Shown here: piece after piece, positions 1 to 64,000 of the stretch
How the letters are laid out: each line of letters begins with the position of its first letter
Numbering within the stretch: the stretch's first letter is position 1
DNA from: a virus
IMG/VR virus record: IMGVR_UViG_3300047319_000798
Span: 1 to 64,000 of that record
Reading direction: 5' to 3' (one strand)
DNA length: 64,000 bases
The notes under the pieces: generated by a model
What the model was told of the DNA's origin: nothing
Database searches by the model: none
Seen by the model: the letters and a program-made list of their open reading frames with translations, nothing else
Program-made: the position numbers and the translations under genes

Positions 1-213
1 TTGACGGTTGTGGCGGCGGTTATGGGCCGTGCGCTCTATTACGCGATGCCTGATGAACTGGTCAATGAGGCGATTGACCGGGCGGCAGCCATGGCTAAGG
101 AACTGGTCAAGGTTAACGCGGGTACGCTGGATGACAAGGACAAGGCAGTAGCCAGCGCGGATTTTGCTGACCTGGTTGAAATGATCCGGTCTATTGGAGC
201 AACGAAACACTAA
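1..213 (+). CDS. Hypothetical protein, possibly 5'-truncated
   Basis: The frame is open from the first base of the window, so the true start may lie upstream; TTG at 1 is the first possible start inside the window. The visible 70 residues are mostly helical and charged, with an acidic C-terminal half, and I recognise no family. Its TAA stop overlaps the ATG of the GcrA-like gene by one base, which suggests translational coupling in one transcript. Function unknown. Confidence 0.5.
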   Translation: MTVVAAVMGRALYYAMPDELVNEAIDRAAAMAKELVKVNAGTLDDKDKAVASADFADLVEMIRSIGATKH

Positions 214-734
214 TGGTATGGCCTTTGGAAAGTGTTTGGCAGCAGCACCCGGATGCTGGAGAGTATCTACAGGAGCTGGTCAAGCAGGGTCTGAGCGCCG
301 GGGAGGCGACGGATAAGCTGACCGCGCGGTTCATGGTGACGTTTACCCGCAGCCAGGTCATGGGCAAGCTCAAGCGCATGCGGCTATCGTTGCGCCGGGC
401 AGAGATCAGGGCCGAAAAGCCGCCTGAGCCGCCCCCTCCGCCTAAGCTGCCGCCGCCGCGTAAGGTGTCGAGTTTCAATAGTGTGATCCGGCGCGAGTTT
501 CAGCAGCCCAGTTTCCCACCAATCCCAGCGCCGCTAAGCACGCACCCGGGCTATCGGTTCGCGGATGTACCGCGCAATGGGTGTATGTTTGAAATATCCC
601 CCAATGATACTCTAGCCAGGGATTTTCGCTTTTGTGGGATGCCTCGTTTTGACACTGAGCCTTACTGTGAGCAGCACTTTGAGTTAACACTAGCGCCAGC
701 GAATTATAGGCTTAAGCTTAAGGCGCACCGATGA
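213..734 (+). CDS. GcrA-like cell-cycle regulator homologue
   Basis: This 173-aa protein has a helical N-terminal region resembling the GcrA DNA-binding part (about residues 1-60), a proline-rich linker (about 70-110), and a C-terminal GcrA-type block: Cys124, then FCG with Cys141, then YCEQH with Cys152 and His155. GcrA is an alphaproteobacterial regulator that binds RNA polymerase sigma70 holoenzyme and responds to GANTC methylation. A phage copy could redirect host polymerase to phage promoters or alter the cell cycle; that role is inferred. It starts on the TAATG overlap with the gene before and ends in an ATGA overlap with the gene after. The family assignment rests mainly on the C-terminal Cys/His pattern. 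Confidence 0.7.
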   Translation: MVWPLESVWQQHPDAGEYLQELVKQGLSAGEATDKLTARFMVTFTRSQVMGKLKRMRLSLRRAEIRAEKPPEPPPPPKLPPPRKVSSFNSVIRREFQQPSFPPIPAPLSTHPGYRFADVPRNGCMFEISPNDTLARDFRFCGMPRFDTEPYCEQHFELTLAPANYRLKLKAHR

Positions 735-1030
735 AACCGTGGTGGGCGGAGACAGCTCAGATGCCAAGACCCGTTTGTGTGTTATGTAATCGTTTCTTTA
801 AGACAGCATCGACCGGGCGCTATGTGCTAGAGCAGGTGCCCGGTGGGCCTAATGCCTGGGTGCCTTATAAGCTTTGGAGCGCGGATGTCTTGCGTTGTAG
901 TGGCTGCGGTAAGCAGATTGTTACTGGTTTTGGGCGCGAACCAATAGCAGAGCATTTTGATCCAGACTTTCAGAATACATTAGCTCGGATTAAAGCATCA
1001 TCAGAAGTAATTATCGTAAACGATTGTTAA
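731..1030 (+). CDS. Small zinc-ribbon protein
   Basis: A 99-aa protein with two CxxC pairs, CVLC near residue 16 and CSGC near residue 56, that could bind one zinc ion. Its start overlaps the stop of the GcrA-like gene (ATGA), so the two are probably translated together and may work together. The C-terminal third is acidic and ends in Cys. I do not recognise a named family. A phage promoter begins ten bases after its stop, so it closes the first transcription unit in the window. Confidence 0.6.
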   Translation: MKPWWAETAQMPRPVCVLCNRFFKTASTGRYVLEQVPGGPNAWVPYKLWSADVLRCSGCGKQIVTGFGREPIAEHFDPDFQNTLARIKASSEVIIVNDC

Positions 1031-1039
1031 AATAACCCC

Positions 1040-1068
1040 TTGACTATTTGTAACTGAGCGTCTATGTA
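1040..1068 (+). promoter_or_regulatory. Sigma70-type phage promoter (TTGACT-N17-TATGTA)
   Basis: The -35 TTGACT is at 1040-1045 and the -10 TATGTA at 1063-1068, spacer 17. The spacer holds TGTAACTG at 1049-1056, also found in the spacer of the leftward promoter at 49298. The predicted start near 1075 is followed at 1081 by the AATTGG-loop hairpin. It drives the gene at 1122. Confidence 0.7.
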
Positions 1069-1080
1069 GGGAAAGAACGC

Positions 1081-1096
1081 AGCCGAATTGGCGGCT
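1081..1096 (+). promoter_or_regulatory. 5'-leader hairpin with AATTGG loop
   Basis: The stem AGCCG (1081-1085) pairs with CGGCT (1092-1096) around loop AATTGG (1086-1091), just after the predicted transcript start. Five other promoters in the window are followed by a hairpin with the same AAT[T/C]GG loop but a different paired stem. Confidence 0.6.
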
Positions 1097-1098
1097 TG

Positions 1099-1115
1099 CG
1101 CCTTTTCTAAAGGCG
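1099..1115 (+). promoter_or_regulatory. Hairpin covering the ribosome binding site
   Basis: CGCCTTT (1099-1105) pairs perfectly with AAAGGCG (1109-1115) across a TCT loop. The right arm contains the only purine-rich ribosome binding site (AAAGGCGG) before the ATG at 1122, so this fold would hide it. It may limit or regulate translation of the downstream gene. Confidence 0.5.
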
Positions 1116-1121
1116 GTCTAA

Positions 1122-1796
1122 ATGAGATACAGGTACATCGTTCACGCCAGTGATCTGGACGGCGCCAAGCTGTTGATTGATCGCGGATATGAGGTGGCGA
1201 TATCTATGCTACCTGATGAGGAGCTAGAGCCAGAGCCTGAGTCTGAACTCAAGCCAGAGCCTACATATGCGCCCTCGTTCTTACCTGATCCCCCTAAGCC
1301 CAGGATCAAGCGCGATCTTCCTGCCCTAGAAAAGATGATGAACTGGGGCACGATCAAAGCGGCGCTTAGCGTTCTTCAGGATGGTAAGCCCCATCGGGCT
1401 AGTGAGCTGGGGCAGGAGTTTGAAATCCCAGGCCAGCCGGGAACTTACTTTGCGCCCGGTTCCGTTGCTTCAGCCGCTGGGAAATTGGCTGCCGTTGGAG
1501 GAATTATCAGACCTAAAGCGGGGTATTGGCAGTTGGCCAACGGGGTATCGGCCTTTGAGTCTGTACCCCCGCGCGTTCGCCATACTCGCGTTGTGTTACC
1601 AGATGGGTTAACCTCTCCTGGCGTGATTATGGCGTTTGTGAAGAGCATGTCTGGCGATGTTTCGCGCAGGAATATTGTGAAGCACTGTGAGGGCATGGGG
1701 CTCAAGTTTGTGACTGTAAAGCGCGCCCTTAGCTCGCTAGTGTCAACCCGCAAACTGGAGAGGATGCCTGATGGAACATTTCGGTTGGTACAGTAA
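1122..1796 (+). CDS. Unknown protein with two winged-helix-like halves
   Basis: A 224-aa protein, first gene behind the promoter at 1040. Residues 35-65 are an acidic Pro/Glu linker. Two segments (about 70-140 and 155-224) look like helix-turn-helix or winged-helix folds: alternating short helices and a terminal beta hairpin, as in the final WQLANG- and FRLVQ-type strands. DNA binding is therefore plausible but inferred. The tandem of promoter, leader hairpin and RBS-covering hairpin suggests controlled expression. No family recognised. Confidence 0.6.
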   Translation: MRYRYIVHASDLDGAKLLIDRGYEVAISMLPDEELEPEPESELKPEPTYAPSFLPDPPKPRIKRDLPALEKMMNWGTIKAALSVLQDGKPHRASELGQEFEIPGQPGTYFAPGSVASAAGKLAAVGGIIRPKAGYWQLANGVSAFESVPPRVRHTRVVLPDGLTSPGVIMAFVKSMSGDVSRRNIVKHCEGMGLKFVTVKRALSSLVSTRKLERMPDGTFRLVQ

Positions 1797-1812
1797 CTGG
1801 AAAGGAGGAAGA

Positions 1813-2505
1813 ATGAAAGCCACAGGACAACACGCTAAGCTGTTGGTTGAGTCAGCAGCGGCGCAGTATGGTATTCGCAGCCAAGTTGACGGCCATGGTA
1901 AATCCCACTGGATTGTTAAGTGTACTGAGTGCGGTACAGAAAAGAGCGTTTTTAACGCCTCAGTAAACGACTCCAATTGGTTGGTCAACCACTTCACCAA
2001 ACACGGCTGGGTCTTCGACCGTAAGGTGGCGCAGTACTGCTCCACTACGCATGCCCGTGAAGCCAAAGAACGTCAACGCCAACTTAGAAAGGAGGAAGAG
2101 ATGAAACACGAACCAACCCCGCCACCAGCACCAGTTCAAGGAGTAGAGTCAGTGAGTGTAGTACCCCCAATTGGGCCGGACCCCAAGATCGTGCGCCAGG
2201 TAATCACCTTGCTCAACGATCACTTCAATAGCACCAAGCGGCTCTATGAGCCGGGATGGGATGACGCCCGGGTGGCTAAGGAGTCACAAGCTTCGCTGGA
2301 GTTCGTTACCAAGTATCGGCGCGAGGGCTATGGTGAACTGGCGGAAGACCCGCAGATTGCTCAGTTTCGCGCTGATCTCAAGGCTATGGGTGAACTTTAC
2401 CATCAGTCACTAAAGAGCCTAGAACAGTCTTTTGCCCAACAGCTGGGCGAGATGAACTCGCGGCTAGAGCGGTTAATGTCGTTGCGACCCAAGGCAGGAG
2501 GGTGA
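1813..2505 (+). CDS. Unknown zinc-finger protein with an in-frame internal start
   Basis: ATG 1813 is chosen because AAAGGAGGAAGA lies directly before it; an ATG 42 bases upstream has no such site. The 230-aa product has an N-terminal Cys/His region (CTEC near residue 37, HFTKH, then YC and THA) that may bind zinc, then a Pro-rich linker and a helical C-terminal domain. Almost the same ribosome binding site (AAAGGAGGAAGAG) recurs at 2087-2100 in frame with ATG 2101. The C-terminal 134 residues can thus be made alone. Function unknown. Confidence 0.65.
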   Translation: MKATGQHAKLLVESAAAQYGIRSQVDGHGKSHWIVKCTECGTEKSVFNASVNDSNWLVNHFTKHGWVFDRKVAQYCSTTHAREAKERQRQLRKEEEMKHEPTPPPAPVQGVESVSVVPPIGPDPKIVRQVITLLNDHFNSTKRLYEPGWDDARVAKESQASLEFVTKYRREGYGELAEDPQIAQFRADLKAMGELYHQSLKSLEQSFAQQLGEMNSRLERLMSLRPKAGG

Positions 2506-2732
2506 AATGTCCGACGAGCGGCAAGGTGCGGCATACCAGCCGCAGAACTGCCGCGAAGCATATTCAGAGCCTACAGGGCGCGGGGAAGACGGCCCCGCGC
2601 GTTTACGCCTATCGCTGTCGGTATTGCGGCGGCTGGCATATCGGGTATCGTCATCTCACCGATGGCGACCGGATTAGTGAGCTGTTGCGTCGTGCAACAG
2701 AGCGCGCAAACAGGAGGAAAAGTGATGACTGA
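2502..2732 (+). CDS. Small zinc-ribbon protein with YCGGWH motif
   Basis: A 76-aa basic protein. MKCPTSGK at the start and YRCRYCGGWHIGYR at residues 37-50 form the C...CxxC...H pattern of a small protein family often seen in phages and proteobacteria. It starts at GTG 2502, overlapping the previous stop (GTGA); AGGAGG touches the start directly, unusually close. A competing ATG at 2507 has better spacing but opens a frame with no recognisable protein, so GTG is preferred. The C-terminus is rich in Arg/Lys, suggesting nucleic-acid binding (inferred). Confidence 0.65.
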   Translation: MKCPTSGKVRHTSRRTAAKHIQSLQGAGKTAPRVYAYRCRYCGGWHIGYRHLTDGDRISELLRRATERANRRKSDD

Positions 2733-2937
2733 TCCCAATGTAATCTTGGAGTGCATTCACGCCGATATAAGCGAAACGCTCCATGAGGAGATATCCAAGC
2801 TAGTGGTCGAAGAGGCGGAGAAGGTGTTCAAGGAGTACGAGAGTGAGGTCAGGGCTTTGATTCACGACATCATCCATCTTGTGATGGATGATTTGAGAGG
2901 GGAGCCCAAGCCCGAGATTGATGTTGCCGCTGAGTAG
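2725..2937 (+). CDS. Small acidic helical protein
   Basis: ATG 2725 has AGGAGG seven bases upstream. The 70-aa product is strongly acidic, predicted all-helical, with no cysteine except near the N-terminus. It overlaps the zinc-ribbon gene by eight bases and is the last gene before the promoter at 2968. Highly acidic small phage proteins often act as DNA mimics or inhibitors of host proteins, but nothing here shows that directly. No family recognised. Confidence 0.6.
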   Translation: MTDPNVILECIHADISETLHEEISKLVVEEAEKVFKEYESEVRALIHDIIHLVMDDLRGEPKPEIDVAAE

Positions 2938-2967
2938 AATTATCTTGGGGTGACTGTAACTTGGGGG

Positions 2968-2997
2968 TTGACTTGTATTGGGTCAGCCCCCTATGTT
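2968..2997 (+). promoter_or_regulatory. Sigma70-type phage promoter (TTGACT-N18-TATGTT)
   Basis: TTGACT is at 2968-2973 and TATGTT at 2992-2997, spacer 18. The transcript start near 3004 coincides with the left arm of the AATCGG-loop hairpin. It serves the DUF932-like gene at 3039. Confidence 0.7.
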
Positions 2998-3003
2998 ACT
3001 CCT

Positions 3004-3025
3004 ACCGGCCCAATCGGGGACCGGT
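3004..3025 (+). promoter_or_regulatory. 5'-leader hairpin with AATCGG loop
   Basis: ACCGGCCC (3004-3011) pairs with GGACCGGT (3018-3025), one C-A mismatch, around loop AATCGG (3012-3017). The ribosome binding site GGAGA (3028-3032) follows immediately. Same loop class as the leaders at 1081, 49265, 49510, 51837 and 63106. Confidence 0.6.
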
Positions 3026-3038
3026 TTGGAGAACAGTC

Positions 3039-4106
3039 ATGAAAAAGGGTAAGTCACTTGTTGACCTGGCGGCTGAGATTGAGCGCCAGCATCGAGTCAA
3101 GCGGGACTTTCAAGTCCCCACACAGCTTATGGAGTTGGACCCAGAATTGCAGCTGGTGTTCGGTGAGCATCACTTTCCGGTTCAAGACCTGGCTCACAGC
3201 CAGATTGCGGAGCGGCTCAAAATTCCGGGTGCGTATTACCGGCGGATGCGCACCGACAATCCGGAGCTGCTGCGCTCCAACGTGAACACGTGGTGGAAGG
3301 AGGAACCCGCCAAGTGCATTGTGCGCACGCTCGACGGCGGCGCGCGGGCCTATCTCTCCGACAGCTATCGGCGGTTCGACAATGTCGATCTGGCTGAAGT
3401 GGTTCTGCCGGTCTTGACCGAGCTCAACCTCAACATCATATCGGCGGAGATCACTGAGCGTCGCCTTTACATCAAGGCGGTGGATCAGAACATTGAGGCG
3501 AAAGTGCCCACGGGTAAGGCGCTGGGCGACGGCACCCACGAGTTCTTCGATTGTCTTTCGCCCGCGCTGCAGATCAGCAACAGCGAAGTGGGCCTGGGCG
3601 CGCTATCGATTGAAATTGGCACACTGACTAAGATGTGTACCAACCTGGCCTGGATGTCGGGCAAGGGTATGCGCAAGTGGCACATCGGCAAATCGGACGC
3701 CGGTGAGGACATCGAGCGGCTGCTCACCGACGAAACGCGCAAGGCCAGCGACAAGGCGGTCTATATGACCATGGTCGATGTGGTCAGGAACGCCTTCAAT
3801 GAGGAACGGTTCGGCGCTATGGCCGCTGAGATCGCGGGCAGCTCCAAGCGCAAAATCGAAGCGGACCCGGCGGCGGTTATTGAGCTGGTGGCTGAGCGGT
3901 TCTCCATGAACAAGGACAGCCGCGCCTCTGTGTTGCGCCATCTGATCGAGGGCGGCTCACTGACCCAGTATGGTCTGGCCAACGCGATCACGCGGACGGC
4001 GGAGGATGAAGCCTCCTACGATACCGCCACTGACTACGAGAAGGCCGGTGGAACGATCATGATGCTGTCGGAGGACGACTGGAAGGAATACGCCAAAGCG
4101 GCGTAA
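3039..4106 (+). CDS. DUF932-like protein
   Basis: ATG 3039 is chosen over an earlier start because it has GGAGA six bases upstream and because the promoter at 2968 lies inside the longer reading. The 355-aa protein has the look of the DUF932 (phage/plasmid-like, TIGR03299-type) family: a conserved N-terminal region ending in LxxDGGARAYLSDSYRRFDN (about residues 96-118), a central beta-rich part, and a GALSIEIGTLTKMCTNLA-type segment. The family is common in phages and plasmids and its biochemical role is not settled. It has its own promoter and a strong terminator, so it is a monocistronic unit. Confidence 0.75.
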   Translation: MKKGKSLVDLAAEIERQHRVKRDFQVPTQLMELDPELQLVFGEHHFPVQDLAHSQIAERLKIPGAYYRRMRTDNPELLRSNVNTWWKEEPAKCIVRTLDGGARAYLSDSYRRFDNVDLAEVVLPVLTELNLNIISAEITERRLYIKAVDQNIEAKVPTGKALGDGTHEFFDCLSPALQISNSEVGLGALSIEIGTLTKMCTNLAWMSGKGMRKWHIGKSDAGEDIERLLTDETRKASDKAVYMTMVDVVRNAFNEERFGAMAAEIAGSSKRKIEADPAAVIELVAERFSMNKDSRASVLRHLIEGGSLTQYGLANAITRTAEDEASYDTATDYEKAGGTIMMLSEDDWKEYAKAA

Positions 4107-4132
4107 GCCACCCTCCACTACTGAGGCCAAAC

Positions 4133-4172
4133 AAGGGGCCAGAGCGATGAAACGCTCTGGCCCTTTACTTTT
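4133..4172 (+). terminator. Rho-independent terminator
   Basis: GGGCCAGAGCG (4136-4146) pairs with CGCTCTGGCCC (4153-4163) around ATGAAA, followed by TTTACTTTT. It ends the DUF932-like transcript. An ATG in the loop opens a frame into the next gene but is not a plausible start. Confidence 0.85.
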
Positions 4173-4254
4173 GGCTATGTTACGCTATATTTCAATAGAC
4201 CCTGGTACACCGTGGCCCCTGTACCGTACTGGGTTGAAACAGGAGTATGATAAA

Positions 4255-4542
4255 GTGAAAACCAACACCAAGCTAAAGGGGGCACCTAAAGCTGAGATCA
4301 AGCGTCGTGGCCCTGCTACACTCGATTCAGAGGAAGCACGGAGGCGCATCAACATCCGCTGGGACCGCCCGGGCGCGCGTGAAGCGCAGTCGGTGGCTGT
4401 GCGTGCGCGCCTAGCCGCGAAGGCGAAGGAAGAGGCCAAGGCTGAGCGCGCGGCTAAGCGCGCCGCTAAGGTTGAAGCCGCTAAAGCTGAAGCCGCTAAG
4501 GCTGAGCGCGCTGCCAAGCGAGCGGCGCGTAAGGCTGCCTAG
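4255..4542 (+). CDS. Lys/Ala-rich histone-H1-like basic protein
   Basis: GTG 4255 is chosen: AGGAG lies nine bases upstream, while the longer frame would begin inside the terminator loop at 4147. The 95-aa product has a basic N-terminal half (KRRGPATLD..., RINIRWDRPGAR) and a C-terminal tail of repeats of the type KAERAAKRAAKVEAAKAE, resembling the AlaLys-rich tails of bacterial H1-like proteins. It probably binds DNA or RNA non-specifically. Expression may start from a weak site over the preceding terminator (TTTACT 4164, TATATT 4186), which is uncertain. Confidence 0.65.
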   Translation: MKTNTKLKGAPKAEIKRRGPATLDSEEARRRINIRWDRPGAREAQSVAVRARLAAKAKEEAKAERAAKRAAKVEAAKAEAAKAERAAKRAARKAA

Positions 4543-4701
4543 AAGCAGCCGCCTGTAGGGCTGTACAGCCCTGATACAGAAAGTCAGCGGAGGGGGTTCC
4601 CTCGCTGATCTCCCGCGCTGTCGGAAGGGAGGCTGGCAGCGCGGGAACCTTGCCGCCATCACACAATCACGCTATACCCCCAGGCTTGGGAGGCAACCGG
4701 T
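4543..4701. other. Structured non-coding stretch
   Basis: No gene is seen in these 159 bases. They begin with CCTGTAGGGCT (4552-4562), which recurs at 46057 and 63911, running into the 14-base palindrome GGGCTGTACAGCCC (4558-4571). A hairpin follows, TCAGCG (4584-4589) with CGCTGA (4603-4608), then a perfect 9-bp stem CCCGCGCTG (4612-4620) with CAGCGCGGG (4637-4645). There is no T-run, so this is not a typical terminator. It could be a structured RNA or protein-binding site. Confidence 0.45.
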
Positions 4702-5154
4702 GTGCGTGATGGCGGTTTAAGGGCTGAGTTCCGCAAACGGTTTCCAGGGTGGCAGTGGACATCCATCGAGACGTTCACGGTCCCCGGTGTTCCAGATTCA
4801 GAGTTCATCACCCCTGACGGGGTTCAAGGCTGGATAGAGTTCAAGCGGGTCACTGAGTGGAAGGTGACGTTTGAGCCGTTTCAACCCGCGTGGATAGACC
4901 GGCGTGCACGCTATGGCGGGCGGGTCTGGGTGGCTGTGCGCCGTAAGCCCAGTGCCAAGAAGTTTGCGGGCGAGGATCAGCTCTGGATGATCCCGGGCCG
5001 ACATGTCTTGCAGCTGTCTCATGAAGGCTTGCGACCATTCGGCTTCGCATACCAGACTGAGACGCAAGGCCCCGCTAGCTGGGATTGGGAATGGGTGGAA
5101 GGGCTGCTCAGGTCATCGCCATCGACTAGACTGGACTTGGCGAGGGCAAGCTGA
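4702..5154 (+). CDS. PD-(D/E)xK-like nuclease
   Basis: GTG 4702 has GGGAGG eight bases upstream. The 150-aa protein begins with a helix, then GWQWTSIETF, then VPDSEF (near residue 31) and GWIEFKR (near residue 43). The Asp, Glu and Lys in this order and spacing fit the D...ExK active site of the restriction-endonuclease/Holliday-resolvase fold, as in small VRR-NUC-like phage enzymes. Likely work is DNA cleavage or resolution during replication or packaging. Its stop overlaps the ATG of the NusG-like gene (TGATG). Fold assignment is from motif reading only. Confidence 0.6.
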   Translation: MRDGGLRAEFRKRFPGWQWTSIETFTVPGVPDSEFITPDGVQGWIEFKRVTEWKVTFEPFQPAWIDRRARYGGRVWVAVRRKPSAKKFAGEDQLWMIPGRHVLQLSHEGLRPFGFAYQTETQGPASWDWEWVEGLLRSSPSTRLDLARAS

Positions 5155-5660
5155 TGGCGTGGTTACTTGCGCGGACGCTAGCCCAACAAGAGTACCAGAT
5201 ACGTGATCGGCTGATCAGCAGTTCATTGGGTGCCTATGTACCATCGCGCCGTCTTTTGGTCTATCCGCGCCATACTCGAAAACCCCGCGCCGTTCGTTAT
5301 CCATTGTTTTCTAGGTACTTATTTATTTGGATTGATGATGTTTGGGCCGATTATTCAATAATGTGCTCTGTGTCAAGGAATATATGGACTGTCCGAAATC
5401 AAGAAAATGAGTTTGTCTACGTAAGTGATAAGGATATTGACCGATTGGCAGCACGCGAAGCGGGCGGGGAGTTTGATCAGAGGCATGAGGGCGACGACAT
5501 TAGATTTATGGTTGGCGATTGCGTACTGGTTAAGAGCGGGCCTTTTGCTGATCTGCGCGGCGTGGTTCAACAGTTTATTCATCCAAAGCGTAAGTGTCGA
5601 GTGGACCTACCTAATTGCTCATTGGAAGTGGGGATTGACCTTCTGGAGCTGGCCAGCTAA
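5154..5660 (+). CDS. NusG/RfaH-like transcription factor
   Basis: The 168-aa protein fits the NusG family in length and order. An N-terminal NGN-type domain (about residues 1-100) has WLLARTLAQQEYQIRDRL and the typical RYPLFSRYLFIWID strand. A C-terminal KOW-type segment reads GDCVLVKSGPFADLRGVVQ (about 118-136). NusG proteins bind the RNA polymerase clamp and govern pausing and termination; phage or specialised copies usually act as antiterminators recruited at particular sites. Here it sits just ahead of the long packaging, head and tail operon, a natural place for an antiterminator. Whether it recognises the AAT[T/C]GG leader hairpins is speculation. Confidence 0.8.
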   Translation: MAWLLARTLAQQEYQIRDRLISSSLGAYVPSRRLLVYPRHTRKPRAVRYPLFSRYLFIWIDDVWADYSIMCSVSRNIWTVRNQENEFVYVSDKDIDRLAAREAGGEFDQRHEGDDIRFMVGDCVLVKSGPFADLRGVVQQFIHPKRKCRVDLPNCSLEVGIDLLELAS

Positions 5661-5727
5661 CTTCGCCGTTGGGTAAGAGCCGAGGTGCGGATTCGTTCCG
5701 GCACCCGTTGCCTGGCGGAGCCTGGAA

Positions 5728-6153
5728 ATGATTATCCAGGACGGTGGGCTATTGCGTCAATACTGTCGCGCCCGAACCACTGGGTCGATTATGGCCGACG
5801 GCGACAGTGGTCCTCCACTGGTCATCGATCTCCGGCTGAAGCCGGATGCATCACCCCTAGACTTTCTCACGGCCATGTATCGCCATCCCGGCGTTCCGTT
5901 AGGGATGCGTTTGACAGCGGCGCAGAACGCGGCGCAGTATGTTCACCCAAGGCTTGTAGCTATCGCGGCGGTTAGCCCGGGCGGCGAGCGGTTTGAGATC
6001 AAGGGCGGCTTACCCGCGCTACCCGGCGCGCCAACCATAATGCCGGGCAGAGAGGGTCCGATCATTGATGCTAAAGCAACAGTGATTGAACCAACACCAA
6101 TGAAGAAGCCGATCAAGCCAAAGACCCCGGCGGATGAGCCGGTTGATCCGTGA
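5728..6153 (+). CDS. Putative terminase small subunit
   Basis: ATG 5728 has GGAG seven bases upstream. The 141-aa product carries a helical block PLDFLTAMYRHPGVPLGMRL followed by TAAQNAAQYVHPRL (about residues 44-77), a pattern shared by short proteins encoded directly before large terminases in many proteobacterial phages. The C-terminus is a Pro/Lys-rich tail. It would bind phage DNA ends and hand them to the large subunit. It overlaps the large terminase start (GTGA). The call depends on position and this one motif. Confidence 0.6.
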   Translation: MIIQDGGLLRQYCRARTTGSIMADGDSGPPLVIDLRLKPDASPLDFLTAMYRHPGVPLGMRLTAAQNAAQYVHPRLVAIAAVSPGGERFEIKGGLPALPGAPTIMPGREGPIIDAKATVIEPTPMKKPIKPKTPADEPVDP

Positions 6154-7493
6154 CGGTAATCCAGTTTCCAAGGGACAAGGGTAGAGGGCCACCCCCACCG
6201 GAGGGGCCGGATTATACCCGCACTCAGACCATCGAAATTCCCACCTTCCACGAGGATCAGGTCAGGGCTTTCTTTCAGCCCGGGCGCTTTCGCGCGGGCC
6301 GCTGCGGACGACGCTGGGGCAAGACCACGTTTGACGAAGCCATTGCTGCCGATTACGTGGTCAAGGGCGCGAGTGTCGGCTGGTTCGCCCCCAACTACAA
6401 GTACCTCACGGAGCCTATGCGCGACCTTGAGGAAATACTTGCCCCAATCACCATCGACTCAAACAAGTCGATAGGTTACATACACGCCCGCACCAAGGGC
6501 AAGATTGACTTCTGGACGATGGAGGATAGCCGCGCCGGTCGCGGACGTCACTACCATCTAGTGGTAATCGATGAGGCGGCATTCGCGAAGGGGAATGCCA
6601 TGGAAGTTTGGGAGCGGTCTATCCGCCCCACCCTGGTCGATCATCGCGGCGCGGCCCTGGTTACGTCGAACACGAATGGCGTGGACCCCAGTCAGTTCTT
6701 CTGGCGTATATGTAATGAGCCTAAATTCCAGTTCACAGAGTTCCACGCCCCTAGCCGCAACAACCCATTCCTGCCCCCGGAGGAACTGGAGGAGCTTCAA
6801 GCTAAAAGCCACCCTCTAGTCTGGCTACAGGAATATGAGGCAGAGTTTGTCGATTGGCGCGGCGTTGCGTTCTTCAGCCTCGACAAGATGCTGGTCAATG
6901 GCGAGCCGGTCGATTGGCCAAAAATCTGCGACAGCGTCTTTGCCACTGTAGACACCGCGATTAAGTCCGGTAGCGAACACGATGGTACAGCGATCATCTA
7001 CTGGGCGCTGATGAACGTGCCCGAGCCGCAGCTAATCATTCTCGACTGGGATATCGTTCAGATTGACGGCGCGTTCTTAGTTGAGTGGCTGCCCCAAGCG
7101 TTCCGTAAGCTAGAGCAATACACCCATCTGTTTCGCGTGCGCTTCGGCTATGGGTCCATCTTCATAGAGGATAAAGGCTCAGGCACCATTCTCTTACAGG
7201 CCGGAGAAGCACGAGGATGGCCCGTCGTGCCAATCGACGGCGAGATGGTGGCTAAGGGCAAGGACGAGCGGGCGATGGCGGTCTCAGGCTTCCATTACAA
7301 CGGGTGGTGTAAGGTATCGCGCACAGCCTACGACAAGACCATGTTGTTCAAGGAACAAGAGCTGAATCACCTAATCACCCAGATCACTACCTTTCGGGTT
7401 GGTGACAAGGAAGGGTACAAGCGGGCCGATGATCTCTTGGACACTTACTGCTATGGGCTATCGATTGGGCTAGGCGGAAATCAGGGCTTCTGA
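6150..7493 (+). CDS. terL: Terminase large subunit
   Basis: The 447-aa ATPase-nuclease packages DNA through the portal. Walker A reads GRRWGKTT (Lys58), Walker B HLVVIDEAAF (Asp141, Glu142), and the coupling motif is near TSNTNG. The C-terminal RNase H-like nuclease shows acidic residues at ATVDTAIKSG, FIEDKGSG and KRADDLLD. The length is normal. GTG 6150 overlaps the previous stop, and the stop overlaps the next ATG. The deduced packaging type (cos or headful) cannot be read from this alone. Confidence 0.95.
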   Translation: MTVIQFPRDKGRGPPPPEGPDYTRTQTIEIPTFHEDQVRAFFQPGRFRAGRCGRRWGKTTFDEAIAADYVVKGASVGWFAPNYKYLTEPMRDLEEILAPITIDSNKSIGYIHARTKGKIDFWTMEDSRAGRGRHYHLVVIDEAAFAKGNAMEVWERSIRPTLVDHRGAALVTSNTNGVDPSQFFWRICNEPKFQFTEFHAPSRNNPFLPPEELEELQAKSHPLVWLQEYEAEFVDWRGVAFFSLDKMLVNGEPVDWPKICDSVFATVDTAIKSGSEHDGTAIIYWALMNVPEPQLIILDWDIVQIDGAFLVEWLPQAFRKLEQYTHLFRVRFGYGSIFIEDKGSGTILLQAGEARGWPVVPIDGEMVAKGKDERAMAVSGFHYNGWCKVSRTAYDKTMLFKEQELNHLITQITTFRVGDKEGYKRADDLLDTYCYGLSIGLGGNQGF

Positions 7494-7792
7494 TGACGAT
7501 CAACAAAAGGGCAATCGAATTTCATCGCCTTGCGGCGGCGGCGCTTTACGCTGCTGGGGATGCGCATGCCGCAGTGATTGATGCGAAGGATATCAAACAG
7601 GCTAGAGCGCTGGCAATTACAGCCCATCAATTGGGGTTGGAGGCAGCGCTGAAATCTGATACAGCCGCTGCGGCTACAGCAGGTGCGCCAGCCGCCAAGG
7701 AATGGGTCAATCCGCCGCTGCCCCAGCGAGCGCCCGACCCACCGCCAAAGAAGCAAGAGCCGGTAGAGGGGCCGGATAACCCGCGTGCCTGA
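7493..7792 (+). CDS. Hypothetical protein between terminase and portal
   Basis: A 99-aa protein with an Ala-rich helical N-terminal half that could form a helical bundle (HRLAAAALYAAGDAHAAV) and a Pro-rich disordered C-terminal third. It overlaps its neighbours on both sides and is surely co-translated with terminase and portal. No family recognised; a packaging accessory or small head protein is possible from position only. Confidence 0.65.
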   Translation: MTINKRAIEFHRLAAAALYAAGDAHAAVIDAKDIKQARALAITAHQLGLEAALKSDTAAAATAGAPAAKEWVNPPLPQRAPDPPPKKQEPVEGPDNPRA

Positions 7793-9416
7793 CAAGAACT
7801 CATACCTGGAGAGCACCGCGCTCGGAAACAGCCTTGAGGAAATCTTCCTCAGTGGCGACATTATCCCGGGCGACACGGTTAGCTACAGCGTCTGCAAGTC
7901 CATATTCCTTTACCATCCGCTGGGCTTCAAGATGGTCTGCGGCCCGCTCCAGCTGGCTATGTCTGAGGGGCGCGCGGTCACGGTTCCCAATTCCCCGGGC
8001 GAGCGGGTGGCGCAGGTCTTTCAGCAGCAGTGGGAAGAGATTAACGCCGACGCCTACATCTTCCAGACCATGGCCATGTCGCGGGTCTACGGGATTAGCT
8101 CCCTAGCCTTGTTGATCGATGGGGTCGCGCCAACTGAGCCGCTGGACCCCTGGTCATTGCCGGACGCCAATATCGCCTTCAACATTTATGATCCGCTTAA
8201 TACCAGCGGCAGCCTAGTGTTGAACCAGCAGCCGATGTCTATGGATTTTATGAAGGTCCAGGAGATATCGGTTCAGGGCAATGCTTTTCACCGGTCGCGG
8301 GCGATCACGGTTCAGAACGAGTTCCCGGTGTACATTGCCTGGAACCCATCGGCATTCGGCTTCGTGGGCCGGTCTGTTTATCAGCGGGCGTTCTTTCCGC
8401 TGAAGTCCTACTTGAAGTCTATGATCACTGACGACATGATCGAGACTAAGGTTGGCGTGATCGTTGCTAAGATCAAACAGGCTGGGTCGATTGCCAATGC
8501 GGTTATGAAGGCTAGCGCGGCCTTTAAGCGCAACGTGGTCAAGGAGGCGGAGACCGGTAATACAATCAACATCACGCCGGAAGAGGACGTGGTGTCGCTT
8601 AACCTCCAGAATATGGATGGGCCCCATGCGTTGGCACGGCGCAACATCCTTGAGAACATTGCGACGGCGGCGGACATGCCGATCAAGATACTGGCACAAG
8701 AAGCGTTTGTGGAAGGCTTTGGAGAAGGTACAGAGGACGCGCGGGCGGTGGCTCGTTATGTTGATCGGGTTAGGATCACCACCGATCCTTTGTACAGGTT
8801 TTTCGATAAGATTTGTCAATATAGAGCCTGGAGTCCGGCTTTCTTTGAGAGCATGCAACAGGATTTCCCGCAGACCTATGGCGGGATGACCTATCGCGAG
8901 GCTTTCTATAAGTGGTCCAATTCATTTACTACAGAGTGGCCGAGCGTACTTGAAGAGCCTGAGAGTGAGCTGGCACAGCTAGAGGATGTAAAGCTCAAAG
9001 CAGTGATCGCGTTGATCCAGGTGTTTGAGCCTATCCTTGACAGCTCCAACAAGCTTGTACTGTACGAATGGGCGGCGGATAACATCGCTACCAACAAGGT
9101 GATCTTTAGCTCGCCGCTGGAGTTTGATTTTGAACAGCTGTCAGAGCACCTAGCTGATAAGGAAGAGCAAGAACAGGACATCCAAGACGCCCAAACGGAG
9201 GGGTTCCAGAACATGGGCGACCCCGATCAAGCGGGCGGCGGCGCTGGCGCTGGTGGCAGCGTCGAAGTCCCAGTCAAGATGGGCAAGGCAGACGCGCTGG
9301 CGTCACGCTTCGACAAGGCGGCGGCGGCGCTGGCTAAGATATCGCCGGATGCTCAAGACGTGATCCCGATTGGCAAGCTGCGTGACGCGTTGCTCAACAA
9401 AAAGAGGCGACGATAA
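7785..9416 (+). CDS. Portal protein (DUF1073-like)
   Basis: This 543-aa protein sits directly after terminase and before the MuF-type protein, the standard portal position. Its sequence (YSVCKSIFLYHPLGFKMV, RSRAITV, GRSVYQRAFFPLKSYLKS, a long central helix, then an acidic C-terminal tail) fits portal proteins of the DUF1073 type. The portal forms the 12-subunit ring at one head vertex through which DNA passes. Residues after about 480 are Gly/Ala-rich and likely disordered. It starts at GTG 7785, overlapping the gene before. Confidence 0.85.
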   Translation: MPDKNSYLESTALGNSLEEIFLSGDIIPGDTVSYSVCKSIFLYHPLGFKMVCGPLQLAMSEGRAVTVPNSPGERVAQVFQQQWEEINADAYIFQTMAMSRVYGISSLALLIDGVAPTEPLDPWSLPDANIAFNIYDPLNTSGSLVLNQQPMSMDFMKVQEISVQGNAFHRSRAITVQNEFPVYIAWNPSAFGFVGRSVYQRAFFPLKSYLKSMITDDMIETKVGVIVAKIKQAGSIANAVMKASAAFKRNVVKEAETGNTINITPEEDVVSLNLQNMDGPHALARRNILENIATAADMPIKILAQEAFVEGFGEGTEDARAVARYVDRVRITTDPLYRFFDKICQYRAWSPAFFESMQQDFPQTYGGMTYREAFYKWSNSFTTEWPSVLEEPESELAQLEDVKLKAVIALIQVFEPILDSSNKLVLYEWAADNIATNKVIFSSPLEFDFEQLSEHLADKEEQEQDIQDAQTEGFQNMGDPDQAGGGAGAGGSVEVPVKMGKADALASRFDKAAAALAKISPDAQDVIPIGKLRDALLNKKRRR

Positions 9417-9925
9417 TGGCCGTTCACCAGCCAGTTGAATACAAGATTGTCCAAGTTACATTGCCGGCAGACGATGACGAGCTGACTGTTTTGTTGAACG
9501 ACATGGGTGCAGACGGGTGGGTGTTGATCTTCCCCACCACCTTCAACACCAGCCGCCTCTGGTTCATGCGCGACACGGACCCGCCACCGACGCGACCGCC
9601 AGAGATTGTCGATATTCCCTACGCAATGGGGCCGACCGGCCAGCCGACCGCCTTTGTCGGCGAGAAGATTACCGTCACCGATGGCAATTGGGAAGGCGAG
9701 CCGCACACCAAAGAATATCTGTGGAAGCGGCGGGCGGCGGGCGGCAACGTCAATGCGTTGCCCGGCGCGACCACCAATGAATATATCGCGACCAATCAGG
9801 ACGATAACTGCGGGTTGTTCTGCGTTGTCAAGGCGATCAATGCGCTTGGCCCCGGCTATACCGAGAGTAACGAGGTCGCGGTGACCAAGACCATAGTGGC
9901 GAAGGGGGTGCGTGATGGCCGCTAA
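9416..9925 (+). CDS. Ig-like-domain virion protein candidate
   Basis: A 169-aa protein whose second half (about residues 75-160) reads like an immunoglobulin-type beta sandwich: ITVTDGNWEGEP, EYLWKRR, TTNEYIATNQDDNCGLFCVV, a GPGYTESNEV turn. Such domains decorate heads and tails of phages and may bind surface sugars. It lies between portal and MuF-type genes and is co-translated with the portal (TAATG). No enzymatic motif is visible. Confidence 0.6.
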   Translation: MAVHQPVEYKIVQVTLPADDDELTVLLNDMGADGWVLIFPTTFNTSRLWFMRDTDPPPTRPPEIVDIPYAMGPTGQPTAFVGEKITVTDGNWEGEPHTKEYLWKRRAAGGNVNALPGATTNEYIATNQDDNCGLFCVVKAINALGPGYTESNEVAVTKTIVAKGVRDGR

Positions 9926-10262
9926 CAGCATCACTTCAGCGCAGGTTGGCACCGCTGTTGTGGCGGTGGCGGGCAGCCTGAAAGGGCTGGCGGTTACGCT
10001 GCCGATTGCGGCCAATGCTGATACCAAGACCCCGTTGATCCTGCTCGACTCAACAACTGGGTCTGGAGTGATCCTGTTTTCGGCTTTTCTTTCGGACCTT
10101 CAGTCGTTCATGTATGCGCTTAAACCGGCTAGCGTTCCACAGCCACCGGCTAGCCCCACGGCGCCAGTGGCGGGAACCGTGTTCACGGGGGTGTTACCCT
10201 TTACCCAAGGGCTGTATGTTAAGAGCTGTCCAGCCAATATGACGGTTACGGCCACCACATGA
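9915..10262 (+). CDS. Hypothetical virion protein
   Basis: ATG 9915 is preferred over the GTG three bases before it. The 115-aa product is Ala/Thr/Pro/Val-rich with beta-strand character throughout and no charged clusters, as in small head decoration proteins. It overlaps genes on both sides. No family recognised; structural role inferred from position. Confidence 0.6.
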   Translation: MAANSITSAQVGTAVVAVAGSLKGLAVTLPIAANADTKTPLILLDSTTGSGVILFSAFLSDLQSFMYALKPASVPQPPASPTAPVAGTVFTGVLPFTQGLYVKSCPANMTVTATT

Positions 10263-11128
10263 GTCTGCGTGACTTCCAGGCGGTGATCCGCGAGGCGGTC
10301 AAATATTTTAGCCAACACGGCTATACGTCTGAGCGGGCGCTGGACATTTGGTCAGAACGGATTGCTCAGGCGGCTAAGGAGACCCTGGTCAGCACCGAAG
10401 AAGCTAGTGCCCAGATAGCCCGACATCTAGCGGCGGTCTATGCCCGAATGACTCGTAAGGTGCCCAAGCACCTACAGGCGCTACAGAAGACACGATATGG
10501 GGCACGAATGGGGCCGGAGATGTACTTTCGCCGGGTGTCCACGTTTCCCGAGCTGGTGTACAAGATGCGTAATGAATTAGACCGGCGGATTGCTGCCAGT
10601 GCCGATCTGATCAAAATCCGGCGTGAGGAGAGCCTGGCAGCGACCATGCGTCGGTGGAGGGGTTGGGCGAGCAGCGTTCCTCCCGGCGGCACGCCCACCC
10701 CTCCTAGTAACGAAACCAATTTGCTATTGAAGGATTTCAGGAAAGTTCGATTTGAAACTAATCGACTCAACATTGATCAAGGACATAAGCTCAATTCATC
10801 CCTCAACGCCACTCTCGCTGAGAGCACCGGCGCAATTGCCGGCTTATGGCATTCGAACTGGAAGCAGCTCAATTACAACTATCGCCCAGATCACAAGGAC
10901 CGTGATCTTAAGCTGTACACGATACGCGGCAACTGGGCGATGGTGCAGGGCCTCATGAAAGCGGGGCCGGACGGCTACGCCGATGAGATAACCCAGCCGG
11001 CAGAGGAAGTCTACTGCCGCTGTTGGTATCAGTACATCTACAACCTGGACCGGCTGCCTGAGGCCATGTTGACTGAGAAGGGTAAGAAGGCACTCCAAGC
11101 ATTGAGCGATATTGAATCAGCGGCCTAA
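10259..11128 (+). CDS. MuF/SPP1 gp7-like head morphogenesis protein
   Basis: This 289-aa protein follows the portal. Its long helical N-terminal part ends in a Mu gpF-type C-terminal domain (about residues 195-275) marked by LWHSNWKQLNYNYRPDHK, LYTIRG, then DEITQPAEEVYCRCWYQY. That Cys-containing pattern is typical of minor head proteins injected or lodged near the portal. It starts in an ATGA overlap with the gene before. A mobile-element toxin fusion, sometimes seen on this domain, is absent. Confidence 0.8.
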   Translation: MSLRDFQAVIREAVKYFSQHGYTSERALDIWSERIAQAAKETLVSTEEASAQIARHLAAVYARMTRKVPKHLQALQKTRYGARMGPEMYFRRVSTFPELVYKMRNELDRRIAASADLIKIRREESLAATMRRWRGWASSVPPGGTPTPPSNETNLLLKDFRKVRFETNRLNIDQGHKLNSSLNATLAESTGAIAGLWHSNWKQLNYNYRPDHKDRDLKLYTIRGNWAMVQGLMKAGPDGYADEITQPAEEVYCRCWYQYIYNLDRLPEAMLTEKGKKALQALSDIESAA

Positions 11129-11139
11129 AGGAGACACTC

Positions 11140-11541
11140 ATGGCTGAAGACAAGCAACCCGATAAGCCCGAGCGCCAGAAGATGGAGATGGGCGGCTCCG
11201 GCGTCGCCGAGGTTTCGTTCGCAGACGCTTTTGGCGGTGACGTCAAGATCAAGTCCGTGGTCTGGACCGCGACTGGTGCTGTGGCAGTGACCCCGGATGC
11301 GGACGACCCCACCACAGCCAACATATTCGCGTCGGGACCAGGCCCCGTGACGCTCACAGCAGTGGGCACGACCGAGACTGGCGCCTCAGCGACCGCGATC
11401 ACTGAGATCATGGTCATCGAGAAGGACGCGCCGGTTACGGGTGAAATTGAAGTCACGGTCAAGGCTGCCCCGGCTAAACCCAAGGCACCGGAGCCCAAGG
11501 CACCGGAACCGCCAGTACGGGGGCAGCCCGCGCATCGGTAA
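11140..11541 (+). CDS. Ig-like (Big-type) virion decoration candidate
   Basis: A 133-aa protein with AAAGGAG before its ATG. Residues 20-105 have the strand rhythm of a bacterial Ig-like domain (VKSVVWTATG-like strand, a PDADDPTTANIFA turn, GPVTLTAVG, ATAITEIMV), followed by a Pro/Lys/Ala tail. Such domains often bind the capsid surface. It overlaps the endolysin start by one base. Function inferred from fold and place. Confidence 0.6.
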   Translation: MAEDKQPDKPERQKMEMGGSGVAEVSFADAFGGDVKIKSVVWTATGAVAVTPDADDPTTANIFASGPGPVTLTAVGTTETGASATAITEIMVIEKDAPVTGEIEVTVKAAPAKPKAPEPKAPEPPVRGQPAHR

Positions 11542-11993
11542 TGGCTACTCAGCTCACACCGAACTTCACCTTAGAAGAGTTCACCGACAGCCAGACGGCG
11601 GCGCGGCGCGGTATCCATAACGTGCCACGTCCGGCCAGTCAGGAGCACAAGAACCTTCAACGGATGGCCGAGGTTATGGAGCTGGTGCGTACCATCCTCG
11701 ACGGCCATCCTATTTTGATCAGCTCCGGCTATCGTAGCCCAAAGGTTAACACGGCGGTCAAGGGCAGTAAGAGCAGCGCCCATATCCATGGGTTGGCGGT
11801 TGACTTCAGCTGCCCGGGGTTTGGTACGCCAATTGATATCTGCAAGGCGCTAGAGCCGCACATGCGTGAGCTGGGTATCGACCAGCTGATTCATGAATTC
11901 AATACCTGGGTGCATTTGGGCCTGAGCGCGGGTGAACCGCGCCATATGGCGCTGACCATCGATAATCGGGGCACGCATCATGGGTTTGTCTGA
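11541..11993 (+). CDS. M15-family peptidase, likely endolysin
   Basis: The 150-aa enzyme has the full M15A (D-Ala-D-Ala carboxypeptidase type) pattern: SSGYRSPKVNTAVKGS, then SAHIHGLAVD with zinc ligands His81 and Asp88, and WVHLG with His125. It is a zinc peptidase of peptidoglycan stem peptides. It has no signal peptide and lies next to a membrane protein with three transmembrane segments, so the pair looks like endolysin plus holin, placed unusually inside the head gene block. The next gene starts in a TGATG overlap. Confidence 0.9.
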   Translation: MATQLTPNFTLEEFTDSQTAARRGIHNVPRPASQEHKNLQRMAEVMELVRTILDGHPILISSGYRSPKVNTAVKGSKSSAHIHGLAVDFSCPGFGTPIDICKALEPHMRELGIDQLIHEFNTWVHLGLSAGEPRHMALTIDNRGTHHGFV

Positions 11994-12343
11994 TGCCCGA
12001 CAGCACCCAAGTCTCGTCGCCCCAGCTTCCCGGCGGTGTCATCGTTCCGCCGCCGCCGTTCAAGTTCGTCGATTATCCGGCAGCGTGGGCCGTCACCTTC
12101 GCGGTGGTTGGGTCGATCATCTTGTTGCTGGTCACAGCGCGGTTCGACAACACCAAGGGCGCGTTGACTATCAGCCTTCTGATCATCTTGGCGTTCATTG
12201 GCGTACTCTTCTACAGTGTGACCGTGACGGTGCCTCGCGACGAGACGACGGCGGCGGTGATTGGCGCTCTTACGGCGGCGTTCGGCGGCGTGATTACGTT
12301 CTGGCTTAAGAACCGGGGCGGAGGCGGTAATGCCCCTGACTGA
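11993..12343 (+). CDS. Putative holin (three transmembrane segments)
   Basis: A 116-aa protein with a Pro-rich N-terminus and three hydrophobic helices: about residues 32-48 (VTFAVVGSIILLLV), 58-76 (LTISLLIILAFIGVLFY) and 88-104 (VIGALTAAFGGVITFWL), ending in a short basic/Gly tail. Size, topology and immediate position after the M15 endolysin fit a class I holin that permeabilises the inner membrane at lysis. Sequence alone cannot prove this. Confidence 0.65.
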   Translation: MPDSTQVSSPQLPGGVIVPPPPFKFVDYPAAWAVTFAVVGSIILLLVTARFDNTKGALTISLLIILAFIGVLFYSVTVTVPRDETTAAVIGALTAAFGGVITFWLKNRGGGGNAPD

Positions 12344-12923
12344 AAAGGGCAAAGAGATCAAGAGTTCCATGACGGAACAGTACGGTCCCGAGAAGGGCGA
12401 GGAGGTCTTTTACGCCTCCAAGAACGCAGGAAGGATCAGTGGCGTGGACACGAAAGCCGATCAGCAAGCCCAACCCCAGGCTGCTCAGCCGAAGCCCCAG
12501 CCGCAAGCGGCCCAGCCTCAAGCACAGGGACAGGGGCAGCAGCAAGCCCAGCAGCCGCCGGTTAAGGAGACCAAGACCACGGTTAAGGAACCGGCGGGCG
12601 GCGCAGAGGGTGAGCAGAAGCAAGACCCCAAGGCCACGCTCAAGGCGGCTGAGGATGAACTGGACGCACTGGAGCGCGAGCAGGAGCAATCGGAAGAGGG
12701 CCTGGGTCGCCAGAACGCGATTGAGGACCAGAAGAAGATCATCCGCACGCTGCGCAATGAGATGCGTGAGACTGAGCACAAGGAGCGTATGGGCGTTGCT
12801 GATGCCGTAGAGAAGTTGGAGTATCTTCAAGACAGCACACTGCTCATGAAGCACATCGGCGACGCCTGTGACAAGCTGGCTGACCGGATGGATGCATTTC
12901 AGGCGAAATCAGCGCGGGCCTAA
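12330..12923 (+). CDS. Virion protein with YGxxKGxxVFYAS domain and coiled coil
   Basis: The first 40 residues (LTEKGKEIKSSMTEQYGPEK, then VFYASKNAGRISGV) form a short domain seen at the N-terminus of many phage structural and internal proteins. A Gln/Ala/Pro-rich low-complexity linker (about 45-80) follows, then a charged coiled coil to the end (197 aa). It overlaps the holin and touches the Nudix-topoisomerase gene. It is probably an internal or scaffold-related virion component. Confidence 0.6.
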   Translation: MPLTEKGKEIKSSMTEQYGPEKGEEVFYASKNAGRISGVDTKADQQAQPQAAQPKPQPQAAQPQAQGQGQQQAQQPPVKETKTTVKEPAGGAEGEQKQDPKATLKAAEDELDALEREQEQSEEGLGRQNAIEDQKKIIRTLRNEMRETEHKERMGVADAVEKLEYLQDSTLLMKHIGDACDKLADRMDAFQAKSARA

Positions 12924-14134
12924 TGCTCAACGCTGCTGGGATCATCTTTCGCTCACCCCAGGGCCGCGTTCTATTGATGCGGCGCAAGGATGGGAAGTGG
13001 GACTACCCGGGCGGCGGCGCGGAGGGCGATGAGACGGCGGTTCAAACCGCCTTGCGTGAGGCGGTTGAGGAGACCAAATACTATCCCGGGCACGCGGGCC
13101 GGTTTCACGCGCGCCGGGTGCGCAATGGGGTCGATTACACGACCTTCCTTCGCGATTGTGAGGAAGAGTTCGTACCCAAGCTCAGCAATGAGCATACGGA
13201 TTACATTTGGATTGATCCTAAGCGGGTACTGACCCAAAGCATTAACGCCCGGGCCGACGATGCTGCGTGGGAGGAAAGCGATCACCCGCGCGATGAGGAC
13301 GGGAAGTTTGCGGGTGGTGGCGGTCATGTCTCCGCGACCCGGGGCGAGGGCGGCAAGCTAGAGGGCGCACCTGAGCATATCGCCAGCCTAAAGGTGCCGC
13401 CCGCATGGACCGATGTAACCTATGCTCAAGACCCGGGGGCTGCGCTCCTAGTCACCGGACGTGATTCTAAGGGGCGGCGGGTGTTCATCTATTCGGAGAT
13501 GCACGCCCAGAAGCAAGCGGCGCTCAAGTTCGCACGGATCAATGAGCTGGATCAACAGTTCAAAACGGTGGCGAAGCAGAACGCGGCGCTAGCCAAGACC
13601 GCCGGAAAGCGGGACGTGGCCGACTGTCTGGGGCTGATCATGGCGATGGGCATTCGGCCCGGCAGTGATCGCGATACCAAGGCGGCTAAGAAGGCTTACG
13701 GCGCGACAACGCTAGAGGGCCAACACGTAGTCACCGAGGGTGATACAACCTATCTGCGCTACACAGGTAAAAAGGGCGTGGACCTAAACCTGCCAGTACC
13801 CAAAGCGTGGGTTAAGGCACTACAGGAGCGGGCGGATAAGGCGGGGCCAAGCGGGCGATTGTTTGGTGGGGTGACCGATGCGATGTTGCGTGAGCACGTC
13901 CATAGTCTCGATGGTGGCGGGTTCACAACCAAAGATTTCCGCACCCATCTGGGTACGTCAACAGCCACCGAGCTGGTGGAGAGGATGGACGTACCCAAGA
14001 CCCAGGCGGAATATCGCAAGGCGGTTATGGAAGTGGCTAAGAAGGTGTCTTCTGTGCTAGGCAATACACCGGTGATTGCCCTCCAGAGCTACATCAATCC
14101 TAGTGTATTCGGGGCCTGGAAAGCTGCCGCATGA
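12923..14134 (+). CDS. Nudix hydrolase - topoisomerase IB fusion
   Basis: One 403-aa frame joins two enzymes. Residues 1-105 are a Nudix domain with box GGAEGDE...REAVEE (Glu37, Arg45, Glu46, Glu49, Glu50); the usual Gly after EE is Thr51. Residues 115-135 are a HPRDEDGKFAGG linker. Residues 155-403 match poxvirus-type topoisomerase IB: VPPAWTDV, VTGRDSKGRR, IRPGS (Arg245), TGKKG (Lys283/284), KDFRTHLGT (Arg340), VLGNTP, then catalytic Tyr390 in SYINP. It would nick and religate DNA through a 3'-phosphotyrosine and relax supercoils. Encoded among head genes, it may be packaged. Such a fusion is unfamiliar to me. Confidence 0.85.
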   Translation: MLNAAGIIFRSPQGRVLLMRRKDGKWDYPGGGAEGDETAVQTALREAVEETKYYPGHAGRFHARRVRNGVDYTTFLRDCEEEFVPKLSNEHTDYIWIDPKRVLTQSINARADDAAWEESDHPRDEDGKFAGGGGHVSATRGEGGKLEGAPEHIASLKVPPAWTDVTYAQDPGAALLVTGRDSKGRRVFIYSEMHAQKQAALKFARINELDQQFKTVAKQNAALAKTAGKRDVADCLGLIMAMGIRPGSDRDTKAAKKAYGATTLEGQHVVTEGDTTYLRYTGKKGVDLNLPVPKAWVKALQERADKAGPSGRLFGGVTDAMLREHVHSLDGGGFTTKDFRTHLGTSTATELVERMDVPKTQAEYRKAVMEVAKKVSSVLGNTPVIALQSYINPSVFGAWKAAA

Positions 14135-15462
14135 ACCAGGTCTTCTTTGGCGATGCTGAAAAGCCTCTGCCCGATTGGCGCAAGGAGCCGGATGAGCCGG
14201 ACCCGGACGATGAGGAGCTAGGGGCCACTCCACCGGATGTGGTGGCGATGCTAGGCTTCGATCCATTGGACGTGGCCCGGGCCGATGCGACATGGGAAGA
14301 GGGCGAACACCCGCGCGACGAGGGCGGCAAGTTTACCGCTGGGGGCGCGAGTCAGGCCCCGGGTGTATCTAAGCCCAAACCGGGCAGCTTTCTCTACACA
14401 GCCAAGCCGCTGCCTGAGCATGTAGAGCATAAATACAGGGAAGAGGTTCGACAGGTTAAGGCGCTGCAGCCTGAGTTCGTGGCTAAGATGCGCCAATATC
14501 ACGAATCACTCCAGGCGTTCAAGGGGCTAAAGGCGCGGGCCAATTCCCCAGAGGGTACGTGGGAGGATTGGGAAGCGGTTCAGGCTCATAAAGACCGCCA
14601 CGGACAGATTACCCGCGATATGTACAATATGGAGCCGCCCGGTTACTTCAAGAAAGTGGCGGCGCTAAGGAAGCACGACACCGATCTGCGGGTGATCGAG
14701 AGGACAGTCAAGCCGGTCAAGGCGGAGACCTTGAAGATAGCCAAGCAGTTGGGCTTTCCGCCGGAGCAGGTCAAGGTCCAGTATGAGGATCGTTTTTTCA
14801 CTCTTGCTGGGAAACAGCGCAATTACGCCGGTTCGGCGGATGTTTCGCAGGGCGGCAAGGGCAACATTACAATGTACGCCCGACAGCTGATCCCGGGCAA
14901 GACGGTGGCAGCGGTTGCGGCCCATGAGATACAACACATCCGCTATGCCAACTTCCAGCAGAAACGGCTAGAGCAATACAAAGAGGTTGTGCGCGAAGCC
15001 AGTCAACATGGGCCGATGGGTGATACCAACCCGATAATGGATTGGACCGGGGTGCTCAAGCCGCCCTATGATACAAAATACCCGGAATGGGCTGCCTGGG
15101 CCGCACAGAAGCAAGAATGGAAGAACGCCAAGGTGCCCGATGCGTTTAAGGGTGACAAGTTGTTGGCCGCGTCAGACGGGGTAACACCATACAGCGAGGA
15201 ATGGTGGGACAATTACCATAAGAACCCATCGTCCTCCACGTTTGAGTCAGCGGTCCATGAGACTTTAGCCGAGATGATGGCGCAGGAGTACAAGACCGGG
15301 TTTTTACCCAGCCACTATTGGTCGGGGCCGTTACCACGCCATAACCAGTCGCCTGAGTATCCAGAGGGCTTCGCCACCCACGAGGGGATTGAGGCGGTGG
15401 AAGAAGAGGGTACAAAAGCGTGGCGTAAGCTGTATGCAACCGTGAATGCGGCAGCCAAATGA
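14131..15462 (+). CDS. HExxH zinc metallopeptidase, probable internal virion protein
   Basis: This 443-aa protein has an acidic N-terminus, then WEEGEHPRDEGGKFTAGG (residues 55-72), nearly the same tag as in the preceding gene. A helical middle follows, then HEIQH at 265-269 preceded by VAA, and HETLAE around Glu377 as a possible third ligand, the arrangement of gluzincin-type peptidases. The target is unknown; if injected it could act on host proteins, and if retained it could cleave capsid or scaffold proteins. It starts in an ATGA overlap with the topoisomerase gene. Confidence 0.7.
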   Translation: MNQVFFGDAEKPLPDWRKEPDEPDPDDEELGATPPDVVAMLGFDPLDVARADATWEEGEHPRDEGGKFTAGGASQAPGVSKPKPGSFLYTAKPLPEHVEHKYREEVRQVKALQPEFVAKMRQYHESLQAFKGLKARANSPEGTWEDWEAVQAHKDRHGQITRDMYNMEPPGYFKKVAALRKHDTDLRVIERTVKPVKAETLKIAKQLGFPPEQVKVQYEDRFFTLAGKQRNYAGSADVSQGGKGNITMYARQLIPGKTVAAVAAHEIQHIRYANFQQKRLEQYKEVVREASQHGPMGDTNPIMDWTGVLKPPYDTKYPEWAAWAAQKQEWKNAKVPDAFKGDKLLAASDGVTPYSEEWWDNYHKNPSSSTFESAVHETLAEMMAQEYKTGFLPSHYWSGPLPRHNQSPEYPEGFATHEGIEAVEEEGTKAWRKLYATVNAAAK

Positions 15463-15668
15463 TAGAGCGCACGATCATTGATGGGCGCGTGGCCAGTGTA
15501 GCCTATCTGACCGATGACTTTCAACCGGCGGGTATTGAGACCGCTACCTTGCTTAAGATCATCTTTGATGATGGAATGGTTGCCTTTGCGCGGAACAGTG
15601 ATGCCGATCTGTCTGAGGCTGAGATGGATGAGCTCCTGGAAAGCCTGGGGCTGACGGATGAAGATTGA
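15459..15668 (+). CDS. Small acidic hypothetical protein
   Basis: A 69-aa acidic protein with a beta-rich N-terminal half and a helical acidic C-terminus (DADLSEAEMDELLESLGL). It overlaps its neighbours on both sides, so it is a real coupled gene between the metallopeptidase and the prohead protease. No family recognised. Confidence 0.6.
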   Translation: MIERTIIDGRVASVAYLTDDFQPAGIETATLLKIIFDDGMVAFARNSDADLSEAEMDELLESLGLTDED

Positions 15669-16374
15669 CCTGCTTCCCGGGGTGGAGGTTGCGTTACGCC
15701 GTCTGTCGATGACCGAGATGGACGTGGCGGAGGCGATACGGGATGGCGAGCTTGCCTCTCCGCAGCAGTTTGAGAACGCGACACTCGTAGACATGCGGAT
15801 CAGCGGGACTGGCATCTCGTATCGCCCTAAGCTCAAGGAGTGGGTGTACAGGCGACCGGAGATTTATCTGACTGATACATTCTTGAGACGGTGTCAGGGC
15901 ATTCCAGTCATCTATGAGCACCCTGATAACACGGTGCTGGATTCAAAGTCCTTTACCAAGCGCATCGTGGGCGTGATGCAGCTGCCCTACATAAAGGGCG
16001 AGGATGTCTGGGGCATTGCCCGGGTTTACGACAAGGAAACTGTTAACGAACTGACTAGCGAACCGCTATCCACGTCACCCAGTGTTGTATTCCGCGACCC
16101 GACAGTTAACTATGAGGTCGAATTGGATAGTGGGGAGACGCTGTTAGTGGAGGGTAATCCCAGCTACCTTGATCATCTGGCGATCTGTGCTAATGGGGTC
16201 TGGGATAAGGGCGGCGACCCCACAGGGGTTCGTGTAGACAGCGTTGATCCGCGCATGCTAGCGATTGCGGACAGCATCGACAATTTGGAGCGACGGTTAA
16301 CCCGTCATCTGATAACCCGGGCCGTTGGGCGTCTGGAACGGCGTATCGAGCAAGTGGAGGCCAACTATGGCTGA
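15658..16374 (+). CDS. DUF2213-like putative prohead maturation protease
   Basis: The 238-aa protein follows the DUF2213 pattern: an N-terminal RPEIYL segment, GIPVIYEHP (about residue 81), a VGVM-type strand, LSTSPSVVF (about 137-145) with the candidate nucleophile Ser, and SYLDHLAI with the candidate His. Proteins of this family lie between portal/MuF and scaffold/major capsid genes and are thought to be herpes-type serine proteases that mature the procapsid. The neighbours here (scaffold-like, decoration, major capsid) match exactly. Confidence 0.75.
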   Translation: MKIDLLPGVEVALRRLSMTEMDVAEAIRDGELASPQQFENATLVDMRISGTGISYRPKLKEWVYRRPEIYLTDTFLRRCQGIPVIYEHPDNTVLDSKSFTKRIVGVMQLPYIKGEDVWGIARVYDKETVNELTSEPLSTSPSVVFRDPTVNYEVELDSGETLLVEGNPSYLDHLAICANGVWDKGGDPTGVRVDSVDPRMLAIADSIDNLERRLTRHLITRAVGRLERRIEQVEANYG

Positions 16375-17257
16375 TCGTAAGGATGAAGGCGGTGGTGGCG
16401 AGCCCATCGATAAGGTGCTGTCGAAGCTCGACGCGCTAGGCACGCGCATGGATGCCTTGGAAACGGGTACAGGCCACAAGAACCCGCTCAAGGGTGACGC
16501 GGCTGAGGAAGACAAGGACAAGGAAGAGAAGGGCGACGAATTTCCGCCCAAGGACAAGGAAGAGAAGGACGACAAGAAGGGCGACGCCAAGAAGGACGAG
16601 GGCGAGCAGGAAGAGGGCAAGAAGCCCCCACCGGTTGCGGCCGACAAGAAGGGCGACGCGGGGTCCGCGCCTCCGGCGGCAGCCACCGTCGCGCCCGACA
16701 AGAAGGGCGATGCTGAAGAGGACAAGAAGGAGGACGAGCGGCGTGACGCCGCTATCGCGGACGCCGCCAGCCGCAACACCAAGCTGGAGCGTCAGCTGGA
16801 GGCCCAGGCCAAGGAAATTGTGCGCCTCACGGCTATGATGAAGCCGCGCAGCGATGATGAGCACGCCGCGTTCGCTGAGGCTCAGGCCAAGGCGGATAGC
16901 GTGTTTATGGGCTTCGGCAAGGCTGCGCCGCGCCCGCTGGAGGGGGAGGCGCTGATCAATTATCGTAAGCGCTTGGCCACTCTCCTCAAGCCCCATTCAG
17001 CAATCTGGAAGTCGGTCAAGTTCAGCCAGCTTCCGGAGGAGGCGTTCTCCATTGCTGAAGCTCAGGTCTATTCGGATGCGGCGGTAGCAGCCGCGTCCCC
17101 GACCGATCTGGGCGACGGGGAGCTGCGCGAGGTTAGCCGCACCGACCCGCGTACCGGCCAGAAAACCAATGTGTTCTATGGTCGTGACAGCTTCGTCAAG
17201 AGCATGGGACGCCCTGCGCGCCGGGTGGCCAGCTTCCGCACCCAGTTCCCCAACTAA
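16367..17257 (+). CDS. Scaffold-like low-complexity head protein
   Basis: ATG 16367 has GGAGG six bases upstream. The 296-aa product is dominated by Lys/Asp/Glu/Gly repeats (about residues 35-130, KEEKGDE- and DKKGDA-type units), then a coiled coil (NTKLERQLEAQAKEIVRL), and a folded C-terminal third. Its place between maturation protease and capsid genes and its charged coiled-coil nature fit a scaffolding protein. The repeats are low-complexity DNA and may vary in length between strains. Confidence 0.65.
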   Translation: MADRKDEGGGGEPIDKVLSKLDALGTRMDALETGTGHKNPLKGDAAEEDKDKEEKGDEFPPKDKEEKDDKKGDAKKDEGEQEEGKKPPPVAADKKGDAGSAPPAAATVAPDKKGDAEEDKKEDERRDAAIADAASRNTKLERQLEAQAKEIVRLTAMMKPRSDDEHAAFAEAQAKADSVFMGFGKAAPRPLEGEALINYRKRLATLLKPHSAIWKSVKFSQLPEEAFSIAEAQVYSDAAVAAASPTDLGDGELREVSRTDPRTGQKTNVFYGRDSFVKSMGRPARRVASFRTQFPN

Positions 17258-17269
17258 AGGGGGAACTGG
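17242..17269 (+). promoter_or_regulatory. Intergenic hairpin between scaffold and decoration genes
   Basis: CCAGTTCCCC (17242-17251) pairs perfectly with GGGGAACTGG (17260-17269). The left arm is the last codons of the scaffold-like gene. No T-run follows, so it is more likely an attenuator, RNA processing site or 3'-end stabiliser setting different levels of scaffold and capsid mRNA. Confidence 0.6.
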
Positions 17270-17293
17270 CCCTCTAATACAGGAACCAATCTC

Positions 17294-17923
17294 ATGGCAT
17301 TTCAGTTCAACCCCTATGTCCAGACCAGTGCGGCTGGAATGTTCAACATTGAATCCGATGGATTCGTTGTTGGCACCGCTATGCCTGACCCGTCTTCCCG
17401 CAACTGGTTGGCGGGCGGCTGGTTGGCGGCCACTGAGACGCTACCGATGTTTGGCGGTATCGCGATCAGTGAAAACGTTCCGCAGGAGCGTCCTCCGGTC
17501 AGCCGGATGGATACGGCTCTCGGCGGGGCCATCATCCGCGCTACCGTCAACACGGCCACTAACGCTGCGGGTAGCATCACAGGCTTTAGCGTGTTCGACC
17601 AGAATTATGCCATGGTCAATACGCCCCAAAGCCCGTGCCCCAGTGTCCAAGCCGGGGGCCTGGTCAACTTCTACCGTCTGGGCTCACAGGCCCGGGTGGC
17701 GCTGGCAATCGACCCGACGTTGATCTCTTTGGAGGGCGGTATCATTACGGCTCAGGTGAGCTGGGATGTTACTAACCAGAAGATCATCGCCTTCGCCACC
17801 AATGCTCTGCCGGTCAAAATCCTTGCGATCAAGGCCAGTAACTGCATGGTCCCGGTCTACACGTCTGGTACTGGACAAGTGACCTGGAATTACAACGGAG
17901 CAGCGGCGCTCTGCTTGCTGTGA
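17294..17923 (+). CDS. Putative head decoration/stabilisation protein
   Basis: A 209-aa beta-rich protein with few charged residues, just before the major capsid gene: the usual place for a decoration or cement protein. Regular Gly/Ala/Thr-rich strands such as GGAIIRATVNTATNAAGS and LGSQARVALAIDP suggest a trimeric beta structure (inferred). It follows the hairpin at 17242 and has AGGA before its ATG. Confidence 0.65.
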   Translation: MAFQFNPYVQTSAAGMFNIESDGFVVGTAMPDPSSRNWLAGGWLAATETLPMFGGIAISENVPQERPPVSRMDTALGGAIIRATVNTATNAAGSITGFSVFDQNYAMVNTPQSPCPSVQAGGLVNFYRLGSQARVALAIDPTLISLEGGIITAQVSWDVTNQKIIAFATNALPVKILAIKASNCMVPVYTSGTGQVTWNYNGAAALCLL

Positions 17924-17972
17924 TTTGAAACTAGGCCGGGGCCAACTCTGGCCTGAGTCAGGAGTGTGATAG

Positions 17973-18995
17973 ATGGCTACGATTTCCCCGTCCTTTGCTC
18001 AGGTGCATCCGTCATACACGATGCCTGAGACACTGATGCCTTATACACAGGCGTCAGGCGCGTTCGAGTTGCTGGCAGACGGTGGACCTATGGTCCGGCT
18101 GGCTGATGGCGATTTGTATGCTTACATCAAGCGCATCGACGTTCGCACCCGTATGGCTGCGGGCCAGAGCGCCTATAACCAATTGCCCGGGGTGTCGTTC
18201 GCCCTTGGCCAGATCAGTGCGCCGTCTTATCTCTTGCGGGTGCGCGCCGAGTATGACCACCACGACACGGCGGCCATGGCTCGTTGGGGTATCTCGATTG
18301 TTGAGGCCCACCGCCTTGGTATGCGTCAGGCTGCGTTCCAGATCATGCGTAACGGGTTGTTGTATGGCTTCAACCCAACCAATGGTGAAGGCTTGCTCAA
18401 CGCAGCCGGGGCGACGTCCATCCCGCTGCCCCCTGACAGCGCCAGCAACGCGACCGTGGTCACTTACGACAATGGTCAAATGGCGTTCTTCATCATCGCC
18501 CAGATCAGTGCGATCAAGACCCGGACTAACCAGCTGGGGATTGGCCACAAGTTCGTGATCGTGGGGCCGCAGCGTACACTGGGCGCGTTCGAGTACCAAA
18601 ACATCGTCCAGCTGACCAGCTATCAGCGCCCGGGCGCGGGTTCGACTAGCACCGCCGGTCTCATCAAGGATGTTCTGGAAATGAACGATGATGAGATTTA
18701 CTGGGGCTATGACGACACGCTCATTGGTAAGGGCGCGGGCGGTAACGATGCGGTGATCATCGTCATGCCCGAGGTGGAACAGCCCAAGGGCCAGAGGATC
18801 AACACCAACGAGTTCGCCAAGTTGACGCCCTCGATGGAGGCTTGCACGCTGATGCTCTGCGATATGGCGGCACCCAAGGAAATCCCGGTTCCGCTGGCGG
18901 GCGGCGCCATCGACGTTCTTGCTGAGATGCGTACGACTTCCGGCTGGGGTGTTCGCCCGGAGGCCATTACCGTCATCAGCATGCAGTACTCTTAA
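17973..18995 (+). CDS. Major capsid protein (DUF2184-like)
   Basis: The 340-aa protein follows scaffold and decoration genes and is followed by the strongest terminator of the head block, as expected for the most expressed gene. Features such as YIKRIDVRTRMAAGQSAYNQ, a long helix with EAHRLGMRQAAFQIMRNGLLYG, and the C-terminal MRTTSGWGVRPEAI resemble DUF2184-type HK97-fold capsid proteins. GGAG precedes the ATG. It forms the icosahedral shell. Confidence 0.8.
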   Translation: MATISPSFAQVHPSYTMPETLMPYTQASGAFELLADGGPMVRLADGDLYAYIKRIDVRTRMAAGQSAYNQLPGVSFALGQISAPSYLLRVRAEYDHHDTAAMARWGISIVEAHRLGMRQAAFQIMRNGLLYGFNPTNGEGLLNAAGATSIPLPPDSASNATVVTYDNGQMAFFIIAQISAIKTRTNQLGIGHKFVIVGPQRTLGAFEYQNIVQLTSYQRPGAGSTSTAGLIKDVLEMNDDEIYWGYDDTLIGKGAGGNDAVIIVMPEVEQPKGQRINTNEFAKLTPSMEACTLMLCDMAAPKEIPVPLAGGAIDVLAEMRTTSGWGVRPEAITVISMQYS

Positions 18996-19035
18996 GGGGC
19001 CGCGATCCCCACCATTGTGGTGCCTTTGAGAGGCA

Positions 19036-19074
19036 CCCGCTGCCCTGTCGCGGAGGGCGGCGGGTTCGCTTTTT
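19036..19074 (+). terminator. Rho-independent terminator after major capsid gene
   Basis: CCCGCTGCCCT (19036-19046) pairs with AGGGCGGCGGG (19054-19064), one G-U pair, followed by TTCGCTTTTT. It probably stops most capsid mRNA while letting some polymerase continue to the tail genes. Confidence 0.85.
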
Positions 19075-19092
19075 ATCCCCGGGAGGGAGAGT

Positions 19093-19650
19093 GTGACTCA
19101 TCTGTATGTAGCTAATGTAACTAAGCAGATTGTTCAATTTGCCTATCGCGTGCCAGAGCGACAGGGCGTGGTTATCCAGCCGATACCGATTGGGGGCCAG
19201 GTTAGAATTACCCCGTTGGGCGGCAAGGATGATCTGTCGACCCCTGAAATTGACGCAATCATCGACCAGCACCGCAAATACGGTCTGGTTCCTGTGGAGG
19301 AGGTTGACAACAGCAAGAACCCGTTCCACGGCATGTTCTACTCAGTGGGCAAGCCAATCTCAGTTGAGCGCCTTCATAAGGCGATGAAGCGCACTGAAGA
19401 GGCGCTGGAGGAACAGGGCAAGCAAATGCGTCAGGAGGCCGCAATCGCGGTCAACAACCAGATCGAGAATACCATTGGGGAGAACCTCAAGCGGCTGGAG
19501 ATGAGTATCACGGAGGAAGAGCCGCGAGGCGGCTATCCCGAGGATCATGAGCCGTTAGGGGAGGGCGTGCGTGTAATGCGCGCGGAGGACACCGGAGGCA
19601 CAACGCTGCCGTTTATCGGGCGCAGCGGGCGCGGGAGGCGCAATGGCTGA
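19093..19650 (+). CDS. Hypothetical head-tail region protein
   Basis: GTG 19093 has GGGAGGGAGAG upstream. The 185-aa protein has a beta-rich N-terminal domain (about residues 1-60), a segment STPEIDAIIDQHRKYGLV that may be a helix-turn motif, a central coiled coil (KAMKRTEEALEEQGKQM) and a Gly/Arg tail. It starts the connector region after the capsid terminator. Position suggests a head-completion or connector role; no family recognised. Confidence 0.6.
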   Translation: MTHLYVANVTKQIVQFAYRVPERQGVVIQPIPIGGQVRITPLGGKDDLSTPEIDAIIDQHRKYGLVPVEEVDNSKNPFHGMFYSVGKPISVERLHKAMKRTEEALEEQGKQMRQEAAIAVNNQIENTIGENLKRLEMSITEEEPRGGYPEDHEPLGEGVRVMRAEDTGGTTLPFIGRSGRGRRNG

Positions 19651-20152
19651 GGTTCTAATCCGCCCGCGCACTGGCCGCACCGCCTACGCGTGGGCCGCTG
19701 AATACCCCAACTTCCCGGACTTTCAGGCGTGGGTCCAGTACATGATGGGTGTGCCCGCGTCGGACATGCCCGACGTGCCTACGCTGGAAATGGCCTACGA
19801 TGAGTCGTTGAATCTGGCTCTCGATGATCTGGCTACCATCCCCAATCAGCCGGGTTCGCCATCCCTGTATGCTCTGGCGGTCTATAACCTGGCCGGAGCC
19901 ATTCTGGTCGATATCGTTCAGGATACACCGCCATCAACATTCTGGTCTGATCTACGAAACAAGTTCAATGTGGCGATGTTTTCGTTCAGCATCGTTACCG
20001 GCGCGGGCGATCAGGGTACATCGAAGAGTGCTATGGTGCCCCTCTTTGTTCAGGGCATGGGTCCGTTGGATATGTGGATGTACCAGACGCCGTGGGGCCG
20101 GCAGTACATGATGATTGCCGGGGCCTGGGGCGCGATCTGGGGCATCTCATGA
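19643..20152 (+). CDS. Putative head-tail connector protein
   Basis: The 169-aa protein is helical and aromatic-rich (EYPNFPDFQAWVQYMMG, ALDDLATIPN, LYALAVYNLAGAILVDI) and lies between capsid and tail genes in the adaptor position. It overlaps both neighbours. Helical connector proteins of this size line the portal exit in many phages; the assignment rests on position. Confidence 0.55.
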   Translation: MAEVLIRPRTGRTAYAWAAEYPNFPDFQAWVQYMMGVPASDMPDVPTLEMAYDESLNLALDDLATIPNQPGSPSLYALAVYNLAGAILVDIVQDTPPSTFWSDLRNKFNVAMFSFSIVTGAGDQGTSKSAMVPLFVQGMGPLDMWMYQTPWGRQYMMIAGAWGAIWGIS

Positions 20153-20625
20153 TTCTGGTTCTGGGCGTTCACGATATGGCCTATGCAGCCCAGTTTCATA
20201 CCAGTGCTGGTAAGCCTAAGCGTGGCGTGTCGAAAGCCCAAGCCGCTTATGGTAAGGGCCAGACCACGGGTGATGTTGCCCAGATACTAGAGGCGCGCTA
20301 TCATATTATGCGCACGTTTGTGGATATGAATAAGGACGATATCGTCCAGGCTGTTGAGTCCTCGATGCTGGGGGCCGTGGTCAATATCGTCAACGGACAG
20401 CCCGGGCCAATTAACCCGGGCGCACAGGCCCTGTCGGATATCGAGAACAAGTTCAAGGAAAGCCTGTCTCAGCGGGCCTACGATGGTTTGAAGGGGGTAC
20501 CAACCCAGGCGGCGGAGCGCGGGGTGTCGCATCGGTTTAAGAAGCCTTACGCGCGGCGCGCGGCGCGGCCCAGCTTTATCGACACTGGTTTGTACCAGTC
20601 GTCATTTACCACGTGGATGGAATGA
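20149..20625 (+). CDS. Putative tail completion / HK97 gp10-like protein
   Basis: ATG 20149 overlaps the previous stop (ATGA), so it is preferred over the longer frame. The 158-aa product has helical segments, then a basic C-terminal part ending RPSFIDTGLYQSSFTTWME, the DTG-x-hydrophobic ending common in phage tail completion proteins. It probably joins the tail to the head. A second in-frame ATG at 20176 is possible. Confidence 0.6.
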   Translation: MILVLGVHDMAYAAQFHTSAGKPKRGVSKAQAAYGKGQTTGDVAQILEARYHIMRTFVDMNKDDIVQAVESSMLGAVVNIVNGQPGPINPGAQALSDIENKFKESLSQRAYDGLKGVPTQAAERGVSHRFKKPYARRAARPSFIDTGLYQSSFTTWME

Positions 20626-20798
20626 TCTGGTTTCTTGTCGTCATCGTTCACGCCACCAACTGTCCGGGTAAGTGCGGCGATGTTCCGGCTGTAGTCATCC
20701 AGATGCCATCCCAGGATGTCTGCGTGGCCGTTAAACAGGCCAACCCCGATGTTCCGCTTGATTGTTGGGGTAAGCCCGGACCTGGAGCACCAAAATGA
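20622..20798 (+). CDS. Very small secreted or membrane-bound Cys protein
   Basis: The 58-aa product starts at ATG 20622 in the ATGA overlap with the gene before. MIWFLVVIVHATN looks like a short signal or membrane anchor; four cysteines follow (NCPGKCGD, DVCV, LDCWG). It could form disulphides in the periplasm. First of four tiny overlapping genes. Function unknown. Confidence 0.6.
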   Translation: MIWFLVVIVHATNCPGKCGDVPAVVIQMPSQDVCVAVKQANPDVPLDCWGKPGPGAPK

Positions 20799-20968
20799 CC
20801 CTTGGTCTCGCCTTCTGGATCTTGATGCTAATCTGGCTCGTGTTCGGAGTGTTCGTCCGGGTGGGCTACGTTGGCGGTCCTTACGCACCCTGGGGCGATA
20901 TGGTGCTCTGGTTCATCTTGTTCGTCCTGCTTGGGTGGGAAGTGTTCGGAGCACCGTTACACAAATGA
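20795..20968 (+). CDS. Very small membrane protein (two transmembrane segments)
   Basis: A 57-aa product, ATG 20795 overlapping the previous stop. Two hydrophobic stretches, LAFWILMLIWLVFGVFV (about residues 5-21) and MVLWFILFVLLGWEVF (about 37-52), are joined by a Gly/Pro loop. It could be a lysis-related or superinfection-related membrane protein; no family recognised. Confidence 0.65.
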   Translation: MTLGLAFWILMLIWLVFGVFVRVGYVGGPYAPWGDMVLWFILFVLLGWEVFGAPLHK

Positions 20969-21135
20969 GCATTGGCACCCTTCTTGTCATTATCCTGATC
21001 ATCATCCTGCTGGGTGGTCTAGGGGGGCCTTATATTGGCGCACCGTACGGGTATGGTTTTGGCCATGGCGGGATTGGTGTTGTGGGTATTATTCTTATCG
21101 TACTTGTTATTCTACTGTTAACAGGAAGGCTGTGA
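20965..21135 (+). CDS. DUF3309-like small hydrophobic protein
   Basis: A 56-aa product starting at ATG 20965, overlapping the previous stop. SIGTLLVIILIIILLGGL, a GYGFGHGG centre, then GIVVGIILIVLVILLLTG-like hydrophobic C-terminus match the DUF3309 pattern of tiny bacterial membrane proteins, whose function is unknown. Its presence in a phage tail operon suggests capture from a host or a membrane role late in infection. Confidence 0.7.
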   Translation: MSIGTLLVIILIIILLGGLGGPYIGAPYGYGFGHGGIGVVGIILIVLVILLLTGRL

Positions 21136-21138
21136 TAA

Positions 21139-21264
21139 ATGGCTAAGGAACCGTGTTCACCGGTTAACAAGCCGGGTGGTCCGCAGGGGAAGCCGTCTAA
21201 GCTGCCCCAGAAGCCGCTGCCCAAGTCACCGGGCGCGAAGTCCAATCCATCGTTAAAGAAGTAA
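21139..21264 (+). CDS. Tiny Pro/Lys-rich protein
   Basis: A 41-aa frame with AAGG nine bases before ATG 21139. It consists of Pro/Lys/Gly/Ser with one Cys near the N-terminus and must be disordered and basic. Its TAA is immediately followed by the ATG of the next gene. Real by position and spacing; function unknown. Confidence 0.5.
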   Translation: MAKEPCSPVNKPGGPQGKPSKLPQKPLPKSPGAKSNPSLKK

Positions 21265-22686
21265 ATGCCCTCTGTAGCTGATGTCCTTAAGGCCAAGCCG
21301 CCGCTTGCTGCTGATCTGGCGGCAGCGGTCAAAGACCTATCGTCCAATCAGGAAATTGCGTTCGCGCTCTATCAGCTCTATATCAATCCTCTTGATGGAA
21401 TGAACTACTGGATACGGGTGCCGTCCGATCAGGGCACCGTGACCACCGCCGGTCTAAGGCTGCGGGCGGGATTAGCCAGTCAGACTAAGGCGTCGGGCGA
21501 AGCTATCCAGATTGTACCGGGGAATCAGCGCACGTCTATCATTGGCGGGCGGATTACCAATCCGCTTAGTGTCGTGGATCAGGGCATTGACTTCCCGCAC
21601 GTGGACCCGTTGTTGCCCTTTGGCGACCCTCTGATGTTCCCGGACCCGAATGCGACACCAGCGGAAAGCCTGTTTGTAGACTTCACCGGGCCGGCATCAT
21701 CCAAGTCCACCGCCACAACAGTTGAGCTGTTGCCCGGGGAGGAAATTGAGGTTCCGGCTGGAACCCCGGCTTGGGCGAACGCCCTAACCGGCGGCCATAA
21801 GTTCACTGTGGTGCTGTACGAGACGGCGGCACAGGTGAGCTTGCCCACGGACGTAAAGGTCATGGGGTCGTTCCATTACGACAGTATGACCGAGCAGCGG
21901 GCTGATGCGACGATTGACTCTAACACGGTCGTGTTTACGTCGCTCAGTGAAATTCAGCCGTTCAATGAGGTGGGGCCGGATTTCCTCTACATCGCCAGCT
22001 ATCGCAATATCCGGTTTGCCTTTGTCTCGCGCGGCTATCTCTATGAACAGGCAGACCTGTACCATTACGTGGGCAAGGCGATCTACAGCATTACAGCAAC
22101 GCAAGTTGTCGATGACATAAATACATTCGACCCGGAAGTGTTTAATAGCAACTCAATTCCGATCTGGATGTACATGAACTACTACGTACCGCCGTATCCT
22201 GGCGGTCTGGTTTGCCCGTTTGAACTCTTTCCGGCGTTCCTGGTCGATGACAATAAGCCCACCCCATTTGGTTCAGTTCATGTAGAGCGGACAGAGGCAC
22301 TTCAACCGGTTCCTCTATTGGGGCGACGCATGGAGGCGGATCAGCTGTGCCGCGACCGCGTGATCATTCACATATACGGCGCTAGCAATCGGCTGGCTTC
22401 GGATTTCCGGGAGTTTGTCGAGCAATACTCACGGGACTGGAGTAAAATCGGGATTGCGACCGCCGGGGCGCTCACAGATTTGAACCAAGTTCAATCTGAG
22501 CTTCAGGTCATCGCCCAGCGCAAGTCGATCACCTTCGAAGTCAACTATCTCCAGTCAGTTAGCCGCGATCTGGCGAGGCAGTATATCATCAAGGCTAAGT
22601 GCCAATTTTACCCGGCGCTACCCGCGCTGGGCTATGGAGTGGACCCCTATGCCTCAAACGACATATATGCCGCTGTTTCTGGCTAG
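21265..22686 (+). CDS. Large tail-region protein with shared beta-domain
   Basis: A 473-aa protein between connector and sheath genes. Residues 95-195 hold a domain also found at 34706 and 37652: TNPLSVVDQGI, then ESLFVDF, VELLPGEEIEVPAG and GGHKFTVVLYE. The rest alternates beta strands and helices, with a late block (RVIIHIYGASNRLASDFREF, TFEVNYLQSVSRDLARQYI). It may be a tail terminator or neck protein carrying the shared module. No family recognised. Confidence 0.6.
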   Translation: MPSVADVLKAKPPLAADLAAAVKDLSSNQEIAFALYQLYINPLDGMNYWIRVPSDQGTVTTAGLRLRAGLASQTKASGEAIQIVPGNQRTSIIGGRITNPLSVVDQGIDFPHVDPLLPFGDPLMFPDPNATPAESLFVDFTGPASSKSTATTVELLPGEEIEVPAGTPAWANALTGGHKFTVVLYETAAQVSLPTDVKVMGSFHYDSMTEQRADATIDSNTVVFTSLSEIQPFNEVGPDFLYIASYRNIRFAFVSRGYLYEQADLYHYVGKAIYSITATQVVDDINTFDPEVFNSNSIPIWMYMNYYVPPYPGGLVCPFELFPAFLVDDNKPTPFGSVHVERTEALQPVPLLGRRMEADQLCRDRVIIHIYGASNRLASDFREFVEQYSRDWSKIGIATAGALTDLNQVQSELQVIAQRKSITFEVNYLQSVSRDLARQYIIKAKCQFYPALPALGYGVDPYASNDIYAAVSG

Positions 22687-22819
22687 CTATGGTATTCTAG
22701 CTAAGGCTCAGAAGCCGGGTGGGGTGGTGATTTCGACCACGCTTGTACCCGGAGCAACCCCCAATGTGCTAACCCCGGCGTCAGCGGAAAAGACCGCTCC
22801 CGCCAAGTCCAAGAAGTAA
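22649..22819 (+). CDS. Small hypothetical protein
   Basis: The 56-aa frame starts at ATG 22649 with GGAG nine bases upstream and overlaps the end of the large gene before it by 38 bases. It has a hydrophobic N-terminal part (TTYMPLFLASYGILAKA) and a Lys/Ala/Pro tail ending KSKK. No family recognised. Confidence 0.5.
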   Translation: MPQTTYMPLFLASYGILAKAQKPGGVVISTTLVPGATPNVLTPASAEKTAPAKSKK

Positions 22820-22834
22820 AAGGAGAAAACCATA

Positions 22835-23254
22835 ATGGCAACCATTAGATTGAGGCCGGGTGAAACGGCCCTCGTAGTAGCAACTGATCCCAGCCTTGAG
22901 ATTGGTGGCGGACCGATGCCGGGCTACGGCGACAAGCCGGTTGATCCTGGCTACGGTATTGATCTCGGTCTTGGCATCTGGGGTCCGACCGACCCGCGAC
23001 CGACCAACCCCATCGTGCTGCCGATCCCGGTCCCGCCGCCGACGCAGCCGACTGAGCCGGTTGACCCCGGCTACGATATCGACATCGATACTGGCTATGT
23101 GCGCCCTGAGCACCCGATTGTGCTGCCGCCCACACCGCCGGGTAAGCCAGCGATCAATTGGGAGCTTAAAACGGGTTGGACGCCGGTGACTGGTTGGGTT
23201 GTCTTCGCCGTGCCAACTGGCCCGACCCCGACCCCGTCAGCGGCGCGTAAGTAA
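22835..23254 (+). CDS. Pro-rich protein with internal repeats
   Basis: A 139-aa protein, AAGGAG before its ATG. A 30-residue unit of the type PVDPGYGID...PxNPIVLP occurs twice (about residues 34-64 and 71-99), joined by Pro-rich spacers, then a folded C-terminal end with WELKTGW and VTGWVVF. Probably an extended structural linker. It is followed by a hairpin before the sheath gene. Confidence 0.55.
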   Translation: MATIRLRPGETALVVATDPSLEIGGGPMPGYGDKPVDPGYGIDLGLGIWGPTDPRPTNPIVLPIPVPPPTQPTEPVDPGYDIDIDTGYVRPEHPIVLPPTPPGKPAINWELKTGWTPVTGWVVFAVPTGPTPTPSAARK

Positions 23255-23263
23255 AGCCGCTTT

Positions 23264-23291
23264 CGCCTCTGACTCCATTGAGTCAGGGGCG
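23264..23291 (+). promoter_or_regulatory. Hairpin before the sheath gene
   Basis: CGCCTCTGACTC (23264-23275) pairs with GAGTCAGGGGCG (23280-23291) around CATT, 12 bp. Without a T-run it is a weak terminator at best and more likely an attenuator or processing site that sets sheath mRNA level. Confidence 0.65.
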
Positions 23292-23317
23292 ACCTTCATT
23301 TGTTAAAGGAGGCTACC

Positions 23318-24949
23318 ATGCCCACCATCGGAATTGCGCCTGTTTCACACGGCGACCGCCGCGCCGCTAACCGGCGTATGTGGCGCCATCCGCGCGGCCC
23401 TAGCCTTCGTCCGCTGCCCGATGGCTTACAGACCAGGGCGAAAGGTTACGTGGACCCGGCGACAGCTCCGCCGTTTGCGGGGGTGCACGATATCCCGGTG
23501 ACGCAGTTCTCTCAAGACCCCAACTCCATCGTCACCGTTCAAGTCCAGACGATTCAAGCCCCCACGCCCAACACCTATCAGCAGACCGGGTGTCTGGTGT
23601 CGTTTGGGGCCACCAGCATCGCTAAGAGTGATGCGGCCGAGCTGACCCAGTGGAGTGATCTCAGTGACGTCATCATTGGTGCAGCTCCGGCAGCGTCTGT
23701 AGCGTGGGCGGCGGGTCTGGTCACACTGACCACGGCTGCGCCTCTGTCGGCGCATTACGCGCCCGGGGATACTCCGTTTATGACCGTGTCCGGGTTCGTG
23801 CCCGCTGCCTATAACTACAGCGGCCCGGTGACAATGGTCGACAGCGCCACATTCACTTATCCGTGCGTCACTGACCCGGGTCCGGCAACCACGGTTGGAA
23901 CCTATATGCCGCAGGGCGCGATTGAGCTGTCGCAGATGGCGACAACCTTTTTCGACCAGGGCAACATGGTTTCGGTCTGGGTATTGGAGTTGGGCTACGG
24001 TGCGACTTCCGCCGCCAACGCGACGGCGCTCCAGGGGTGGCTGAACGTCAACCCCAAGGTTTTCTGCGGCTATCTGTTGCCCCGGTCTTGCGGGTCTAAT
24101 CAGACATCCATCCAGGCTTTCGAGGCGCTGTTCAAGCAATATCAGAACCCAGAGGCGATGACGTACTTCTGGCTGACGGTTGGGGCTGGCGTGATTACAA
24201 CCCTCGACAAGACCTACAAGTGCGTTATCCAGCTAGCGGAGGCCCCGTCTGTCACTGATCTTGCCCAGTCGAACGCCACCAACCCGAATGGTGAGTTCAC
24301 GATGGCGGCCATGTTCTACAATGCCATGGCGTTTCGCCCTTCGCAGATCAATCGGGTCGCTCCGATGGCGTTCAAGTATTTGTACGGCGTCACGGCCTAT
24401 CCGACCAAGAACAATGGGCCTTTGCTCAAGTCCTTTAAGACCAACGCCACCAACTATGTGGCCACTGGCGCGGAGGGTGGAGTTTCCTACAACATCGTCT
24501 ACGAGGGCGTGACCAAGGACGGTCAGGATTACTTCAACTGGTGGTGGACTATCGACTGGGTGCAGATCAACATCAATTTGAACCTCAGCAACGCCATCAT
24601 CAACGGGAGCAACAACCCGTTCGCGCCGCTCTATTACAACCAGGACGGCATCAACTTCCTGGAGACCAATCTGTTTAACACTATGCTCTCGGCTTCGACC
24701 CTGGGCATGGTGCTGGGGCCGATCACCATGACCGGGTTGAACCAGCCGGATTTGCAGAACAACATCTTGCTGGGTGTGTTCGAGGGCATGTGCGACGTGA
24801 ATGCGGTGCAGTTTGTCGATTACGTCAACGCCAATCCGAGCCACTACAAGATTGGGGAATACGACGGGTTGTCAGTGCTGTTCATCCCGGCGCGCGGCTT
24901 CATCCATATCATGGTCAGCGTCACGGCAACCGATCTGGTCACCATCTGA
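23318..24949 (+). CDS. Contractile tail sheath protein (DUF3383-like)
   Basis: ATG 23318 has AAAGGAGG upstream. The 543-aa protein fits the DUF3383-type sheath: an N-terminal segment with HDIPVTQFSQDPNSIVTVQV, a LSDVI... ASVAWAAG part, FDQGNMVSVWVLELG, a long central domain, and a C-terminal block GVFEGMCDVNAVQFVDYV followed by YDGLSVLFIPARGFIHI. Sheath subunits wrap the tube and contract on infection, which makes this phage a myovirus. The tube gene follows at once. Confidence 0.85.
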   Translation: MPTIGIAPVSHGDRRAANRRMWRHPRGPSLRPLPDGLQTRAKGYVDPATAPPFAGVHDIPVTQFSQDPNSIVTVQVQTIQAPTPNTYQQTGCLVSFGATSIAKSDAAELTQWSDLSDVIIGAAPAASVAWAAGLVTLTTAAPLSAHYAPGDTPFMTVSGFVPAAYNYSGPVTMVDSATFTYPCVTDPGPATTVGTYMPQGAIELSQMATTFFDQGNMVSVWVLELGYGATSAANATALQGWLNVNPKVFCGYLLPRSCGSNQTSIQAFEALFKQYQNPEAMTYFWLTVGAGVITTLDKTYKCVIQLAEAPSVTDLAQSNATNPNGEFTMAAMFYNAMAFRPSQINRVAPMAFKYLYGVTAYPTKNNGPLLKSFKTNATNYVATGAEGGVSYNIVYEGVTKDGQDYFNWWWTIDWVQININLNLSNAIINGSNNPFAPLYYNQDGINFLETNLFNTMLSASTLGMVLGPITMTGLNQPDLQNNILLGVFEGMCDVNAVQFVDYVNANPSHYKIGEYDGLSVLFIPARGFIHIMVSVTATDLVTI

Positions 24950-24975
24950 CGCGGGCCGTATGAGGAGACGGGAAA

Positions 24976-25440
24976 ATGACAGCGTTTGTCGACCAAGGCC
25001 AGCTCAACCGCCTCAGCGCCCAGGTGGTTTTTGCTACAGTCCAATCGAACGGGCAGCCCCTCACTATCCCGTCTGCTTACCTGGGCACGGAGGGTATTCG
25101 GCTGGCGCTGGATAGCAACGCCACCGATCTGTTGCCCACGATGACCGGGATGGTAAGTTCGCCCGCGCCTTATCAGAGCTGCACGCTGACGATGGCCATC
25201 GTCAAATCGGCGGCGGCGCTAGCGAACCAGCTCATGCAGATGATGCAGAAGGGGTCGACCATCATCGGCAACGTCACGGTCTACCCCGATGTGCCGCCCA
25301 ATATCCTGCAGCCATTCAATCTGATGAACATGGCGCTGGAGACGGTGCGTGAGATGAACTTCGCCGGCACGGAGCCAGTGATCGTATTTACGATGCGCGG
25401 GTACATGCAGGTCAACCAAGGGTTCTTTGGTGATCCGTAA
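24976..25440 (+). CDS. Tail tube protein (DUF3277-like)
   Basis: A 154-aa protein directly after the sheath gene, GAGGAG before its ATG. It begins with FVDQGQLNRLSAQVVFATVQ and has the beta-rich pattern (GMVSSPAPYQSCTLTMAIVKS, GNVTVYPDV, FTMRGYMQVNQGFFG) of tube proteins paired with DUF3383 sheaths. It forms the inner tube through which DNA passes. Confidence 0.85.
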   Translation: MTAFVDQGQLNRLSAQVVFATVQSNGQPLTIPSAYLGTEGIRLALDSNATDLLPTMTGMVSSPAPYQSCTLTMAIVKSAAALANQLMQMMQKGSTIIGNVTVYPDVPPNILQPFNLMNMALETVREMNFAGTEPVIVFTMRGYMQVNQGFFGDP

Positions 25441-25462
25441 GCGTTGAATAAGGTGGTGGGAA

Positions 25463-26056
25463 ATGGCTGAGGTTGTCAAGCTGAATCGAAAGCTTAATGT
25501 TGTATTGCCGCCGTTCACGACTGAGAAAGGCCTGGTTTACGTCTATTCGACCCCGATTGCCCTGCCCGTGTTCCGCGAGCACTACCGCATGCTCGGACGC
25601 ACGTTCACAGAGATTCAGCGGTTAGGGTATGGGCCGATTACCGGGCCGTCCTTAGCCAGCTATGTGCTCCGGGATGAGGCCAAGGCTTTCGGCGACGAGG
25701 CCCACAGTGAGATGCTAATTCAAGAGGTCAAGCGGCTATCCTTTGTCGTTTACCCGGGCGACCGGGGCTGGGCTAACATGCCGCTGGGAGAGGCGGTCAA
25801 GCGGAGTATCCTGTCGGAAGAGCAAGGGGATGAAGCGGAGAACTTTCTTGTATATTTTACTTGCGCCTCCTGGATAAAACTGCCCAGCGAGGCGATAGCG
25901 ATGGAGAGCCTCCGCACACTCTGGCAAGCGCAAATTACATCCTCGACTGTTACGGAGTTTATGAGTTCCTTGCCGACATCGACAACGGAAGAGAATACTG
26001 GCGAGACAGCTGTGACCCCGTTACCGGAGAAGCCACGGTTGTCGGTTCCTGCCTAA
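25463..26056 (+). CDS. Tail assembly chaperone, upstream frame
   Basis: A 197-aa protein between tube and tape measure, the invariant position of tail assembly chaperones. It is helical (VFREHYRMLGRTFTEIQRLG, HSEMLIQEVKRLSF) and ends in a Thr/Pro/Glu-rich disordered tail. A second open frame, shifted by -1, overlaps its end and continues to 26190. Together they form the usual G / G-T pair that coats the tape measure during tail assembly. Confidence 0.75.
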   Translation: MAEVVKLNRKLNVVLPPFTTEKGLVYVYSTPIALPVFREHYRMLGRTFTEIQRLGYGPITGPSLASYVLRDEAKAFGDEAHSEMLIQEVKRLSFVVYPGDRGWANMPLGEAVKRSILSEEQGDEAENFLVYFTCASWIKLPSEAIAMESLRTLWQAQITSSTVTEFMSSLPTSTTEENTGETAVTPLPEKPRLSVPA

Positions 26057-26190
26057 GCTGGATTGTTGAAATTGCTTTTAAGGAGTTCATGGGACAATTT
26101 CTGTCCAAGGACAGTAACATAGGATTCACAACCGCAACGGAATGGCGGAATAGGTATTTTCTGCAACTGTTGAAGGCGACCAATGGCTGA
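25834..26190 (+). CDS. Tail assembly chaperone extension (likely -1 frameshift product)
   Basis: This frame is open from 25834 to the stop at 26188-26190, offset -1 from the chaperone frame. Its sensible sequence (ANYILDCYGVYEFLADIDNG, EYWRDSCDPVTGE, CLSWIVEIAFKEFMGQ, WRNRYFLQLLKATNG) lacks a ribosome binding site at its only early start (TTG 25861). Expression by programmed -1 frameshift, giving a fused long chaperone, is the known rule for this gene pair. I see no canonical XXXYYYZ heptamer in the overlap; ATAAAAC at 25874-25880 is the nearest. The gene ends in the start of the tape measure. Confidence 0.6.
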   Translation, partial: SGELSCIFYLRLLDKTAQRGDSDGEPPHTLASANYILDCYGVYEFLADIDNGREYWRDSCDPVTGEATVVGSCLSWIVEIAFKEFMGQFLSKDSNIGFTTATEWRNRYFLQLLKATNG

Positions 26191-28984
26191 CACGGCTATT
26201 CTGAGGGTCGATGTCGCTTCCACCGACTTCGACAAGTTCAAAACCTCATTTGACCAATACGCCAAGACGCTCCAGAGCACTCTGGACACTTGGGCGAAGA
26301 TCACAACTGAAGTTAAGGCGGCTTCAGCGGTGATGACCAACATGGCAGCGCCGGTTGCGCGCTCCACCGCCAATCTCCAAAAATTCACGCAGCAGTTCCA
26401 AGAAACGGCGAAGCATTCCTCCGCCATCAAGACCAATGTTGAGTCAATCACCAAAGGTCTGGTGAGCTGGAAGACGGCTGTCGGTTCGACCTTGGCCCTG
26501 TTGGGGATTGGTGCTGGCGGTCTATTTGGTTTGACCTCGCTGGTCAATTCGACGGTGAGTGACCGTGCCCGGGCGTTGGCTACTGGCGTCGGCTACGGTC
26601 AATTCCGTGGGATGAATGCCGGGTCGTTCCCGGGCGCGGGCGCGGCTATGTCGGGCTGGGGCACGGCGAGTTGGGACCCAACCTCTGGCGCCTACCGGGG
26701 CGCGCAGACGCTGTTTGGCGCGGGAACTAACCAACAGCTGTCGCGTCGTGACCCGATGGCGATGATGGATGCGCTGGACAAGGCGACCAAGTATCTTGGC
26801 CAGTTCGATGAGAAGATGCGCGGCGCTATCGCGGCCACTTCCGGCCTCAATGACCTGTTGGGGCCGGAGGCGCTGCGCACCTGGATGGCGCTTAACAATG
26901 AGGAAAAGGAGGTCAGGCGCAGGGCAATCAAAGCGGCGGGTGACGCGGCGGAGGCGGCTGAACAGGCCAATATCAAGTGGGCAACATTCAACATCAAACT
27001 AAACTCGGCAGCCTCTATCATTCAGGACACCCTGATTAATAAACTCTCGCCGTTGGCCAAGCCGTTAGGAGATTTGAATGAAGCGCTTTTGAAGGCCTTC
27101 CAAGTTTTTATGGAAACGGAGGGCGTTCAGACAACTATCAAGAAGTTTGGTGATGAGCTTCAAAGGTGGGCCGATTGGCTTAAAACTACAGAGGGTCAAG
27201 AGAGCTTCAACCGGTTCATGGAGAATATGGGCAAGGCAGCGACGATCCTTGCTACTTTTGTCGACACTATCGCCCGTATCATCAGATTGGTAGCCCAAAG
27301 TCCGGTTGGCCAGTTTGCTGGAAAAGTATTGGGTGCTGTACCCGGTGCGGTCCAGGGGCTGGAGAAGGAAGGTATTGGCACCCCTCATTTCGGCCCGATG
27401 ACCCAGGACGATAAGGACCGCAATCTTCGATTGGGCTATGATAGATATGGGGCGAAGATTAATCCAGATGGATCCAGCGCCAATTTTCCCAATCCTGGCG
27501 ATGCGCTAAAGGCCACTACAGATCCCAAGGTTCAATCGACACCATGGTACAAACAAAAGAATTTCGGCTTTGGCTGGGGTAAGTCCAACAACGACCCATC
27601 GACCCCCGGCAACGCGGCAGCGACACCGGGGCCGTCTATGGCGGCGTTCTCGGTTGGCGGTCAGAACGCGGTGCTTGGCGAGCGGATGATGCAGTGGTTT
27701 GGTCAGGAGTCAATGGCCACCCAGCAAGCCGCTGATGCCGCTGAGCGCCGCGATACCAAGCTAGAGCGGCTGTTGGTGTCGATGGAGAATTGGTTCCGGT
27801 CGAATAGCGGGAAAGCCGCTGGCGGCGGCGCGGGTGGCACTGGCGTTTACGGTTCGAGTTTTGGCGGCGCTATCGGCCCGGGCGGGCAGTTGCTAGGCGG
27901 GGGCAGCGGAGCTGGCGGAGGAGGGGGTCCGGCTGGCGCGGGCGGGTCTGGTCCACATAGCGCGTCAGGATCAGCGGGCGGGCCGGGAGGCGGTGGCTCT
28001 GGATCATTTATCGACGCCGTGGCGAATATCGAAAGCAACAACCGCAATATCAAGCAAGGCGTAGTGGACGTCAACACCCGGAAAGGCACCCCGGCGGGCG
28101 GCTATTTCCAGATCATCGACCCAACATGGCGCCGATACGCGGCAGCGGCTGGAGTTGATGTTAACAAGTATCCCACGGCCATGAGCGCGCCGCGTGACGT
28201 GCAAGCACAGGTCGCGGCGCAAATCCCCGCCAACCAATTCGGGCCGCGTACCCAGCGAATGCTCCATGAGCAGTTTGGGGCCTTCGACACGCGCAAGACC
28301 ATTGGTCAGCTCAATGAGCAGTTTGGAGGTTCGGGCGGCGGAGGTCAGGCGGGAGCATCGGCCAACAGCACAAGCGAGATCAGAGGCCCGGGCGGCGGCA
28401 ACGCGGCGGACGCCAATGCGCTCTTGGCTCAGGTCAAGGCCACCCACCCGCACCTGAGCAATGAGCAGTGCGTGACCCTTGTGCGCGAATACACGGGTAT
28501 GGGGGGCACGGTCAAGGATTGGCGCAAGGGCCAGAACGTGCTGGGCGGCAACATGAAGGTGGGTACGCCTATCGCCACGTTCATGAGCGCCAGCGGCAAG
28601 CAGAGCGACCGCTACGATGCTGGCGGTATCGGTACCCCGGGCGCGGGCACGAGCCACGCGGCGCTATTCGGCGGCTATACACGTGATAAGGACGGCCAGA
28701 TTACCGGCATCAACGTGATCGAGCAGTACGCCTACAGCGGCAGACCCGGGCAGCAGAAAGGGCCGCACATTCAGCATTATGGCGTGGGCGGGTACGGTGA
28801 GCACGGGGCGGAGAACTATTTCGGTATCCAAGGCCCAGGCGGCGGTAAAGGGCAAAGGACGGCTTCGCTTAACGGGATGGACAACGATAATTGGCAACAG
28901 AAGCCTATTCACAATGTTCAGATCCACAACAGGACCGGTAGCGATGTGAACATTGCTGCCTCGACTGTAATGGCAAGTTCATGA
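26183..28984 (+). CDS. Tape measure protein with two cell-wall-degrading domains
   Basis: The 933-aa protein sets tail length and is ejected first. N-terminal coiled helices (1-110), a hydrophobic segment VGSTLALLGIGAGGLFGLTS (about 96-115), long helices, a Gly-rich linker (about 545-610), then a transglycosylase-like domain with ANIESNNRNI, AGGYFQIIDPTWRRYAAAAG and a run to IPANQFG (about 613-690). A second Gly linker leads to a BPSL0067/NlpC-like peptidase part: EQCVTLVREYTGMGG with candidate nucleophile Cys, VGTPIATFM, and GTSHAALFGGY with candidate His. Both would open the wall for tube entry. Confidence 0.8.
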   Translation: MADTAILRVDVASTDFDKFKTSFDQYAKTLQSTLDTWAKITTEVKAASAVMTNMAAPVARSTANLQKFTQQFQETAKHSSAIKTNVESITKGLVSWKTAVGSTLALLGIGAGGLFGLTSLVNSTVSDRARALATGVGYGQFRGMNAGSFPGAGAAMSGWGTASWDPTSGAYRGAQTLFGAGTNQQLSRRDPMAMMDALDKATKYLGQFDEKMRGAIAATSGLNDLLGPEALRTWMALNNEEKEVRRRAIKAAGDAAEAAEQANIKWATFNIKLNSAASIIQDTLINKLSPLAKPLGDLNEALLKAFQVFMETEGVQTTIKKFGDELQRWADWLKTTEGQESFNRFMENMGKAATILATFVDTIARIIRLVAQSPVGQFAGKVLGAVPGAVQGLEKEGIGTPHFGPMTQDDKDRNLRLGYDRYGAKINPDGSSANFPNPGDALKATTDPKVQSTPWYKQKNFGFGWGKSNNDPSTPGNAAATPGPSMAAFSVGGQNAVLGERMMQWFGQESMATQQAADAAERRDTKLERLLVSMENWFRSNSGKAAGGGAGGTGVYGSSFGGAIGPGGQLLGGGSGAGGGGGPAGAGGSGPHSASGSAGGPGGGGSGSFIDAVANIESNNRNIKQGVVDVNTRKGTPAGGYFQIIDPTWRRYAAAAGVDVNKYPTAMSAPRDVQAQVAAQIPANQFGPRTQRMLHEQFGAFDTRKTIGQLNEQFGGSGGGGQAGASANSTSEIRGPGGGNAADANALLAQVKATHPHLSNEQCVTLVREYTGMGGTVKDWRKGQNVLGGNMKVGTPIATFMSASGKQSDRYDAGGIGTPGAGTSHAALFGGYTRDKDGQITGINVIEQYAYSGRPGQQKGPHIQHYGVGGYGEHGAENYFGIQGPGGGKGQRTASLNGMDNDNWQQKPIHNVQIHNRTGSDVNIAASTVMASS

Positions 28985-30507
28985 GATATTACGCCATCAA
29001 GATTGATGGAGCGCCAGCGGTGTTCAAGCCGGTGGATGGCGCGCCTGTGGCAGGAGCCCAGTTCAGCAGTGTTGCGGATGTCGGCTACGGGCAACAGAAT
29101 GATCCCGGGGCGCTGCGCTGTTTGCTACGTATCGAGATGGTTGATATTTCAACAGTTACCGCCAATTCATTCGTGCGTCTGTACGGTGTAGACATAGAGA
29201 TGTTGAAACAGGCCTCCAACCTGACCGGCAAGAACATTCAGATTTATGCCGGGTTCTGGCCGGGTCTGCCCCTGGCCACGGAGGAAGCCCCTTATGCGGG
29301 CGCGATTTATTGCGGTACAATCTGGCAGGCATTCGGCAACTGGCAAGACGATGACATGACCCTCGACATGTTGCTCAGCGCCGGCAACACCGCCAGCGGG
29401 GCGGGGGACGCTCCTGCGGATAGCGGCGGCGGGTTTCAACCATCACCGCTGACCCCGCCAGTAGCGCCGTCACGTTTGAGGAGCCGACAGCGGGGAGTGG
29501 GGAACCTACGTTCCCCTTCCCCGCATCGCGGGCGGGTATCGGCTCAGCCGCGTGACGATGGCGGTGGAGGCCTGAGCGGCATAGCCGACAGCATCGGTCA
29601 AGCTGTCTCGGCGGTGGCCTCGTCGTTCGCAGCGGGTGCGGGGTGGGGGTCTACACCGGCCAATATTATCCATAATTGGAACCCGGGGGACTTGCTTAGC
29701 AACGCTATGCGGCAGACCTTAACCAAGGCTTTCCCTTGGTGCACTATCGATATCGGGATTGCCGACGTGCTCAAGAACCCGGGCGCAAAAGACGGCGGCT
29801 TCTACAACTCACTAGAGCAATTTGCTGCGTTTGCTAAGCAAACCAGCTTATCGCTGATGAGCGGTAGTCAGGGCGCGGCGGGTACAATGTCTTCGCTGGT
29901 TGGGGCGATGGCCAAGGGGTCGAGTAACGCAGGGCTGCAAACGCTATCTGATGCGCTGGGTGCTGCGGGAAAGAACGCACCTGGGTCTGACGATTACAAA
30001 GGCATACGCACCTTTCTTCGATGTCAGCGGATCATCGCCACCGATAACAACCCGATTAACGGAGTTCATCAGGGTCCAACGCTCAAGTTTGAAGAGCTAA
30101 TTGGCCAGCCGACATGGCTTCAAGTCAACACCGTTACATTTCGCACGCCGATGCGCTCTGACATCTATCCGCCGCTAACGGTTACACTACCGCCTGATAC
30201 ACTAGAGTTTGTGAACCCCTCGCTAGAAACTAGCCAGGTGGGGATAAAATCGCTAAACATCAACTTCGCTAATCAGCCGGTTACTCTACAGCAGGTGACT
30301 ATAATCGGGGATAGCCGCCATCCGGACGGGTCATCGTGGTCATTACAGTGTACCGGGTTGGTATCCAGCTCAGCTATGATGGCGAATAGCGTTGTTGCCC
30401 CGCTTCTTGACAGTACCTCTCAAGTGCTGATGGGTCATTTTTCATTAGGGCCAAATCCACCTATCGGGCCTCAGCGCCGTCGCGCCGTGCGGAGGTATGG
30501 TGGATGA
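28981..30507 (+). CDS. Baseplate hub-like tail protein with disordered insert
   Basis: A 508-aa protein directly after the tape measure (ATGA overlap). N-terminal (1-135) and C-terminal (from about 345) beta-rich parts look like a gp27/hub-type protein split by a long insertion. Residues 140-200 are Pro/Arg/Ser/Gly-rich and coincide with a near-perfect DNA palindrome at 29490-29524. The C-terminal part (VTFRTPMRSDIYPPLTVTLP, then VGIKSLNINFANQPVTLQQV) is well ordered. Likely a ring around the spike; the exact baseplate role is inferred. Confidence 0.6.
   Translation: MRYYAIKIDGAPAVFKPVDGAPVAGAQFSSVADVGYGQQNDPGALRCLLRIEMVDISTVTANSFVRLYGVDIEMLKQASNLTGKNIQIYAGFWPGLPLATEEAPYAGAIYCGTIWQAFGNWQDDDMTLDMLLSAGNTASGAGDAPADSGGGFQPSPLTPPVAPSRLRSRQRGVGNLRSPSPHRGRVSAQPRDDGGGGLSGIADSIGQAVSAVASSFAAGAGWGSTPANIIHNWNPGDLLSNAMRQTLTKAFPWCTIDIGIADVLKNPGAKDGGFYNSLEQFAAFAKQTSLSLMSGSQGAAGTMSSLVGAMAKGSSNAGLQTLSDALGAAGKNAPGSDDYKGIRTFLRCQRIIATDNNPINGVHQGPTLKFEELIGQPTWLQVNTVTFRTPMRSDIYPPLTVTLPPDTLEFVNPSLETSQVGIKSLNINFANQPVTLQQVTIIGDSRHPDGSSWSLQCTGLVSSSAMMANSVVAPLLDSTSQVLMGHFSLGPNPPIGPQRRRAVRRYGG
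29490..29524. repeat. Palindromic element inside a coding region
   Basis: GCGGGGAGTGGGGAAC (29490-29505) faces GTTCCCCTTCCCCGC (29510-29524) across CTAC: a near-perfect 35-base palindrome in frame within the hub-like gene. It encodes part of a basic disordered linker (RQRGVGNLRSPSPHRG). It looks like a captured intergenic palindromic unit. Confidence 0.6.
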
Positions 30508-31343
30508 GTTCAATTGAACAATGGAAGCTAAGCTATCAGGTCTCACCGATCTTCCTGACCGGGCCACCGGTGGCCAACGTGCCCAACGGTATGTTGCCGT
30601 TTTTGTCCATCACCAATCCAGAACTCTTCCCAGCCACCTCCAACACGCCGGGCATGCCGTCGCAATCTTTCGACCTTGCGACAGTGAACCTCACCGCCAC
30701 GTCCTTTGTTGAGTTGGGTAAGTCATTGGACAATGCTTTCGGGGCCTTTAACGTGCTAGCGGGCGGTTCGCTGATCCAGCAGACGGTGGCCAAGTACCCG
30801 TTCGCCAACCAGAGCTACGCCGCCAACGCTATCCTGCGCGACCCTCTACACGTCTCCCTGATCTGGGACACACCGATGCGCGGGGCCAATGCTTGGGGCA
30901 CGAAGCTGACAACTATGCAGAGCCTGAAGCAGCGGCTAGACACCCACAATAACGGCGGCGGCACCTACATCGTGGTCACCCCGGCATACGTGTATGATAA
31001 CCTGGTCATGTTGTCGTTGACTGATGCCTCGCGCGGTTCGAGCAACCTGCCCCAGAATGCCTGGCGGTTTGACTTTGAGCGCCCGCTCATTGTGCTCCAG
31101 GAGCTGCGCAAAGCTCAGGGCGCGCTTATGTCTAAGCTGACCAACGGCGTAATTACCAACGGAGCCTGGTCTGGGCCCGCCGCTGGTCTGGGGTCAATCA
31201 CCGCCGTACCGAACATGAGCAGCGGCCCTAACGCCCCGATACCGTCTATGACTGCCTCGGGGGTGCCCGCTGGCACGCCGAGCGGCCCGGGTGTGGCGGG
31301 TGGCGGTGGTATTGGCTCCGTGGGCTATAGTGGACCGGTATGA
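30504..31343 (+). CDS. Baseplate/tail structural protein
   Basis: A 279-aa beta-rich protein with an ATGA overlap to the hub-like gene. The folded part (residues 1-215; NPELFPATSNTPGMPSQSF, DPLHVSLIWDTPMRG, TYIVVTPAYVYDNLVMLSLTD) ends in a Gly/Ser/Pro-rich tail. Several phages with DUF3383 sheaths encode a protein of this type at this place; the function is unproven, most likely a baseplate or tube-hub joint. Confidence 0.6.
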   Translation: MSSIEQWKLSYQVSPIFLTGPPVANVPNGMLPFLSITNPELFPATSNTPGMPSQSFDLATVNLTATSFVELGKSLDNAFGAFNVLAGGSLIQQTVAKYPFANQSYAANAILRDPLHVSLIWDTPMRGANAWGTKLTTMQSLKQRLDTHNNGGGTYIVVTPAYVYDNLVMLSLTDASRGSSNLPQNAWRFDFERPLIVLQELRKAQGALMSKLTNGVITNGAWSGPAAGLGSITAVPNMSSGPNAPIPSMTASGVPAGTPSGPGVAGGGGIGSVGYSGPV

Positions 31344-31444
31344 CTGATCCTGACGCAGAGCTGCATATCCATTTGGATCTGATGGGCATATTGCTCGTGA
31401 TCCTGGTGATCTGGGGCGTCTGGAAACTTATGAACTGGCTATGA
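31340..31444 (+). CDS. Very small single-span membrane protein
   Basis: A 34-aa frame that starts in an ATGA overlap with the gene before and ends in an ATGA overlap with the gene after, which strongly supports translation. An acidic N-terminus (TDPDAELHIHLD) precedes one hydrophobic helix (MGILLVILVIWGVWKLM). Possibly a membrane micro-protein for lysis control or host interaction; no family recognised. Confidence 0.6.
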   Translation: MTDPDAELHIHLDLMGILLVILVIWGVWKLMNWL

Positions 31445-31929
31445 CCACCTACGTTCCATTTCGCCGCTCTAATACCAGCGCGCCGCGCCTTACGGTGGTG
31501 CTCGACTATCAAGACACCACAATGATCGTCACGTGGAACGTGGCGTCGCAGCGTTACTTTCTCAACCTGTACACTCTCGACGGCGTATGGATTTGCACGG
31601 TACCGCTGATTGAAACGTCGCGCGGCCAGCGGGTGGTGTCGATGGTCTATGACCCGAACCAGGGCGTATTGATCGGCCAGATGGAGAAGCCGATGTACCG
31701 GTCCCCGGGCCAGGTTGTTAACTACACGCTAGAGGATTTCTCACCGCCATCAATCAACGGCCCGCGCGAATGCCTGACCCTATACGATCAGCGGTTCACA
31801 TTCCCCAGCGTTGACCCCGGGGTGATCACTGTGATGGGGCACGCCTCCCGCTATCAGAACATGGTGGCTGGCTATTTCCAGTATTCAACTCTGATCTTTC
31901 GCAATGGGCAATTCGAGACTAACCCGTGA
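31441..31929 (+). CDS. Baseplate-region protein
   Basis: A 162-aa beta-rich protein whose N-terminal half (FLNLYTLDGVWICTVPLIET, GQRVVSMVYDPNQGVLIG) resembles short phage proteins encoded between hub and spike genes. It overlaps its neighbours on both sides. Likely a baseplate component; family name not recalled with certainty. Confidence 0.6.
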   Translation: MTTYVPFRRSNTSAPRLTVVLDYQDTTMIVTWNVASQRYFLNLYTLDGVWICTVPLIETSRGQRVVSMVYDPNQGVLIGQMEKPMYRSPGQVVNYTLEDFSPPSINGPRECLTLYDQRFTFPSVDPGVITVMGHASRYQNMVAGYFQYSTLIFRNGQFETNP

Positions 31930-32726
31930 CTGACAACGCCCTCAAGACCCCGTTCAACCTTTCGCTGATCAGCGCCGCTGACCGGCGCGCTGACAATTTC
32001 CGCCAGACCCAGGCCAAGTCTATCCCGGTCAAAGTCACCAAGGTCACCAAGGATTTTGTCACTGTCAGCTTTGAGCCGCAGAACGGTATCCAGACCCTGC
32101 CCCAGATGCAGCTCACCCAGTCGTTCTCGCGCTATGGGCGTGAGCCGACGCAAGTGGGTGATATGGGCTACGCGGTGCCCAGCGAATACAACACCCAGAC
32201 CCTGTCGGGGATGGGCGGCAGCTATACCAACTTCTATCCCAAAGGCAATCTAACCCCGCTCTCGTTCCAGCCGTTCAGCAAGTCTCAGGACGAGACCCGG
32301 GATTATGACCAATACACGATGACCGGGGGGCCGAACGGGGTCAAGATTATCCAGAGCACCCAGTCCGCCAAGGAGCAGCCACCGGGGAACACAGGGCAGC
32401 CTCAGCCCACAGCTTTCCAGCGGCGGATATTAGGCATGGGCTCCCGGGCACGCTCGCGATGGCTCCGACAGGCCCCTAGACCGGTGCTACGGGCTACACA
32501 GCAGACGCCTAAAGCCTTTATGCAGATCGACAAGAAGGGCGTAATCCTGCATCAAAGCCCCGACGCCAAGCACCAAATCCTAGTCGATCAGGACAGCCAG
32601 AAGATTGCCATGAACGTGCCGATCAGCGATACCGTATTTCTGGGTGGCGACGGCAAAGAGGGGAAATATGCCCTGGTGGCAACGATAGATGGGCCGAGCA
32701 AGAACGTCAAAGCAAGGATTGGATGA
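31926..32726 (+). CDS. Baseplate spike protein (gpV / Gp138-like)
   Basis: The 266-aa protein starts at GTG 31926 (GTGA overlap). Residues 30-130 form an OB-like region (VTKVTKDFVTVSFEPQNGIQ, PTQVGDMGYAVPSEYN, YTNFYPKGNLTPLSFQPFS). A basic Pro/Arg insert follows (about 160-195), then a C-terminal repeat-like beta segment (KKGVILHQSPDAKHQILVDQ, then KIAMNVPISDTVFLGG) that suits a trimeric spike shaft. It sits just before the gp25-like gene, as expected. It would pierce the outer membrane. Confidence 0.7.
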   Translation: MTDNALKTPFNLSLISAADRRADNFRQTQAKSIPVKVTKVTKDFVTVSFEPQNGIQTLPQMQLTQSFSRYGREPTQVGDMGYAVPSEYNTQTLSGMGGSYTNFYPKGNLTPLSFQPFSKSQDETRDYDQYTMTGGPNGVKIIQSTQSAKEQPPGNTGQPQPTAFQRRILGMGSRARSRWLRQAPRPVLRATQQTPKAFMQIDKKGVILHQSPDAKHQILVDQDSQKIAMNVPISDTVFLGGDGKEGKYALVATIDGPSKNVKARIG

Positions 32727-33008
32727 ATGCGTGTACCCAGCCCGCTTAACAGCCTCGGCGCACAAGCCTCCCAGCGCGCCACGACCCACCCGCCATTTGT
32801 GCGCTCTATTCGCGCCTTTGGACAGGCGCGGATATCCCGGGTGACGGAGACAGTGAAGGGACAACCCACCTATGCGCACATACGGAAGGACCCAGGACGT
32901 CCTTACGGGACAAAAGACCTGGGTAGTGGTGGAAACGGACCCAAACGGGTTCAACGACATGGTCATGCTGACCACGCTGGTCCAGTGCATAAAGTTGAAC
33001 CTGGGTGA
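32727..33008 (+). CDS. Doubtful small basic protein
   Basis: This 93-aa frame begins right after the spike gene stop with AAGGA four bases upstream, and it fills an otherwise empty 145-base gap. Its second half overlaps the gp25-like gene in another frame and reads like its shadow (Gly/His/Arg-rich). Translation of the first 48 codons is possible, but I see no fold or family. It could also be plain leader sequence. Confidence 0.25.
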   Translation: MRVPSPLNSLGAQASQRATTHPPFVRSIRAFGQARISRVTETVKGQPTYAHIRKDPGRPYGTKDLGSGGNGPKRVQRHGHADHAGPVHKVEPG

Positions 33009-33240
33009 GTCTCCCTTCTGGGCTGACTGGGGCATTCCGGCTTACACGTCGATCATCACCCAGATCCACCCTGATCTGTATATGGCGATAATGCAGCAGC
33101 GGTTCGCGCCTTACTTTATGACCCTGATGCTGCAGAAGATGAATGACGTCACGGATGAGGCCGGTCGGCCCGCGCCTTACTACGCGATCACCGTGATCAC
33201 TAACTACGGTTCGACCCTAGAAACAGTGGTTCCTGTCTGA
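32872..33240 (+). CDS. gp25-like baseplate wedge protein
   Basis: The 122-aa protein has the size and pattern of the gpW/gp25 family: a beta strand plus helix with VETDPNGFNDMVMLTTLVQ, LNLGESPFWADWGIPAY, and a closing strand pair (YYAITVITNYGSTLETVVPV). gp25-like proteins nucleate the sheath and are encoded beside baseplate J, as here. The stop overlaps the J gene start. Confidence 0.8.
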   Translation: MRTYGRTQDVLTGQKTWVVVETDPNGFNDMVMLTTLVQCIKLNLGESPFWADWGIPAYTSIITQIHPDLYMAIMQQRFAPYFMTLMLQKMNDVTDEAGRPAPYYAITVITNYGSTLETVVPV

Positions 33241-34706
33241 TGGCTGTAATCCCACTTATCATGACCGCACAGGGTCTGCAGCCACAGGCCCCGGCGACCT
33301 TGCGTCAGCAGCTGGTGGCATCTGTCGCGGCCACCAACCAGGGCTACACAGACAACCTGCCCGGCTCGCTGGTCGAGGACGTAGCCTCCACTGACGTGGC
33401 GGCGTGCGTCCAGAGTGATTCCTACCTGGTCGATCTGGTCAATTCGGTATCGCCTAACGGCGCCAACGCCTTCATCCTGCAGCAGTTTGGCAATCTTTAT
33501 GGGCTCCGGCAGCAGGTCGCTACAAATGTAACCGTGTATGTAGTCTTCTATGGTCCGCCCGGTCTGGTCATCGTAGAGGGCTTCCTCGTTGGCGACGGCA
33601 GCTATCAGTACGTTGTCCAGGACGGCGGCATCATCGGCCAGAATGGCCAGTCATTACCCCTATACTGTGTGGCGGTGGTTCCTGGCACGTGGGCCGTTCC
33701 GGCGGGGTCCGTCACGCTCCTGGCATCCTCCCTGCCCGCGAGTGTGATCGATCTGGTCACCTGTACTAACCCCACCGACGGCATTCCTTCGACAGCCGGG
33801 GAGGCTATGAGTGATTTCCGCGACCGGTGCTTTACGGCGGGGCTGGCGGCGTCCACTGGGATGTCGCGCTATATGAAAACCCTACTGGCGAACGTGCCTG
33901 GGGTTCAGGCGCGGCTGGTCAGCGCCCGCCAGGATTTAGTGACTGGGAAGTACGTCGCTATCTGCGGCGGCGGTGACCCCTATCAGGTTGCCTACGCGAT
34001 CTGGAAAGCGTTATTCTGGACCGGGGGCCTACTCCAGGCCCCGATCAACATCACAAGTATCTCCGCGTCCAACCCAGCGGTTATCACTACAGCGCAGAAC
34101 CATAACTTTGTAACAGGCATGGTCGAGTCATTCGAGGGCATAGTAGGCACCGGGGTGTTCCCAACGATTAACGGTAGATCATTCCCCGTTACCGTGCCTA
34201 CTATTGGTGGCCAGCCCTCCCTCAACACGTTTACCATCCCCTATAACACCGCCATCACAGGTTCGATCTACACTTCAGGTGGGCTGGTGACCCCGAACCC
34301 AATCGTGGAAGAGGTTTCGGTTGTCGACTGGCCGGACACCTACATCATCCCTTATGTAATCCCGCCGATGGAGACGGTATTCATTGAGGTGATCTGGCAG
34401 ACTGACTCGCCCAACTACGTATCGCCCAGCGCCGTTGCTTCGCTAGCCGGACCTGCACTTCAGGATTACATCAACGGTTTGCCGGTGGGCGTGGCCCCAA
34501 TCAACATTTACGACATGACTTCGATCTTCCTCCAGGCCGTGACCAACGCCGTGGCGGCGGAGGCGATCACAGTGCTGGACTTCCAGGTCAGCATCGACGG
34601 GATAGGGGCCGCACCCGCGCCGGGCACAGGCGTCATCTATGGCGACCCCAACAGCTACTTCCTGACCGATCTGTCGAAGATCGTGTTTAGCGAGGGCGGT
34701 TTCTAA
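33240..34706 (+). CDS. Baseplate J-like protein
   Basis: This 488-aa protein matches baseplate J in position and pattern: an N-terminal helix, DNLPGSLVEDVASTDVAA, PNGANAFILQQFGNLYGL, a central EAMSDFRDRC segment and a terminal ALQDYINGLPVGVAPINIYD block. An extra beta domain (about residues 265-355, NHNFVTGMVESFEGI, INGRSFPVTVPT) is inserted, like the small sugar-binding-type domains seen in other tail proteins. It forms the wedge arms of the contractile baseplate. Confidence 0.85.
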   Translation: MAVIPLIMTAQGLQPQAPATLRQQLVASVAATNQGYTDNLPGSLVEDVASTDVAACVQSDSYLVDLVNSVSPNGANAFILQQFGNLYGLRQQVATNVTVYVVFYGPPGLVIVEGFLVGDGSYQYVVQDGGIIGQNGQSLPLYCVAVVPGTWAVPAGSVTLLASSLPASVIDLVTCTNPTDGIPSTAGEAMSDFRDRCFTAGLAASTGMSRYMKTLLANVPGVQARLVSARQDLVTGKYVAICGGGDPYQVAYAIWKALFWTGGLLQAPINITSISASNPAVITTAQNHNFVTGMVESFEGIVGTGVFPTINGRSFPVTVPTIGGQPSLNTFTIPYNTAITGSIYTSGGLVTPNPIVEEVSVVDWPDTYIIPYVIPPMETVFIEVIWQTDSPNYVSPSAVASLAGPALQDYINGLPVGVAPINIYDMTSIFLQAVTNAVAAEAITVLDFQVSIDGIGAAPAPGTGVIYGDPNSYFLTDLSKIVFSEGGF

Positions 34707-35845
34707 TGCCGCTCTATCCCAACTATCAAGTTGTAGGTGGGCTGACCGATACCATCGTCCACCCCGGGTTCGCTACTCAGCTGATGCCCGTGGGCCTACC
34801 CAACTTTGGCGGTCTAGTTGTCAATCCATTCGAGGCGGTAGATCAGGGATTACCTGAGCCAGAAGAACTCTATGTCAGTATCGTTAGACCGCCATCACAG
34901 TTTGAGGATGAGCACACCACCAAGCTGGAGCCGGGTCAGCGGTTCATAGTTCCGGCTGGGGTCCACGTCTGGGTGGATGCGGTCAGCAAAGGCCATCAAT
35001 TTTCTGCTTATTTCTATTCATCCTCTATCGCGGTCAAGGGCAGCGCGGAGCCGGTGCCGGGGGATTTTCCGCCATCCGGCCCCACCGGGATGACCAAGGT
35101 CATTCCGTCCTACCTTTATCAGGAATACAGCGATGACGATGATCTGCAGGCGTTTGTCGATGGCCAGAACGCCCTGCAGCAGAACTATGTCGACACATTC
35201 AACGCCCTTAACCTGCCGATATACACCAACCCGCTGATCGCGGGGCCGATGCTCGACTGGGTGGCGGAAGGGGTCTATGGCTACAAAAGACCATGGGTTT
35301 ATGCCGAGCGCGGGTTTACGTTTGGGCCGCTCAATACATGGGGGCCTAACCAGCTGGTGCCCATCGACGCGATGGTCAAGACCCAGCCCCGGGGCGTGGT
35401 CATCGCTGACGATGATTTCTACAAGCGTTGTCTGACCTGGCACTACATGAAGGGGGACGGTAAATATTTCAACGTTCGATGGTTGAAGCGGCGGATTAAG
35501 CGGTTCCTAATCGGGGTCAATGGGTCGTGTCCGCCTGTCGATATTACAGACGATATCTCGATCACGTTTGGGCCTAAACAGAGTTGTACAATCCGATTCC
35601 CGCTGATTAACCGCACGGTTGTCGCGGGTGCGCTGCCCAACCGGTTTGGGCCTAATGGAACCCGGGGCGGTACCCCGGATGGGGCGTCGCGATGGGCAGA
35701 GGATCAGAAGCCCGCACTCAATAAGGTTTACACTGTTGCCGTGACTTTCTCGCGGCCCGACTACATCAACCAGTTCGCTGAGGCGATTAACGCTGGGGTG
35801 TTGGAGTTGCCGTTCCAGTTCAGCTTCAACGTCGTCATAGGATAA
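34706..35845 (+). CDS. Baseplate protein carrying the shared beta-domain (DUF2612-like)
   Basis: A 379-aa protein after baseplate J. Residues 30-115 contain the same module as in the genes at 21265 and 37652: [43 protein letters not shown]. Residues 135-379 are a baseplate domain ([39 protein letters not shown], and a WHYMKGDG...[11 protein letters not shown] stretch) like DUF2612 proteins that finish the wedge before the fibres. Confidence 0.65.
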
Positions 35846-35850
35846 CCACC

Positions 35851-37113
35851 ATGGCCGTCTTATTCGCCAATAACGCATCGACCACAGTCGTTGGCTCCAT
35901 CAACCCTACGGACACCCAAGTCAACGTGGCGGCGGGCACCGGGATAGAGTTTCCGGACCCTGGTACAGTGGGGGATTACTTCTGCGCCACGTTCTATGAC
36001 GCCGCGACGGGAACCATTCAAGAAATTGTTCACGTCACCGATGTCAATAACGACACCTTTAACATCGTGCGCGGACAGGAGGGTACGCAGCCGAAATCCT
36101 GGGCTCCCGGCGACACCATCAGCAATCTCGTCACCGCCGCCACGCTAGCGTCATTCGTCCAGACTGGCGTGGGCGTTAACACCGCCATCATCTATGATGG
36201 ATTTGATGTCGGCTCGCCCAATCACATAGTCGTCACTAACCTGTCGCCAGCCCCCAACGGCAATCCGGTCAACGGACAGGCGATGTTGATCACGGTCAAC
36301 TACGCCAACACTGGGCCGGTGGACGTGATCATTATGGGCGTAGCCCCTATCCCGCTGACCAGCATGGGCAACCGGCCCCTGCAGGGCGGCGAGCTTAGCC
36401 CGGGCGACCGCATCCTAATCACCAACTGCGCCACCGCCTATTATGAGCTGATCAATTATCCGACGCTGGTCGGATCACGGGTTATCCATACCGGTGTCGA
36501 CACCGGCGTGGTCAACGCTATCTCTGCCGCGTGCTCACCGGCCCCCACCGCTTATCTGGAGGGCATGCAGTTCAATGTTCGGATCAAGAATACCAACACA
36601 GGGGCCGTGACAGCAAACTTCAACGGCCTGGGCGCGCTGACCTGCTACAAGCCGAATGGCGTGGCGATGGTCGCGGGCGATGTTGTCGCCAACGCTGAGT
36701 TGATCTTCGTTTACAATGCGTCGGGGCCTTACTGGACTGTGGTCGGCCCGGGCACGGTTGGCGCGCAGGGTCCAGTCGGCGCTCAAGGTTCGACCGGGGC
36801 TGGCGGTCCTCAAGGCTCAGCCGGTCCCGTTGGGCCTCCGGGTCCAGCTGGTCCTATCGGCCCGCAAGGCGCGGTTGGGCCTCCGGGGGCTGGATCGCAA
36901 GGCCCCGCCGGTCCACCCGGTCCCGCTGGAGCGTGGCAAGGCTATGGTGGCCTGGGTAGCGTGTGGATGACCATCGGATTTACCTTTGGCCCGCATGACC
37001 CCAACGGCAACGGCTATCCGGGCAACTGGCTCCAGATTGGCACGGTCAGCCAGGACGCTACGGCGGTCAACTACGGGGTGATCACCAACTACTTCTACCA
37101 GAGGATTGGTTAA
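35851..37113 (+). CDS. Tail fibre with collagen-like segment
   Basis: A 420-aa fibre protein. An N-terminal attachment domain ([11 protein letters not shown]..., [19 protein letters not shown]) is typical for fibres joined to a baseplate. A beta-rich middle follows, then Gly-X-Y repeats from about 307 to 365 ([15 protein letters not shown]-type) that should trimerise, and a short C-terminal head (about 370-420). It is the first member of the fibre array. Confidence 0.75.
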
Positions 37114-37650
37114 ATGCAGCCCGCCCCCTTTTCCTCAGAAGACCTGACCTCTACCCTGCACAATCCGCGCTGGGCGCTAGCGGGCACGCCCACCGATCTA
37201 TCCCCGATTGCGCTCGATTGTATGCAGTATGGGCAGCCTGGGGTGTTCGTCGCCAGCCCCCAAGACCCCGAACCGCACGGGGTCGCGATCTGGAATGACG
37301 CCAAAGCGGGGGTGTACGGGACAATTGGCCCTTATGTAGCTCCACCGGAAATGGTTCAAGATGCTATGAGCCGGCAGACTCACGAGGTTCAGACTTATCT
37401 GGGCGACCAGATGATGCCCCGGTCCCCGGGTCCAGACCGCCAGATCATCTACACCGAACTGCAGGCGGCGGCGACCACCCAGGGCTATCACCTTTATCAA
37501 ATCCCCAAGCCTTGGAACCGTCCAATAGCAGCAGAGGATCAGGCCTTTTTCGATGCTGGCTTGGCGGCTTACCAGGAAACAATTGACTATCTCAACGCCC
37601 AGATGGCGGGCCGCATCGTCCTGCCTGCGCTCAAGGTAAAGGAGAAGTGA
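37114..37650 (+). CDS. Fibre-associated protein, possible fibre chaperone
   Basis: The 178-aa protein has Pro/Asn-rich strands (NPRWALAGTPTDLSPIALDC, VAIWNDAKAGVYG) and a helical C-terminal half (FFDAGLAAYQETIDYLNAQM). It lies directly between two fibre genes, where fibre-assembly chaperones often lie. No certain family match; a minor fibre is also possible. Confidence 0.5.
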   Translation: MQPAPFSSEDLTSTLHNPRWALAGTPTDLSPIALDCMQYGQPGVFVASPQDPEPHGVAIWNDAKAGVYGTIGPYVAPPEMVQDAMSRQTHEVQTYLGDQMMPRSPGPDRQIIYTELQAAATTQGYHLYQIPKPWNRPIAAEDQAFFDAGLAAYQETIDYLNAQMAGRIVLPALKVKEK

Positions 37651-37651
37651 C

Positions 37652-37963
37652 ATGGCGGCTCCAGTTGCGGGCGCAAACACCCAGACCCCATCCACCCCGA
37701 AAACAGCAATCACAGCTATCCCCGCCAATCAGGCGGGCGGCTACATCGTCAACCCTTTGAGTGCCACCGATCAGGGGCTAGGGGCGAATGAGGTGCTGTA
37801 TGTCGACCAGGTTGGTCCGGCCAAGACAGCAGCTAATGGCACCACGCTGGCCCTGCAGCCGGGGCAATCCTACACCGTGATCCCGAATACCCTCACCCCG
37901 GTGACCGCCGCGAGCAACTCACCCTCGCACAAGTTCACCGCAGTCTGCTGGCCAAACGCATGA
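37652..37963 (+). CDS. Stand-alone copy of the shared tail beta-domain
   Basis: A 103-aa protein made almost only of the module also found in the genes at 21265 and 34706: GGYIVNPLSATDQGLGANEV, then LYVDQVG, LALQPGQSYTVIP, and SPSHKFTAVCW. This fixes the domain limits at about 80 residues. It probably folds as a small beta sandwich and could cap or link fibres. Confidence 0.6.
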   Translation: MAAPVAGANTQTPSTPKTAITAIPANQAGGYIVNPLSATDQGLGANEVLYVDQVGPAKTAANGTTLALQPGQSYTVIPNTLTPVTAASNSPSHKFTAVCWPNA

Positions 37964-38487
37964 AGAATATCTCCACACCTACTGGCCCTGTCGCTCAGCC
38001 CACCGCGTCGCAGACTCAGCAGTCCACCTTTGTTCAGGCGGGGCCGCAAGCTCAACCCGACCCCTGGACAATACAGGGGCCAGCCGTCTATTACGCGCAC
38101 GCGATGGTGATTGGCAGCCCGACTGGTGGGCCGAAAGGCGACGGCACGCTCAACGCTCAGGCGTTCTACGTCAACGGCTCGCTTTATGATCCAACCGTGT
38201 TCGCGCCGCTGGCGGGCGCGATCTTTACCGGGCCAGTGACACTCCACGCCAATCCCGCCCAGCCGCTAGAGGCGGCCACTAAACAGTACGTGGACAGCCA
38301 CATCTCTGCGATACCGCCAACACTTGTTGCCAGCGATACTCCACCGGCGTCACCCTATCCCGGGCAACTGTGGTGGGCTTCCCTTGTCGGCCAGCTATTC
38401 GTTTGGTACTCGGACCCGAATAGCAGCCAGTGGGTGGTCTGCAACAACGCGCTCAACTCGATCAGTCTCGACATGGGCACATACTAA
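37960..38487 (+). CDS. Short fibre protein with LAGAIFTGPV repeat
   Basis: A 175-aa protein with a Gln/Pro-rich N-terminus, a fibre motif PLAGAIFTGPVTLHANPAQP leading into LEAATKQYVD (about residues 90-118), and a C-terminal module DTPPASPYPGQLWWASLVGQ, then LFVWYSDPNSSQWV, shared with the fibres at 39799 and 43377. ATGA overlap with the gene before; stop overlaps the next start. Probably an adaptor fibre. Confidence 0.65.
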   Translation: MKNISTPTGPVAQPTASQTQQSTFVQAGPQAQPDPWTIQGPAVYYAHAMVIGSPTGGPKGDGTLNAQAFYVNGSLYDPTVFAPLAGAIFTGPVTLHANPAQPLEAATKQYVDSHISAIPPTLVASDTPPASPYPGQLWWASLVGQLFVWYSDPNSSQWVVCNNALNSISLDMGTY

Positions 38488-39515
38488 TGGCCATCGATTT
38501 CCCTGGTTCGCCCAACGTCGGCGACGCCTTTACATCGGGCACTACCACGTGGACGTGGGACGGGACCAAGTGGGAACCGGCCCCAGCGGGTAATTGGGTC
38601 GAAGCCCCTAGCGACGGGCGAACCTACGCGCGGCGCAATCAGGCCTGGACCCCTAATTCAATTCAAAGCGACGCACCATCAGACGGTCAGAACTATCGCC
38701 GGACTGTATCTGGCGGTATTATGGTGTGGTCTCCTGATCCTATTCCGTATGATGCCCCAGCAGCCATAGGAACGTATTATGGGCGCGTTAACGGGTCGTG
38801 GGGTCCACTGTCGCCCACCTTCGCCCTTCAGTCTTATGTCGACAATCAGGATGCTGCAAATCTTGCCAATGCCAACGCGCTGATTAACGCCATCGCGGTC
38901 CCGATTGGCGGGGTTATTATGTACGGCAGCCCGACCCCACCGGCCCGCTTCCTCAACTGTGATGGCGGCCAATACAGCTATGCCTCAGTTCCGCAGCTCG
39001 CAGCCGTTATCGGCGGCTATTATGGCGGGGATTGGTCAACCTATCTTTTGGTGCCCAATATGGGCGGGCGTTTCCCGTGCTCCACCACTGTCGGCGCGGT
39101 GGGCGGCGCGGGACAGGTCTCACTCGGCGTGGGCAATCTACCGCCACACCAACATTTGGTTCCCTCTCATACCCACGGGTTTTATGACCCCGGCCACAAC
39201 CACGGGCAATCGCCGCATGGCCACGGTATCAGTGACCCCGGTCACGCGCACGGCAACGTCATGCAGGCAAACACCGGCATGTATGCTTTGGGTTCGCCAG
39301 GAGGGGGGTACCATACAGCGGGCAACACTGACTCTCGGGGAACCGGCATCGGTATCGCGGCCCAGTACGCTAACATCAACGCGGCGGGCACCAGCTGCTC
39401 TGTCGCTGCTAATGGCCCTTGGGGCACTGATCCCAGCTGGGGCCAGGGCAGTGCAGCGGCGTTCAACATCTATCCGCCCTATCTTGGCTTCAACTTCATC
39501 ATCAGGTATTACTGA
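38487..39515 (+). CDS. Collar-type tail fibre with His-rich metal-binding tip
   Basis: ATG 38487 overlaps the stop before. The 342-aa fibre starts with the shared motif IDFPGSPNVGDAF, then WTWDGTKWE, and has a tail-collar domain (IGGVIMYGSPTPPARFLNCD, then VPNMGGRFPCS). A histidine-rich strip of HTH, GHNHG and GHAHG units (about residues 218-255) resembles the iron-binding needle of short fibres and spikes. It ends in NFIIRYY. Likely host-binding or tail-tip fibre. Confidence 0.8.
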   Translation: MAIDFPGSPNVGDAFTSGTTTWTWDGTKWEPAPAGNWVEAPSDGRTYARRNQAWTPNSIQSDAPSDGQNYRRTVSGGIMVWSPDPIPYDAPAAIGTYYGRVNGSWGPLSPTFALQSYVDNQDAANLANANALINAIAVPIGGVIMYGSPTPPARFLNCDGGQYSYASVPQLAAVIGGYYGGDWSTYLLVPNMGGRFPCSTTVGAVGGAGQVSLGVGNLPPHQHLVPSHTHGFYDPGHNHGQSPHGHGISDPGHAHGNVMQANTGMYALGSPGGGYHTAGNTDSRGTGIGIAAQYANINAAGTSCSVAANGPWGTDPSWGQGSAAAFNIYPPYLGFNFIIRYY

Positions 39516-39802
39516 TGGCTATCAACCCAATCCGCTTCCTGCGTAGCATCATCTCGGGTGTCCGTCCGTCATCGGCAAAGCTCGACGGTGAGCCTTATGT
39601 GAACTTCGCAGATAACCAGCTCGGCGTCATGCTCGGTGGCACTCCGGTGGACATGCTAGGGGTCACGATCTTTTCCACCACCGCCTCTTATCCGGCGCGC
39701 GTGACCGTGGTCTATCAGGGCACACTCTATCAATCACTAGGCGCGGTGCCTCCGGGCGCGTGGAACGCGACGCAATGGACTAAGTACACGACAGCCGCAT
39801 GA
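39515..39802 (+). CDS. Small fibre-locus protein, carbohydrate-binding-like
   Basis: A 95-aa protein. Its C-terminal half (YPARVTVVYQGTLYQSLGAV, then PPGAWNATQWTKY) resembles the short aromatic carbohydrate-binding modules (V...Y.G..Y.S......P......W) found at ends of fibres and chitinases. It overlaps both neighbours. It may be a separate receptor-binding tip of the adjacent collagen-like fibre. Confidence 0.55.
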   Translation: MAINPIRFLRSIISGVRPSSAKLDGEPYVNFADNQLGVMLGGTPVDMLGVTIFSTTASYPARVTVVYQGTLYQSLGAVPPGAWNATQWTKYTTAA

Positions 39803-41538
39803 GCGTCATTCCATACGAATGTGCCGTTGGCGATGCGGTGCCGGTTACACTTCCGGTCGCATCAACAACTGCGATTGCGCCGACCGATGACTCGGTCGAC
39901 ACCAATGATGTTGTCATCAGCGGCACCGGAACTATCAACTCGCTCGGCGTCGGCCCAGCAGGTGTGCCGCTCACCAAGCGGGTGTGGTTTCAGCCGTTTG
40001 GCGGCTCGATCACCCTGGTTAACAGCGCCAGTCTGAACCTTCTGGGCAACGCCAATCATATAACAAGTAATCCAATCATTGCGGAATATTACTGGGACGG
40101 GATATCGCGGTGGATTGAGCGTAATTTTACGGACTCCACTGTTGGCCCGGGTCAGGGCGGCGGACCCGTGGGACCACAAGGGCCGCAAGGAATACCGGGA
40201 ACACCCGGAGCCACCGGCCCGCAAGGGGCAAAGGGCGATACCGGGGCGACGGGCCTAACCGGGCCGCAGGGGTCACAGGGAGTGCCCGGCTCAATTGGCC
40301 CTGTAGGCGCGACAGGCCCCGGCTATCAAGTCATCGGCTTTCCTGCCTCGCACGCTATCGGCATTGGGCCGACCACATTTGCTATCGGGACTGGCTTCGC
40401 CTACAGCTTAGGGTGTCGCGCCCGCGCCAGCGCAACAACGACCACGTGGATGGAGGGCGAGGTCACTTCGTATGTTGGCGGTGTATTGACCATCGCCATG
40501 GATAATATTAGCGGCAGCGGTACGTACAGCAGCTGGAATATTAACCTGGCGGGCGAGATAGGCGTTATCGGGCCAACGGGTCCGCAAGGCGTGGTTGGAC
40601 CCATTGGCCCGCAAGGCACTCAAGGTATCCAAGGCATTCAAGGTAATGTGGGGCCGGTGGGGCCGGTGGGGCCGGTGGGGCCGATTGGCCCCGGTATCGT
40701 GTTTAAGGGTTCAGTACCAACTTATGCCAGTCTGCCAACCACTGGTAACAATACCGGGGATATGTGGATTACTGCCGACACCGGCAGAGGCTACGTGTGG
40801 GAGAATGGGGCATGGGTTGACGCGGGGGAGATCCAAGGGCCGCAGGGTGTGCAGGGGCCGCAGGGTGTGCAGGGGGCGCAGGGTCTAACTGGGGCGACAG
40901 GGGCGCAGGGCTTGACCGGGCCATCGGGTCTGATAGCCGAAGCGCCGACAGACGGCCAGCTTTACACGCGGCGCGGCGTCGATGCGTCGTGGCAACCGGC
41001 ACCGGGCGTCTCGATTAGAGACACGCCTCCGACATCGGCCAAATCTGGTGACCTATGGTGGGATAGTGTTGGCGGTCAGCTCTACATTTATTTCATTGAT
41101 CCGAATACCTCGCAGTGGGTCACCGCCATAAACAACACCGGCGGGCAGGGTCCGCAAGGCACGCAGGGTATTCAGGGCATACAGGGCATACAGGGGCCGA
41201 CCGGCGCAACCGGGCCACAGGGTATTCAAGGCCCGCAAGGCATCATGGCCGAAGCGCCCACCGATGGTAATGCTTATTTTCGGGCCTCAAGCGGGTGGAC
41301 AAGCGGCGGCAAGATCAGCGGCCCTCTGACGCCGTCCGCGAATGGCACAATCAATCTCGGCTCAGCCGCGCTGCGCTGGGGTACGGTGTACACGTCTGAC
41401 TTGAGCCTCAACAATGGCATCGGCGACTGGACTATCGTGGAGGGTGAGGATGACCTGTTCCTCTACAACAATAAGAAGGGCAAGACCTACAAGTTCGCGC
41501 TGATTGAGGTCGATAACGCACCGCCAAAGAAGGTCTGA
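39799..41538 (+). CDS. Long fibre with several collagen-like segments
   Basis: The 579-aa protein has an N-terminal beta domain (residues 1-115), then Gly-X-Y blocks at about 118-175, 255-300, 350-382 and 452-486, with beta modules between them. The spacer modules recur in other fibres: DTPPTSAKSGDLWWDSVGGQ with LYIYFIDPNTSQWV, and APTDGQLYTRRGVDASW-like units. A closing segment (INLGSAALRWGTVYTSDLSL) looks like a fibre end domain. Repeats make the gene prone to recombination. Confidence 0.75.
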   Translation: MSVIPYECAVGDAVPVTLPVASTTAIAPTDDSVDTNDVVISGTGTINSLGVGPAGVPLTKRVWFQPFGGSITLVNSASLNLLGNANHITSNPIIAEYYWDGISRWIERNFTDSTVGPGQGGGPVGPQGPQGIPGTPGATGPQGAKGDTGATGLTGPQGSQGVPGSIGPVGATGPGYQVIGFPASHAIGIGPTTFAIGTGFAYSLGCRARASATTTTWMEGEVTSYVGGVLTIAMDNISGSGTYSSWNINLAGEIGVIGPTGPQGVVGPIGPQGTQGIQGIQGNVGPVGPVGPVGPIGPGIVFKGSVPTYASLPTTGNNTGDMWITADTGRGYVWENGAWVDAGEIQGPQGVQGPQGVQGAQGLTGATGAQGLTGPSGLIAEAPTDGQLYTRRGVDASWQPAPGVSIRDTPPTSAKSGDLWWDSVGGQLYIYFIDPNTSQWVTAINNTGGQGPQGTQGIQGIQGIQGPTGATGPQGIQGPQGIMAEAPTDGNAYFRASSGWTSGGKISGPLTPSANGTINLGSAALRWGTVYTSDLSLNNGIGDWTIVEGEDDLFLYNNKKGKTYKFALIEVDNAPPKKV

Positions 41539-41540
41539 CC

Positions 41541-42086
41541 ATGGGCATCGACATCGGCGGTGCAACCATCATCCAATCGGGCGGCGGCGCTGTGCTCAAT
41601 ACCGCGCTGGCCTTCAACTCGCTCGGCCAGGGGGCCGCGAACCCTTACTGCGGCTACTCAGGTTGGAAGACCGGCGGCTCGACTTACTACTCGGGTGGTT
41701 CGGGTTGGGAGATCAACGCCGTCACCTGGAACTCGGGTCTGACTCTTGGGAATGGTGTCTTCACCTGTCCGGTCGCGGGCCTCTACGCTATGGGCTACAA
41801 CGGCATCCACCGGGGCGGCTCCGGCATCCCGGCGGGCTACAATACCTATGGCTATTGCGGCTTCGCCAAGAACGGCGCGCTGTCCTACTTCGCGCATTGG
41901 AATCAAGGCACCAATACCTACTGGAACACGGGAGGCGTCTCGGCGCTATTTCAATGTGCGGCCGGAGACTGGCTGGCGCTGTTCATCAATCAGTCTCCCG
42001 TTAGTAATGGGCCAGATGTCTATTCGCAGAATTATGGGCTGTACCCGGATCAGCACCATTGCGTCTGGTGTAAGCTGGTGGGTTGA
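41541..42086 (+). CDS. C1q-like fibre-tip protein 1
   Basis: A 181-aa protein with a C1q/TNF-like jelly-roll signature: NGVFTCPVAGLYAMGYNGIH, a YGFAKNG-like strand, LSYFAHWN, then a CAAGDWLALFIN segment and a final WCKLVG strand. First of three tandem relatives, sharing FTCPVAGxY and a shared HWN/YRD position. Such trimeric heads bind ligands at fibre tips. No attachment domain is present, so it may be added to a fibre encoded nearby. Confidence 0.65.
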   Translation: MGIDIGGATIIQSGGGAVLNTALAFNSLGQGAANPYCGYSGWKTGGSTYYSGGSGWEINAVTWNSGLTLGNGVFTCPVAGLYAMGYNGIHRGGSGIPAGYNTYGYCGFAKNGALSYFAHWNQGTNTYWNTGGVSALFQCAAGDWLALFINQSPVSNGPDVYSQNYGLYPDQHHCVWCKLVG

Positions 42087-42089
42087 CCG

Positions 42090-42596
42090 ATGGGCTTCGA
42101 TGTCGGCGGCATAGCGTTTACCGCATCCGGCGGTGTTCTGGCGGTGGATGGCGCGTCCACCTTTATGCGGGTGACGGCTAGCGGTATCCTGACGCGACCA
42201 CAGACGCCTTGGATGCGCGGCCAGTTCAACGGTCAGGGCAATCCCTACAACGGCAACGGCGGGCCATTGCTAATCCCCGCTGACGACAATGTTGGCGGTT
42301 GCTGGAACAGCGCCACTGGTTATTGGACCTGTCCGGTGGCGGGATATTACATGGTGACCGGCGCGGGCATCGCTGCCACGCAAGCCGGTTATCTCTACAT
42401 CAACAAGAACGGGGCCACCGTGCATTACACGCACTGGAATCACACAGCCGCCTGGCACTATACGTCGATTTCCGATATCGTATTATGCGCGGCGGGAGAC
42501 AATATCAGCTACACCATAGGAGGGCTCACGCCAGCCACCACCGGCTTTTATGGCGGCGGCGGCCATGGCATGTACTCGATAGCGTTGATGGCCTGA
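42090..42596 (+). CDS. C1q-like fibre-tip protein 2
   Basis: A 168-aa relative of the genes on both sides: TGYWTCPVAGYYMVTGAGIA, LYINKNGATVHYTHWN, IVLCAAGDNISYTIGG, and a terminal MYSIALMA strand. The N-terminal 60 residues differ from the neighbours while the core strands are kept, suggesting divergence of binding surfaces after duplication. Confidence 0.65.
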   Translation: MGFDVGGIAFTASGGVLAVDGASTFMRVTASGILTRPQTPWMRGQFNGQGNPYNGNGGPLLIPADDNVGGCWNSATGYWTCPVAGYYMVTGAGIAATQAGYLYINKNGATVHYTHWNHTAAWHYTSISDIVLCAAGDNISYTIGGLTPATTGFYGGGGHGMYSIALMA

Positions 42597-42597
42597 C

Positions 42598-43107
42598 ATG
42601 CCGATAGACATTAACGGCTACGCGCTGGCGAACTCTTCCGGCCTCAAGTTCGGCGCGTCCAATACCAAGATCGTTGCCGCGAACTACGGCATCAGCGACC
42701 CAATGCTGCCCGGGATGTTGGGCTCGGTAACGGACGGCAGTGGCGCTTACAAGTGCTATCCGTTTCCGCTCAACGACGTGAACCTTAATAACGGGTCGCC
42801 ATGGTCATCCTACAGGTTCACCTGTCCGGTCGCTGGCATCTACTACATCTCGTATGCCGGCATCGTCGGCACCGGGGTTTCGATGGGTGGCTATTTCGGC
42901 ATCATCGTTAACGGCGCTCTTTGGTATTTCTCGTATCGCGACAGCAACGCTCCGTGGGAGCTTCATCATATCGAGATGCAGCTCAAGCTGTCCGCCGGGG
43001 ATTACATCGAGTGGGCGATGAACATCGCGCCCGGGCCGGACTCCAGCACGGCGGGCGGCGCGTATCGGGCCAACCACAATCACTGTACCATCTGGCTGAT
43101 CGGGTAG
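42598..43107 (+). CDS. C1q-like fibre-tip protein 3
   Basis: A 169-aa third relative: YRFTCPVAGIYYISYAGIVG, FGIIVNGALWYFSYRD, MQLKLSAGDYIEWAMNIAPG, ending in HCTIWLIG. It overlaps nothing but lies two bases after the previous stop. The spacing, length and core motifs show that all three arose by tandem duplication. Confidence 0.65.
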   Translation: MPIDINGYALANSSGLKFGASNTKIVAANYGISDPMLPGMLGSVTDGSGAYKCYPFPLNDVNLNNGSPWSSYRFTCPVAGIYYISYAGIVGTGVSMGGYFGIIVNGALWYFSYRDSNAPWELHHIEMQLKLSAGDYIEWAMNIAPGPDSSTAGGAYRANHNHCTIWLIG

Positions 43108-43116
43108 GAAAAACAC

Positions 43117-43380
43117 ATGGCGGTCTATACGATCACGTTGACAGACGTTGAACAGAGGGCGATGGAATATGTCGCTACCGATGTCAACTTTTGGATCCAG
43201 AACGCGGTGCATGAGCGGGCGCGGCTAGCTATGGAGGAGCTTGTAGCCAACCACATCGCTGCGAAGCTTGCTGCTGGCGCGACGATTTCCGGCACCAAGG
43301 AAGAGATTGTGATGAAGTCTGATCTGCCCAATGCCCAAGCGAGAAGCGATGCTGTTGCTAGGATGGCTGTGCTTCCGTGA
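43117..43380 (+). CDS. Small helical protein of a phage family
   Basis: The 87-aa product reads TYTITLT-like at the start ([20 protein letters not shown]), then a helical [20 protein letters not shown] block. I have the impression of a recurrent small protein in fibre regions of rhizobial and related phages, without known function. It could be a fibre chaperone. Its stop overlaps the next fibre start. Confidence 0.6.
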
Positions 43381-44762
43381 TTGACTTTCCGGCCAATCCC
43401 ACACCGGGTCAGATATTCGTTAGCCAAGGCATCACGTGGCGCTGGGACGGCACCAAATGGGCAATGGCGGGTTCCACCCCAATCAACTTTGGGGATACAC
43501 CGCCACCTAATCCCGTCGCTGGGACGCTCTGGTGGGACACGGTCAGCGCCAACCTGTTCATCTGGTATAATGACGGTAACACCGCCCAATGGGTGACCAG
43601 TAACAATGTCGGCGGGGCCGGACCGCAGGGGATACAGGGCATACAGGGGATACAGGGCGTCACCGGGCCGATAGGACCGCAAGGTGTAATCGGGCCGCAG
43701 GGGCCGATAGGGCTGACCGGGCCGCAGGGTAATCAGGGTGACCCGGGGCCGACAGGAGCTACAGGGCCGGTTGCCCCGAGCGCGATTGGCGACAACAGAA
43801 TTATCAACGGAGACATGCGGGTCGATCAACGCAATGGCACAGGAAGGAACTATCAGGCCTCGTGCTATGTCGTTGACCGATGGTGGTTTCAGGCCTCAAC
43901 AGCCGCGTTGATGCAGTTCAACGGAGTGGTTGCCGGGCCAGCCGGGTTTCCCAATGCCCTTCAGTTTCAATCGCTGTCGGCGCATACGATTGTTGCTGCC
44001 GATCAGTTTAGCGTCTCCACTTATCTGGAAGGCGACTCGATCAGCGATTTCAATTTTGGCGTAGCGGCGGCGGCGACGGTCACGTTGTCGTTCTGGGCGC
44101 GGTCAAGCAAGACCGGCAGCTTTAGCGGCGCGCTTGTTAATAATGGCTCGACCCGATCCTACCCGTTCTCGTTCTCCCTGCCGACAGCGAACACCTGGAC
44201 GGCAATCTCAGTCACCATCGTCGGCGACAAGGCTGGCACTTGGACGATGAGTGGTAATAGTTGGCAGCTTGCCGTTGTCTTCGATCTTGGATGCGGCACC
44301 ACCTATCGCGCGGCGGCTGCCGCATGGCGCGCGGGTAATTACGCTGGCGTCACCGGCGCGCAGACCCTCACCAATACGCTCAACGCGACCTTCAGCGTCA
44401 CTGGGGTCAAGCTGGAGATGGGTTCAACCGCCACCACGTTCAACCGCTATTCGATGGCGAAGTGCCTGGCCGACTGTCAACGGTATTACACGAAGATGGG
44501 CGGCGACGCCAGTTGGGCCATTCTTATTCAAGGGTACGTTGACGCAAACAACCAACATTCAAGCACAGTCACGTTGCCGGTCACAATGCGCGCGCCGCCG
44601 GTTTTGACCCAATACGGATGTAACATCGGCAGCAACACCGTGGGGTTTTATCTCGGTACGACATCGTTCGGGGTGCAGCTGATCGCCAGCCCATCGAGCT
44701 TTGCCGGAACTGGAACCTTCGGCACCAGCGGCGGCTTCATCACGCTCGACGCGGAATATTGA
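43377..44762 (+). CDS. Fibre with collagen-like stem and jelly-roll head
   Basis: A 461-aa protein. The start ([27 protein letters not shown]) is the shared attachment motif; the [20 protein letters not shown] module follows, then Gly-X-Y repeats (about 81-138) and a large C-terminal jelly-roll type head beginning [15 protein letters not shown], a start seen in carbohydrate-binding phage fibre domains. The head probably contacts surface polysaccharide. Confidence 0.75.
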
Positions 44763-45649
44763 TGATCGACTTCCCGGCCAACCCAACCCTCAGCCAGGTG
44801 TTCACCGTCGCGGGTAACTCGTGGATGTGGGACGGCGTCAAGTGGGTGGCGATTGGCCCGGGGCCTTTCCTGCCGCTAGCGGGCGGCACTATGGCTCCGG
44901 GGTCGCACCTGATCCTGGCCGCTGATCCGGTTCAGCCGCTAGAGGCGACAACCAAGCAATACACCGACACACAGGCCCTGCGGGATAGCCTGCCGGTTGG
45001 TGGCGTCATTATCTGGGTCGCAGACAGTACTTTTGGCGGCTCGGCTAGTGCGCCGCCGTGGAACTACGTTGTGTGCAACGGGGCCTATTACGCCGCCACC
45101 GACATGCCGTTGTTGTTCAACGTGCTACAAGGCGCGTATGGATGGGACGGCACTAACTTCGCCGTGCCCAATCTGCTCGACCAAGCCGTGGTCGGCGCTG
45201 GCGGTTCCTGGGGCATTAACGCGAAGCTCGGCGAGTACAATCACACCACGACCGCGAATGAGATGCCGGCGCACGCCCATAGCATCGCGGACCCGACGCA
45301 CGCTCACAGCCTCTATGATCCTGCCCACACGCACGGCATTGGCGACCCGGGTCACAACCATGGGTTCCCCGACCCCGGCCACATTCATGGCAACGTCATG
45401 CAGGCGGCCACCGGCTATTATTCGCTGGCCGCCACGGGCGCTCTGCATACGGCGGGTCAGACTGACTTGCGCGGCACCGGGCGAACCATTCAAGCCGCTG
45501 GCGTCGGTGTCTGGACTGGCGCTGCTGGCACCAGCATGGGGGTCTATGGCGCGGGGACAGGGATTGGGATTTATAACGCGGGCGGCGGGGCGGCGCATAA
45601 CAATATACAACCCTCCACAGCTATGTACTACATCATAAGGTACGCATGA
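44762..45649 (+). CDS. Second collar-type fibre with His-rich tip
   Basis: ATG 44762 overlaps the previous stop. The 295-aa protein is a relative of the fibre at 38487: [13 protein letters not shown] and WMWDGVKWV at the start, PLAGGTMAPGSHLILAADPV, a collar segment (VGGVIIWVADSTFGGS, VPNLLDQAVVGAGG), a long HAH/HTHG/HNHG/HIHG strip (about 175-215) and terminal MYYIIRYA. Two such tips in one locus suggest alternative or paired receptor-binding proteins. Confidence 0.8.
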   Translation: MIDFPANPTLSQVFTVAGNSWMWDGVKWVAIGPGPFLPLAGGTMAPGSHLILAADPVQPLEATTKQYTDTQALRDSLPVGGVIIWVADSTFGGSASAPPWNYVVCNGAYYAATDMPLLFNVLQGAYGWDGTNFAVPNLLDQAVVGAGGSWGINAKLGEYNHTTTANEMPAHAHSIADPTHAHSLYDPAHTHGIGDPGHNHGFPDPGHIHGNVMQAATGYYSLAATGALHTAGQTDLRGTGRTIQAAGVGVWTGAAGTSMGVYGAGTGIGIYNAGGGAAHNNIQPSTAMYYIIRYA

Positions 45650-45650
45650 C

Positions 45651-46016
45651 ATGGCTCTTGACAAAGACGGGCGTCCAATTCCAGCCTATATTCCACCGCC
45701 ACCCAACCGCGACCCGCCACCCGACGCGATGCTGGAACAGTTTCGGATCATGGCGGAAAAGACCGACTCCGCCATACGCCAGTGCGCCGATCTGTCGCTG
45801 CGCATTGTCGAGCTGGAGAAGAATGGCGGTGATCGATTGAACGCTGGCTTGATCGATATTGGCAAACGGTTCGATACCATGATGGTGGAGCGAATCAGGG
45901 AGTTTGAGCGACGCTATGAGACGCTGACGGCTACTGTTGCCGCCTTCACTGAAGCCCCAGCCCCTCATTTCGGACCTGAGCCGCACCATCATCCGCCCGC
46001 GCCGGTGAAGCGATAG
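45651..46016 (+). CDS. Last gene of the tail operon, coiled-coil protein
   Basis: A 121-aa protein with a Pro-rich N-terminus, a central coiled coil (CADLSLRIVELEKNGGD, FDTMMVERIREFERRYETL) and a Pro/His-rich tail. It begins directly after the collar fibre and ends the rightward operon. Possibly a fibre-associated or membrane-facing protein; no family recognised. Confidence 0.6.
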   Translation: MALDKDGRPIPAYIPPPPNRDPPPDAMLEQFRIMAEKTDSAIRQCADLSLRIVELEKNGGDRLNAGLIDIGKRFDTMMVERIREFERRYETLTATVAAFTEAPAPHFGPEPHHHPPAPVKR

Positions 46017-46245
46017 GAATGGCGAGGAGCACCGAGGAGCATGGGGATGGGTCGGTCCTGTAGGGCTATGCAGCTGAGGTGTATCTCGACAGTCTCCGGT
46101 GCGGAGCGGGAAGGCGGACGGCGGGGGTTTGCTATCCGCCTCCCCTACGCTAGCTGAATCCGGCGGCGGGGAACCGCCTTAATACGCCCAGCCAGCGATT
46201 CAGCACCCTACTGCGGACTGGCGGCTGATTTAAGGCGATGGACCC
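46017..46245. other. Structured convergent intergenic region
   Basis: Rightward tail genes and leftward genes meet here; no gene is visible. CCTGTAGGGCTATGCAG (46057-46073) matches the copy at 63911 in 16 of 17 bases. Hairpins follow: CTCCG/CGGAG (46094-46106), GGCGGA/TCCGCC (46113-46140), GCTGAATC/GATTCAGC (46153-46160 with 46197-46204) enclosing GGCGG/CCGCC, and CGCCTTAA (46175-46182) with TTAAGGCG (46230-46237). No T-runs. It may be a bidirectional terminator, structured RNA or packaging-related site. Confidence 0.45.
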
Positions 46246-46488
46246 CTACAGCCGCCCGCTCAGGACATCCTTGATCATCTTGTACAGCCCCACCCCGACA
46301 AAAATTGTGCCGGGCCATGACAAGATGGCATACCCGGCATCCAAGTGGAGAACATGGCGGGAGAACACCGCCATGATCAGAGCGGCTAGGCCGATTACGA
46401 TGTAGTCAATCGTGCCCCACGACCGGAACGGCCCCGATAGAGCGCGCCAAGCGCCATCAAGCCAAAGCCGGAAAGGAGCATGACCCAC
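46246..46488 (-). CDS. Small membrane protein (two transmembrane segments)
   Basis: The start is GTG 46488 with GGAGG seven bases upstream, a strong choice even though it overlaps the sorting-tail gene by 94 bases. The 80-aa product has an amphipathic N-terminus and two hydrophobic helices (IDYIVIGLAALIMAVF, about 27-42, and ILSWPGTIFVGVGLYKMI, about 55-72). It is last in the operon of secreted proteins and could serve as a holin-like or exclusion protein. No family recognised. Confidence 0.65.
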   Translation of the reverse strand: MGHAPFRLWLDGAWRALSGPFRSWGTIDYIVIGLAALIMAVFSRHVLHLDAGYAILSWPGTIFVGVGLYKMIKDVLSGRL

Positions 46489-47219
46489 GTTGAAGCCTCC
46501 GGCACTGGCGGTCCCGATAGTGTGTTGATAATGCCGGCGTTAGTCCACGAGGTATCAAACGCCGTGATATTGAGGTTGCCCTGGTGGTCGAACGACAGGT
46601 CCACCGCAACCGGGGCGATGATGGTTCCCAGTGCGAACGAGCCATTCACAGTGAGGAAGTCGGCGTCACTGTTGAAGCCACCTCCCGGCACGTTGAACGA
46701 CGCCTCCTCAATCTGGAACGCATTGGGTAAGGCAAATCCTTCCTTCGTGTATTCAGCGAGGAAGTTGGTGAAGCTCAAGCTGCCGCCGCCGATACCCAGC
46801 TGCTTGCCAAAGTCCTGACCGGCGATGAGCGTGCCGAGCAGCGCGCCGTCGAATAGACCATTGTTCAGATCAAGCACACGCGGCGCAATGTCCACCGATG
46901 TCGGACCGATGGTGAACGCCCCAAGCGGACCAACGCCAGTCGCTCCGCTGATGGTTGGTAAGGCCGTGCCCAGCGCCGAGATGAAGTAAACCCGGATAGG
47001 GTCATTGATGCTCTTGTTGCCAACCTCTGTGATGGTGAAGGTGTTGGCGTCGTTGAGCAGCACTGGATCGGAGCCGGTCGCGCCGGGTGACGTGACGTGG
47101 AGTGACGTTGGATCGCAGAACGTACCACCGCCCGGAAGCGGGGTGCAGTCTGTAGCCTGGGCGTAAGCCGGTGCGGCGAAGGCGAAAGCCATCACCGTAG
47201 AGAGTAAGAACTTTTTCAT
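46395..47219 (-). CDS. Secreted protein with degenerate PEPxxWA-CTERM sorting tail
   Basis: A 274-aa protein. Residues 1-20 are a Sec signal peptide (MKKFLLSTVMAFAFAAPAYA). The mature part is a beta-rich Gly/Asn/Asp domain with two early cysteines. Residues 239-274 are the sorting tail: VPEASTWVMLLSGFGLMALG then a basic end. The motif has PEA and WV where PEP and WA are usual. In bacteria exosortase cleaves such tails and anchors or exports proteins with exopolysaccharide. A phage could use it to remodel the infected cell surface (inference). Confidence 0.75.
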   Translation of the reverse strand: MKKFLLSTVMAFAFAAPAYAQATDCTPLPGGGTFCDPTSLHVTSPGATGSDPVLLNDANTFTITEVGNKSINDPIRVYFISALGTALPTISGATGVGPLGAFTIGPTSVDIAPRVLDLNNGLFDGALLGTLIAGQDFGKQLGIGGGSLSFTNFLAEYTKEGFALPNAFQIEEASFNVPGGGFNSDADFLTVNGSFALGTIIAPVAVDLSFDHQGNLNITAFDTSWTNAGIINTLSGPPVPEASTWVMLLSGFGLMALGALYRGRSGRGARLTTS

Positions 47220-47239
47220 GTTGGGTATGATCCCCGGTT

Positions 47240-47265
47240 AGAGAGTGGGGGGCTATTCTCCCCCC
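47240..47265 (-). promoter_or_regulatory. Leader hairpin plus CCCCCACTCTCT box
   Basis: On the leftward strand GGGGGG (47265-47260) pairs with CCCCCC (47252-47247), then CCCCCACTCTCT (47251-47240) leads to the ATG at 47219. The same 12 bases after a hairpin precede the secreted protein gene at 50962. It may act as an intergenic attenuator or translation element. Confidence 0.45.
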
Positions 47266-47324
47266 TTGGGCCAGATGCTTGCCTTTCGCGCCATGCTCGC
47301 CCGCTTGCGCGGGTCCGCATTCCT

Positions 47325-48041
47325 TTACGCACCCAGGACCGACAGGCGGTCCTTACGCGAACGCTTCCAGCCCATCACGCCCATGAGCGCGAAGCCGCTG
47401 AGCAACATCGCCCAGGTCTTGGGCTCCGGCACCGCCGACGCCTCCATCGAGACGCCCTGGACAAAGATGCTGGCACCCGGCTGAAGGGTAAGGGTGAGGC
47501 TCTCCGCCAGCCCGTAGGGGCTGTTGAGAAGGTCGCTGCCGAACCCGTTGAACGCGAACGACTGCGGCCCGGTCAGCCCACCAGAGTTGAAATCTCCGAT
47601 GTCGAGGCCGGTGATGGCGAAGCCGGTCCCGTTAAGCGAATTGCTCGCGTCGGCGAAGAACGAGCCGGACAAGTCAGACCCGAACAGCGTGGCGCCCACA
47701 GCCGCCGTAAGGTTGAACCCAAACGAAGGCCCAAGGAAGCCGTTAGCCCCGGCGATGATGCGCAGCGTCTGCACCGTGCCAGTGGTGTTGTCGATGTTGA
47801 TGTTGCCCTCAGTCAAACCATTGGGGCTGGTCCCCCGGTTGACGAAGGACAGGGACACCGTCACGCCGTCGAAGTTCTGCGACGCGAGAGCCGATGTGCC
47901 GGTTCCACTGGCGGTTTCAAACCCGCCGGGGTCCGCCGCGTTCCACATGATGAGGGCCGTGTTGGCCGCCATCGCGGGGCTGGCCACCGCCAACGCCGCA
48001 AGTCCTACGGCACCAAGCGCCGCCGCCTTAAAAATCCCCAT
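47325..48041 (-). CDS. Secreted protein with canonical PEPxxWA-CTERM sorting tail
   Basis: ATG 48041 has GGAG eight bases upstream; a longer frame lacks this. The 238-aa product has a signal peptide ending near Ala25 (VASPAMA), a beta-rich domain (SFVNRGTSPNGLTEGNINID), and residues 204-238 VPEPKTWAMLLSGFALMGVM followed by KRSRKDR. This is a full PEPxxWA-type exosortase signal: PEP box, transmembrane helix, basic end. Exosortase itself is not encoded in the window, so host machinery would be needed. It is followed by the degenerate relative. Confidence 0.85.
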   Translation of the reverse strand: MGIFKAAALGAVGLAALAVASPAMAANTALIMWNAADPGGFETASGTGTSALASQNFDGVTVSLSFVNRGTSPNGLTEGNINIDNTTGTVQTLRIIAGANGFLGPSFGFNLTAAVGATLFGSDLSGSFFADASNSLNGTGFAITGLDIGDFNSGGLTGPQSFAFNGFGSDLLNSPYGLAESLTLTLQPGASIFVQGVSMEASAVPEPKTWAMLLSGFALMGVMGWKRSRKDRLSVLGA

Positions 48042-48151
48042 GTGTTTATCTCCATATGCCGGAAAAGGGTCCGGTCCCTGTAACAACTTCGCATGTTAAC
48101 GGAATTTAATCTTCGCGTCTAGGTAAATTATGAGGATACTGTAGAGGTTTT
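48042..48151. other. AT-rich spacer upstream of the sorting-tail genes
   Basis: These 110 bases are notably AT-rich for this genome and probably hold the leftward promoter of the 48041-46246 operon, but I found no copy of the phage promoter family in them. CTGTAAC occurs at 48079. No open frame with a start and ribosome binding site is visible. Confidence 0.4.
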
Positions 48152-48280
48152 TCAAAACAGTTTTGATACCATCCAGATAACGAAGCCCGCCAAGGCTCCG
48201 AAACAGAGCACCATGGTGAATGCCTCACGGCCCGGGTATTTCACCGGTGCCCAGTAGGGCTCATAGTCGTTATCATCCAT
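48152..48280 (-). CDS. Very small single-span membrane protein
   Basis: A 42-aa frame beginning at ATG 48280, GGAG seven bases upstream, overlapping the end of the gene before it by eight bases. MDDNDYEPYWAPVKYPGREA is followed by one hydrophobic helix, AFTMVLCFGALAGFVIWMV, and SKLF. The acidic-aromatic head and single helix suggest a membrane micro-protein. Function unknown. Confidence 0.6.
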   Translation of the reverse strand: MDDNDYEPYWAPVKYPGREAFTMVLCFGALAGFVIWMVSKLF

Positions 48281-48545
48281 CTTCCCTCTCCCCTAGTGTG
48301 ATCAGCTGATCCGCGATAGCGTAAGCTGTATCCGTGTCTCGGGTGGACCAGTCAGTCACGGGATTGCCGCCGCGCCGCTTAATCGCCAGCGCCACCGCCA
48401 GTACAGCGTCCCGCCGCGCCTCAGATCGCTTGAGCGCCGCTCTATGAGCCGCGTCCGCGATACCGTGATCCGCATCCCCTACAATCTCCTTGTCGCTGGG
48501 CGGTATCGCGCCCAGTATGCGCTTGAACGCGGGTTCGTCATCCAT
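48273..48545 (-). CDS. Hypothetical helical protein
   Basis: A 90-aa, Ala/Arg/Asp-rich, largely helical protein (HRAALKRSEARRDAVLAVAL), with a NPVTDWSTRDTDTAYAIADQ segment. It has its own promoter over the terminator upstream and is coupled to the small membrane protein downstream. No family recognised. Confidence 0.6.
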   Translation of the reverse strand: MDDEPAFKRILGAIPPSDKEIVGDADHGIADAAHRAALKRSEARRDAVLAVALAIKRRGGNPVTDWSTRDTDTAYAIADQLITLGEREDG

Positions 48546-48561
48546 TAGCTATCCTCAAACG

Positions 48562-48592
48562 AAAAAGGGCGGAGGCCCGATGCCTCCGCCCT
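48562..48592 (-). terminator. Rho-independent terminator
   Basis: On the leftward strand AGGGCGGAGGC (48592-48582) pairs perfectly with GCCTCCGCCCT (48576-48566) around ATCGG, followed by TTTTTCG. It ends the DUF6011-like transcript. The next promoter overlaps it. Confidence 0.85.
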
Positions 48593-48593
48593 G

Positions 48594-48622
48594 TAACTAA
48601 CCCGGCGTGTAATTAAAGTCAA
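48594..48622 (-). promoter_or_regulatory. Leftward promoter over a terminator (TTGACT-N17-TAGTTA)
   Basis: On the leftward strand TTGACT is at 48622-48617 and TAGTTA at 48599-48594, spacer 17. The start near 48587 would lie inside the terminator stem, so the new transcript cannot form the whole hairpin. It serves the gene at 48545. Its -10 is weaker than in the other family members. Confidence 0.5.
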
Positions 48623-49248
48623 GTGCCGAAAAGGCCGTCAAGGCTGTCGTCCTTGATGGCGAAGCCCGCAGCCGGGGCCTTGGCCCGGGGAAGCGGCTTG
48701 GCGCTCCAGCCAGTGGCCGTGGCGTGACCGGCCAGAGGCCGCTCGCTGTGCTTGGGCGGGGCTTCGACCGCGAACCGGCCCGCGCACTCCGGGCCTAGAC
48801 CCGATGCGATGCTGCCCGGCACCGTGAGCTTGCGGCCGCAGCGGGCGCAGGTGCCCTCGTGCCAGTACTCAACCTGGTTGAGGGCGCTGGCGGTGGCCGT
48901 GCGCTGGGCGATAGGGGCCAGAGCGGCGCTGAGGAACCAGTTGATAGCCTTGTAGGACGGGGCCATATCGCTGATTTTGGACTTGGCCGTGCGGCGGAAC
49001 GAATACATGCCGCTATTCGCCCGGGTGATGATGCCCGTGTAGGCGAAATTGGAGTTGTTGTCGGGGCCGGTCATGGTCGACACGAACCAGAGTTCCTTGC
49101 GCGCGCCGTTTTCTTCCTCGTCAACCTGGCTGACGCGATAGGTAAACCGGGTGCCGGTCTTCTTGGAGACTAGGGTGAAGGTGGCGTTGCCGGCCAACAC
49201 TAGAACAGGGATGCGGTCGGCGTCGTTGATTTGGGCCTTGGTGATCAT
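48619..49248 (-). CDS. DUF6011-like zinc-finger protein
   Basis: ATG 49248 is chosen: AGGA lies nine bases upstream and the promoter start near 49291 excludes the longer frame. The 209-aa protein has a beta-rich N-terminal half (FTLVSKKTGTRFTYRVSQVD, FAYTGIITRANSGMYSFRR) and a C-terminal CARCGRKLTVPGSIASGLGP with a further Cys (ECAG), the signature of DUF6011 domains. These are common in phages and plasmids, with unknown role and probable nucleic-acid binding. It has its own promoter, leader hairpin and terminator. Confidence 0.7.
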   Translation of the reverse strand: MITKAQINDADRIPVLVLAGNATFTLVSKKTGTRFTYRVSQVDEEENGARKELWFVSTMTGPDNNSNFAYTGIITRANSGMYSFRRTAKSKISDMAPSYKAINWFLSAALAPIAQRTATASALNQVEYWHEGTCARCGRKLTVPGSIASGLGPECAGRFAVEAPPKHSERPLAGHATATGWSAKPLPRAKAPAAGFAIKDDSLDGLFGT

Positions 49249-49264
49249 CTGAGAGGTTCCTGGC

Positions 49265-49288
49265 GGGGGGAGCCCAATTGCTCCACCC
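49265..49288 (-). promoter_or_regulatory. 5'-leader hairpin with AATTGG loop
   Basis: On the leftward strand GGGTGGAGC (49288-49280) pairs with GCTCCCCCC (49273-49265), one mismatch, around AATTGG (49279-49274). It begins just past the predicted transcript start and ends 16 bases before ATG 49248. Confidence 0.6.
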
Positions 49289-49297
49289 CACAACAGT

Positions 49298-49326
49298 TAC
49301 ATAAGCGCTTCAGTTACAGAAGTCAA
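49298..49326 (-). promoter_or_regulatory. Leftward promoter (TTGACT-N17-TATGTA)
   Basis: On the leftward strand TTGACT is at 49326-49321 and TATGTA at 49303-49298, spacer 17, with TGTAACTG in the spacer (49318-49311). It drives the DUF6011-like gene. It is the closest match to the rightward promoter at 1040. Confidence 0.75.
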
Positions 49327-49332
49327 GCCCAG

Positions 49333-49497
49333 TTAGAGATTATTTTTGCGGGCGTATTCCTTGGCCGCTTTAACGTCTGGGAATTGGCGGTCTATCCCTT
49401 CAATTTCTGCCCAGCTGCCGATTGCGGCTGACCGATATTCGATGATCGCCCGCTTGGCGGGGGTAAAGGCTACGACTTCGCAAACGCCGTAATTCAT
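49333..49497 (-). CDS. Small protein of 54 residues
   Basis: ATG 49497 opens a frame of 54 codons directly behind a promoter and leader hairpin. The product reads MNYGVCEVVAFTPAKRAIIE, then a SAAIGSWAEIEGID stretch and a basic C-terminus (KAAKEYARKNNL). It has beta-helix alternation like a small folded domain. No good ribosome binding site is visible, only the hairpin 12 bases upstream. No family recognised. Confidence 0.55.
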   Translation of the reverse strand: MNYGVCEVVAFTPAKRAIIEYRSAAIGSWAEIEGIDRQFPDVKAAKEYARKNNL

Positions 49498-49509
49498 ATT
49501 GGTTGGTTT

Positions 49510-49545
49510 CCCGTCTAGAGCGGCCCAATTGCGGCTCTAGACGGG
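49510..49545 (-). promoter_or_regulatory. Long 5'-leader hairpin with AATTGG loop
   Basis: On the leftward strand CCCGTCTAGAGCCGC (49545-49531) pairs with GCCGCTCTAGACGGG (49524-49510) around AATTGG (49530-49525): 14 pairs and one C-C mismatch. It starts at the predicted transcript start and is the longest of the six leader hairpins. Confidence 0.7.
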
Positions 49546-49549
49546 GATT

Positions 49550-49578
49550 CATATAGTGGGTCTGGATACAGAAGTCAA
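49550..49578 (-). promoter_or_regulatory. Leftward promoter (TTGACT-N17-TATATG)
   Basis: On the leftward strand TTGACT is at 49578-49573 and TATATG at 49555-49550, spacer 17. TTGACTTCTGTA is shared with the promoter at 49298. It lies seven bases after the end of the 85-aa gene and drives the 54-aa gene. Confidence 0.7.
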
Positions 49579-49584
49579 GACCCA

Positions 49585-49842
49585 TCAATCGTTGAAGATG
49601 GTGAGCATTTCGTGCTTGTGCATGAAATACCACATCTGGATATCGCCCTCCAGATCGCGCTGGGTCACAGTGTGGCGGAACGGGGCCAGCTGGCCGACTA
49701 GCCGCCGAACCCAGACCCCATTGGCCGCGCCATTACCCCAATACAGCGGGTAATAGCCGTTGAAGCCGCAGGTGGAGGCCTCCTCACAGAGGCCCCCCAT
49801 ATGGCGCTCATCCAGCGCCCTATCCTGGTTGATGGGGATCAT
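49585..49842 (-). CDS. Hypothetical protein
   Basis: An 85-aa protein, aromatic-rich in the middle (CGFNGYYPLYWGNGAANGVW), with two N-terminal cysteines and a helical end (GDIQMWYFMHKHEMLTIF). ATGA overlap with the gene before. Last of the 50962-49585 operon. No family recognised. Confidence 0.6.
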   Translation of the reverse strand: MIPINQDRALDERHMGGLCEEASTCGFNGYYPLYWGNGAANGVWVRRLVGQLAPFRHTVTQRDLEGDIQMWYFMHKHEMLTIFND

Positions 49843-50303
49843 GACCGGTCCTCAAACAGGTTGAAGAGCCGCCCGCTGAATCCCTTCTGGCTGAATTCAT
49901 CGGAATCAAGCACTAGGTCCGCAACCACGCCCTGGTTATCTCGCTTGATTTCATAACACCGCATCTTGCCGTCGCCATGGCGGTTGAAGGCGTTGCAGAT
50001 CACAACCTCCCGCCGCTTGTCGGAGAGGCGCGGCTGGATGTAGGGTTCACCCTTTTGTTGCGTGGACAACCAGGCTTCAGAGATGAAGCTATAGCTGACC
50101 GCCCGCTCTTTTTTGAGCAGCGCGCGGATGGCCGTTATGGCGTACTCTTTCTCCGCATCGCCAGACCACGGCGTTCCCACAAACGTGGTTTTGTCCTTGC
50201 CCTGGATCACGAACGTGGGCATAATCTCAGCGCCCGCGTTACCGATCAGCTCGGCGCGGGCCAAACCAATGGCCATGTCGAGCAGTTCATCAACAGACAA
50301 CAT
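49839..50303 (-). CDS. Hypothetical protein
   Basis: A 154-aa protein beginning MLSVDELLDMAIGLARAELI, then a beta-rich centre (TFVIQGKDKTTFVGTPWSG), helix EYAITAIRALLKKERAV, and an R/K-rich stretch (SDKRREVVICNAFNRHGDGK). Mixed alpha-beta, soluble. It starts on a TAATG overlap. No family recognised. Confidence 0.6.
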   Translation of the reverse strand: MLSVDELLDMAIGLARAELIGNAGAEIMPTFVIQGKDKTTFVGTPWSGDAEKEYAITAIRALLKKERAVSYSFISEAWLSTQQKGEPYIQPRLSDKRREVVICNAFNRHGDGKMRCYEIKRDNQGVVADLVLDSDEFSQKGFSGRLFNLFEDRS

Positions 50304-50533
50304 TAGAGTATCCTCGCTGCTGCTGTCTTCACGGCCTTCCAGCCGTGGGCCTTGATCAGCGCGTCCACTTCCGTGTCCGCCGCCGGATAGCCGTTGGTCC
50401 TCATCCGGCCCGCGTCAAGGACCAGTTCAGCCAACCCCGCCTTCGAGGTTACGCCTATCTCCGCCGCGTCACCCGCGACGTAATCCGCAGTGGCGCAGAT
50501 CGCGCGCTGCGTCTCCAGTGTGAATTTTACCAT
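50303..50533 (-). CDS. Hypothetical small protein
   Basis: A 76-aa Ala-rich helical protein (MVKFTLETQRAICATADYVA, then GLAELVLDAGRMR). It starts one base after the stop of the small membrane protein and is coupled to the next gene. No family recognised. Confidence 0.55.
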   Translation of the reverse strand: MVKFTLETQRAICATADYVAGDAAEIGVTSKAGLAELVLDAGRMRTNGYPAADTEVDALIKAHGWKAVKTAAARIL

Positions 50534-50534
50534 T

Positions 50535-50660
50535 TCAGTTTCCTAACCAGGTCATGATGAGGGCAAGAACAGGGATAGCGATGATGATCATCGCGATGAA
50601 GCGCAGGGCAGGGACCGAGAGGACCACGCCAAGCGCGATGATTGCGACGAGCCAGATCAT
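50535..50660 (-). CDS. Very small membrane protein (two hydrophobic segments)
   Basis: A 41-aa frame starting at ATG 50660 in an ATGA overlap with the secreted protein gene. It is almost wholly hydrophobic: IWLVAIIALGVVLSVPAL and FIAMIIIAIPVLALIMTWL. The exact overlap and following coupled gene support translation. Function unknown. Confidence 0.6.
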   Translation of the reverse strand: MIWLVAIIALGVVLSVPALRFIAMIIIAIPVLALIMTWLGN

Positions 50661-50962
50661 TCGTCCACACTCAACATGTAAGCCTTGGCGACCTTGTATT
50701 CATCCAGGCAGGATATGCCAGGGGTTTGACCCTGGTCGAGCAATGTGAAGTTGTGCGAACCCCGATCCATGAGGGCCTGCATAGCAGGGCCAAACTTCAT
50801 CGCCAACTGCTGGCGTTGATAGGGGGTGGTGCGGGCGTCCATCGCGTGTTGGTAGGCACTGGACAACATCGTCTTTTCAAGTGTGCAGAGAGTAACGCTG
50901 GCGGGCTCAGCTAGCGCCGGGGATGCAGCCAAGAGGACTGCAGTGAAAAGAAGGGCTTTCAT
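50657..50962 (-). CDS. Small secreted protein
   Basis: ATG 50962 has AAGGA nine bases upstream. The 101-aa product starts with a clear signal peptide (MKALLFTAVLLAASPALA), leaving about 83 residues in the periplasm, with two cysteines (TLCTLE near 28 and ISCLDE near 86) that may form a disulphide. Helical mature part. Its leader shares CCCCCACTCTCT with the sorting-tail gene at 47219. A periplasmic inhibitor or exclusion factor is possible; nothing proves it. Confidence 0.65.
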   Translation of the reverse strand: MKALLFTAVLLAASPALAEPASVTLCTLEKTMLSSAYQHAMDARTTPYQRQQLAMKFGPAMQALMDRGSHNFTLLDQGQTPGISCLDEYKVAKAYMLSVDE

Positions 50963-50977
50963 TGGAGTGGTTCCTTG

Positions 50978-51016
50978 AGAGAGTGGGGGAACCGCCCACC
51001 GGTGAGGGTGGGCGGT
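50978..51016 (-). promoter_or_regulatory. Hairpin plus CCCCCACTCTCT box
   Basis: On the leftward strand ACCGCCCAC (51016-51008) pairs with GTGGGCGGT (50999-50991), then CCCCCACTCTCT (50989-50978) precedes the ribosome binding site. It separates the 262-aa gene from the secreted protein gene and may attenuate transcription; there is no T-run. Confidence 0.5.
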
Positions 51017-51023
51017 CTGGGCC

Positions 51024-51812
51024 TTAGCCGATGGTGACGCGCGTGGAGCGCTTTGCGTCGGCGGCCAGCCAGTCACGGACCTTCCAGTTGAGGCCGTTCG
51101 GACCGCCATCGGGGCGACCGGCGAACTCAGGCTGGGTGCGCAGCCACGCCTTGGCGTCCGCCAGGAACTCCGCAACGGTCATGCCGTCGCGGTAAAGGTG
51201 CCAGCGCGGCTCGCGGTCCACGTGCCCTGCCTTCTCGGCGATGTTGGAGATCACCATGTCGTCCGTGAACGACCGCTGACCCACCACATAGGTGGACCCG
51301 TCCTTCTTGGAGGCCACGCAGGTGACCAGCGCGCCTAAAGCCTTTGGCCCCTTAACCTCGACAATCTCCGCGTCCTCGGTCTTGGCCTTGGCCTTCTTGC
51401 CCTTGGGCGCAACGACCGTGGCTGGCTTCGTGGGCTTGTCCGCGATTACGTCCGACTTGACGGCGTTGAGGTCGACTTCGCCTTCCTCGGTAACAACCGT
51501 GATCTTGGTCACTTCCGGTTGCGCCGCCCCGTTAGCCTTGATCGCCTCTTGCGCCCGGTCGCCCATTTCGGTGAACCGGCGAAGAGCCGTGAGCTTGTCC
51601 GCGAACTTCTTGACTGGGGACGGAATAGTGCGGTCCTGATCGGTCTGGTCCTGGAGGAACTTGACGATGTCGTTAAACATCACCACCATTTCCGCCGGGG
51701 TGTAGTTGCCGATGCACCCGCGATAGGTGTGGTGCTCCTCGTCGTTGGCCGATACGATGTGCGTGATATCCTTAGCCTTAAGGACCAGCTTGTTGTTATG
51801 GAACTCATACAT
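51024..51812 (-). CDS. Unknown 262-aa protein
   Basis: The only gene immediately behind the promoter at 51865. The N-terminal part (MYEFHNNKLVLKAKDITHIV, DEEHHTYRGCIGNYTPAEMV) looks like a small folded domain with a helix (VMFNDIVKFLQDQ). A Lys/Ala/Pro-rich linker (about 125-150) joins a second domain with repeated Trp/Arg (EPRWHLYRDGMTVAEFLADA, LNWKVRDWLAADAKRST). Two-domain, possibly nucleic-acid binding. No family recognised. Confidence 0.6.
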   Translation of the reverse strand: MYEFHNNKLVLKAKDITHIVSANDEEHHTYRGCIGNYTPAEMVVMFNDIVKFLQDQTDQDRTIPSPVKKFADKLTALRRFTEMGDRAQEAIKANGAAQPEVTKITVVTEEGEVDLNAVKSDVIADKPTKPATVVAPKGKKAKAKTEDAEIVEVKGPKALGALVTCVASKKDGSTYVVGQRSFTDDMVISNIAEKAGHVDREPRWHLYRDGMTVAEFLADAKAWLRTQPEFAGRPDGGPNGLNWKVRDWLAADAKRSTRVTIG

Positions 51813-51836
51813 TGGGGTAGGTTCTTTCGATTCAAG

Positions 51837-51854
51837 AGCGGCCCGATTGCCGCT
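51837..51854 (-). promoter_or_regulatory. 5'-leader hairpin with AATCGG loop
   Basis: On the leftward strand AGCGGC (51854-51849) pairs perfectly with GCCGCT (51842-51837) around AATCGG (51848-51843). It lies just past the predicted transcript start and 24 bases before ATG 51812. Confidence 0.6.
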
Positions 51855-51864
51855 GGTGAAACGC

Positions 51865-51893
51865 TACTTAGGCTGTTACAGAGACAAAGTCAA
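51865..51893 (-). promoter_or_regulatory. Leftward promoter (TTGACT-N17-TAAGTA)
   Basis: On the leftward strand TTGACT is at 51893-51888 and TAAGTA at 51870-51865, spacer 17, with TGTAACAG at 51880-51873. It lies in the gap after the DNA polymerase gene and drives the 262-aa gene. Confidence 0.65.
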
Positions 51894-51908
51894 GGGGGGT
51901 TTCAATAA

Positions 51909-54098
51909 TTATTTTTCACCCAGCTTCTCCTTGGCCTCTCCCCAGGAAGCCCCAAATTCAACATCGACCTTCATCGGGATCACCAGTGGGATGGCATCGA
52001 TCATCAGCTTGGCGCACTTGCGCGCTGATTCCGGGTTGTCGAAGGAGAAGCCCAGTTCATCGTGCATCTGGATCATGGGCAGGTAGCCAGCGCGCCCGAT
52101 ATCCCGCATAGCCCGCTTCATCTGGCGGGCGGCGCTACCCTGGATCAGGTGGTTGAATGCCTTGTAGGTAAACGAATGGCGCACTGGCTTCTGCCAGGGG
52201 TGATGGGGATCATCAATCCGCGCCTGGGCCTCCTCCCGGCTAGCTGCTGGCTTGAACGCATCCTCAAGATTGCCATACAGGCGCACGCCCTCTGCCTGGA
52301 ATGCGCGCTTGTATTCATCCTTGTCCTTCTTGTACCAGAATGAGCCTTCAAACCCCGGGTAGTGGGACCGCGCGCCGTCGATCAGCCGAATAGAGCCGCG
52401 CTCAGACGCCATCCAGATGATGATATTGGCTATCCCGGCGACAAAGGGCAGCCGCTCATCATAGGTGTTCATAGTGGCCTTGGCTTCCTCGTAATCCATC
52501 CCGGTCATTGCGGAGAACTGGCCGATACCCGCGCCGAATGCCTTGGCGAAGTTCACGTCCTTAGCGCGGCGGCGCTGGAGGCGGGTAATCTCCGCCACCC
52601 AACTGTGAAAGTCCACGTCCGGGTTGCGCCGGTATTCATCCCCGGTGGTGATGGCGGTCTTAACCAGCTCACGCAGTGAGACGTGCCGCCGCCCGGGCGG
52701 GATATGGGCGATGATTTCGGTGCGCAGCTTATCCAGCGCCGCGTCGGACAGAGTAGCCATGGTCTCCGCCACGTGGACGATGAGGCGAAATTCCTGCTGG
52801 CTATAATCCACCGCATACCATCGCGTACCCTCTTCCGGCAGGAAGATCGAACGGATACGCGGGGCCAGCTCATCGTCGCGGGACGGCATCTGCTGGAGCG
52901 GCGGGTGATCATAAGAGAACCGGTGGGACCGTGTACCGCCATCCTCATTGCGGAACTGGTTGATGGAGGCGTGGACCCGGCCATTGTATTCGGTGTTGAA
53001 GATATATTCGCCCACGAATTTGTCGCCGGCAGCGTCCAGTGTTCTAATGCGCTGGATCAGGCGCGGCAGCTCATGGCGATGGTTCTTCATCCATGGGCCT
53101 TCGAACTGGGGCTGGGCCTGACCGCGCGTCTCCCCTCCCGCCGTCCAGCCGTATTTGATCCCTACGCCGTCAAAGACCTTGGCCAGTGCCCAGGGTGAGC
53201 GGATGACCTTAATGTCCAGATGCATACCGGCGGAGCGGGCGGCAGCGTTGATTAATTCATCCCGCTGCGTGTTTAGATCGTGCTGGAGCCGCTCGGCAGC
53301 ATCCAGATCGACCCGAATGCCCCGGCGACGCATCCGCTGGGTCATCGGCATTAGCTCCATCTCCGTGGTGTAGGCGTCCCAGGAGCCTTCCGCCTCAACG
53401 AGGGGTCTAAGTATGTCGTAGAGTTCGAGTGTGGCTCCTGCGTCACGCTCCGCATACGGACCCACGTACTTCCCGGGCAGCCGCCAGAGGTTCTCCCCGG
53501 TTGACCCCTTCAAGCCCAGAACCTTGCAGGCTTCCACCAGCATTGATTCGTCCTTGCCCGGAATGCCCCGCCATTTACACAGGTCATCGAGCTTGTAGCT
53601 GGGAAGGCTTTCGATCAGGAACGCGGCCAGCGCGCCGGTGTCGTTAATCCGTGCCGGTGGGGGTATCTCCCATTGGGCGAATATCCAGCCCAGATCGTAG
53701 CCGATGTTGTGGCCGACAAACTCTGTGTGGTCCTGGCGGAATAGGGCGCGCAACCACGTGCCTACGGTTTCATAGGGCCAGTTCGCGGTCTCCCTCAGAT
53801 GCCACAATGGTATGTAGATCGAACCGCCGTGCCAGGCCACCGACACCCCTAGCACATAGTTGGTGGTGGAGGTTCCCATGAACCAGCCGGGGCCGCGCTT
53901 CTTGGTCTTGTCCAACAGACCATCGTCGCGCGTCTCGGTGTCTATCGCCACCACCTTAGCCTGGCTAAGGTCCGGCAGGTCGCTCGGCTCTAGCCAGTTT
54001 GATTCAGGCATAAATAGGTCTGACTGCTCGAAGCTGCGCTTGAGCTTCTTGTACTTCATCCTGATTCGTTCGGATTCAGGCGGAAGGCGGTAGAACAT
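51909..54098 (-). CDS. DNA polymerase, family A
   Basis: A 729-aa replicative polymerase if started at ATG 54098 (GAGGACG just upstream; GTG/ATG choices up to 54119 are possible). The 3'-5' exonuclease shows AIDTET (Asp53, Glu55), GHNIGYDLGW and YAERDAG. Polymerase motifs: A, AVDYSQQEFRLI; B, RRRAKDVNFAKAFGAG; C, IQMHDELGFSF. In motif B the position of the E. coli Pol I stacking Tyr766 is Phe. No 5'-nuclease domain. It is last in the long leftward operon with the nucleotide genes. Confidence 0.93.
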   Translation of the reverse strand: MFYRLPPESERIRMKYKKLKRSFEQSDLFMPESNWLEPSDLPDLSQAKVVAIDTETRDDGLLDKTKKRGPGWFMGTSTTNYVLGVSVAWHGGSIYIPLWHLRETANWPYETVGTWLRALFRQDHTEFVGHNIGYDLGWIFAQWEIPPPARINDTGALAAFLIESLPSYKLDDLCKWRGIPGKDESMLVEACKVLGLKGSTGENLWRLPGKYVGPYAERDAGATLELYDILRPLVEAEGSWDAYTTEMELMPMTQRMRRRGIRVDLDAAERLQHDLNTQRDELINAAARSAGMHLDIKVIRSPWALAKVFDGVGIKYGWTAGGETRGQAQPQFEGPWMKNHRHELPRLIQRIRTLDAAGDKFVGEYIFNTEYNGRVHASINQFRNEDGGTRSHRFSYDHPPLQQMPSRDDELAPRIRSIFLPEEGTRWYAVDYSQQEFRLIVHVAETMATLSDAALDKLRTEIIAHIPPGRRHVSLRELVKTAITTGDEYRRNPDVDFHSWVAEITRLQRRRAKDVNFAKAFGAGIGQFSAMTGMDYEEAKATMNTYDERLPFVAGIANIIIWMASERGSIRLIDGARSHYPGFEGSFWYKKDKDEYKRAFQAEGVRLYGNLEDAFKPAASREEAQARIDDPHHPWQKPVRHSFTYKAFNHLIQGSAARQMKRAMRDIGRAGYLPMIQMHDELGFSFDNPESARKCAKLMIDAIPLVIPMKVDVEFGASWGEAKEKLGEK

Positions 54099-54387
54099 CG
54101 TCCTCGTCCTCGTCACCATCCTCTTTCATCACTGCATCTTCGCCTTTTATCGCGGTCATATACCCCGTTGTCCAGCCGGCAGCATATATTATGGCGGTTT
54201 CCTGATCACCAAAATTAGCCAAACTGTAGTAAAGGCCCCTTTTGGTAGCCAAAAGCACTTCCCAATTGTAAGGCCCGGTTACGTGCGGACCGTTGTCCTG
54301 GTAAACAAATACGCGGGGCCGTGGCGCGGATAGCTCCGGATCATGTTTACATACAGCCGCCGTGTCTGCCACCATCCATAAACTCAT
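54076..54387 (-). CDS. Hypothetical protein with acidic tail
   Basis: A 103-aa protein with a beta-rich core (RPRVFVYQDNGPHVTGPYNW, GLYYSLANFGDQETAIIYAA) and a very acidic end (EDGDEDEDD). It overlaps the polymerase start by 23 bases and the DUF3310-like gene by four. Possibly a polymerase partner by position; no family recognised. Confidence 0.6.
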   Translation of the reverse strand: MSLWMVADTAAVCKHDPELSAPRPRVFVYQDNGPHVTGPYNWEVLLATKRGLYYSLANFGDQETAIIYAAGWTTGYMTAIKGEDAVMKEDGDEDEDDVLPPSA

Positions 54388-54782
54388 TGTTCCATCCTCG
54401 CGTGGTGGCCCCCATCAGCTGGCGTGCCCGGGCCAACCTCGTCCTCTTCGATGATAGGTTTCATCTGCGGGCGCGGCGGAACCACTGTCACGTCATGTCC
54501 TCCGGTTATCGTCGCCCCGGTCACGTGGTGCGGGGCCTTGAGCTTAGCCTTTTCGTCAGCGATTAAAAACTCCAGGTAATGCAGGGCTTTCTCTAGGTCA
54601 ACTAGACCTTTGGCGCGGCCATCTACACTACCATGCACGCGCCAGCGCGACACGTACTTGATGATGTTCCCATCAACATAAGGGATATTGTTGACGTGGC
54701 AGTATTCCATGGGCTGAATAACGAAGCCCTTGTAATGCTGGCCACCAACCTGCCTCTTCAGCTGCTCGTCGCGGTCGCTCAA
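54384..54782 (-). CDS. DUF3310-like protein
   Basis: TTG 54782 is chosen because GGAGG lies six bases upstream and TTGA overlaps the stop of the HD gene; a GTG at 54794 sits on that site itself. The 132-aa protein contains the DUF3310 pattern: QVGGQHYKGFVIQPMEYCHV, GNIIKYVSRW, DLEKALHYLEFL. This small family is very common in phage replication regions and is often annotated as nucleotide-kinase-like, without proof. The C-terminal third is Pro/His/Glu-rich. Confidence 0.75.
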   Translation of the reverse strand: MSDRDEQLKRQVGGQHYKGFVIQPMEYCHVNNIPYVDGNIIKYVSRWRVHGSVDGRAKGLVDLEKALHYLEFLIADEKAKLKAPHHVTGATITGGHDVTVVPPRPQMKPIIEEDEVGPGTPADGGHHARMEQ

Positions 54783-55378
54783 AATTCCCTCCACATGGCC
54801 AAGAGTGTCTTGGCGGTTTCATCTGGAAATTGCTGCTGCATAAAGAAATTGAGGCGGCGCAGCACATAGGCGCGGATTGCCCGCGCTTCCTCTGGGGTAA
54901 ACGCGCCCAGCATAGCGTAAGCCGCGTCAAGCGTTCTCACCGCCACAGTCCAGCCGAACCGCGAACCTAGCGTGGTTTCCACCATACCCTCTTCCGCCAT
55001 CTCGATCAGCTCAGCTATCTTGGCGTGCTTGGCCATCTTGCATTCCAGCGGGATATTGAACCCCCAGAACGCGCTCTGGCTGGTCTTGGCCTTGTCCTCA
55101 ACCTCCTGGAACCGACGGCGCAGCTCCGGGTTGTTGCGCTTCACCGGGTAAGGCGGATCACCCGTGATGATCTCGCCGCTATCGTGGAACATAATGTATA
55201 GAAACGTCTCCTGGTCTGGTGGCCCGAATAGACAAGTGTAGACGCGTAGCAACTGCCAGGTATGCTCAGCCACCGTCTGCCGCCGGATAGTGGGCCACGT
55301 GTGGTAACGTTCCACTGTACCTGCGAGGCGCAGGTCCATTACAATCATACGCGCCGCGCCGTTCTGATGATCGGTCAT
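54779..55378 (-). CDS. HD-domain 5'-deoxynucleotidase (YfbR-like)
   Basis: The 199-aa enzyme shows the YfbR-type HD pattern: RRQTVAEHTW with His39, FHDSGEIITGDPPYPVK with His65, Asp66, Glu69 and Asp74, and a late Asp in RTLDAAYAML. It dephosphorylates deoxynucleoside monophosphates. Beside a thymidylate synthase homologue, it may remove host dTMP or feed the pool used for a modified thymine (inference). It overlaps both neighbours by four bases. Confidence 0.8.
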   Translation of the reverse strand: MTDHQNGAARMIVMDLRLAGTVERYHTWPTIRRQTVAEHTWQLLRVYTCLFGPPDQETFLYIMFHDSGEIITGDPPYPVKRNNPELRRRFQEVEDKAKTSQSAFWGFNIPLECKMAKHAKIAELIEMAEEGMVETTLGSRFGWTVAVRTLDAAYAMLGAFTPEEARAIRAYVLRRLNFFMQQQFPDETAKTLLAMWREF

Positions 55379-56439
55379 ACGGCGGTCTTAATTGTATTAG
55401 AGTGCGCGGTCAAGTCTTTTTTCGCGTGACGATGTAACCATTCTATACCGGCTTGTTTCCAATCTGGGGCGTTTACAAAGGTCATAAGGTGGTGGGCACT
55501 GGGCTGATTCTTGTGTTTGTAGAAATAATAGGCGCTGGCCATGTAGTATACATCTTCAAGGAATGGGTTGTTGACGCTGCTGAATGGTATATCATTCCCC
55601 GGGCCAATGGTATGAACCTTGTCAAGGGCATTCCATAACCGTTTGAGGTCTTGATCAAACCTGCCGGCATCACCCATAAGCGGGGTCACCGGCCCATAAT
55701 CCTCTAGCCCCGTGGCTAGGGCGAGGTAAACCTGGTCAACGGTACACTTACTGGACAGTTTAGCGCCTTTGTAAAGGCGTTCCCATACGTCCACGTACAT
55801 ATGGAAATCATTGGTGAACTGCGTGTACTGGCCGACACCTACGCCCACCTTGCTGGCGACGTACTCCTGAAGGAAGGAGAGATGGACGGCGTTGGCCCCG
55901 TATGCGCCCCACAGAATGTCGTTCGACCGGTTGCTCACGGTCATGTCCAGACAGCCGTAACGGATGCGGAACATCACCTGTAGGTTACAGGGCTTGGCCA
56001 GGGTGGTGGTTAGGTCTTCTGGGTCCCACATAGTGAGCACGGCGCGGCGGGTGGTGGGGTCCGCCTTGATTAGCTTGATTACCTCATCGAGCTGGTCGAA
56101 GCCCCAGTGGTGGCGCCAGCGATAGCCGTAGCCATCGGTGATCACCCCTTTATAGCCGAACCGGGTGCCAAAGTCCTTGATGTAGAAGTCCAGAGGCGCA
56201 GCGTCCTCCCGCCCCGCCAGCATCCACATAGCCTCGACCAGGTGGAAGAATGGATTGGCGTTCCGCACAGGACTCAGCAACACCCTCTGGGCGGGTGAGC
56301 GATAAATGGTGGCCACCGGCCCCTCGGGATAGGCGATAACCGGGCCGTTTCGGCTATCCTGCACTTCTCCGTGGCGGAGGAGCAGCATAATGCCACGGGG
56401 CAAAGCCTCGCGAACATTCTCCACAGTGAATCTAAACAT
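55375..56439 (-). CDS. Thymidylate synthase homologue, probable dUMP hydroxymethylase
   Basis: ATG 56439 is chosen with GGAAGG directly upstream; starts at 56475 and 56484 are possible. The 354-aa protein keeps the synthase fold: TRRAVLTMWDP with the phosphate-binding Arg pair 131/132, PCNLQVMF with catalytic Cys151 (Asn follows where His is usual), SNRSNDILWGAYGANAVH (Arg171, Ser172, Asp174, Asn183) and HMYVD. Viral relatives make dTMP, 5-hydroxymethyl-dUMP or 5-hydroxymethyl-dCMP. The neighbouring DNA kinases and transferase favour hydroxymethyl-dUMP; sequence alone does not settle it. Confidence 0.8.
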   Translation of the reverse strand: MFRFTVENVREALPRGIMLLLRHGEVQDSRNGPVIAYPEGPVATIYRSPAQRVLLSPVRNANPFFHLVEAMWMLAGREDAAPLDFYIKDFGTRFGYKGVITDGYGYRWRHHWGFDQLDEVIKLIKADPTTRRAVLTMWDPEDLTTTLAKPCNLQVMFRIRYGCLDMTVSNRSNDILWGAYGANAVHLSFLQEYVASKVGVGVGQYTQFTNDFHMYVDVWERLYKGAKLSSKCTVDQVYLALATGLEDYGPVTPLMGDAGRFDQDLKRLWNALDKVHTIGPGNDIPFSSVNNPFLEDVYYMASAYYFYKHKNQPSAHHLMTFVNAPDWKQAGIEWLHRHAKKDLTAHSNTIKTAV

Positions 56440-56464
56440 GCCTTCCCTCGCCAAATCTCCCAGC

Positions 56465-57034
56465 TCAATCGCCATACGACACATCCACCAGTTCGAGCAC
56501 CCGCTGAAAGGCTGATTCTCTATCTAGCCGTTCGACCGGCACCCCGATAGCCTTCAATTTCTTGGTATTGGAGCTGATCGAAACAACCTTGTCAGCCACC
56601 AGTCCCGGCTTGAGCGGCTTGTAGTTGCGCATGGATACTACGCGCCGCTCGTTGATATCGGCCTCACACTGCTCGATTGGCGTGGTTAGCTCGATTATAT
56701 GTAAACCAGACGTGGCCCGGTGGAGGCGCGCTAGCCGGTCGATACCATACATGGAGATGATCACGCCCTCGAAGATCACGTGGTTCTGATGGCGGTCAAG
56801 CTCGGCTATCGTGGACATGACCCAGTCCGCGATACCCTTGGCGCTGAAATTGTCGCAACCGCCAGTCGGCGTCTCGTACGGACCCACCACCGCTATGTTG
56901 CTCTTGGTGCTCTGGTAGCCGATGGGCTTCTTCTTGTCGCCCAGGATACCAAGCCACGGCCCGCGCGCCTCCATGACCCGGCGTACCAGGGTGGACTTGC
57001 CCGCGCCGTTAGTTCCCCGGATATTGATGAGCAT
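56465..57034 (-). CDS. P-loop kinase 1, 5-hmdU DNA kinase-like
   Basis: ATG 57034 has GGAG seven bases upstream. The 189-aa protein starts with a P-loop, INIRGTNGAGKST (Gly7-Thr15), then GYQST and a GGCDNFSAKG segment, and VIFEGVIISMYGID as the acidic strand. The same order (GTNGxGKST, GGxLVVVGKY / GPYETPTGGCD, FEG) occurs in the kinase at 60883, so they are paralogues. Small kinases of this type phosphorylate 5-hydroxymethyl-uracil in DNA in hypermodifying phages. A dNMP kinase is an alternative. Confidence 0.7.
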   Translation of the reverse strand: MLINIRGTNGAGKSTLVRRVMEARGPWLGILGDKKKPIGYQSTKSNIAVVGPYETPTGGCDNFSAKGIADWVMSTIAELDRHQNHVIFEGVIISMYGIDRLARLHRATSGLHIIELTTPIEQCEADINERRVVSMRNYKPLKPGLVADKVVSISSNTKKLKAIGVPVERLDRESAFQRVLELVDVSYGD

Positions 57035-57230
57035 ATATCCACTCCTGGACCGCGTGCGCGGCGGCAAGATACTCTGCGCTGGGCGTCTTGGTGATCTCTT
57101 GCCCGGGCTGATATGTTGCCCAGATGCGTTTGCGTAGGTGGGCGGGCAAGCGGAACCAGTGTTCGCGGCACCCCCACAGCTTGGGTGGCACCGCCTTGGG
57201 GCAACCGGGCCAGTGACAATGGTGGGTCAT
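57009..57230 (-). CDS. Small Cys/His phage protein (CHWPGC type)
   Basis: A 73-aa protein with HCHWPGCPKAVPPKLWGCRE then HWFRLPAHLRKRIW: a C...C...C...H zinc knuckle that recurs in small proteins of many proteobacterial phages. The C-terminal half is helical. It overlaps the kinase gene by 26 bases. Role unknown, nucleic-acid contact likely. Confidence 0.65.
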   Translation of the reverse strand: MTHHCHWPGCPKAVPPKLWGCREHWFRLPAHLRKRIWATYQPGQEITKTPSAEYLAAAHAVQEWIYAHQYPGN

Positions 57231-57547
57231 CGGTGCCCCTTAATGTCCATGGCGTGCTTAACGATCAGCGAGGCAAACGCTAGCGCCTCTTCCGGCGGCA
57301 AGGCGAACCAGGCAGTGGGCTTGAAGAAATCCACACGCACCGTTTTGCGATACGTGGTGATGGCGATGTTGAGACCGCCTTCATCCGTGGCATCTAGCTT
57401 ACCCTTGGGAAAGTCGCCAGTGGGGCCGAGTTTGTGCTCACTCATCATTGCCATCCGCAGAAAGTGGTTTGTTGCGCCGATGTTGTATTGGGTGGCTAGC
57501 CGCTCTAGGTGCGGTAGCATGCTGGTGATAAATTCCTCGTCAGTCAC
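57227..57547 (-). CDS. Hypothetical protein
   Basis: A 106-aa mixed alpha-beta protein: an N-terminal helical part (EEFITSMLPHLERLATQYNI), a beta hairpin (LNIAITTYRKTVRVDFFKP) and a closing helix (PEEALAFASLIVKHAM). ATGA-type overlaps with both neighbours. No family recognised. Confidence 0.6.
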   Translation of the reverse strand: MTDEEFITSMLPHLERLATQYNIGATNHFLRMAMMSEHKLGPTGDFPKGKLDATDEGGLNIAITTYRKTVRVDFFKPTAWFALPPEEALAFASLIVKHAMDIKGHR

Positions 57548-57894
57548 ACGCTTATCCTCAACGTCCCTGCTGGGCCGTTATTGTCTGATTCGGCGTTGAT
57601 CAGATAACGCATGGGGGCGACCGGCCAAGGTGCCCGATCAGTAACTGGCCAGGATATCGGCCCTATGTCTGGCAAGCAGAACCGACCACCGGTGCCGCTG
57701 CCATAGGTGTAGCCTATCGCGGCAAACAGTTCCGGGTAATCCTTGACCCGAACCAGTGCGCCGTTGCAAATCAAGTGTTGGGGGCGGATTATCGGCGGCC
57801 ACGGAGCGCGCGGCATTAGCATGAGCGAGGGCAGCCGCACGATAGCGGGCGCAGCGATTAGACCGGCGAAGAAAGAACGTCTGTCGAGGGTCAT
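57544..57894 (-). CDS. Tail-collar-domain protein with Tat-like signal
   Basis: ATG 57894 (second Met) gives a 116-aa protein starting TLDRRSFFAGLIAAPAIVRL, a twin-Arg motif plus hydrophobic stretch like a Tat signal. The rest is a short tail-collar domain: PQHLICNGALVRVKDYPELF, AIGYTYGSG, GGRFCLPDIG. Collar domains usually sit in fibres; here one lies in a replication operon with an export-type signal. It may be exported rather than built into the tail. Start and export are inferred. Confidence 0.6.
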   Translation of the reverse strand: MTLDRRSFFAGLIAAPAIVRLPSLMLMPRAPWPPIIRPQHLICNGALVRVKDYPELFAAIGYTYGSGTGGRFCLPDIGPISWPVTDRAPWPVAPMRYLINAESDNNGPAGTLRISV

Positions 57895-58442
57895 AGGAAC
57901 CACGTGATCATCGAATAGCGTATGCCGGTGTTGACCGGTAGGATTTGATGGGGATACATGAACTGGGGCGGGAACATGAGCGCGCAGCCGCCGCGCAGCC
58001 GGAACGGTTCGTCATCCCAGAACTTGAATTCACCACCAGTGTATTCGTTGTTGAGAGCTATCGACATTGACAGCACCCGGGGCACCATATCGTCGCGGTG
58101 CTGGCCGATGAACTGGCCCGGTTCGTAGCGCAGAATATCGAAGCCGGAATCAGAGCGTGAGGTCAGCGGGAACTTGCCCCTGTAGATGTTGAGAGCACGC
58201 AGGGAGGCGTCGAGCAGGATATCGTCGGCCCGCTTGGCTATCCCGAGCTTAGCGGGCGTCAGAGGGTAGTTGCCCATTACTGCCGCTGAGAGAGGGAACG
58301 TGGTGCAGGTGCGCTCGGGGTAATCCGGCGACGCATTGGGCACGCGCCACTGCTCGCCCTCTGTGACGCTTAAAATTTCCTTACACGTCAGTGGGTCCAG
58401 AAGGGGCTCAGTGACCATGATGAATTCTTTGAGGTCCGCCAT
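57891..58442 (-). CDS. 2OG-Fe(II) oxygenase
   Basis: ATG 58442 has GGAG seven bases upstream; a Cys-rich longer frame does not. The 183-aa enzyme fits the prolyl-4-hydroxylase-like oxygenase fold: GQHRDD with iron ligands His115 and Asp117, EYTGGEFKFWDD, His165 in YPHQILPV, and Arg175 in GIRYSMITWF for 2-oxoglutarate. It oxidises an unknown target using oxygen and 2-oxoglutarate. In a DNA-modification operon the target could be a base or its side chain, but protein hydroxylation is equally possible. Confidence 0.85.
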   Translation of the reverse strand: MADLKEFIMVTEPLLDPLTCKEILSVTEGEQWRVPNASPDYPERTCTTFPLSAAVMGNYPLTPAKLGIAKRADDILLDASLRALNIYRGKFPLTSRSDSGFDILRYEPGQFIGQHRDDMVPRVLSMSIALNNEYTGGEFKFWDDEPFRLRGGCALMFPPQFMYPHQILPVNTGIRYSMITWFL

Positions 58443-58519
58443 CGCTGGTCTCCTATAGCAACACCCACAGCACTTTCTATCCGATTTGCAACACGGGAAG
58501 CGACAGGTGGCGAACGGAT

Positions 58520-58771
58520 TCACCGCTTGTTCCAATACGCTGCCAGGTCAGCAAGCTGGACTGGGGTGGGCCGCGCGATGGTGGTCTTGTCGCCCGCCCG
58601 CTCACTCTTGCGAATTTCTTCGCCAGCGCATTGCCAACACCAGATAGCGTCAGCGTGAGGGGAGCTAACCGCCACCCACACGTCCGCGCCGCATAGGTCG
58701 CAGAACCCGGGTTGCGACTGGACTGGCGGGCTGAGCACATCCTCGCAACGTAGACAGACTAGGGGGTTCAT
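58520..58771 (-). CDS. Small zinc-finger protein
   Basis: An 83-aa protein with three CxxC pairs: CLRC near residue 6, CDLC near residue 24 and CWQC near residue 45, enough for one or two zinc ions, then a helical tail ending YWNKR. The 77 bases between it and the oxygenase gene contain no gene. No family recognised. Confidence 0.6.
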   Translation of the reverse strand: MNPLVCLRCEDVLSPPVQSQPGFCDLCGADVWVAVSSPHADAIWCWQCAGEEIRKSERAGDKTTIARPTPVQLADLAAYWNKR

Positions 58772-58773
58772 GG

Positions 58774-59433
58774 TTATGCCGCCGGTAGAAGCAACAGCGC
58801 TTCGTTGTGCATATGCGCCAGAGCGCGAAGGCCCTCAATCCCGTCCCTCTTGGCCTCAGCCACCAGTATCGGAAGGCCGGAATCAATGGACTGCTCGATT
58901 TCACCCCGCGTGGCTACCCGGCCCTCAGCGTACCAGTCCACCCGGATAGGCTTACCCAGCCGGAATAACACGCCCTGGCCCGCTTGGAAAGGCTTGGCCT
59001 TGGCGCACTGATAGAGCGCCACCGCGCCGGGGTTGCGCGGGATCATGATGCCCGCCACCACCGGATCATCGGGCATGTTCTTGGCGTTGCGCTTCTCACG
59101 CGGGTTGGTGAGGAACGGACACGCCTTGGCGGCAAACTCGGCACACTCCCGATGGCACGGCGGTTCGGACGTGACCCGGTTGATCACGCACATCGGCCCA
59201 ATCACGTAGATGTTAGACTGGCCCTCCATAGACCCACCGCAAATCCAGCACTTACGGCGGTTATGCGCCATCCACAGCTTACCCGGGCCGATGATGCGAA
59301 AGTCAGGCTCGCCTGTACCGGCGGGCACGGCTCTGCCGTCCTGCATCCAACAGATGAACCACGGCACCGGATAGCCCCGGCCATCACGGGGCAGCCGGGC
59401 AATGCGCTCGGGCATTGGGGGCAGGGCGATCAT
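58774..59433 (-). CDS. Unknown Cys-rich protein
   Basis: A 219-aa protein that starts ALPPMPERIARLPRDGRGYP followed by VPWFICWM, then CWICGG (near residue 62), MCVIN, and CHRECAEF (near residue 93): a set of Cys/His residues for zinc or an iron-sulphur site. The C-terminal half is alpha-beta (IRVDWYAEG, IEQSIDSGLPILVAEAKRDG). It sits between HNH and zinc-finger genes inside the modification operon. I recall similar uncharacterised phage proteins but no function. Confidence 0.6.
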   Translation of the reverse strand: MIALPPMPERIARLPRDGRGYPVPWFICWMQDGRAVPAGTGEPDFRIIGPGKLWMAHNRRKCWICGGSMEGQSNIYVIGPMCVINRVTSEPPCHRECAEFAAKACPFLTNPREKRNAKNMPDDPVVAGIMIPRNPGAVALYQCAKAKPFQAGQGVLFRLGKPIRVDWYAEGRVATRGEIEQSIDSGLPILVAEAKRDGIEGLRALAHMHNEALLLLPAA

Positions 59434-60134
59434 ATGTTGCGTCCTCTTTGACCAAGTGCGCGTTGATCCGCTAGGAACTCATTGAGTGGCTGTGTGCCTT
59501 TTTTGGAATTACAAGGGTGGCATAGGGCAACGCAATTGCTCTGTATGGTTCTGCCCCCCTCAGCCCAAGGAACCATGTGATCACCAACTGGTAACAAGAA
59601 CGCATCGAATACCCCATTACACCCAAGACACTTACCATGTTGGCCAACCGCTGACTGCGCAACTTCAGTATCATAAAACATGCGGCGGGTATCGCGCTCA
59701 ACTGTGCTTTTTACCACCACGAAGAACGATTCAACCTTAGAGTATGGAATTGGCTCGCGGTCCTGGATGTAGGTTCTAACCATCCTCCATACGCGGTCAC
59801 GCTCCGGGCTTCTATCCCCGTTCTTCTTGAACTCATCTTTGTTAGATGTGCTTAACAGCTCCAGCATATCTTTATCACGTCCGATGGGATGGGTTAATCC
59901 ACCCTGTCGACCTTTCCCGCCGCCATCCGCCTCCAAGCCTTTGATATATTGGTCAAGGTACGGATCAATCCAAGGCATTAGGGAATGGGCAAGGTCAATG
60001 GCGGTTGCCCCCGTCAATTCAACAGGGCTATCCATCCACTTTGCTGTTCTCATCACATACATGAATAACTTGACTTCTGGGGGTCGTGGCCGGTTACGGC
60101 TTGGTGTGTATCGAGTTGCTCCGCCTCCGCCCAT
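59430..60134 (-). CDS. HNH endonuclease
   Basis: ATG 60134 overlaps the previous stop (TGATG). The 234-aa protein ends in an HNH domain: CLGCNGVF, then GDHMVPWAEGGRTIQSN and LCHPCNSKKG, with two CxxC zinc pairs and the catalytic DH. The N-terminal two thirds are helical (LAHSLMPWIDPYLDQYIKGL). A free-standing homing enzyme or an enzyme acting on unmodified host DNA is possible; a defined role in the operon cannot be read. Confidence 0.8.
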   Translation of the reverse strand: MGGGGATRYTPSRNRPRPPEVKLFMYVMRTAKWMDSPVELTGATAIDLAHSLMPWIDPYLDQYIKGLEADGGGKGRQGGLTHPIGRDKDMLELLSTSNKDEFKKNGDRSPERDRVWRMVRTYIQDREPIPYSKVESFFVVVKSTVERDTRRMFYDTEVAQSAVGQHGKCLGCNGVFDAFLLPVGDHMVPWAEGGRTIQSNCVALCHPCNSKKGTQPLNEFLADQRALGQRGRNI

Positions 60135-60913
60135 CACGCTGCCTCCCTGAATGCCGGAGCGTGGCGCAGGAGTGCCTCGGCGGTATCGCCCCACCCCGAT
60201 AGGTGATGGCGGATTTCATTGGTGTCCTTGCCCACCGGATAGTGCCCGTTCATGTGACTCTTCCACTTACAGAGTACCGTCTCCGCCTCCTGGACCCCGC
60301 ACTGGCGTCGCCCCGCCGCTGGCTCCAGATACTGACCCACGCGCCGGATTAGATCGCCATAGGCCCCGGTGCCCCGGTCGGGGTCCGGTCCCGCTAGCAT
60401 GGTTAGCGCCGCCGCCGGTTCCTTGTACAGCAGGGGAATGCTGGGGGCAAACTCTATCGGCTGGCCCGCGCAAACCTCAAGCATATCCGCCACCTTGAAG
60501 CCTATCCAGGGGCCAAACAGCGGCCACCGGCTGGTCACGTGCTTGATGATCTCGTCGGCGGTCTCAAACGGGTACAATGAGTTGACCCAAGTCTCCGCTG
60601 GGCGGGTGGCGAACATCTCCATCGCATAAACGCACTTGTCGCCCCGGAAATGACGCCGCTCTGTGCCCCGGGGCCAGCGGGTTCCAAGTGGCGATAAACT
60701 ATCGTTTCTTGCCGCTTTTAACATCTGATCCCAATACCGCCCATCGGTGAACTCGGACATGTACGAGGCCGCACCCATATGGTAAAAACACCAGTAGGCG
60801 AATAGCCACCGCCTGAACTGGTCATGGGTCAGGTTTACGCGACAGAGCGCAACATACACCGGGTCAAGATCACCAGTAGTGATCAGGGCGTCGGCGAAAT
60901 CTTCGATAAGCAT
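60134..60913 (-). CDS. Amino-acid:DNA transferase-like (aGPT-PPlase superfamily) protein
   Basis: A 259-aa helical protein: LDPVYVALCRVNLTHDQFRR and WLFAYWCFYHMGAASYMSEF at the start, TRWPRGTERRHFRG (about 78-91), and FGPWIGFKVADMLEVCAGQP (about 132-151). This pattern, with the DNA-glycosylase-like KVADMLE helix, resembles the alpha-glutamyl/putrescinyl-thymine pyrophosphorylase superfamily, whose members conjugate amino acids to phosphorylated 5-hmdU in DNA, or the related helical part of 5-hmdU DNA kinases. It overlaps kinase 2 by 31 bases, supporting joint action. Which of the two classes it belongs to is undecided. Confidence 0.65.
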   Translation of the reverse strand: MLIEDFADALITTGDLDPVYVALCRVNLTHDQFRRWLFAYWCFYHMGAASYMSEFTDGRYWDQMLKAARNDSLSPLGTRWPRGTERRHFRGDKCVYAMEMFATRPAETWVNSLYPFETADEIIKHVTSRWPLFGPWIGFKVADMLEVCAGQPIEFAPSIPLLYKEPAAALTMLAGPDPDRGTGAYGDLIRRVGQYLEPAAGRRQCGVQEAETVLCKWKSHMNGHYPVGKDTNEIRHHLSGWGDTAEALLRHAPAFREAA

Positions 60914-61446
60914 TCCAGTATAACCTCTGCGGCGTTGTCCCGATTGACAACGATCTTGCGCACCCCTAGTGCCTGTAACTTACCTACGTAATTACGGGCA
61001 CGTACATTGGTGCCGTAAATGTTGGATATCGCTAGCTGGTCGCGGGTCTTGCCCGACCGGGCCAGTATCGCGCTGATACAAGTCTCTACTGGTGTATCGA
61101 GCAAAACTAATGTAACGTTCTGATAGCCTAGCGCGCGGAAAAAGTCAATTCCCCGCGTATGACTCATCATACGGATACCTTCAAACAACACGTTGTACCC
61201 GGCCTGGTGCGCGCAGCGCACTGTCTCCAGGTTGTAATCCCTATCCTTGATCGCGTCGCAACCTCTGGCGGTGATCGCGTGATACTTGCCCACGACCACG
61301 AGTGGACCGCCAAGGGTCATCTCGTAGCCGCGCACCTTCTTCGTGGCGTCATCCAGTATCGCCTCCACGTCCGGAGCGGCGGCCATCACCTTGTCGATGA
61401 TGGTCGATTTACCGGACCCGTTGGTGCCGCACACCTGTATGATCAC
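60883..61446 (-). CDS. P-loop kinase 2, 5-hmdU DNA kinase-like
   Basis: The 187-aa protein starts with IIQVCGTNGSGKST (P-loop Gly7-Thr15), then GGPLVVVGKYHAITARGCDA and NVLFEGIRMMSHTRGIDFF, then Arg-rich lid-like segments. It is a paralogue of the kinase at 56465. Its overlaps with the transferase-like gene and with the radical SAM gene point to a role in thymine hypermodification: phosphorylation of 5-hydroxymethyl-uracil in DNA. Small-nucleotide kinase activity is the alternative. Confidence 0.75.
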   Translation of the reverse strand: MIIQVCGTNGSGKSTIIDKVMAAAPDVEAILDDATKKVRGYEMTLGGPLVVVGKYHAITARGCDAIKDRDYNLETVRCAHQAGYNVLFEGIRMMSHTRGIDFFRALGYQNVTLVLLDTPVETCISAILARSGKTRDQLAISNIYGTNVRARNYVGKLQALGVRKIVVNRDNAAEVILECLSKISPTP

Positions 61447-62780
61447 GCTGCCACCTCCTGACGCATATCCTTGAGATCGAAGGCCTTGCCGCTAGCTAAC
61501 AGGTCTGAGCCACAGGGAGCCTTGCCTGTGGTCTCCGCGCACCGGAGGCAGCCGGAGGGTGGACAGACTTCTAGCGGGGCGAACCCGCCGCCCCTCTTAA
61601 CGTATGTCGGCACACGATGGCCGTGGCATTGGTCTGCGGTTAGGAACTCCGGCCCCATTGAAGTCCACGCCCCGGTCTTGATGGTATATTCGTAGCACAG
61701 GGAGTAGGTCATACCGTGCCGCGTGGCAGCGGCCTGATATCGCGTGTGGCCTTCGCGCCGATATGTCTCGGTGACAGTCCGCTGGCTCCCGGCCTGGTTC
61801 TCAGTGAACAGGTCGATAAAGCCTTGAGCGCGGTTCGCGCCAAAAGCTTTGCTGATCCTTTCCTCCATAGAGGCGCGCCAAGGGTGATTGGCCTCGACAA
61901 ACTTGACGATGACGTGGTTTGCTCCGTTGGCGGCTAACAGCCCAATTAGCTCCTCGATATCCTCATGGGTGGTGATCCCGGGCACAACCGGGTTACACTG
62001 GATGGAAACATAGATGTCGCGCATGCGCGCCTCGCGTATCTCGCTAAAGTGCTGCGCTAGCGTGATCGCCCCGGGCGATAACTTTGCCCAGTCATCCTCA
62101 TGCGGCGTGTTGATCGATTTCTGCATGTAGGAATGGGGGTTCTGGCTCATAAGATCGTAGGCCCAGCCGGGATAGCTCAGGCGGGAAAGGAAGAAGATGG
62201 GGAGGCCCGCGTTAACGAAAGCCTCCGCGCCGCGCTGGGTATTATGGTAATAATCCTCCAGCGACAGGAAGGGGTCTGTAAAGCTGGAGAAATACCCGGC
62301 CTGGGCGTGCTTCATGGTGCCCAGTTGCTTAGCCACCATATCGCCATATCCAATCGGCACAGTGGCCAGTCCGGACCCACGATAGCCGCGATGGCCGGAA
62401 TTGATGTAACAGAACCGACACCCAACAGCGCAATAGCCGCCATAAGGCTGAGTAAGGACAGCGTTCGTTTCACAGGGGCGCTCCCGCTTGCCCTTGATCG
62501 CGCCGTCTCCCTTATTGGAGTACCAGCCGCGAAGGTCTTGGCCCTTGTCGAGCCGAATGTGGGGGATTGGATCCAGATAGATGGTTTGCTCCACCATCTT
62601 ATCGGAGCCGCGCATCATCGATATCTTGCCGTCGCGCGCCCGAATAGAGCGGCCTGTGACCGGGTCATCAATGTGGTTGATGGGACCCAGGATGTCACGC
62701 ATATCGGGGTCCACGCGCATGAAGTAGCGATAAGCCTCTTCCGCCGCTTCGTCCTGAAACATGCCATCCTGGGTTTCCAT
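61443..62780 (-). CDS. Radical SAM enzyme, probable base-modification isomerase
   Basis: The 445-aa protein has the radical SAM cluster motif CAVGCRFC (Cys117, Cys121, Cys124) after a YGGY stretch, a SAM-binding barrel (GYFSSFTDPFLSLEDYYHNT, LPIFFLSRLSYPGW, VSIQCNPVVPG), and a C-terminal CPPSGCLRCAE...PCGSD group that could hold a second iron-sulphur cluster or zinc. The architecture resembles spore-photoproduct-lyase-like and related enzymes. In phage M6-type pathways a radical SAM isomerase rearranges the glycyl group on the modified thymine; the gene order here fits that role (inference). Confidence 0.8.
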   Translation of the reverse strand: METQDGMFQDEAAEEAYRYFMRVDPDMRDILGPINHIDDPVTGRSIRARDGKISMMRGSDKMVEQTIYLDPIPHIRLDKGQDLRGWYSNKGDGAIKGKRERPCETNAVLTQPYGGYCAVGCRFCYINSGHRGYRGSGLATVPIGYGDMVAKQLGTMKHAQAGYFSSFTDPFLSLEDYYHNTQRGAEAFVNAGLPIFFLSRLSYPGWAYDLMSQNPHSYMQKSINTPHEDDWAKLSPGAITLAQHFSEIREARMRDIYVSIQCNPVVPGITTHEDIEELIGLLAANGANHVIVKFVEANHPWRASMEERISKAFGANRAQGFIDLFTENQAGSQRTVTETYRREGHTRYQAAATRHGMTYSLCYEYTIKTGAWTSMGPEFLTADQCHGHRVPTYVKRGGGFAPLEVCPPSGCLRCAETTGKAPCGSDLLASGKAFDLKDMRQEVAA

Positions 62781-62794
62781 GTGCGTTCCTCTGG

Positions 62795-63082
62795 TTACGG
62801 CTTCACGAGGGTGTCGATCATGTCTTGCGGGAACCCCTCGTTCTTGTAATATTCGCGAACCTCATCCTTTGTCCAAAGGTCATTGACCCATGGCAGGTTC
62901 ATGTCCTGCATCATGTTATTGAACGCGCGAGCGTAAGGCAAGCCGACAGTGTTGCCCAGCCCGCGCCACATGGTATCGCTAGCGCGCCAGCCCACCCGGG
63001 CCTTCTCTTCCGGGGTCTTGGCGTTCGCCGCCACGCAGAGGATATCGAACAACGCTTCCGGTGTCACGTAATTATCAGCCAT
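62795..63082 (-). CDS. First gene of the replication/modification operon
   Basis: A 95-aa helical protein (ALFDILCVAANAKTPEEKAR, YARAFNNMMQDMNLPWVNDL, KDEVREYYKNEGF). It is the first gene behind the leftward promoter at 63134 and its AATTGG leader hairpin. No family recognised; early expression and small size would suit a host-takeover or regulatory protein, but that is not shown. Confidence 0.6.
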   Translation of the reverse strand: MADNYVTPEALFDILCVAANAKTPEEKARVGWRASDTMWRGLGNTVGLPYARAFNNMMQDMNLPWVNDLWTKDEVREYYKNEGFPQDMIDTLVKP

Positions 63083-63105
63083 TGTGTAACTATTCCCTTA
63101 CTACT

Positions 63106-63123
63106 GGTGAACCAATTATCACC
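63106..63123 (-). promoter_or_regulatory. 5'-leader hairpin with AATTGG loop
   Basis: On the leftward strand GGTGA (63123-63119) pairs with TCACC (63110-63106); a T-T pair flanks loop AATTGG (63117-63112). It begins just past the predicted transcript start and ends 23 bases before ATG 63082. Confidence 0.6.
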
Positions 63124-63133
63124 TAAGATCGTC

Positions 63134-63162
63134 AGCATATCTGCGGGTTTCATTTAAGTCAA
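63134..63162 (-). promoter_or_regulatory. Leftward promoter (TTGACT-N17-TATGCT)
   Basis: On the leftward strand TTGACT is at 63162-63157 and TATGCT at 63139-63134, spacer 17. It is the likely main promoter of the roughly 11-kb operon 63082-51909. Its -35 lies 22 bases from that of the divergent promoter. Confidence 0.75.
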
Positions 63163-63184
63163 GCGATATTTTTATGTAACCCCC

Positions 63185-63213
63185 TTGACCTTGCTGGATG
63201 CGCCCGCTATGTT
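63185..63213 (+). promoter_or_regulatory. Rightward divergent promoter (TTGACC-N17-TATGTT)
   Basis: TTGACC is at 63185-63190 and TATGTT at 63208-63213, spacer 17; CCCCTTGAC matches the promoter at 1040. No AAT[T/C]GG hairpin follows. The leader is short, with AAAGGAG before ATG 63240. Confidence 0.7.
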
Positions 63214-63239
63214 ATATTCCTTGACAAAGGAGCAATACT

Positions 63240-63917
63240 ATGACTGTACCAATCATAACTGTGAATGGAGAAGTTCCAGACCGCCATGCTGCGCGTATTG
63301 TAGTGCAGATGACGCGATGGCTCGACAATGAATCGGCTAAGATGGGTGAGCGGGTCCAGGCGCACCGCCGTATGTTTGAGTGTGGGTCACCCGTGGCCCA
63401 GGGGCGGTTCGCGCGGCGGATGAAGGATTCCTTTGGGCACATGGTGCTCGACCAGTGGCTAAAGACGGGGAAGCGCGGGCGGTATCGTCTGGACACCCAC
63501 ATCTGGATACCCGCCCCGATATCGCTAGGGCGACATTGTGTTGGCGGTATCCTGCTCACTATCGAAAGCGAGGGTGGTTGTCGGCGGGAGCTAGTCGATG
63601 GAACCTGGCACCGCCGCCAGAACCGGGACCACCGTGAGACCCCGACGTTCATGGTCTCAGCCCACGCCCTGCAGCGCATCGCCCAGCGCACCGGGGTTAA
63701 GACCCCAATGGACTTGCTGCGCATCATGCGGGCTATGGGTAAGGCTGTACTGGACGCCGAGCTCATGCTGGTGGGCGGCAAGATGTCGGACCTTCGTGAT
63801 AGCCGCGACCGGCTGCTAGCCGGGACGTGGAAGCTGGCCTTCGATGGCGGTGTCGCCGTCTGCAAGCGGGACTTTGACGAGGATGTGCCGATAGTGGTTA
63901 CAGTGTTGCCCCTGTAG
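63240..63917 (+). CDS. Unknown basic protein
   Basis: The 225-aa protein is rich in Arg and His: HAARIVVQMTRWLDNESAKM, RFARRMKDSFGHMVLDQWLK, GRYRLDTHIWIPAPISLG, HALQRIAQRTGVKTPMDLLR and ELMLVGGKMSDLRDSRDRLL. Alpha-beta, soluble, possibly DNA- or RNA-binding. It stands alone behind its own promoter and before a terminator, divergent from the replication operon, a layout that suits a regulator. No family recognised. Confidence 0.6.
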   Translation: MTVPIITVNGEVPDRHAARIVVQMTRWLDNESAKMGERVQAHRRMFECGSPVAQGRFARRMKDSFGHMVLDQWLKTGKRGRYRLDTHIWIPAPISLGRHCVGGILLTIESEGGCRRELVDGTWHRRQNRDHRETPTFMVSAHALQRIAQRTGVKTPMDLLRIMRAMGKAVLDAELMLVGGKMSDLRDSRDRLLAGTWKLAFDGGVAVCKRDFDEDVPIVVTVLPL

Positions 63918-63962
63918 GGCTATCCAGGTGGGGCGCATCGCGGCAGTCCTCGCCCACTAGAA

Positions 63963-63988
63963 AAGGCCCGGGTGTGACCCCGGGCCTT
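63963..63988 (+). terminator. Terminator-like hairpin
   Basis: AAGGCCCGGG (63963-63972) pairs perfectly with CCCGGGCCTT (63979-63988). It follows the gene ending at 63917. The rightward T-run is short (TT); leftward the sequence runs into TTTT, so it may act in both directions. Confidence 0.7.
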
Positions 63989-64000
63989 GGTATCAGAGTA

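Follow-up and report, generated by a model that had tools for sequence, protein, structure and literature searches.

A Nudix–topoisomerase IB fusion in a phage head module, a candidate head cargo built around a recurring HPRD motif

Introduction

Why should a phage encode a topoisomerase among the genes for its head, and in one polypeptide with a Nudix hydrolase? The question is raised by a gene in positions 1 to 64,000 of IMG/VR virus record IMGVR_UViG_3300047319_000798, a stretch of 64,000 nucleotides that we refer to as the window. An earlier note on this DNA had read the gene as a fusion of a Nudix hydrolase with a topoisomerase IB (TopIB), took the protein to combine cleansing of the nucleotide pool with DNA relaxation, and supposed that it may travel in the virion and act on incoming DNA. 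Phages must cope with the twist of a genome that is forced in and out through a narrow portal, and such a protein might bear on how they do so.

Results

An intact fusion gene in the head module

The fusion is real: the frame is open throughout, and Pfam recognises both domains (Table 1). It lies in a plus-strand series consisting of the genes for the large terminase subunit (TerL), the portal and a MuF-type protein, an M15 peptidase/endolysin gene, a small membrane-like gene, a coiled-coil-like gene, the fusion itself, a second motif-tagged gene, and the DUF2213 and major capsid genes. The gene was correctly assigned to the head genes; DNA polymerase and thymidylate synthase are encoded far away on the minus strand (51.9–56.5 kb). 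It overlaps its upstream neighbour by 1 base and its downstream neighbour by 4 bases, and this overlap of start and stop codons suggests co-translation. A holin had also been named nearby; the 116-aa ORF in question (11993–12343) has no family match that would support the label. The M15 peptidase/endolysin and this small, possibly membrane-spanning ORF (together 11541–12343) sit between the MuF and coiled-coil genes, an odd site for lysis genes. Elsewhere in the window, a DNA repair photolyase family protein (61443–62780, minus strand; phrog_9252, E 3e-168) is encoded not far from the genes for the polymerase and thymidylate synthase.

Table 1. Features of the head module in the window, with the evidence for each.
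Feature	Position	Strand	Remarks
Terminase large subunit	6150..7493	+	phrog_2, E 1.6e-29
Portal protein	7785..9416	+	phrog_146, E 5e-44
MuF-type head morphogenesis protein	10259..11128	+	phrog_324, E 9.5e-19
Coiled-coil-like head-module gene	12330..12923	+	upstream of fusion; no family match
Nudix–HPRD linker–TopIB fusion	12923..14134	+	403 aa; single intact ORF
Nudix domain	12932..13240	+	aa 4–106; Pfam NUDIX PF00293, E 1.1e-15
First motif copy, WEESDHPRDEDGKF	13268..13309	+	in disordered linker of fusion
TopIB cassette, absent from L003	13325..14273	+	between two motif copies; window–L003 DNA alignment
Topoisomerase IB	13373..14092	+	N-terminal domain from aa 151, catalytic core up to nucleophile Y390
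Putative zinc metallopeptidase, motif-tagged	14131..15462	+	HEIQH at aa 265–269; no Pfam match, assigned by HExxH motif
Second motif copy, WEEGEHPRDEGGKF	14293..14334	+	near N-terminus of next gene
DUF2213 head maturation protease, split from Nudix here	15658..16374	+	phrog_6216, E 1e-80; phrog_530, E 1e-5; PF09979, E 0.0016
Major capsid protein	17973..18995	+	phrog_6671, E 5e-147; PF09950, E 2.6e-5

Both halves retain their catalytic residues, as had been read from the Nudix region E37–E50 and from R245, K283, R340 and Y390; to the latter we add N381, the fifth member of the TopIB set, which follows in the right order and spacing. The Nudix box (E37, R45, E46, E49, E50) has the form REx2EE with the upstream Gly and Glu, and K52 stands at the position of the usual late Gly. 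When 81 Nudix domains of related head modules are aligned, each of these five residues is kept in 80. Across 53 aligned TopIB domains from the window and viral contigs, R245, K283, R340 and Y390 never vary; at position 381 a single domain has D and the other 52 have N. Because the catalytic residues are conserved across these 53 and 81 domains, both active sites are under selection. Two Pfam families cover the TopIB half (Top1B_N_bact PF21338, aa 151–181, E 6.6e-8; Topoisom_I PF01028, aa 196–383, E 2.4e-19).

In the AlphaFold model (mean pLDDT 91) a disordered linker at residues 111–134, with pLDDT below 50 at 111–113 and 120–134, lies between two confidently predicted domains. Foldseek matches the C-terminal half to the TopIB folds of variola (3igc, E 2.5e-15) and Deinococcus (2f4q, E 1e-14) and the N-terminal half to the Nudix folds of 3grn, Dcp2 and Ap4A hydrolases (E 1e-8 to 1e-6), in agreement with the sequence profiles for both halves. 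DNA relaxation is the predicted activity of the TopIB half, and hydrolysis of a nucleoside diphosphate linked to X that of the Nudix half. A MutT-type, pool-cleansing role is not indicated by the structural matches, which include Ap4A hydrolases and Dcp2 no less than MutT; for published head-fused phage Nudix domains, substrates of the ADP-ribose/NAD type are favoured (PMC9503650). No LPD or polyvalent Pfam family matches the fusion protein, which with two domains in 403 aa is not a large multidomain polyvalent protein in the sense of Iyer et al. 2017. For the neighbouring putative metallopeptidase, tblastn against phage records gave no match and AlphaFold, from a two-sequence alignment, a pLDDT of 45.

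A recurring HPRD motif

The linker contains the motif W-x-E-x-x-HPRDxxGKF, of which the general form is [FW]xExxHPRDxxGKF followed by a Gly-rich tail. The corresponding DNA pattern occurs in at least 119 viral stretches, and the reversed pattern, used as a control, in none. In 80 fetched loci (L095–L174) we counted 106 copies in 91 ORFs, 12 of which have more than one; the maximum is five, in a 1351-aa protein (L105:964–5016). Relative to the first possible start, 34 of the 106 copies lie within 60 residues and 12 within 15. Among 79 of the proteins that carry it, Pfam finds an ADP-ribosyltransferase exoenzyme domain in 10, portals of four families in 6, 5, 2 and 1, MuF in 4, Nudix in 4, TopIB in 2 and a PI3/4-kinase-like domain in 2, with single cases of DUF2213, zeta toxin, PolyVal ART, PBECR3, LPD1, LPD3, LPD13 and GNAT. 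PHROGs add portal, head maturation protease, minor head protein and Alt-like ART assignments. A protein BLAST of the motif against the phage collection returned just 10 weak matches, and in all six fully named phages the match was to portal-region or head genes. Among cultured phages, PhiXhv-5 and Orimi01 are examples in which the portal bears the motif. From this distribution we read the motif as an element that is widespread in phage head-type proteins, where it stands between domains or at the N-terminus. Its text was not found among the openly licensed papers searched, which is weak evidence of novelty since sequences are seldom printed as text.

The motif marks the boundary of a TopIB cassette

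In the close relative L003, the counterpart gene consists of a Nudix domain (84% identical) joined to the metallopeptidase, which the window encodes in a gene of its own directly downstream. Aligned as DNA, window positions 12329–13324 correspond to L003 323–1265 and window positions 14274–16242 to L003 1190–3152, so that the single motif of L003 (1190–1265) matches both motif copies of the window. The TopIB and its surroundings, which L003 lacks, lie between these two copies, and a cassette flanked by repeats in this manner is what recombination at the motif would be expected to leave, whether the cassette was gained or lost. A recent foreign import of the cassette was also considered and set aside: its GC content (0.594) and GC3 (0.669) lie within the range of the neighbouring genes (0.554–0.609 and 0.644–0.741), and composition gives no sign of it.

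TopIB is attached to several kinds of head protein

A TopIB profile search yielded 55 viral contigs, and in 12 of them Pfam confirms a portal and a TopIB in one ORF. Direct portal–TopIB fusions are 815–1266 aa long. Ten have PF06381 portals with E values of 7e-57 to 6e-115 (L215, L219, L220, L222, L223, L230, L232, L235, L243, L258), and to these come L224 (PF06381) and L234, whose portal is of the lambda family (PF05136). Eight more (L244–L249, L265, L267) are portal–TopIB by our own profile only; L243–L249 are near-copies of one another. L252 encodes DUF2213–HPRD–TopIB (by Pfam), L270, a Gemmatimonadaceae assembly, MuF–TopIB, and L238 a TopIB joined to an ADP-ribosyltransferase. In L269, a gammaproteobacterial assembly, portal, MuF, TopIB, Nudix–DUF2213 and major capsid genes are consecutive. 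InPase co-occurs with portal–TopIB in L235 and L224. The portal, MuF and DUF2213 fusions all come from metagenomic contigs or metagenome-assembled genomes, and tblastn against a phage collection of 50,697 records found no portal-fused TopIB. With our narrow profiles a head gene was seen near the TopIB in 27 of the 55 loci, to which Pfam adds L224, L234, L235 and L252; none was detected near the viral TopIBs of L239–L241, L250 and L259. The strict motif is present in 20 of the 56 ORFs of the TopIB set, and in many others variants such as HPRGQPGNAGQF or HPRVKSGKNAGEF precede the TopIB.

The arrangement of the window, Nudix–HPRD–TopIB, recurs in L216, L227 and L228 at 52–53% identity. These answer the call for the same fusion in other phages, and they also speak against a frameshift, or any other sequencing or assembly error, having joined two genes: with the order repeated in three other contigs, the frame intact and the catalytic residues conserved, an artefact is hardly credible. 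TopIB is found as well without Nudix, in L214 and L218 (tagged genes inside the head module), in L226, L231 and L233, and in the portal fusions.

In a maximum-likelihood tree of 60 rows, 33 TopIBs including that of the window form one clade (support 100/100) apart from 15 chromosomal TopIBs. The clade mixes portal-fused rows (11), Nudix-fused rows (all three) and unfused ones; the portal-fused L258 and the MuF-fused L270 fall outside it. The sister of the window TopIB is L214, which has no Nudix (99/86), and L216 groups with L217, L218 and L269 (100/99). This topology requires either two or more separate joins, or one join and several losses.

Several proteins in the set have features of their own. 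In L214 (9530–10774) the place of the Nudix is taken by an N-terminal CSICTHF-x6-C-x11-WC, which resembles a small metal- or iron-sulfur-binding segment, and in the portal-fused L223 the motif follows a similar WCKLF segment. L260:4660–8436 and L262:5457–9914 encode proteins of 1259 and 1486 aa that start with an HPRDRSGxDRGxF-like stretch and a TopIB, have a weak PI3/4-kinase-like match at the C-terminus and belong to a separate TopIB lineage. In the MuF-type head gene L269:3923–5728, two MuF segments are separated by what seems to be an intein (Intein_splicing, E 3e-5).

Nudix as a resident of the capsid module

A search with the capsid protein gave 80 related viral contigs. Together with fetched phage records, they contain a Nudix domain in 81 ORFs, in most cases at the N-terminal end of the DUF2213 protein (a layout verified by Pfam in L083 and L073) and usually without TopIB. 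In Klebsiella phage Chronis and Pantoea phage PdC23 a Nudix domain heads the gene preceding the capsid gene, and in Burkholderia phage Bcep1 it ends the portal. TopIB is found in few of the 80 contigs, and most phages with this capsid type have none. From this census, the Nudix domain is best described as a near-constant and long-standing resident of the capsid module and the TopIB as a swappable passenger.

A single Nudix–TopIB pathway, which would underlie the pairing of pool cleansing with DNA relaxation, is therefore rejected: Nudix occurs mostly without TopIB, TopIB also without Nudix, and in L003 Nudix is joined to the metallopeptidase. Each domain has other partners or stands alone; what the two share is a linker, not evidently a pathway.

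Two further Nudix ORFs deserve mention. A 1375-aa ORF (L061:2015–6139) has a Nudix at its front and no further Pfam domain, and likely carries another passenger; and in the head module of Yersinia phage vB_YenM_29.18 (OM046621.1; L009:3477–5108) a Nudix match is found under the label 'glycosyl transferase', which is probably wrong.

Discussion

We propose that the fusion is head cargo of interchangeable parts, in which the Nudix domain would be the resident and the TopIB a catalytic passenger on a flexible tag, and that phages may use this tag to hang enzymes on portals, MuF proteins, proteases, or nothing. No structural head protein is joined to the window TopIB itself; among related TopIBs, twelve are fused to portals, one to MuF and one to DUF2213. 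These relatives, spanning two portal families, give indirect and converging support to the earlier guess that the protein travels in the virion, and we consider it very probable that the TopIB is head-associated. The fuller claim, that as head-associated cargo it relaxes the phage's DNA during ejection or packaging, is in our judgement likely, with less confidence.

Virion location, timing and DNA as the in vivo substrate are what we infer, and the course of events may be pictured as follows. The fusion would be made late, together with the head proteins, as gene order suggests; the tag, or an attached head domain, would draw it into the procapsid; and it would be carried in the particle near the DNA, the portal fusions making the strongest case for this step. 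The TopIB would then nick and reseal phage DNA and so release twist, likeliest at genome entry and first transcription or circularisation, alternatively during packaging, and the Nudix domain would have a separate task in the host, on a nucleotide-type substrate. Given head association, we rank action at or after ejection first, with about even chances, packaging second, as a lesser possibility, and the host chromosome third, as unlikely.

TopIB requires neither ATP nor metal, a property that would suit an enzyme tethered at the portal vertex or in the prohead and acting, without being mainly delivered, as a packaging swivel for terminase-driven twist. The direct portal fusions would put it on the DNA entry ring, and since its DNA substrate is already in the capsid, it could act at entry or at packaging. 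That packaging can be limited by topology is shown, for at least one phage, by the packaging defect of T4 topoisomerase II mutants, which is cited in PMC10893049 along with a torsional compression model of packaging. A role confined to packaging is nevertheless improbable in our view: the same tag bears ADP-ribosyltransferases, zeta toxin and kinase-like domains, for which no substrate would be expected in a capsid and which point to delivery, and a TopIB is lacking in most phages with the capsid type. It is by analogy with these shared cargo types, ADP-ribosyltransferases above all, that we argue that cargo on the tag travels in the particle and, for the most part, is delivered; injection of portal- and MuF-fused enzymes has been argued in published work (PMC5512222, PMC9503650). 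The same company, other conflict domains included, and the TopIB–ADP-ribosyltransferase of L238 could also suggest an anti-host effector, one of several early weapons, which once injected relaxes or disturbs the supercoiling of the host chromosome. This we think quite unlikely, as relaxation by a handful of enzyme molecules would barely alter a whole chromosome, whereas local action on tethered phage DNA would need few.

The protein could also be an ordinary replication or recombination topoisomerase that acts in the cell late in infection and has come to lie among head genes through mosaic gene order. TopIBs outside head modules do exist, in Bacteroides phage BS162P1 (top1E) and in jumbo phages. 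Chance order, however, does not account for fusions to two portal families, MuF, DUF2213 and Nudix, nor for the grouping of related TopIBs in one supported clade, and we give this reading little credence. A further reading concerns the motif, which may be a cleavage site of the head maturation protease, the fusion being a polyprotein from which cleavage in the prohead releases TopIB. T4-type phages do cleave head cargo during maturation, and the motif is repeated between domains (up to five times in one protein), lies in a disordered linker and adjoins portals and DUF2213. But a cut at the 12 of 106 copies that lie 15 or fewer residues from the first possible start would free almost nothing, which favours the motif itself as the tag; we regard cleavage as a genuine, if minority, possibility. 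Equally tentative is a bolder version of our own proposal, in which TopIB at the portal vertex of tailed phages would serve as a DNA swivel for packaging or ejection, [FW]xExxHPRDxxGKF as a general plug for cargo enzymes on head proteins, and its DNA repeats as marks of the sites where cargo is swapped.

If head cargo is the correct reading, head-fused topoisomerases would offer a direct genetic handle on genome twist, through a single Y-to-F change. The motif could help to predict virion cargo among uncharacterised phage proteins, including ADP-ribosyltransferases and other early effectors, and the tag is a possible route for loading enzymes into phage particles.

How does this protein relate to systems already described? 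With the bacterial and poxvirus TopIBs (PF01028; Deinococcus 2f4q, variola 3igc) it shares the fold, the R-K-R-N/H-Y set and the N-terminal domain; the phage-head TopIBs differ in being attached by a tag to head proteins and in forming a clade separate from the chromosomal enzymes found here. Our literature search found no papers on packaged vaccinia topoisomerase, and we do not count that parallel as evidence. Jumbo phage TopIB is likewise a phage-encoded enzyme of this type, but it has been described as a core DNA-metabolism enzyme (PMC7824862), not as a head-protein fusion. The Nudix half is already known in kind: Iyer et al. 2022 (PMC9503650) described phage Nudix domains that are encoded in head genes and joined to MuF, portal or capsid-processing peptidase, and predicted that they are packaged and injected. 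That paper makes no mention of a topoisomerase, whereas here the Nudix carries a TopIB or a metallopeptidase. Polyvalent proteins and portal/MuF effector fusions (Iyer et al. 2017, PMC5512222; MuF toxins, PMC5576092) are similar in that modular enzymes are mounted on head proteins, and injection has been proposed for them. TopIB is absent from the cargo domains of Iyer et al. 2017, where the word topoisomerase occurs solely in the title of a reference; among the openly licensed papers searched we found neither a published fusion of TopIB to portal, MuF or protease nor the HPRD tag. Head-mounted phage enzymes are known, then; what appears to be new is TopIB as the mounted enzyme, together with the recurring tag.

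Follow-up and report, generated by a model that had tools for sequence, protein, structure and literature searches.

Phages are known to deliver lipoproteins of their own to the host envelope. In the sections of PMC9586334 that describe it, one example, the Llp protein of phage T5, resides in the periplasm as a lipoprotein and blocks a protein receptor. The PEP-CTERM proteins of bacteria take another sorting route. According to the parts of PMC12188702 and PMC1569441 that deal with this route, they are exported by Sec, held by their tail and thought to be processed by exosortase; the former text adds that they help to hold exopolysaccharide (EPS) to the cell surface. The corresponding parts of PMC12642866 and PMC4886054 concern host genes. 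In the open-licence literature that we searched, no paper on phage-encoded exosortase substrates was found. The nearest report counts TIGR03118 proteins among the horizontally acquired genes of hot-spring viruses (n = 13; relevant part of PMC11003980).

Here, we describe two adjacent phage genes, A and B, that resemble genes for exosortase substrates. The likeness to the bacterial PEP-CTERM/exosortase (EpsH) system, as presented in the pertinent parts of Haft 2006 (PMC1569441), extends to the signal peptide, to a PEP motif with a helix and a basic cluster, to varied ectodomains and to a link with exopolysaccharide-producing soil bacteria. Conversely, the present locus is phage-encoded, lies in a record without exosortase and combines two tandem candidate client genes with small membrane proteins. 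Furthermore, the bacterial genes in that account are mostly single-gene operons positioned after a σ54-type site, whereas no near-consensus site of this type is listed in the phage cassette. Compared with Llp, the shared properties are small phage-made envelope proteins delivered by a host sorting pathway and, as a proposed benefit, a block on adsorption to infected cells and debris (PMC9586334, same sections). Unlike Llp, A and B show no lipobox and would use a different sorting route, and A is predicted to resemble glycan-binding proteins. The hot-spring viruses are alike in that proteins with a domain that putatively interacts with exosortase are encoded on virus contigs. However, in the gene-transfer count of PMC11003980, TIGR03118 is a name, and that part of the paper does not discuss a cassette, tail conservation or exosortase dependence.

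Results

Two adjacent phage genes are built like genes for exosortase substrates

The window, that is the whole 64,000-nucleotide stretch of DNA that was analysed, corresponds to bases 1-64000 of a 77,970-base (78-kb) IMG/VR record. This record encodes a large terminase (TerL), a portal, a major head protein, a tail sheath, a baseplate and tail fibres, together with thymidylate synthase and a family-A DNA polymerase. Together, these genes identify a myovirus, and the phage is of a soil type. The polymerase (window 51909-54119) has DpoZ, an aminoadenine-incorporating enzyme, as its best NCBIfam match, at 237 bits against a cut-off of 500. Adjoining the head genes, at 12923-14134, is a gene with an N-terminal part that matches NUDIX hydrolase families and a portal-protein profile.

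Gene A (47325..48041, minus strand) is an open reading frame (ORF) for a secreted protein of 238 aa, and starts with the ATG at 48041 behind GGAG. Residues 1-25, MGIFKAAALGAVGLAALAVASPAMA, were read by eye as a Sec-type signal peptide (47967..48041, minus). The remainder comprises a predicted β-sandwich (residues 28-201) and a C-terminal PEP-CTERM helix (residues 207-236). Pfam and NCBIfam profile searches place the PEP-CTERM tail, VPEPKTWAMLLSGFALMGVMGWKRSRKDRLSVLGA, at 47328..47432 (minus). Gene B (46395..47219, minus strand) encodes a secreted, β-rich protein of 274 aa with a PEA/WV variant of the tail, as assigned from the ORF, the match to PF07589, relatives and a structural model. Its Sec-type signal peptide (residues 1-20, MKKFLLSTVMAFAFAAPAYA; 47160..47219, minus) was likewise read by eye, and its tail, VPEASTWVMLLSGFGLMALGALYRGRSGRGARLTTS, was located at 46398..46505 (minus) by the same profile searches. 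Those searches found no enzymatic domain in A or B, and no lipobox was seen in either protein.

Both proteins exceed the Pfam PF07589 gathering score of 20.7 bits (A, 26.0; B, 24.8). A also passes NCBIfam TIGR02595 (16.9 bits, cut-off 16), for which B is not listed. For the narrower NCBIfam model NF035944 (PEPxxWA-CTERM), both scores, 31.8 for A and 22.1 for B, are below the cut-off of 35. At the near-invariant Pro-Glu-Pro, A reads PEP and B reads PEA. We defined a full tail as PE[PA]x[ST]W[AV]M near the ORF end with a hydrophobic stretch and basic residues. Only 2 of the 476 ORFs in the window (stop-to-stop, at least 60 aa) had such a tail, and these were exactly A and B. Neither 200 codon shuffles of the window nor 200 amino-acid shuffles of the 476 ORFs ever produced one. 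Hence, the tails are not a product of chance. The original prediction had placed two adjacent genes with signal peptides and sorting tails at this locus; both are present, on the minus strand, with tails that pass PF07589. These properties support the assignment of A and B as phage genes built like those for exosortase substrates.

The cassette is at the end of a leftward operon

The A/B pair is located at a convergent junction, where the end of the tail-fibre genes (plus strand) meets a leftward gene set (minus strand). The cassette closes the leftward operon, and the late genes are encoded on the other strand. A small membrane protein (46246..46488, minus) overlaps the 3' end of B; its true start is uncertain, and its hydrophobic part is held in 55 aa, from 46413 to 46246. 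Just upstream of A is a 42-aa one-helix protein that begins MDDNDYEPYWAPVKYPGREAFTM (48152..48280, minus). Further upstream is a 90-aa gene of unknown function (48273..48545, minus), with homologous ORFs in 8 other PEP-CTERM loci, some of which may be the same contig (neighbour clusters). A promoter-like site, TTGAAA-17-CATAAT (48127..48155, minus), lies directly before A; one was found and 1.5 are expected by chance. A terminator-like hairpin of 11 pairs, 9 of them G-C, is upstream of the group (48566..48592, minus), and is one of 4 in the region, where 3.7 are expected.

We considered σ54-type control, as for host PEP-CTERM genes. No near-consensus site (at most two mismatches) is listed within the cassette. 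The near-matches listed are outside it, and their number is below chance (23 versus 36), so this type of control was rejected.

A run of tail-fibre genes with collagen repeats and collar domains (window 39799-45649) adjoins the cassette. Two genes in this run open with a shared motif, IDFPANPT...W.WDG.KW. The leftward set also includes a 2OG-Fe(II) oxygenase gene (57891-58535).

Relatives of the phage were collected using the head protein; 212 IMG/VR stretches encode a related protein, and the best 80 of 212 were retained. PEP-CTERM matches over the cut-off occurred in 2 of 49 head-protein-sharing records (48 relatives and the window's record; many are fragments), namely the window's record and G058. 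At the same junction, three relatives of 75-79 kb (G062, G071 and G076) carry other genes. The rarity of PEP-CTERM genes in the genus, and the other genes at the junction, mark the cassette as cargo. On this comparison, the cassette in the window phage genus is accessory: a moron between the tail-fibre operon and the leftward operon. G058 has three PEP-CTERM genes (in its first 20,000 bases, L373), which are two adjacent A-like genes and one encoding 111 aa with almost no ectodomain.

A is predicted to adopt a jelly-roll fold

The model of A (pLDDT 88.1, pTM 0.76) has a 12-strand sandwich followed by one helix. The nearest solved fold is Bd1399 (Z 9.8, 143 aligned, 4.1 Å). Next are a Bacteroides surface glycan-binding protein (Z 9.0, 134 aligned, 3.5 Å) and CBM61 (Z 8.9, 118 aligned, 2.9 Å), then the phage K2-2 tailspike and CBM4-2; against CBM61, CBM4-2 and the surface glycan-binding protein, Z ranges from 8.2 to 9.0. 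Unmatched models often reach Z 7-8, so the values of 9-10 for A are modestly above this background and serve as a lead. Foldseek TM-scores for the glycan-binding matches are low (0.26-0.36), and no carbohydrate-binding module (CBM) family is listed for A in Pfam or NCBIfam. A is thus predicted to be a jelly-roll sandwich nearest to glycan-binding modules. For B, one model of five was good (pLDDT 78.7; the others, 57-66), and structure searches with it gave no significant fold match.

Related cassettes recur in uncultured viruses

It had been proposed that other phage genomes be searched for PEP-CTERM tails. Many uncultured viral records do carry related cassettes. A scan for codons specifying VPEPxTWAM identified at least 119 IMG/VR stretches, and 119 of 123 occurrences were no more than 45 residues from the ORF end; several of these pattern matches may lie in bacterial DNA that flanks a provirus in its record, and were not relied on. 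The viral loci contain 234 PEP-CTERM ORFs, of which 174 are distinct; they come from 203 loci, and some of these loci share a contig. These form 59 ectodomain clusters, including 40 singletons. The A superfamily (49 distinct) and the LQIEVFDNG family (27) are the largest. The large terminase phrog_2 was found in 18 of 50 PEP-CTERM virus records, and the others may use other terminase families.

In 14 viral records, including the window's, a second PEP-CTERM gene comes after A, or after an LQLSIS-type relative, in the same orientation. This gene is B or a member of one of three other families. The motif varies in two of these records; A of L127 reads PEL and B of L206 reads PEI. Since the 14 pairs were chosen by motif, a fairer count comes from the ten loci retrieved when the A ectodomain was the sole query. 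An intact partner was present in 7 of the 9 that could be assessed (L399 ends too soon). Of the others, L404 (the L136 contig) has the tail in another frame and L401 (the L131 contig) has none. At L136:6666-7700, on the contig shared with L090 and L404, the partner tail and ectodomain are in different frames, which indicates a broken gene or a sequence error.

Small membrane proteins usually accompany the cassette, and a two-helix type is found 3' of the partner gene in most cases. When aligned locally with the window's protein, 6 of 10 two-helix counterparts gave scores never matched by 300 shuffles and 4 were weaker; the best is from L204 (z 10.1). The one-helix type precedes A in the window, and in L204 and L129 it comes after B. 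These two counterparts align with the 42-aa protein at z 14.7 and 9.3 (0 of 300 shuffles).

Comparison of L002 with L003 revealed B proteins that are 98.5% identical and A proteins that are 86% identical, with synonymous differences of 0.084 for B and 0.544 for A. This is as expected if A and B are exchanged separately. The neighbours of the cassette also differ by phage, and include replication, packaging, tail-fibre or endolysin genes. Hence, the location does not imply the early expression that exclusion would need.

In many of the PEP-CTERM phages there are genes for small, apparently secreted proteins that contain a motif resembling HCYxRWxYPxxQHC. Examples are L006:13845-14165 (record 75844-76164), L129:5481-5807, L139:1658-1975 and L003:6795-7070. 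In L129, L139 and L003 the gene is directly upstream of A, and the L129 protein has no Pfam match.

The tail is retained when relatives are found by ectodomain

Tail conservation in the A4 set, and a separate result of 44 of 44 matches, are biased figures because most members were found through the tail. Unbiased tests therefore used ectodomain-only queries. With the A ectodomain, 10 of 10 relatives had a PEP-CTERM tail. The LQIEVFDNG ectodomain returned 64 loci (two on one contig), of which 57 had the tail, 6 were cut by the contig end and 1 had none; in uncut loci the tail was thus kept in 57 of 58. The exception, L461, lacks the PEP-CTERM motif, and a C-terminal hydrophobic and basic stretch remains. 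Relatives of B, found through ectodomain peptides, kept the tail in 5 of 5 cases, one reading PEI. Values of dN/dS were 0.10-0.31 in 10 pairs, consistent with purifying selection. Taken together, we consider it highly probable that these are genuine phage-borne exosortase substrates kept by selection.

The tail of B was originally described as degenerate. This label was rejected, because the variant recurs in phages and in chromosomal PEP-CTERM proteins. PEA, PES or PET together with WV is found in 11 of 57 tails of the phage LQIEVFDNG family, and PEA..WV tails also occur in exosortase-bearing bacteria. The 57 tails comprise 43 PEP..WA, 2 PEP..WV, 5 PEA..WV, 3 PES..WV, 3 PET..WV and 1 PEL..WA. 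Thus, within the LQIEVFDNG family, tails that lack the second proline mostly have V after W. The coupling is not general; 7 of 10 A relatives use PEP..WV, and partner proteins of L021 and L079 have PEA..WA. When 24 bacterial genomes were scanned for codons specifying PEAxTWVM, 4 had a single occurrence each and the control gave none. The two bacterial genes that we read both encode secreted-looking proteins ending in this sequence, and one is ~5 kb from an exosortase gene. Judged by its recurrence, the tail of B is a normal variant.

The ectodomain families are virus-centred and the records lack exosortase

We searched the genomes of 84,980 species for A and obtained 167 confirmed loci. Among the best 80 of these 167, nearly all matched the tail only (best E 7e-10); the longest weak bacterial matches in that set included L218 (27%, residues 2-238), L224 (25%, 54-235) and L210 (33%, 124-233). 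The A4 profile was dominated by tail matches, with few candidates scored per genome, so the search was repeated with ectodomains only. The A-ectodomain profile detected 2 of 385 alphaproteobacterial genomes, both partially and weakly (E 1e-4 and 2e-4), and 9 of 9 virus records known to hold the A form, including G049, which was outside the profile. The LQIEVFDNG ectodomain was detected in 0 of the 385 genomes, in a search run without a positive control in the same tool. For B, 5 of 248 Bradyrhizobium-family genomes had matches, all on the C-terminal side. L384 is a distant bacterial relative, in which a chromosomal PEP-CTERM gene is beside an ORF read by eye as a σ54-type regulator. Isolated phages gave no DNA match, and A, B and one LQIEVFDNG protein had no match in 50,697 GenBank phage records. 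In these searches, the ectodomain families centre on viruses, and their bacterial relatives are distant.

None of 50 PEP-CTERM virus records (the window's and 49 others) gave a match to exosortase (PF09721), and a phage-encoded enzyme was dismissed for these records. Conversely, PF09721 is present in 25 of 31 bacterial genomes whose tails resemble those of the phages. These bacteria are mostly Bradyrhizobium, other Hyphomicrobiales and sphingomonads, and tail similarity suggests a host of this kind.

Discussion

The best explanation of the locus as a whole, which we hold with moderate confidence, is that the phage encodes A and B as clients for the host exosortase. They would be made during infection and exported by Sec, as the signal peptides suggest. 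The tail, with its PEP-x-x-W motif, helix and basic cluster, would then retain them in the inner membrane until exosortase cuts. The host's own enzyme would be needed because the phage carries none. By analogy with bacterial PEP-CTERM proteins, the mature β-sandwich proteins may reach the outer surface or the EPS layer, where A might bind a surface glycan, and B and the small membrane proteins might conceivably be partners. The original prediction, that the phage displays exosortase-sorted proteins, stands in so far as these are phage genes built like genes for such substrates; its description of the B tail does not. Display of A and B through the host exosortase is probable.

The purpose of such display is less certain. 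Because the predicted fold of A is like that of glycan-binding proteins, covering or altering a surface glycan seems the likeliest action. Adsorption control may be its likeliest benefit, with EPS remodelling nearly as likely. If the glycan layer used for phage adsorption were covered or changed, the infected cell and its debris would no longer capture phage. We put this forward tentatively, as superinfection exclusion or adsorption control is somewhat short of an even prospect as the main role. The predicted fold of A fits superinfection exclusion, receptor masking and biofilm change alike, and picks none of them.

Remodelling of EPS or aggregation is possible but on the unlikely side. Here, the phage proteins would compete with host PEP-CTERM proteins for exosortase or exopolysaccharide and would thereby loosen or change the matrix, letting progeny escape or infected cells disperse. 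The role of bacterial PEP-CTERM proteins in holding EPS to the cell surface, as described in the relevant part of PMC12188702, is in keeping with this idea, as is the predicted likeness of A to carbohydrate-binding modules. Distinct ectodomain families that share one tail type would also be expected if reaching the EPS layer matters. Conversely, neither A nor B has any enzymatic domain found in our searches.

It is improbable that A and B are lysis-linked envelope proteins, expressed late for envelope breakdown or release, with small membrane proteins like holins or spanins. One- and two-helix proteins do flank the A/B pair, and the L204 cassette has a tail-fibre-like gene before it and a Peptidase_M15_3 gene after it. 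However, the neighbours are recombination-type genes in L003 and terminase-like ones in both L134 and L139, and in the window the cassette ends a leftward operon opposite in strand to the late genes.

Lysogenic conversion, in which the proteins would mainly benefit a lysogen through an altered surface or niche, is hardly probable either. A search of 41 records detected a tyrosine integrase in 8, and some carriers may thus be temperate, but none was detected in the window's record or in most others (several are fragments, and serine integrases were outside the search).

Finally, recent host gene fragments without infection function, or binned bacterial DNA, are very improbable and were rejected as the main reading: A has a GC content of 0.646 against 0.586 for 32 phage genes (z 2.3) and PEP-CTERM genes are rare among the head-protein relatives, but the composition of B is the phage's own, the cassette recurs in 14 records, dN/dS is 0.10-0.31, tails are retained in ectodomain-only searches, and the families are virus-centred, with no close ectodomain relative found in the bacteria sampled.

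Returning to A and B as clients of the host exosortase, such genes would be the first phage link to the PEP-CTERM system. They would offer a testable explanation for a possible dependence of some phages on exosortase, as well as compact natural substrates for the little-studied alphaproteobacterial enzyme. As three tested families have no match among the GenBank phage records searched, the phenomenon would be invisible to work with cultured phages. We lean slightly towards a general picture in which phages of EPS-producing soil bacteria have virus-centred exosortase clients of their own, in exchangeable cassettes that combine two PEP-CTERM genes with small membrane proteins, so that the infected cell would be coated with glycan-binding proteins by way of the EPS-linked host enzyme and exosortase would be a phage host factor. 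The recurring cassettes suggest that phages use a host surface-sorting enzyme to decorate infected cells.

Follow-up and report, generated by a model that had tools for sequence, protein, structure and literature searches.

Results

The window analysed here comprises positions 1–64,000 of a single IMG/VR virus record of 77,970 bp; positions beyond 64,000 follow the numbering of the record. Structural genes point rightward in the first 46 kb; PHROGs identify terminase, portal, tape-measure and tail fibre genes among them, and Pfam detects a baseplate J protein, which makes a contractile tail likely. A leftward gene block follows at 46–63 kb, while the genes found in the final 15 kb of the record run mostly rightward. 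The virus is known from metagenomes only, and a near-identity DNA search with window positions 50–64 kb yielded no match among 50,697 phage records.

Six genes in the leftward block form an operon (54.8–62.8 kb, minus strand), which encodes a radical SAM (rSAM) enzyme (61443–62780), a kinase (kin1, 60883–61446), an amino acid:DNA transferase (ADDT, 60134–60913), a second kinase (kin2, 56465–57067), a thymidylate synthase homologue (55375–56484) and an HD-domain 5'-deoxynucleotidase (54779–55378). An earlier note, based on the sequence alone, had described this operon and the overlap of the three genes at its upstream end. Indeed, all six open reading frames were confirmed, and the rSAM gene overlaps kin1 by 4 bp, which in turn overlaps the ADDT gene by 31 bp. 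The gene classes proposed at that time (synthase homologue, HD nucleotidase, aGPT-PPlase and radical SAM enzyme) were likewise borne out by Pfam and PHROG profiles. The genes for a helical kinase subunit (HMUDK_hel) and a PLP enzyme are located outside the window on the plus strand, and the pathway genes thus occupy both strands.

An independent IMG/VR contig spans positions 56759–64416 with 4 mismatches, crossing the upstream edge of the operon, and a second one spans 55541–62306 with 8 mismatches. Since these near-identical contigs come from different metagenomes and both reproduce the operon, we excluded that it is an assembly chimera. A search for a second contig over 64–78 kb found none; linkage to the remainder is given by the one assembled record.

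The 55375–56484 product belongs to the thymidylate synthase superfamily (Thymidylat_synt, 83 bits, cut-off 24.3; phrog_5131, 312.6 bits) and shares 40% identity with M6 gp58 and 35% with SPO1 gp29, which is annotated as dUMP hydroxymethylase. A tree of the superfamily is star-like at its base and does not by itself place this protein relative to ThyA, and we thus used a motif comparison in its place. The catalytic cysteine is embedded in PCN, as in the SPO1 and M6 enzymes, whereas E. coli ThyA has PCH; furthermore, the uracil-type Asn (GAN) is retained, like in SPO1 gp29 and the M6 enzyme. Both motifs are those of the SPO1 dUMP hydroxymethylase. Because homologue alignments point there, this gene likely starts near 56439, and kin2 likely starts at ATG 57034 rather than at TTG 57067. 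The adjacent HD nucleotidase (PF12917 YfbR-like, 42.7 bits, cut-off 25.9; E 1e-8 against M6 gp59) probably removes host dTMP. It is followed on the same strand by a gene for a DUF3310 protein (54384–54794; 41% identity to M6 gp61; PF11753 21.1 bits, slightly below the cut-off), the position of which is syntenic with M6 gp61, and by a gene for a family A DNA polymerase (51909–54119; PF00476, 127 bits; E 1e-75 against M6 gp62), which lies downstream of the cluster in M6 and YuA as well.

The ADDT scores 47.1 bits against the aGPT-Pplase2 profile PF18724 (cut-off 26.2) and is 39–43% identical to its homologues in M6 (gp51), YuA, Pam3 and I72. In the PDB it matches entry 8z2m, 'Glycinyltransferase', with an E-value of 1.1e-54; it is therefore a probable glycinyltransferase, the amino acid being that of the nearest solved homologue at ~40% identity. 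Its phage matches are of the M6, YuA and PaMx11 types, and the host genera listed for them include neither Salmonella nor Escherichia, the hosts of ViI-type phages.

Kin1 matches the HMUDK_HMUD1 profile PF18748 with 43.9 bits (cut-off 27). Hence, the expectation of the earlier note that the 60134 and 60883 products fall into the ADDT and HMUDK families holds for both, while kin2 remains slightly below the HMUDK cut-off (25.2 bits, 1.8 below 27). Yet it is kin2 that best matches M6 gp54, the catalytic subunit of the 5-hmdU DNA kinase (32% identity and E 2e-15 by tblastn, compared to E 0.002 for kin1), and we assign kin1 as the second paralogue. The two are 30% identical to each other; together with the helical subunit, they show about 26–33% identity to the M6 proteins. 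Walker A is intact in both (GTNGSGKST in kin1, GTNGAGKST in kin2), as are the conserved FEG and LxTP stretches. A structural model of kin1 adopts an NMP-kinase/polynucleotide-kinase (PNK)-like fold with a pLDDT of 90; a sequence comparison with the PDB returned chance matches only. In the kinase tree, kin1 forms a clade with one paralogue from L015 and one from L022, both uncultivated IMG/VR phages (support 94/93), which indicates that the duplication probably predates the split of these three phages. With its intact motifs, confidently predicted fold and orthologue-like relatives, kin1 is not a broken copy. The helical subunit, a homologue of M6 gp55 (30% identity), is encoded at record positions 72501–73358 on the plus strand and matches the aGPT-Pplase1 profile PF18723 with 127.5 bits (cut-off 25). 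A profile search of the record found no second helical subunit, and no PDB sequence matched the first.

The rSAM enzyme is the homologue of M6 gp53 and YuA gp12 (phrog_9252, 561 bits; 54% identity to M6 gp53 over 448 residues). Its CX3CX2C motif is intact and kept in all relatives; the C-terminal cysteines in CHG and CxPxGCLxC...CG are also conserved and may hold an auxiliary cluster. No PDB sequence matched the protein; the structure closest to its AlphaFold model is spore photoproduct lyase (4fhc, E 1.9e-7), with medium model confidence (pLDDT 66) and values below 50 in the cluster-binding loop. Spore photoproduct lyase, too, belongs to the radical SAM enzymes, and its target is thymine in DNA. 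We regard the 61443 product as a putative isomerase whose substrate would be N-glycinyl-thymine in DNA.

Since no PLP decarboxylase was visible to it, the earlier note had suggested that the final base may keep the amino-acid carboxylate. The gene is indeed absent from the 64-kb window, but the record encodes an M6-type PLP enzyme at positions 74778–75593 on the plus strand (44% identity to M6 gp52; phrog_7093, 216 bits; PALP, 43.7 bits, cut-off 35). Its catalytic lysine, in an SK motif, is kept in 12 of 12 homologues. As the gene is located beyond base 64,000, the missing decarboxylase is a window-edge effect, and a pathway that ends without decarboxylation on a carboxylate-bearing base is very unlikely.

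Homologues of the rSAM and PLP enzymes occur in equal numbers in phage records of each genus (53 in Pseudomonas, 8 in Bordetella, 2 in Rhizobium and 1 each in Pseudanabaena, Stenotrophomonas and Sphaerotilus); beyond this matching set, three further records in other genera contain rSAM homologues. The two genes thus travel together in phages. Used as a single query against genome contigs of bacteria and archaea, the rSAM sequence gave no match, while the family alignment retrieved four MAG contigs. Two of these bear YuA-like genes with ~99% identity, and we thus inferred no host from them.

Between the ADDT gene and kin2, the minus strand contains inserted genes that have no counterpart in the M6 pathway (57009–60194). 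Pfam profiles (HNH, 2OG-FeII_Oxy_3 and Collar) identify an HNH endonuclease (59430), a 2OG-Fe(II) oxygenase (57891–58535) and a tail-collar protein (57544); the others are an unknown (58774), a zinc-ribbon-like protein (58520) and two small ORFs. The inserted ORFs match nothing in the compared stretches of M6, YuA, Pam3, I72, TM26 and SPO1, nor in the relatives designated L012–L023. The oxygenase, with its HxD...H...R site intact and its position within the operon, could lead the pathway to a final base other than 5-(2-aminoethyl)-2'-deoxyuridine (5-NedU), as could a changed specificity of the rSAM or PLP enzymes, which are distant from those of M6 (44–54% identity). However, both enzymes retain their family motifs. 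The closest phage relatives of the oxygenase are cyanophage oxygenases, its gene adjoins the tail-collar gene, and no modification cluster of a relative contains it; it thus looks like cargo, and we ranked it low as a base modifier. Altogether, we consider a different final base made by such extra or altered enzymes unlikely.

Discussion

When M6 proteins were searched against the record, one-to-one homologues were found for gp51, 52, 53, 54, 55, 58, 59, 61 and 62. Together with the curated profiles and the conserved active-site motifs, this gene-by-gene homology to M6 and YuA upholds the earlier reading as a thymidine-hypermodification cluster: very probably, the record encodes a complete M6/YuA-type pathway, which is divided between two strands. 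Automatic annotations of the homologues (thymidylate synthase, threonine dehydratase, DNA repair photolyase and terminase small subunit) and folds at class level (NMP-kinase-like and spore-photoproduct-lyase-like) would also fit an ordinary nucleotide-metabolism operon, in which a true thymidylate synthase, dNMP kinases and a photolyase-like repair rSAM act without any hypermodification of bases. Such an operon is, however, extremely improbable here, given that ADDT and HMUDK_hel belong to families named for hypermodification and exceed their curated cut-offs, that the synthase deviates from ThyA at its catalytic cysteine, and that M6, with the same gene set, carries 5-NedU in its DNA (PMC6449724).

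Work on the M6-like phage SN1 lists a hydroxymethylase, Nmad5, aGPT-Pplase1, a kinase, an rSAM enzyme, a PLP enzyme and aGPT-Pplase2 as the M6 cassette (PMC9476957), of which every gene but Nmad5 is found here. A search of the record with Nmad5 (M6 gp56) was negative at E 1e-3; since this protein was likewise not found in Rhizobium phage RHph_I72 and several other relatives, it appears to be accessory rather than defining. M6-type ribonucleotide reductase (RNR) and dCMP deaminase were not found in the record either. Homologues shared with M6 and YuA (Pseudomonas, Mesyanzhinovviridae; 5-NedU) comprise ADDT, the PLP and rSAM enzymes, kinase, helical subunit, hydroxymethylase, HD nucleotidase, DUF3310 protein and PolA, yet here they are distributed over two strands, with more than 10 kb between kinase and helical subunit, and the kinase has two paralogues. 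Those terminase, portal, head and tail proteins of M6 that were compared have no counterpart in the record at E 0.01; the phage thus does not share these structural proteins with the M6/YuA family Mesyanzhinovviridae, and its baseplate J protein suggests that the tail is contractile.

The same gene order of rSAM, ADDT, kinase, hydroxymethylase, nucleotidase, DUF3310 and DNA polymerase is present in RHph_I72 and Pseudanabaena phage Pam3. In both, the PLP gene is likewise separate from the rSAM gene, and I72 also has an annotated baseplate J protein; in contrast to our record, the helical subunit is located beside the kinase, all genes are on one strand, and profile searches found one HMUDK-family kinase each. 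The closest polymerases found, at 40–42%, are those of L015 and L022. The clusters of these two and of the uncultivated phages L016 and L021 likewise contain several kinase paralogues, two or three in each. In L015, the genes for helical subunit, PLP enzyme, kinase, rSAM, ADDT, two kinases, hydroxymethylase, HD nucleotidase and polymerase all point in one direction. Where visible in the four phages, the helical subunit and PLP genes share the strand of the other pathway genes, whereas here they are on the opposite one; an inversion would explain this difference.

Phages of the PaMx11 type (PaMx11, RHph_TM26 and Simon) share the early steps, with a hydroxymethylase, a kinase with helical subunit and a related ADDT. 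They encode an FAD-dependent enzyme and, in the stretches examined, neither an rSAM nor a PLP enzyme of the M6 type, while the reverse applies here: searches with PaMx11 gp47 and the TM26 homologue found no FAD lyase in the record at E 1e-3. This lyase, which ends the alternative 5-NmdU branch, occurs in 18 phage records, namely 15 of Pseudomonas (PaMx11, Ab18 and Epa types), Simon, RHph_TM26 and Sonora. Salmonella phage ViI, with 5-(2-aminoethoxy)methyl-dU, likewise has a hydroxymethylase from the thymidylate synthase superfamily, and its 5-hmdU kinase is related to those found here, but in our trees the ViI kinase and synthase homologues are on long branches. The ViI-type pathway, which we take to use serine and a PLP enzyme but no rSAM, also differs from the present one in having an ADDT of ViI lineage. 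Of the two models invoked in the earlier note, M6 is thus retained and ViI is not, as transferase, rSAM and PLP enzyme all resemble those of the M6/YuA branch that uses glycine and rSAM.

The presence of the rSAM and PLP enzymes and the absence of the FAD lyase lead us to predict 5-NedU, rather than a carboxylate-bearing base, as the end product. The order of reactions would be hydroxymethylation, phosphorylation, glycine transfer, rSAM and PLP. By analogy to M6, the hydroxymethylase, judged by family and motif, would convert dUMP to 5-hydroxymethyl-dUMP, with the HD nucleotidase lowering host dTMP, and 5-hmdU would be incorporated into DNA in place of T. Kin2, and perhaps kin1 too, would then phosphorylate the hydroxymethyl group in DNA together with the helical subunit, and ADDT would displace the phosphate by glycine, giving N-alpha-glycinyl-thymidine. 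The rSAM enzyme would turn this into a C-C-linked amino acid, from which the PLP enzyme would remove the carboxylate to yield 5-NedU, which would shield the DNA from restriction. This scheme assumes that the pathway genes are co-expressed despite their location on two strands and the several genes inserted among them.

The record differs from M6 in its two-strand cluster and its two divergent kinase paralogues; the pathway itself is already known from that phage. Clusters with more than one kinase are also seen in other uncultivated phages, with three kinases in L015 and two each in L016 and L021; L021 additionally has a second helical subunit, which is cut by the contig end. For M6-like phages, conversion of 30–50% of thymidine is reported. 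The characterized 5-hmdU DNA kinase acts predominantly at TG and TC, with ~20% of the 5-hmdU in SP8 DNA being converted (PMC7653180; PMC6449724). In view of this specificity, a second kinase might widen the choice of sites; as other candidate roles, it may act on nucleotides or be regulatory. We tentatively propose, as a possibility with the odds still against it, that the paralogues differ in base context (e.g. TG/TC versus TA/TT) while sharing one helical partner, and that thymidine conversion in this phage and in its relatives with several kinases by far exceeds that of M6-like phages.

In summary, our study describes what is very probably the full M6-type pathway, encoded by a phage without matches to the tested M6 structural genes. 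This shows modular movement of the pathway, whose genes can also be split over two strands. The carboxylate-bearing base, an attractive but mistaken inference, is corrected as well, since it had arisen from where the window ends. The feature that merits experiments is the duplicated kinase: if the kinases do split sequence contexts, they would allow one to ask directly what determines how large a share of bases is hypermodified and at which positions, and would provide kinases of new specificity for shielding DNA from restriction enzymes.

The leftward thymidine-hypermodification operon includes, side by side, a 2OG-Fe(II) oxygenase gene (window 57891-58535, minus strand) and a tail-collar gene (57544-57903, minus strand). 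The oxygenase keeps its metal site intact, and its closest phage relatives come from cyanophages. An HNH endonuclease gene (59430-60194, minus strand) overlaps the 3' end of the gene for the amino acid:DNA transferase.

Among uncultivated phage relatives from IMG/VR, a single cluster of L015 carries three genes of the 5-hmdU kinase family (L015:6418-12393). In L021, two kinases are accompanied by a second gene resembling the helical subunit of this kinase (HMUDK_hel; L021:16248-16586), which is truncated by the contig end. Genes like those of the Pseudomonas phages YuA and M6 were also found in the search of bacterial and archaeal genome contigs (genome_contigs), on the MAG contigs L046 and L048, both labelled Anaerolinea thermophila. 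Since the identity is ~99%, mis-binning of phage DNA, or contamination with it, probably accounts for these contigs.

Among the rightward structural genes of the window, domain matches identified a single ORF (12923-14134, plus strand) that combines an N-terminal NUDIX domain (58 bits) with the catalytic core of a topoisomerase IB (70 bits). A literature search on PEP-CTERM signals in phages found no paper devoted to the subject. Here, two adjacent phage genes (46395-47219 and 47325-48086, both minus strand) each encode a protein bearing this sorting signal of the host exosortase type; the two score 24.8 and 25.9 bits, respectively, in the Pfam profile search with PF07589 (cut-off 20.7 bits).
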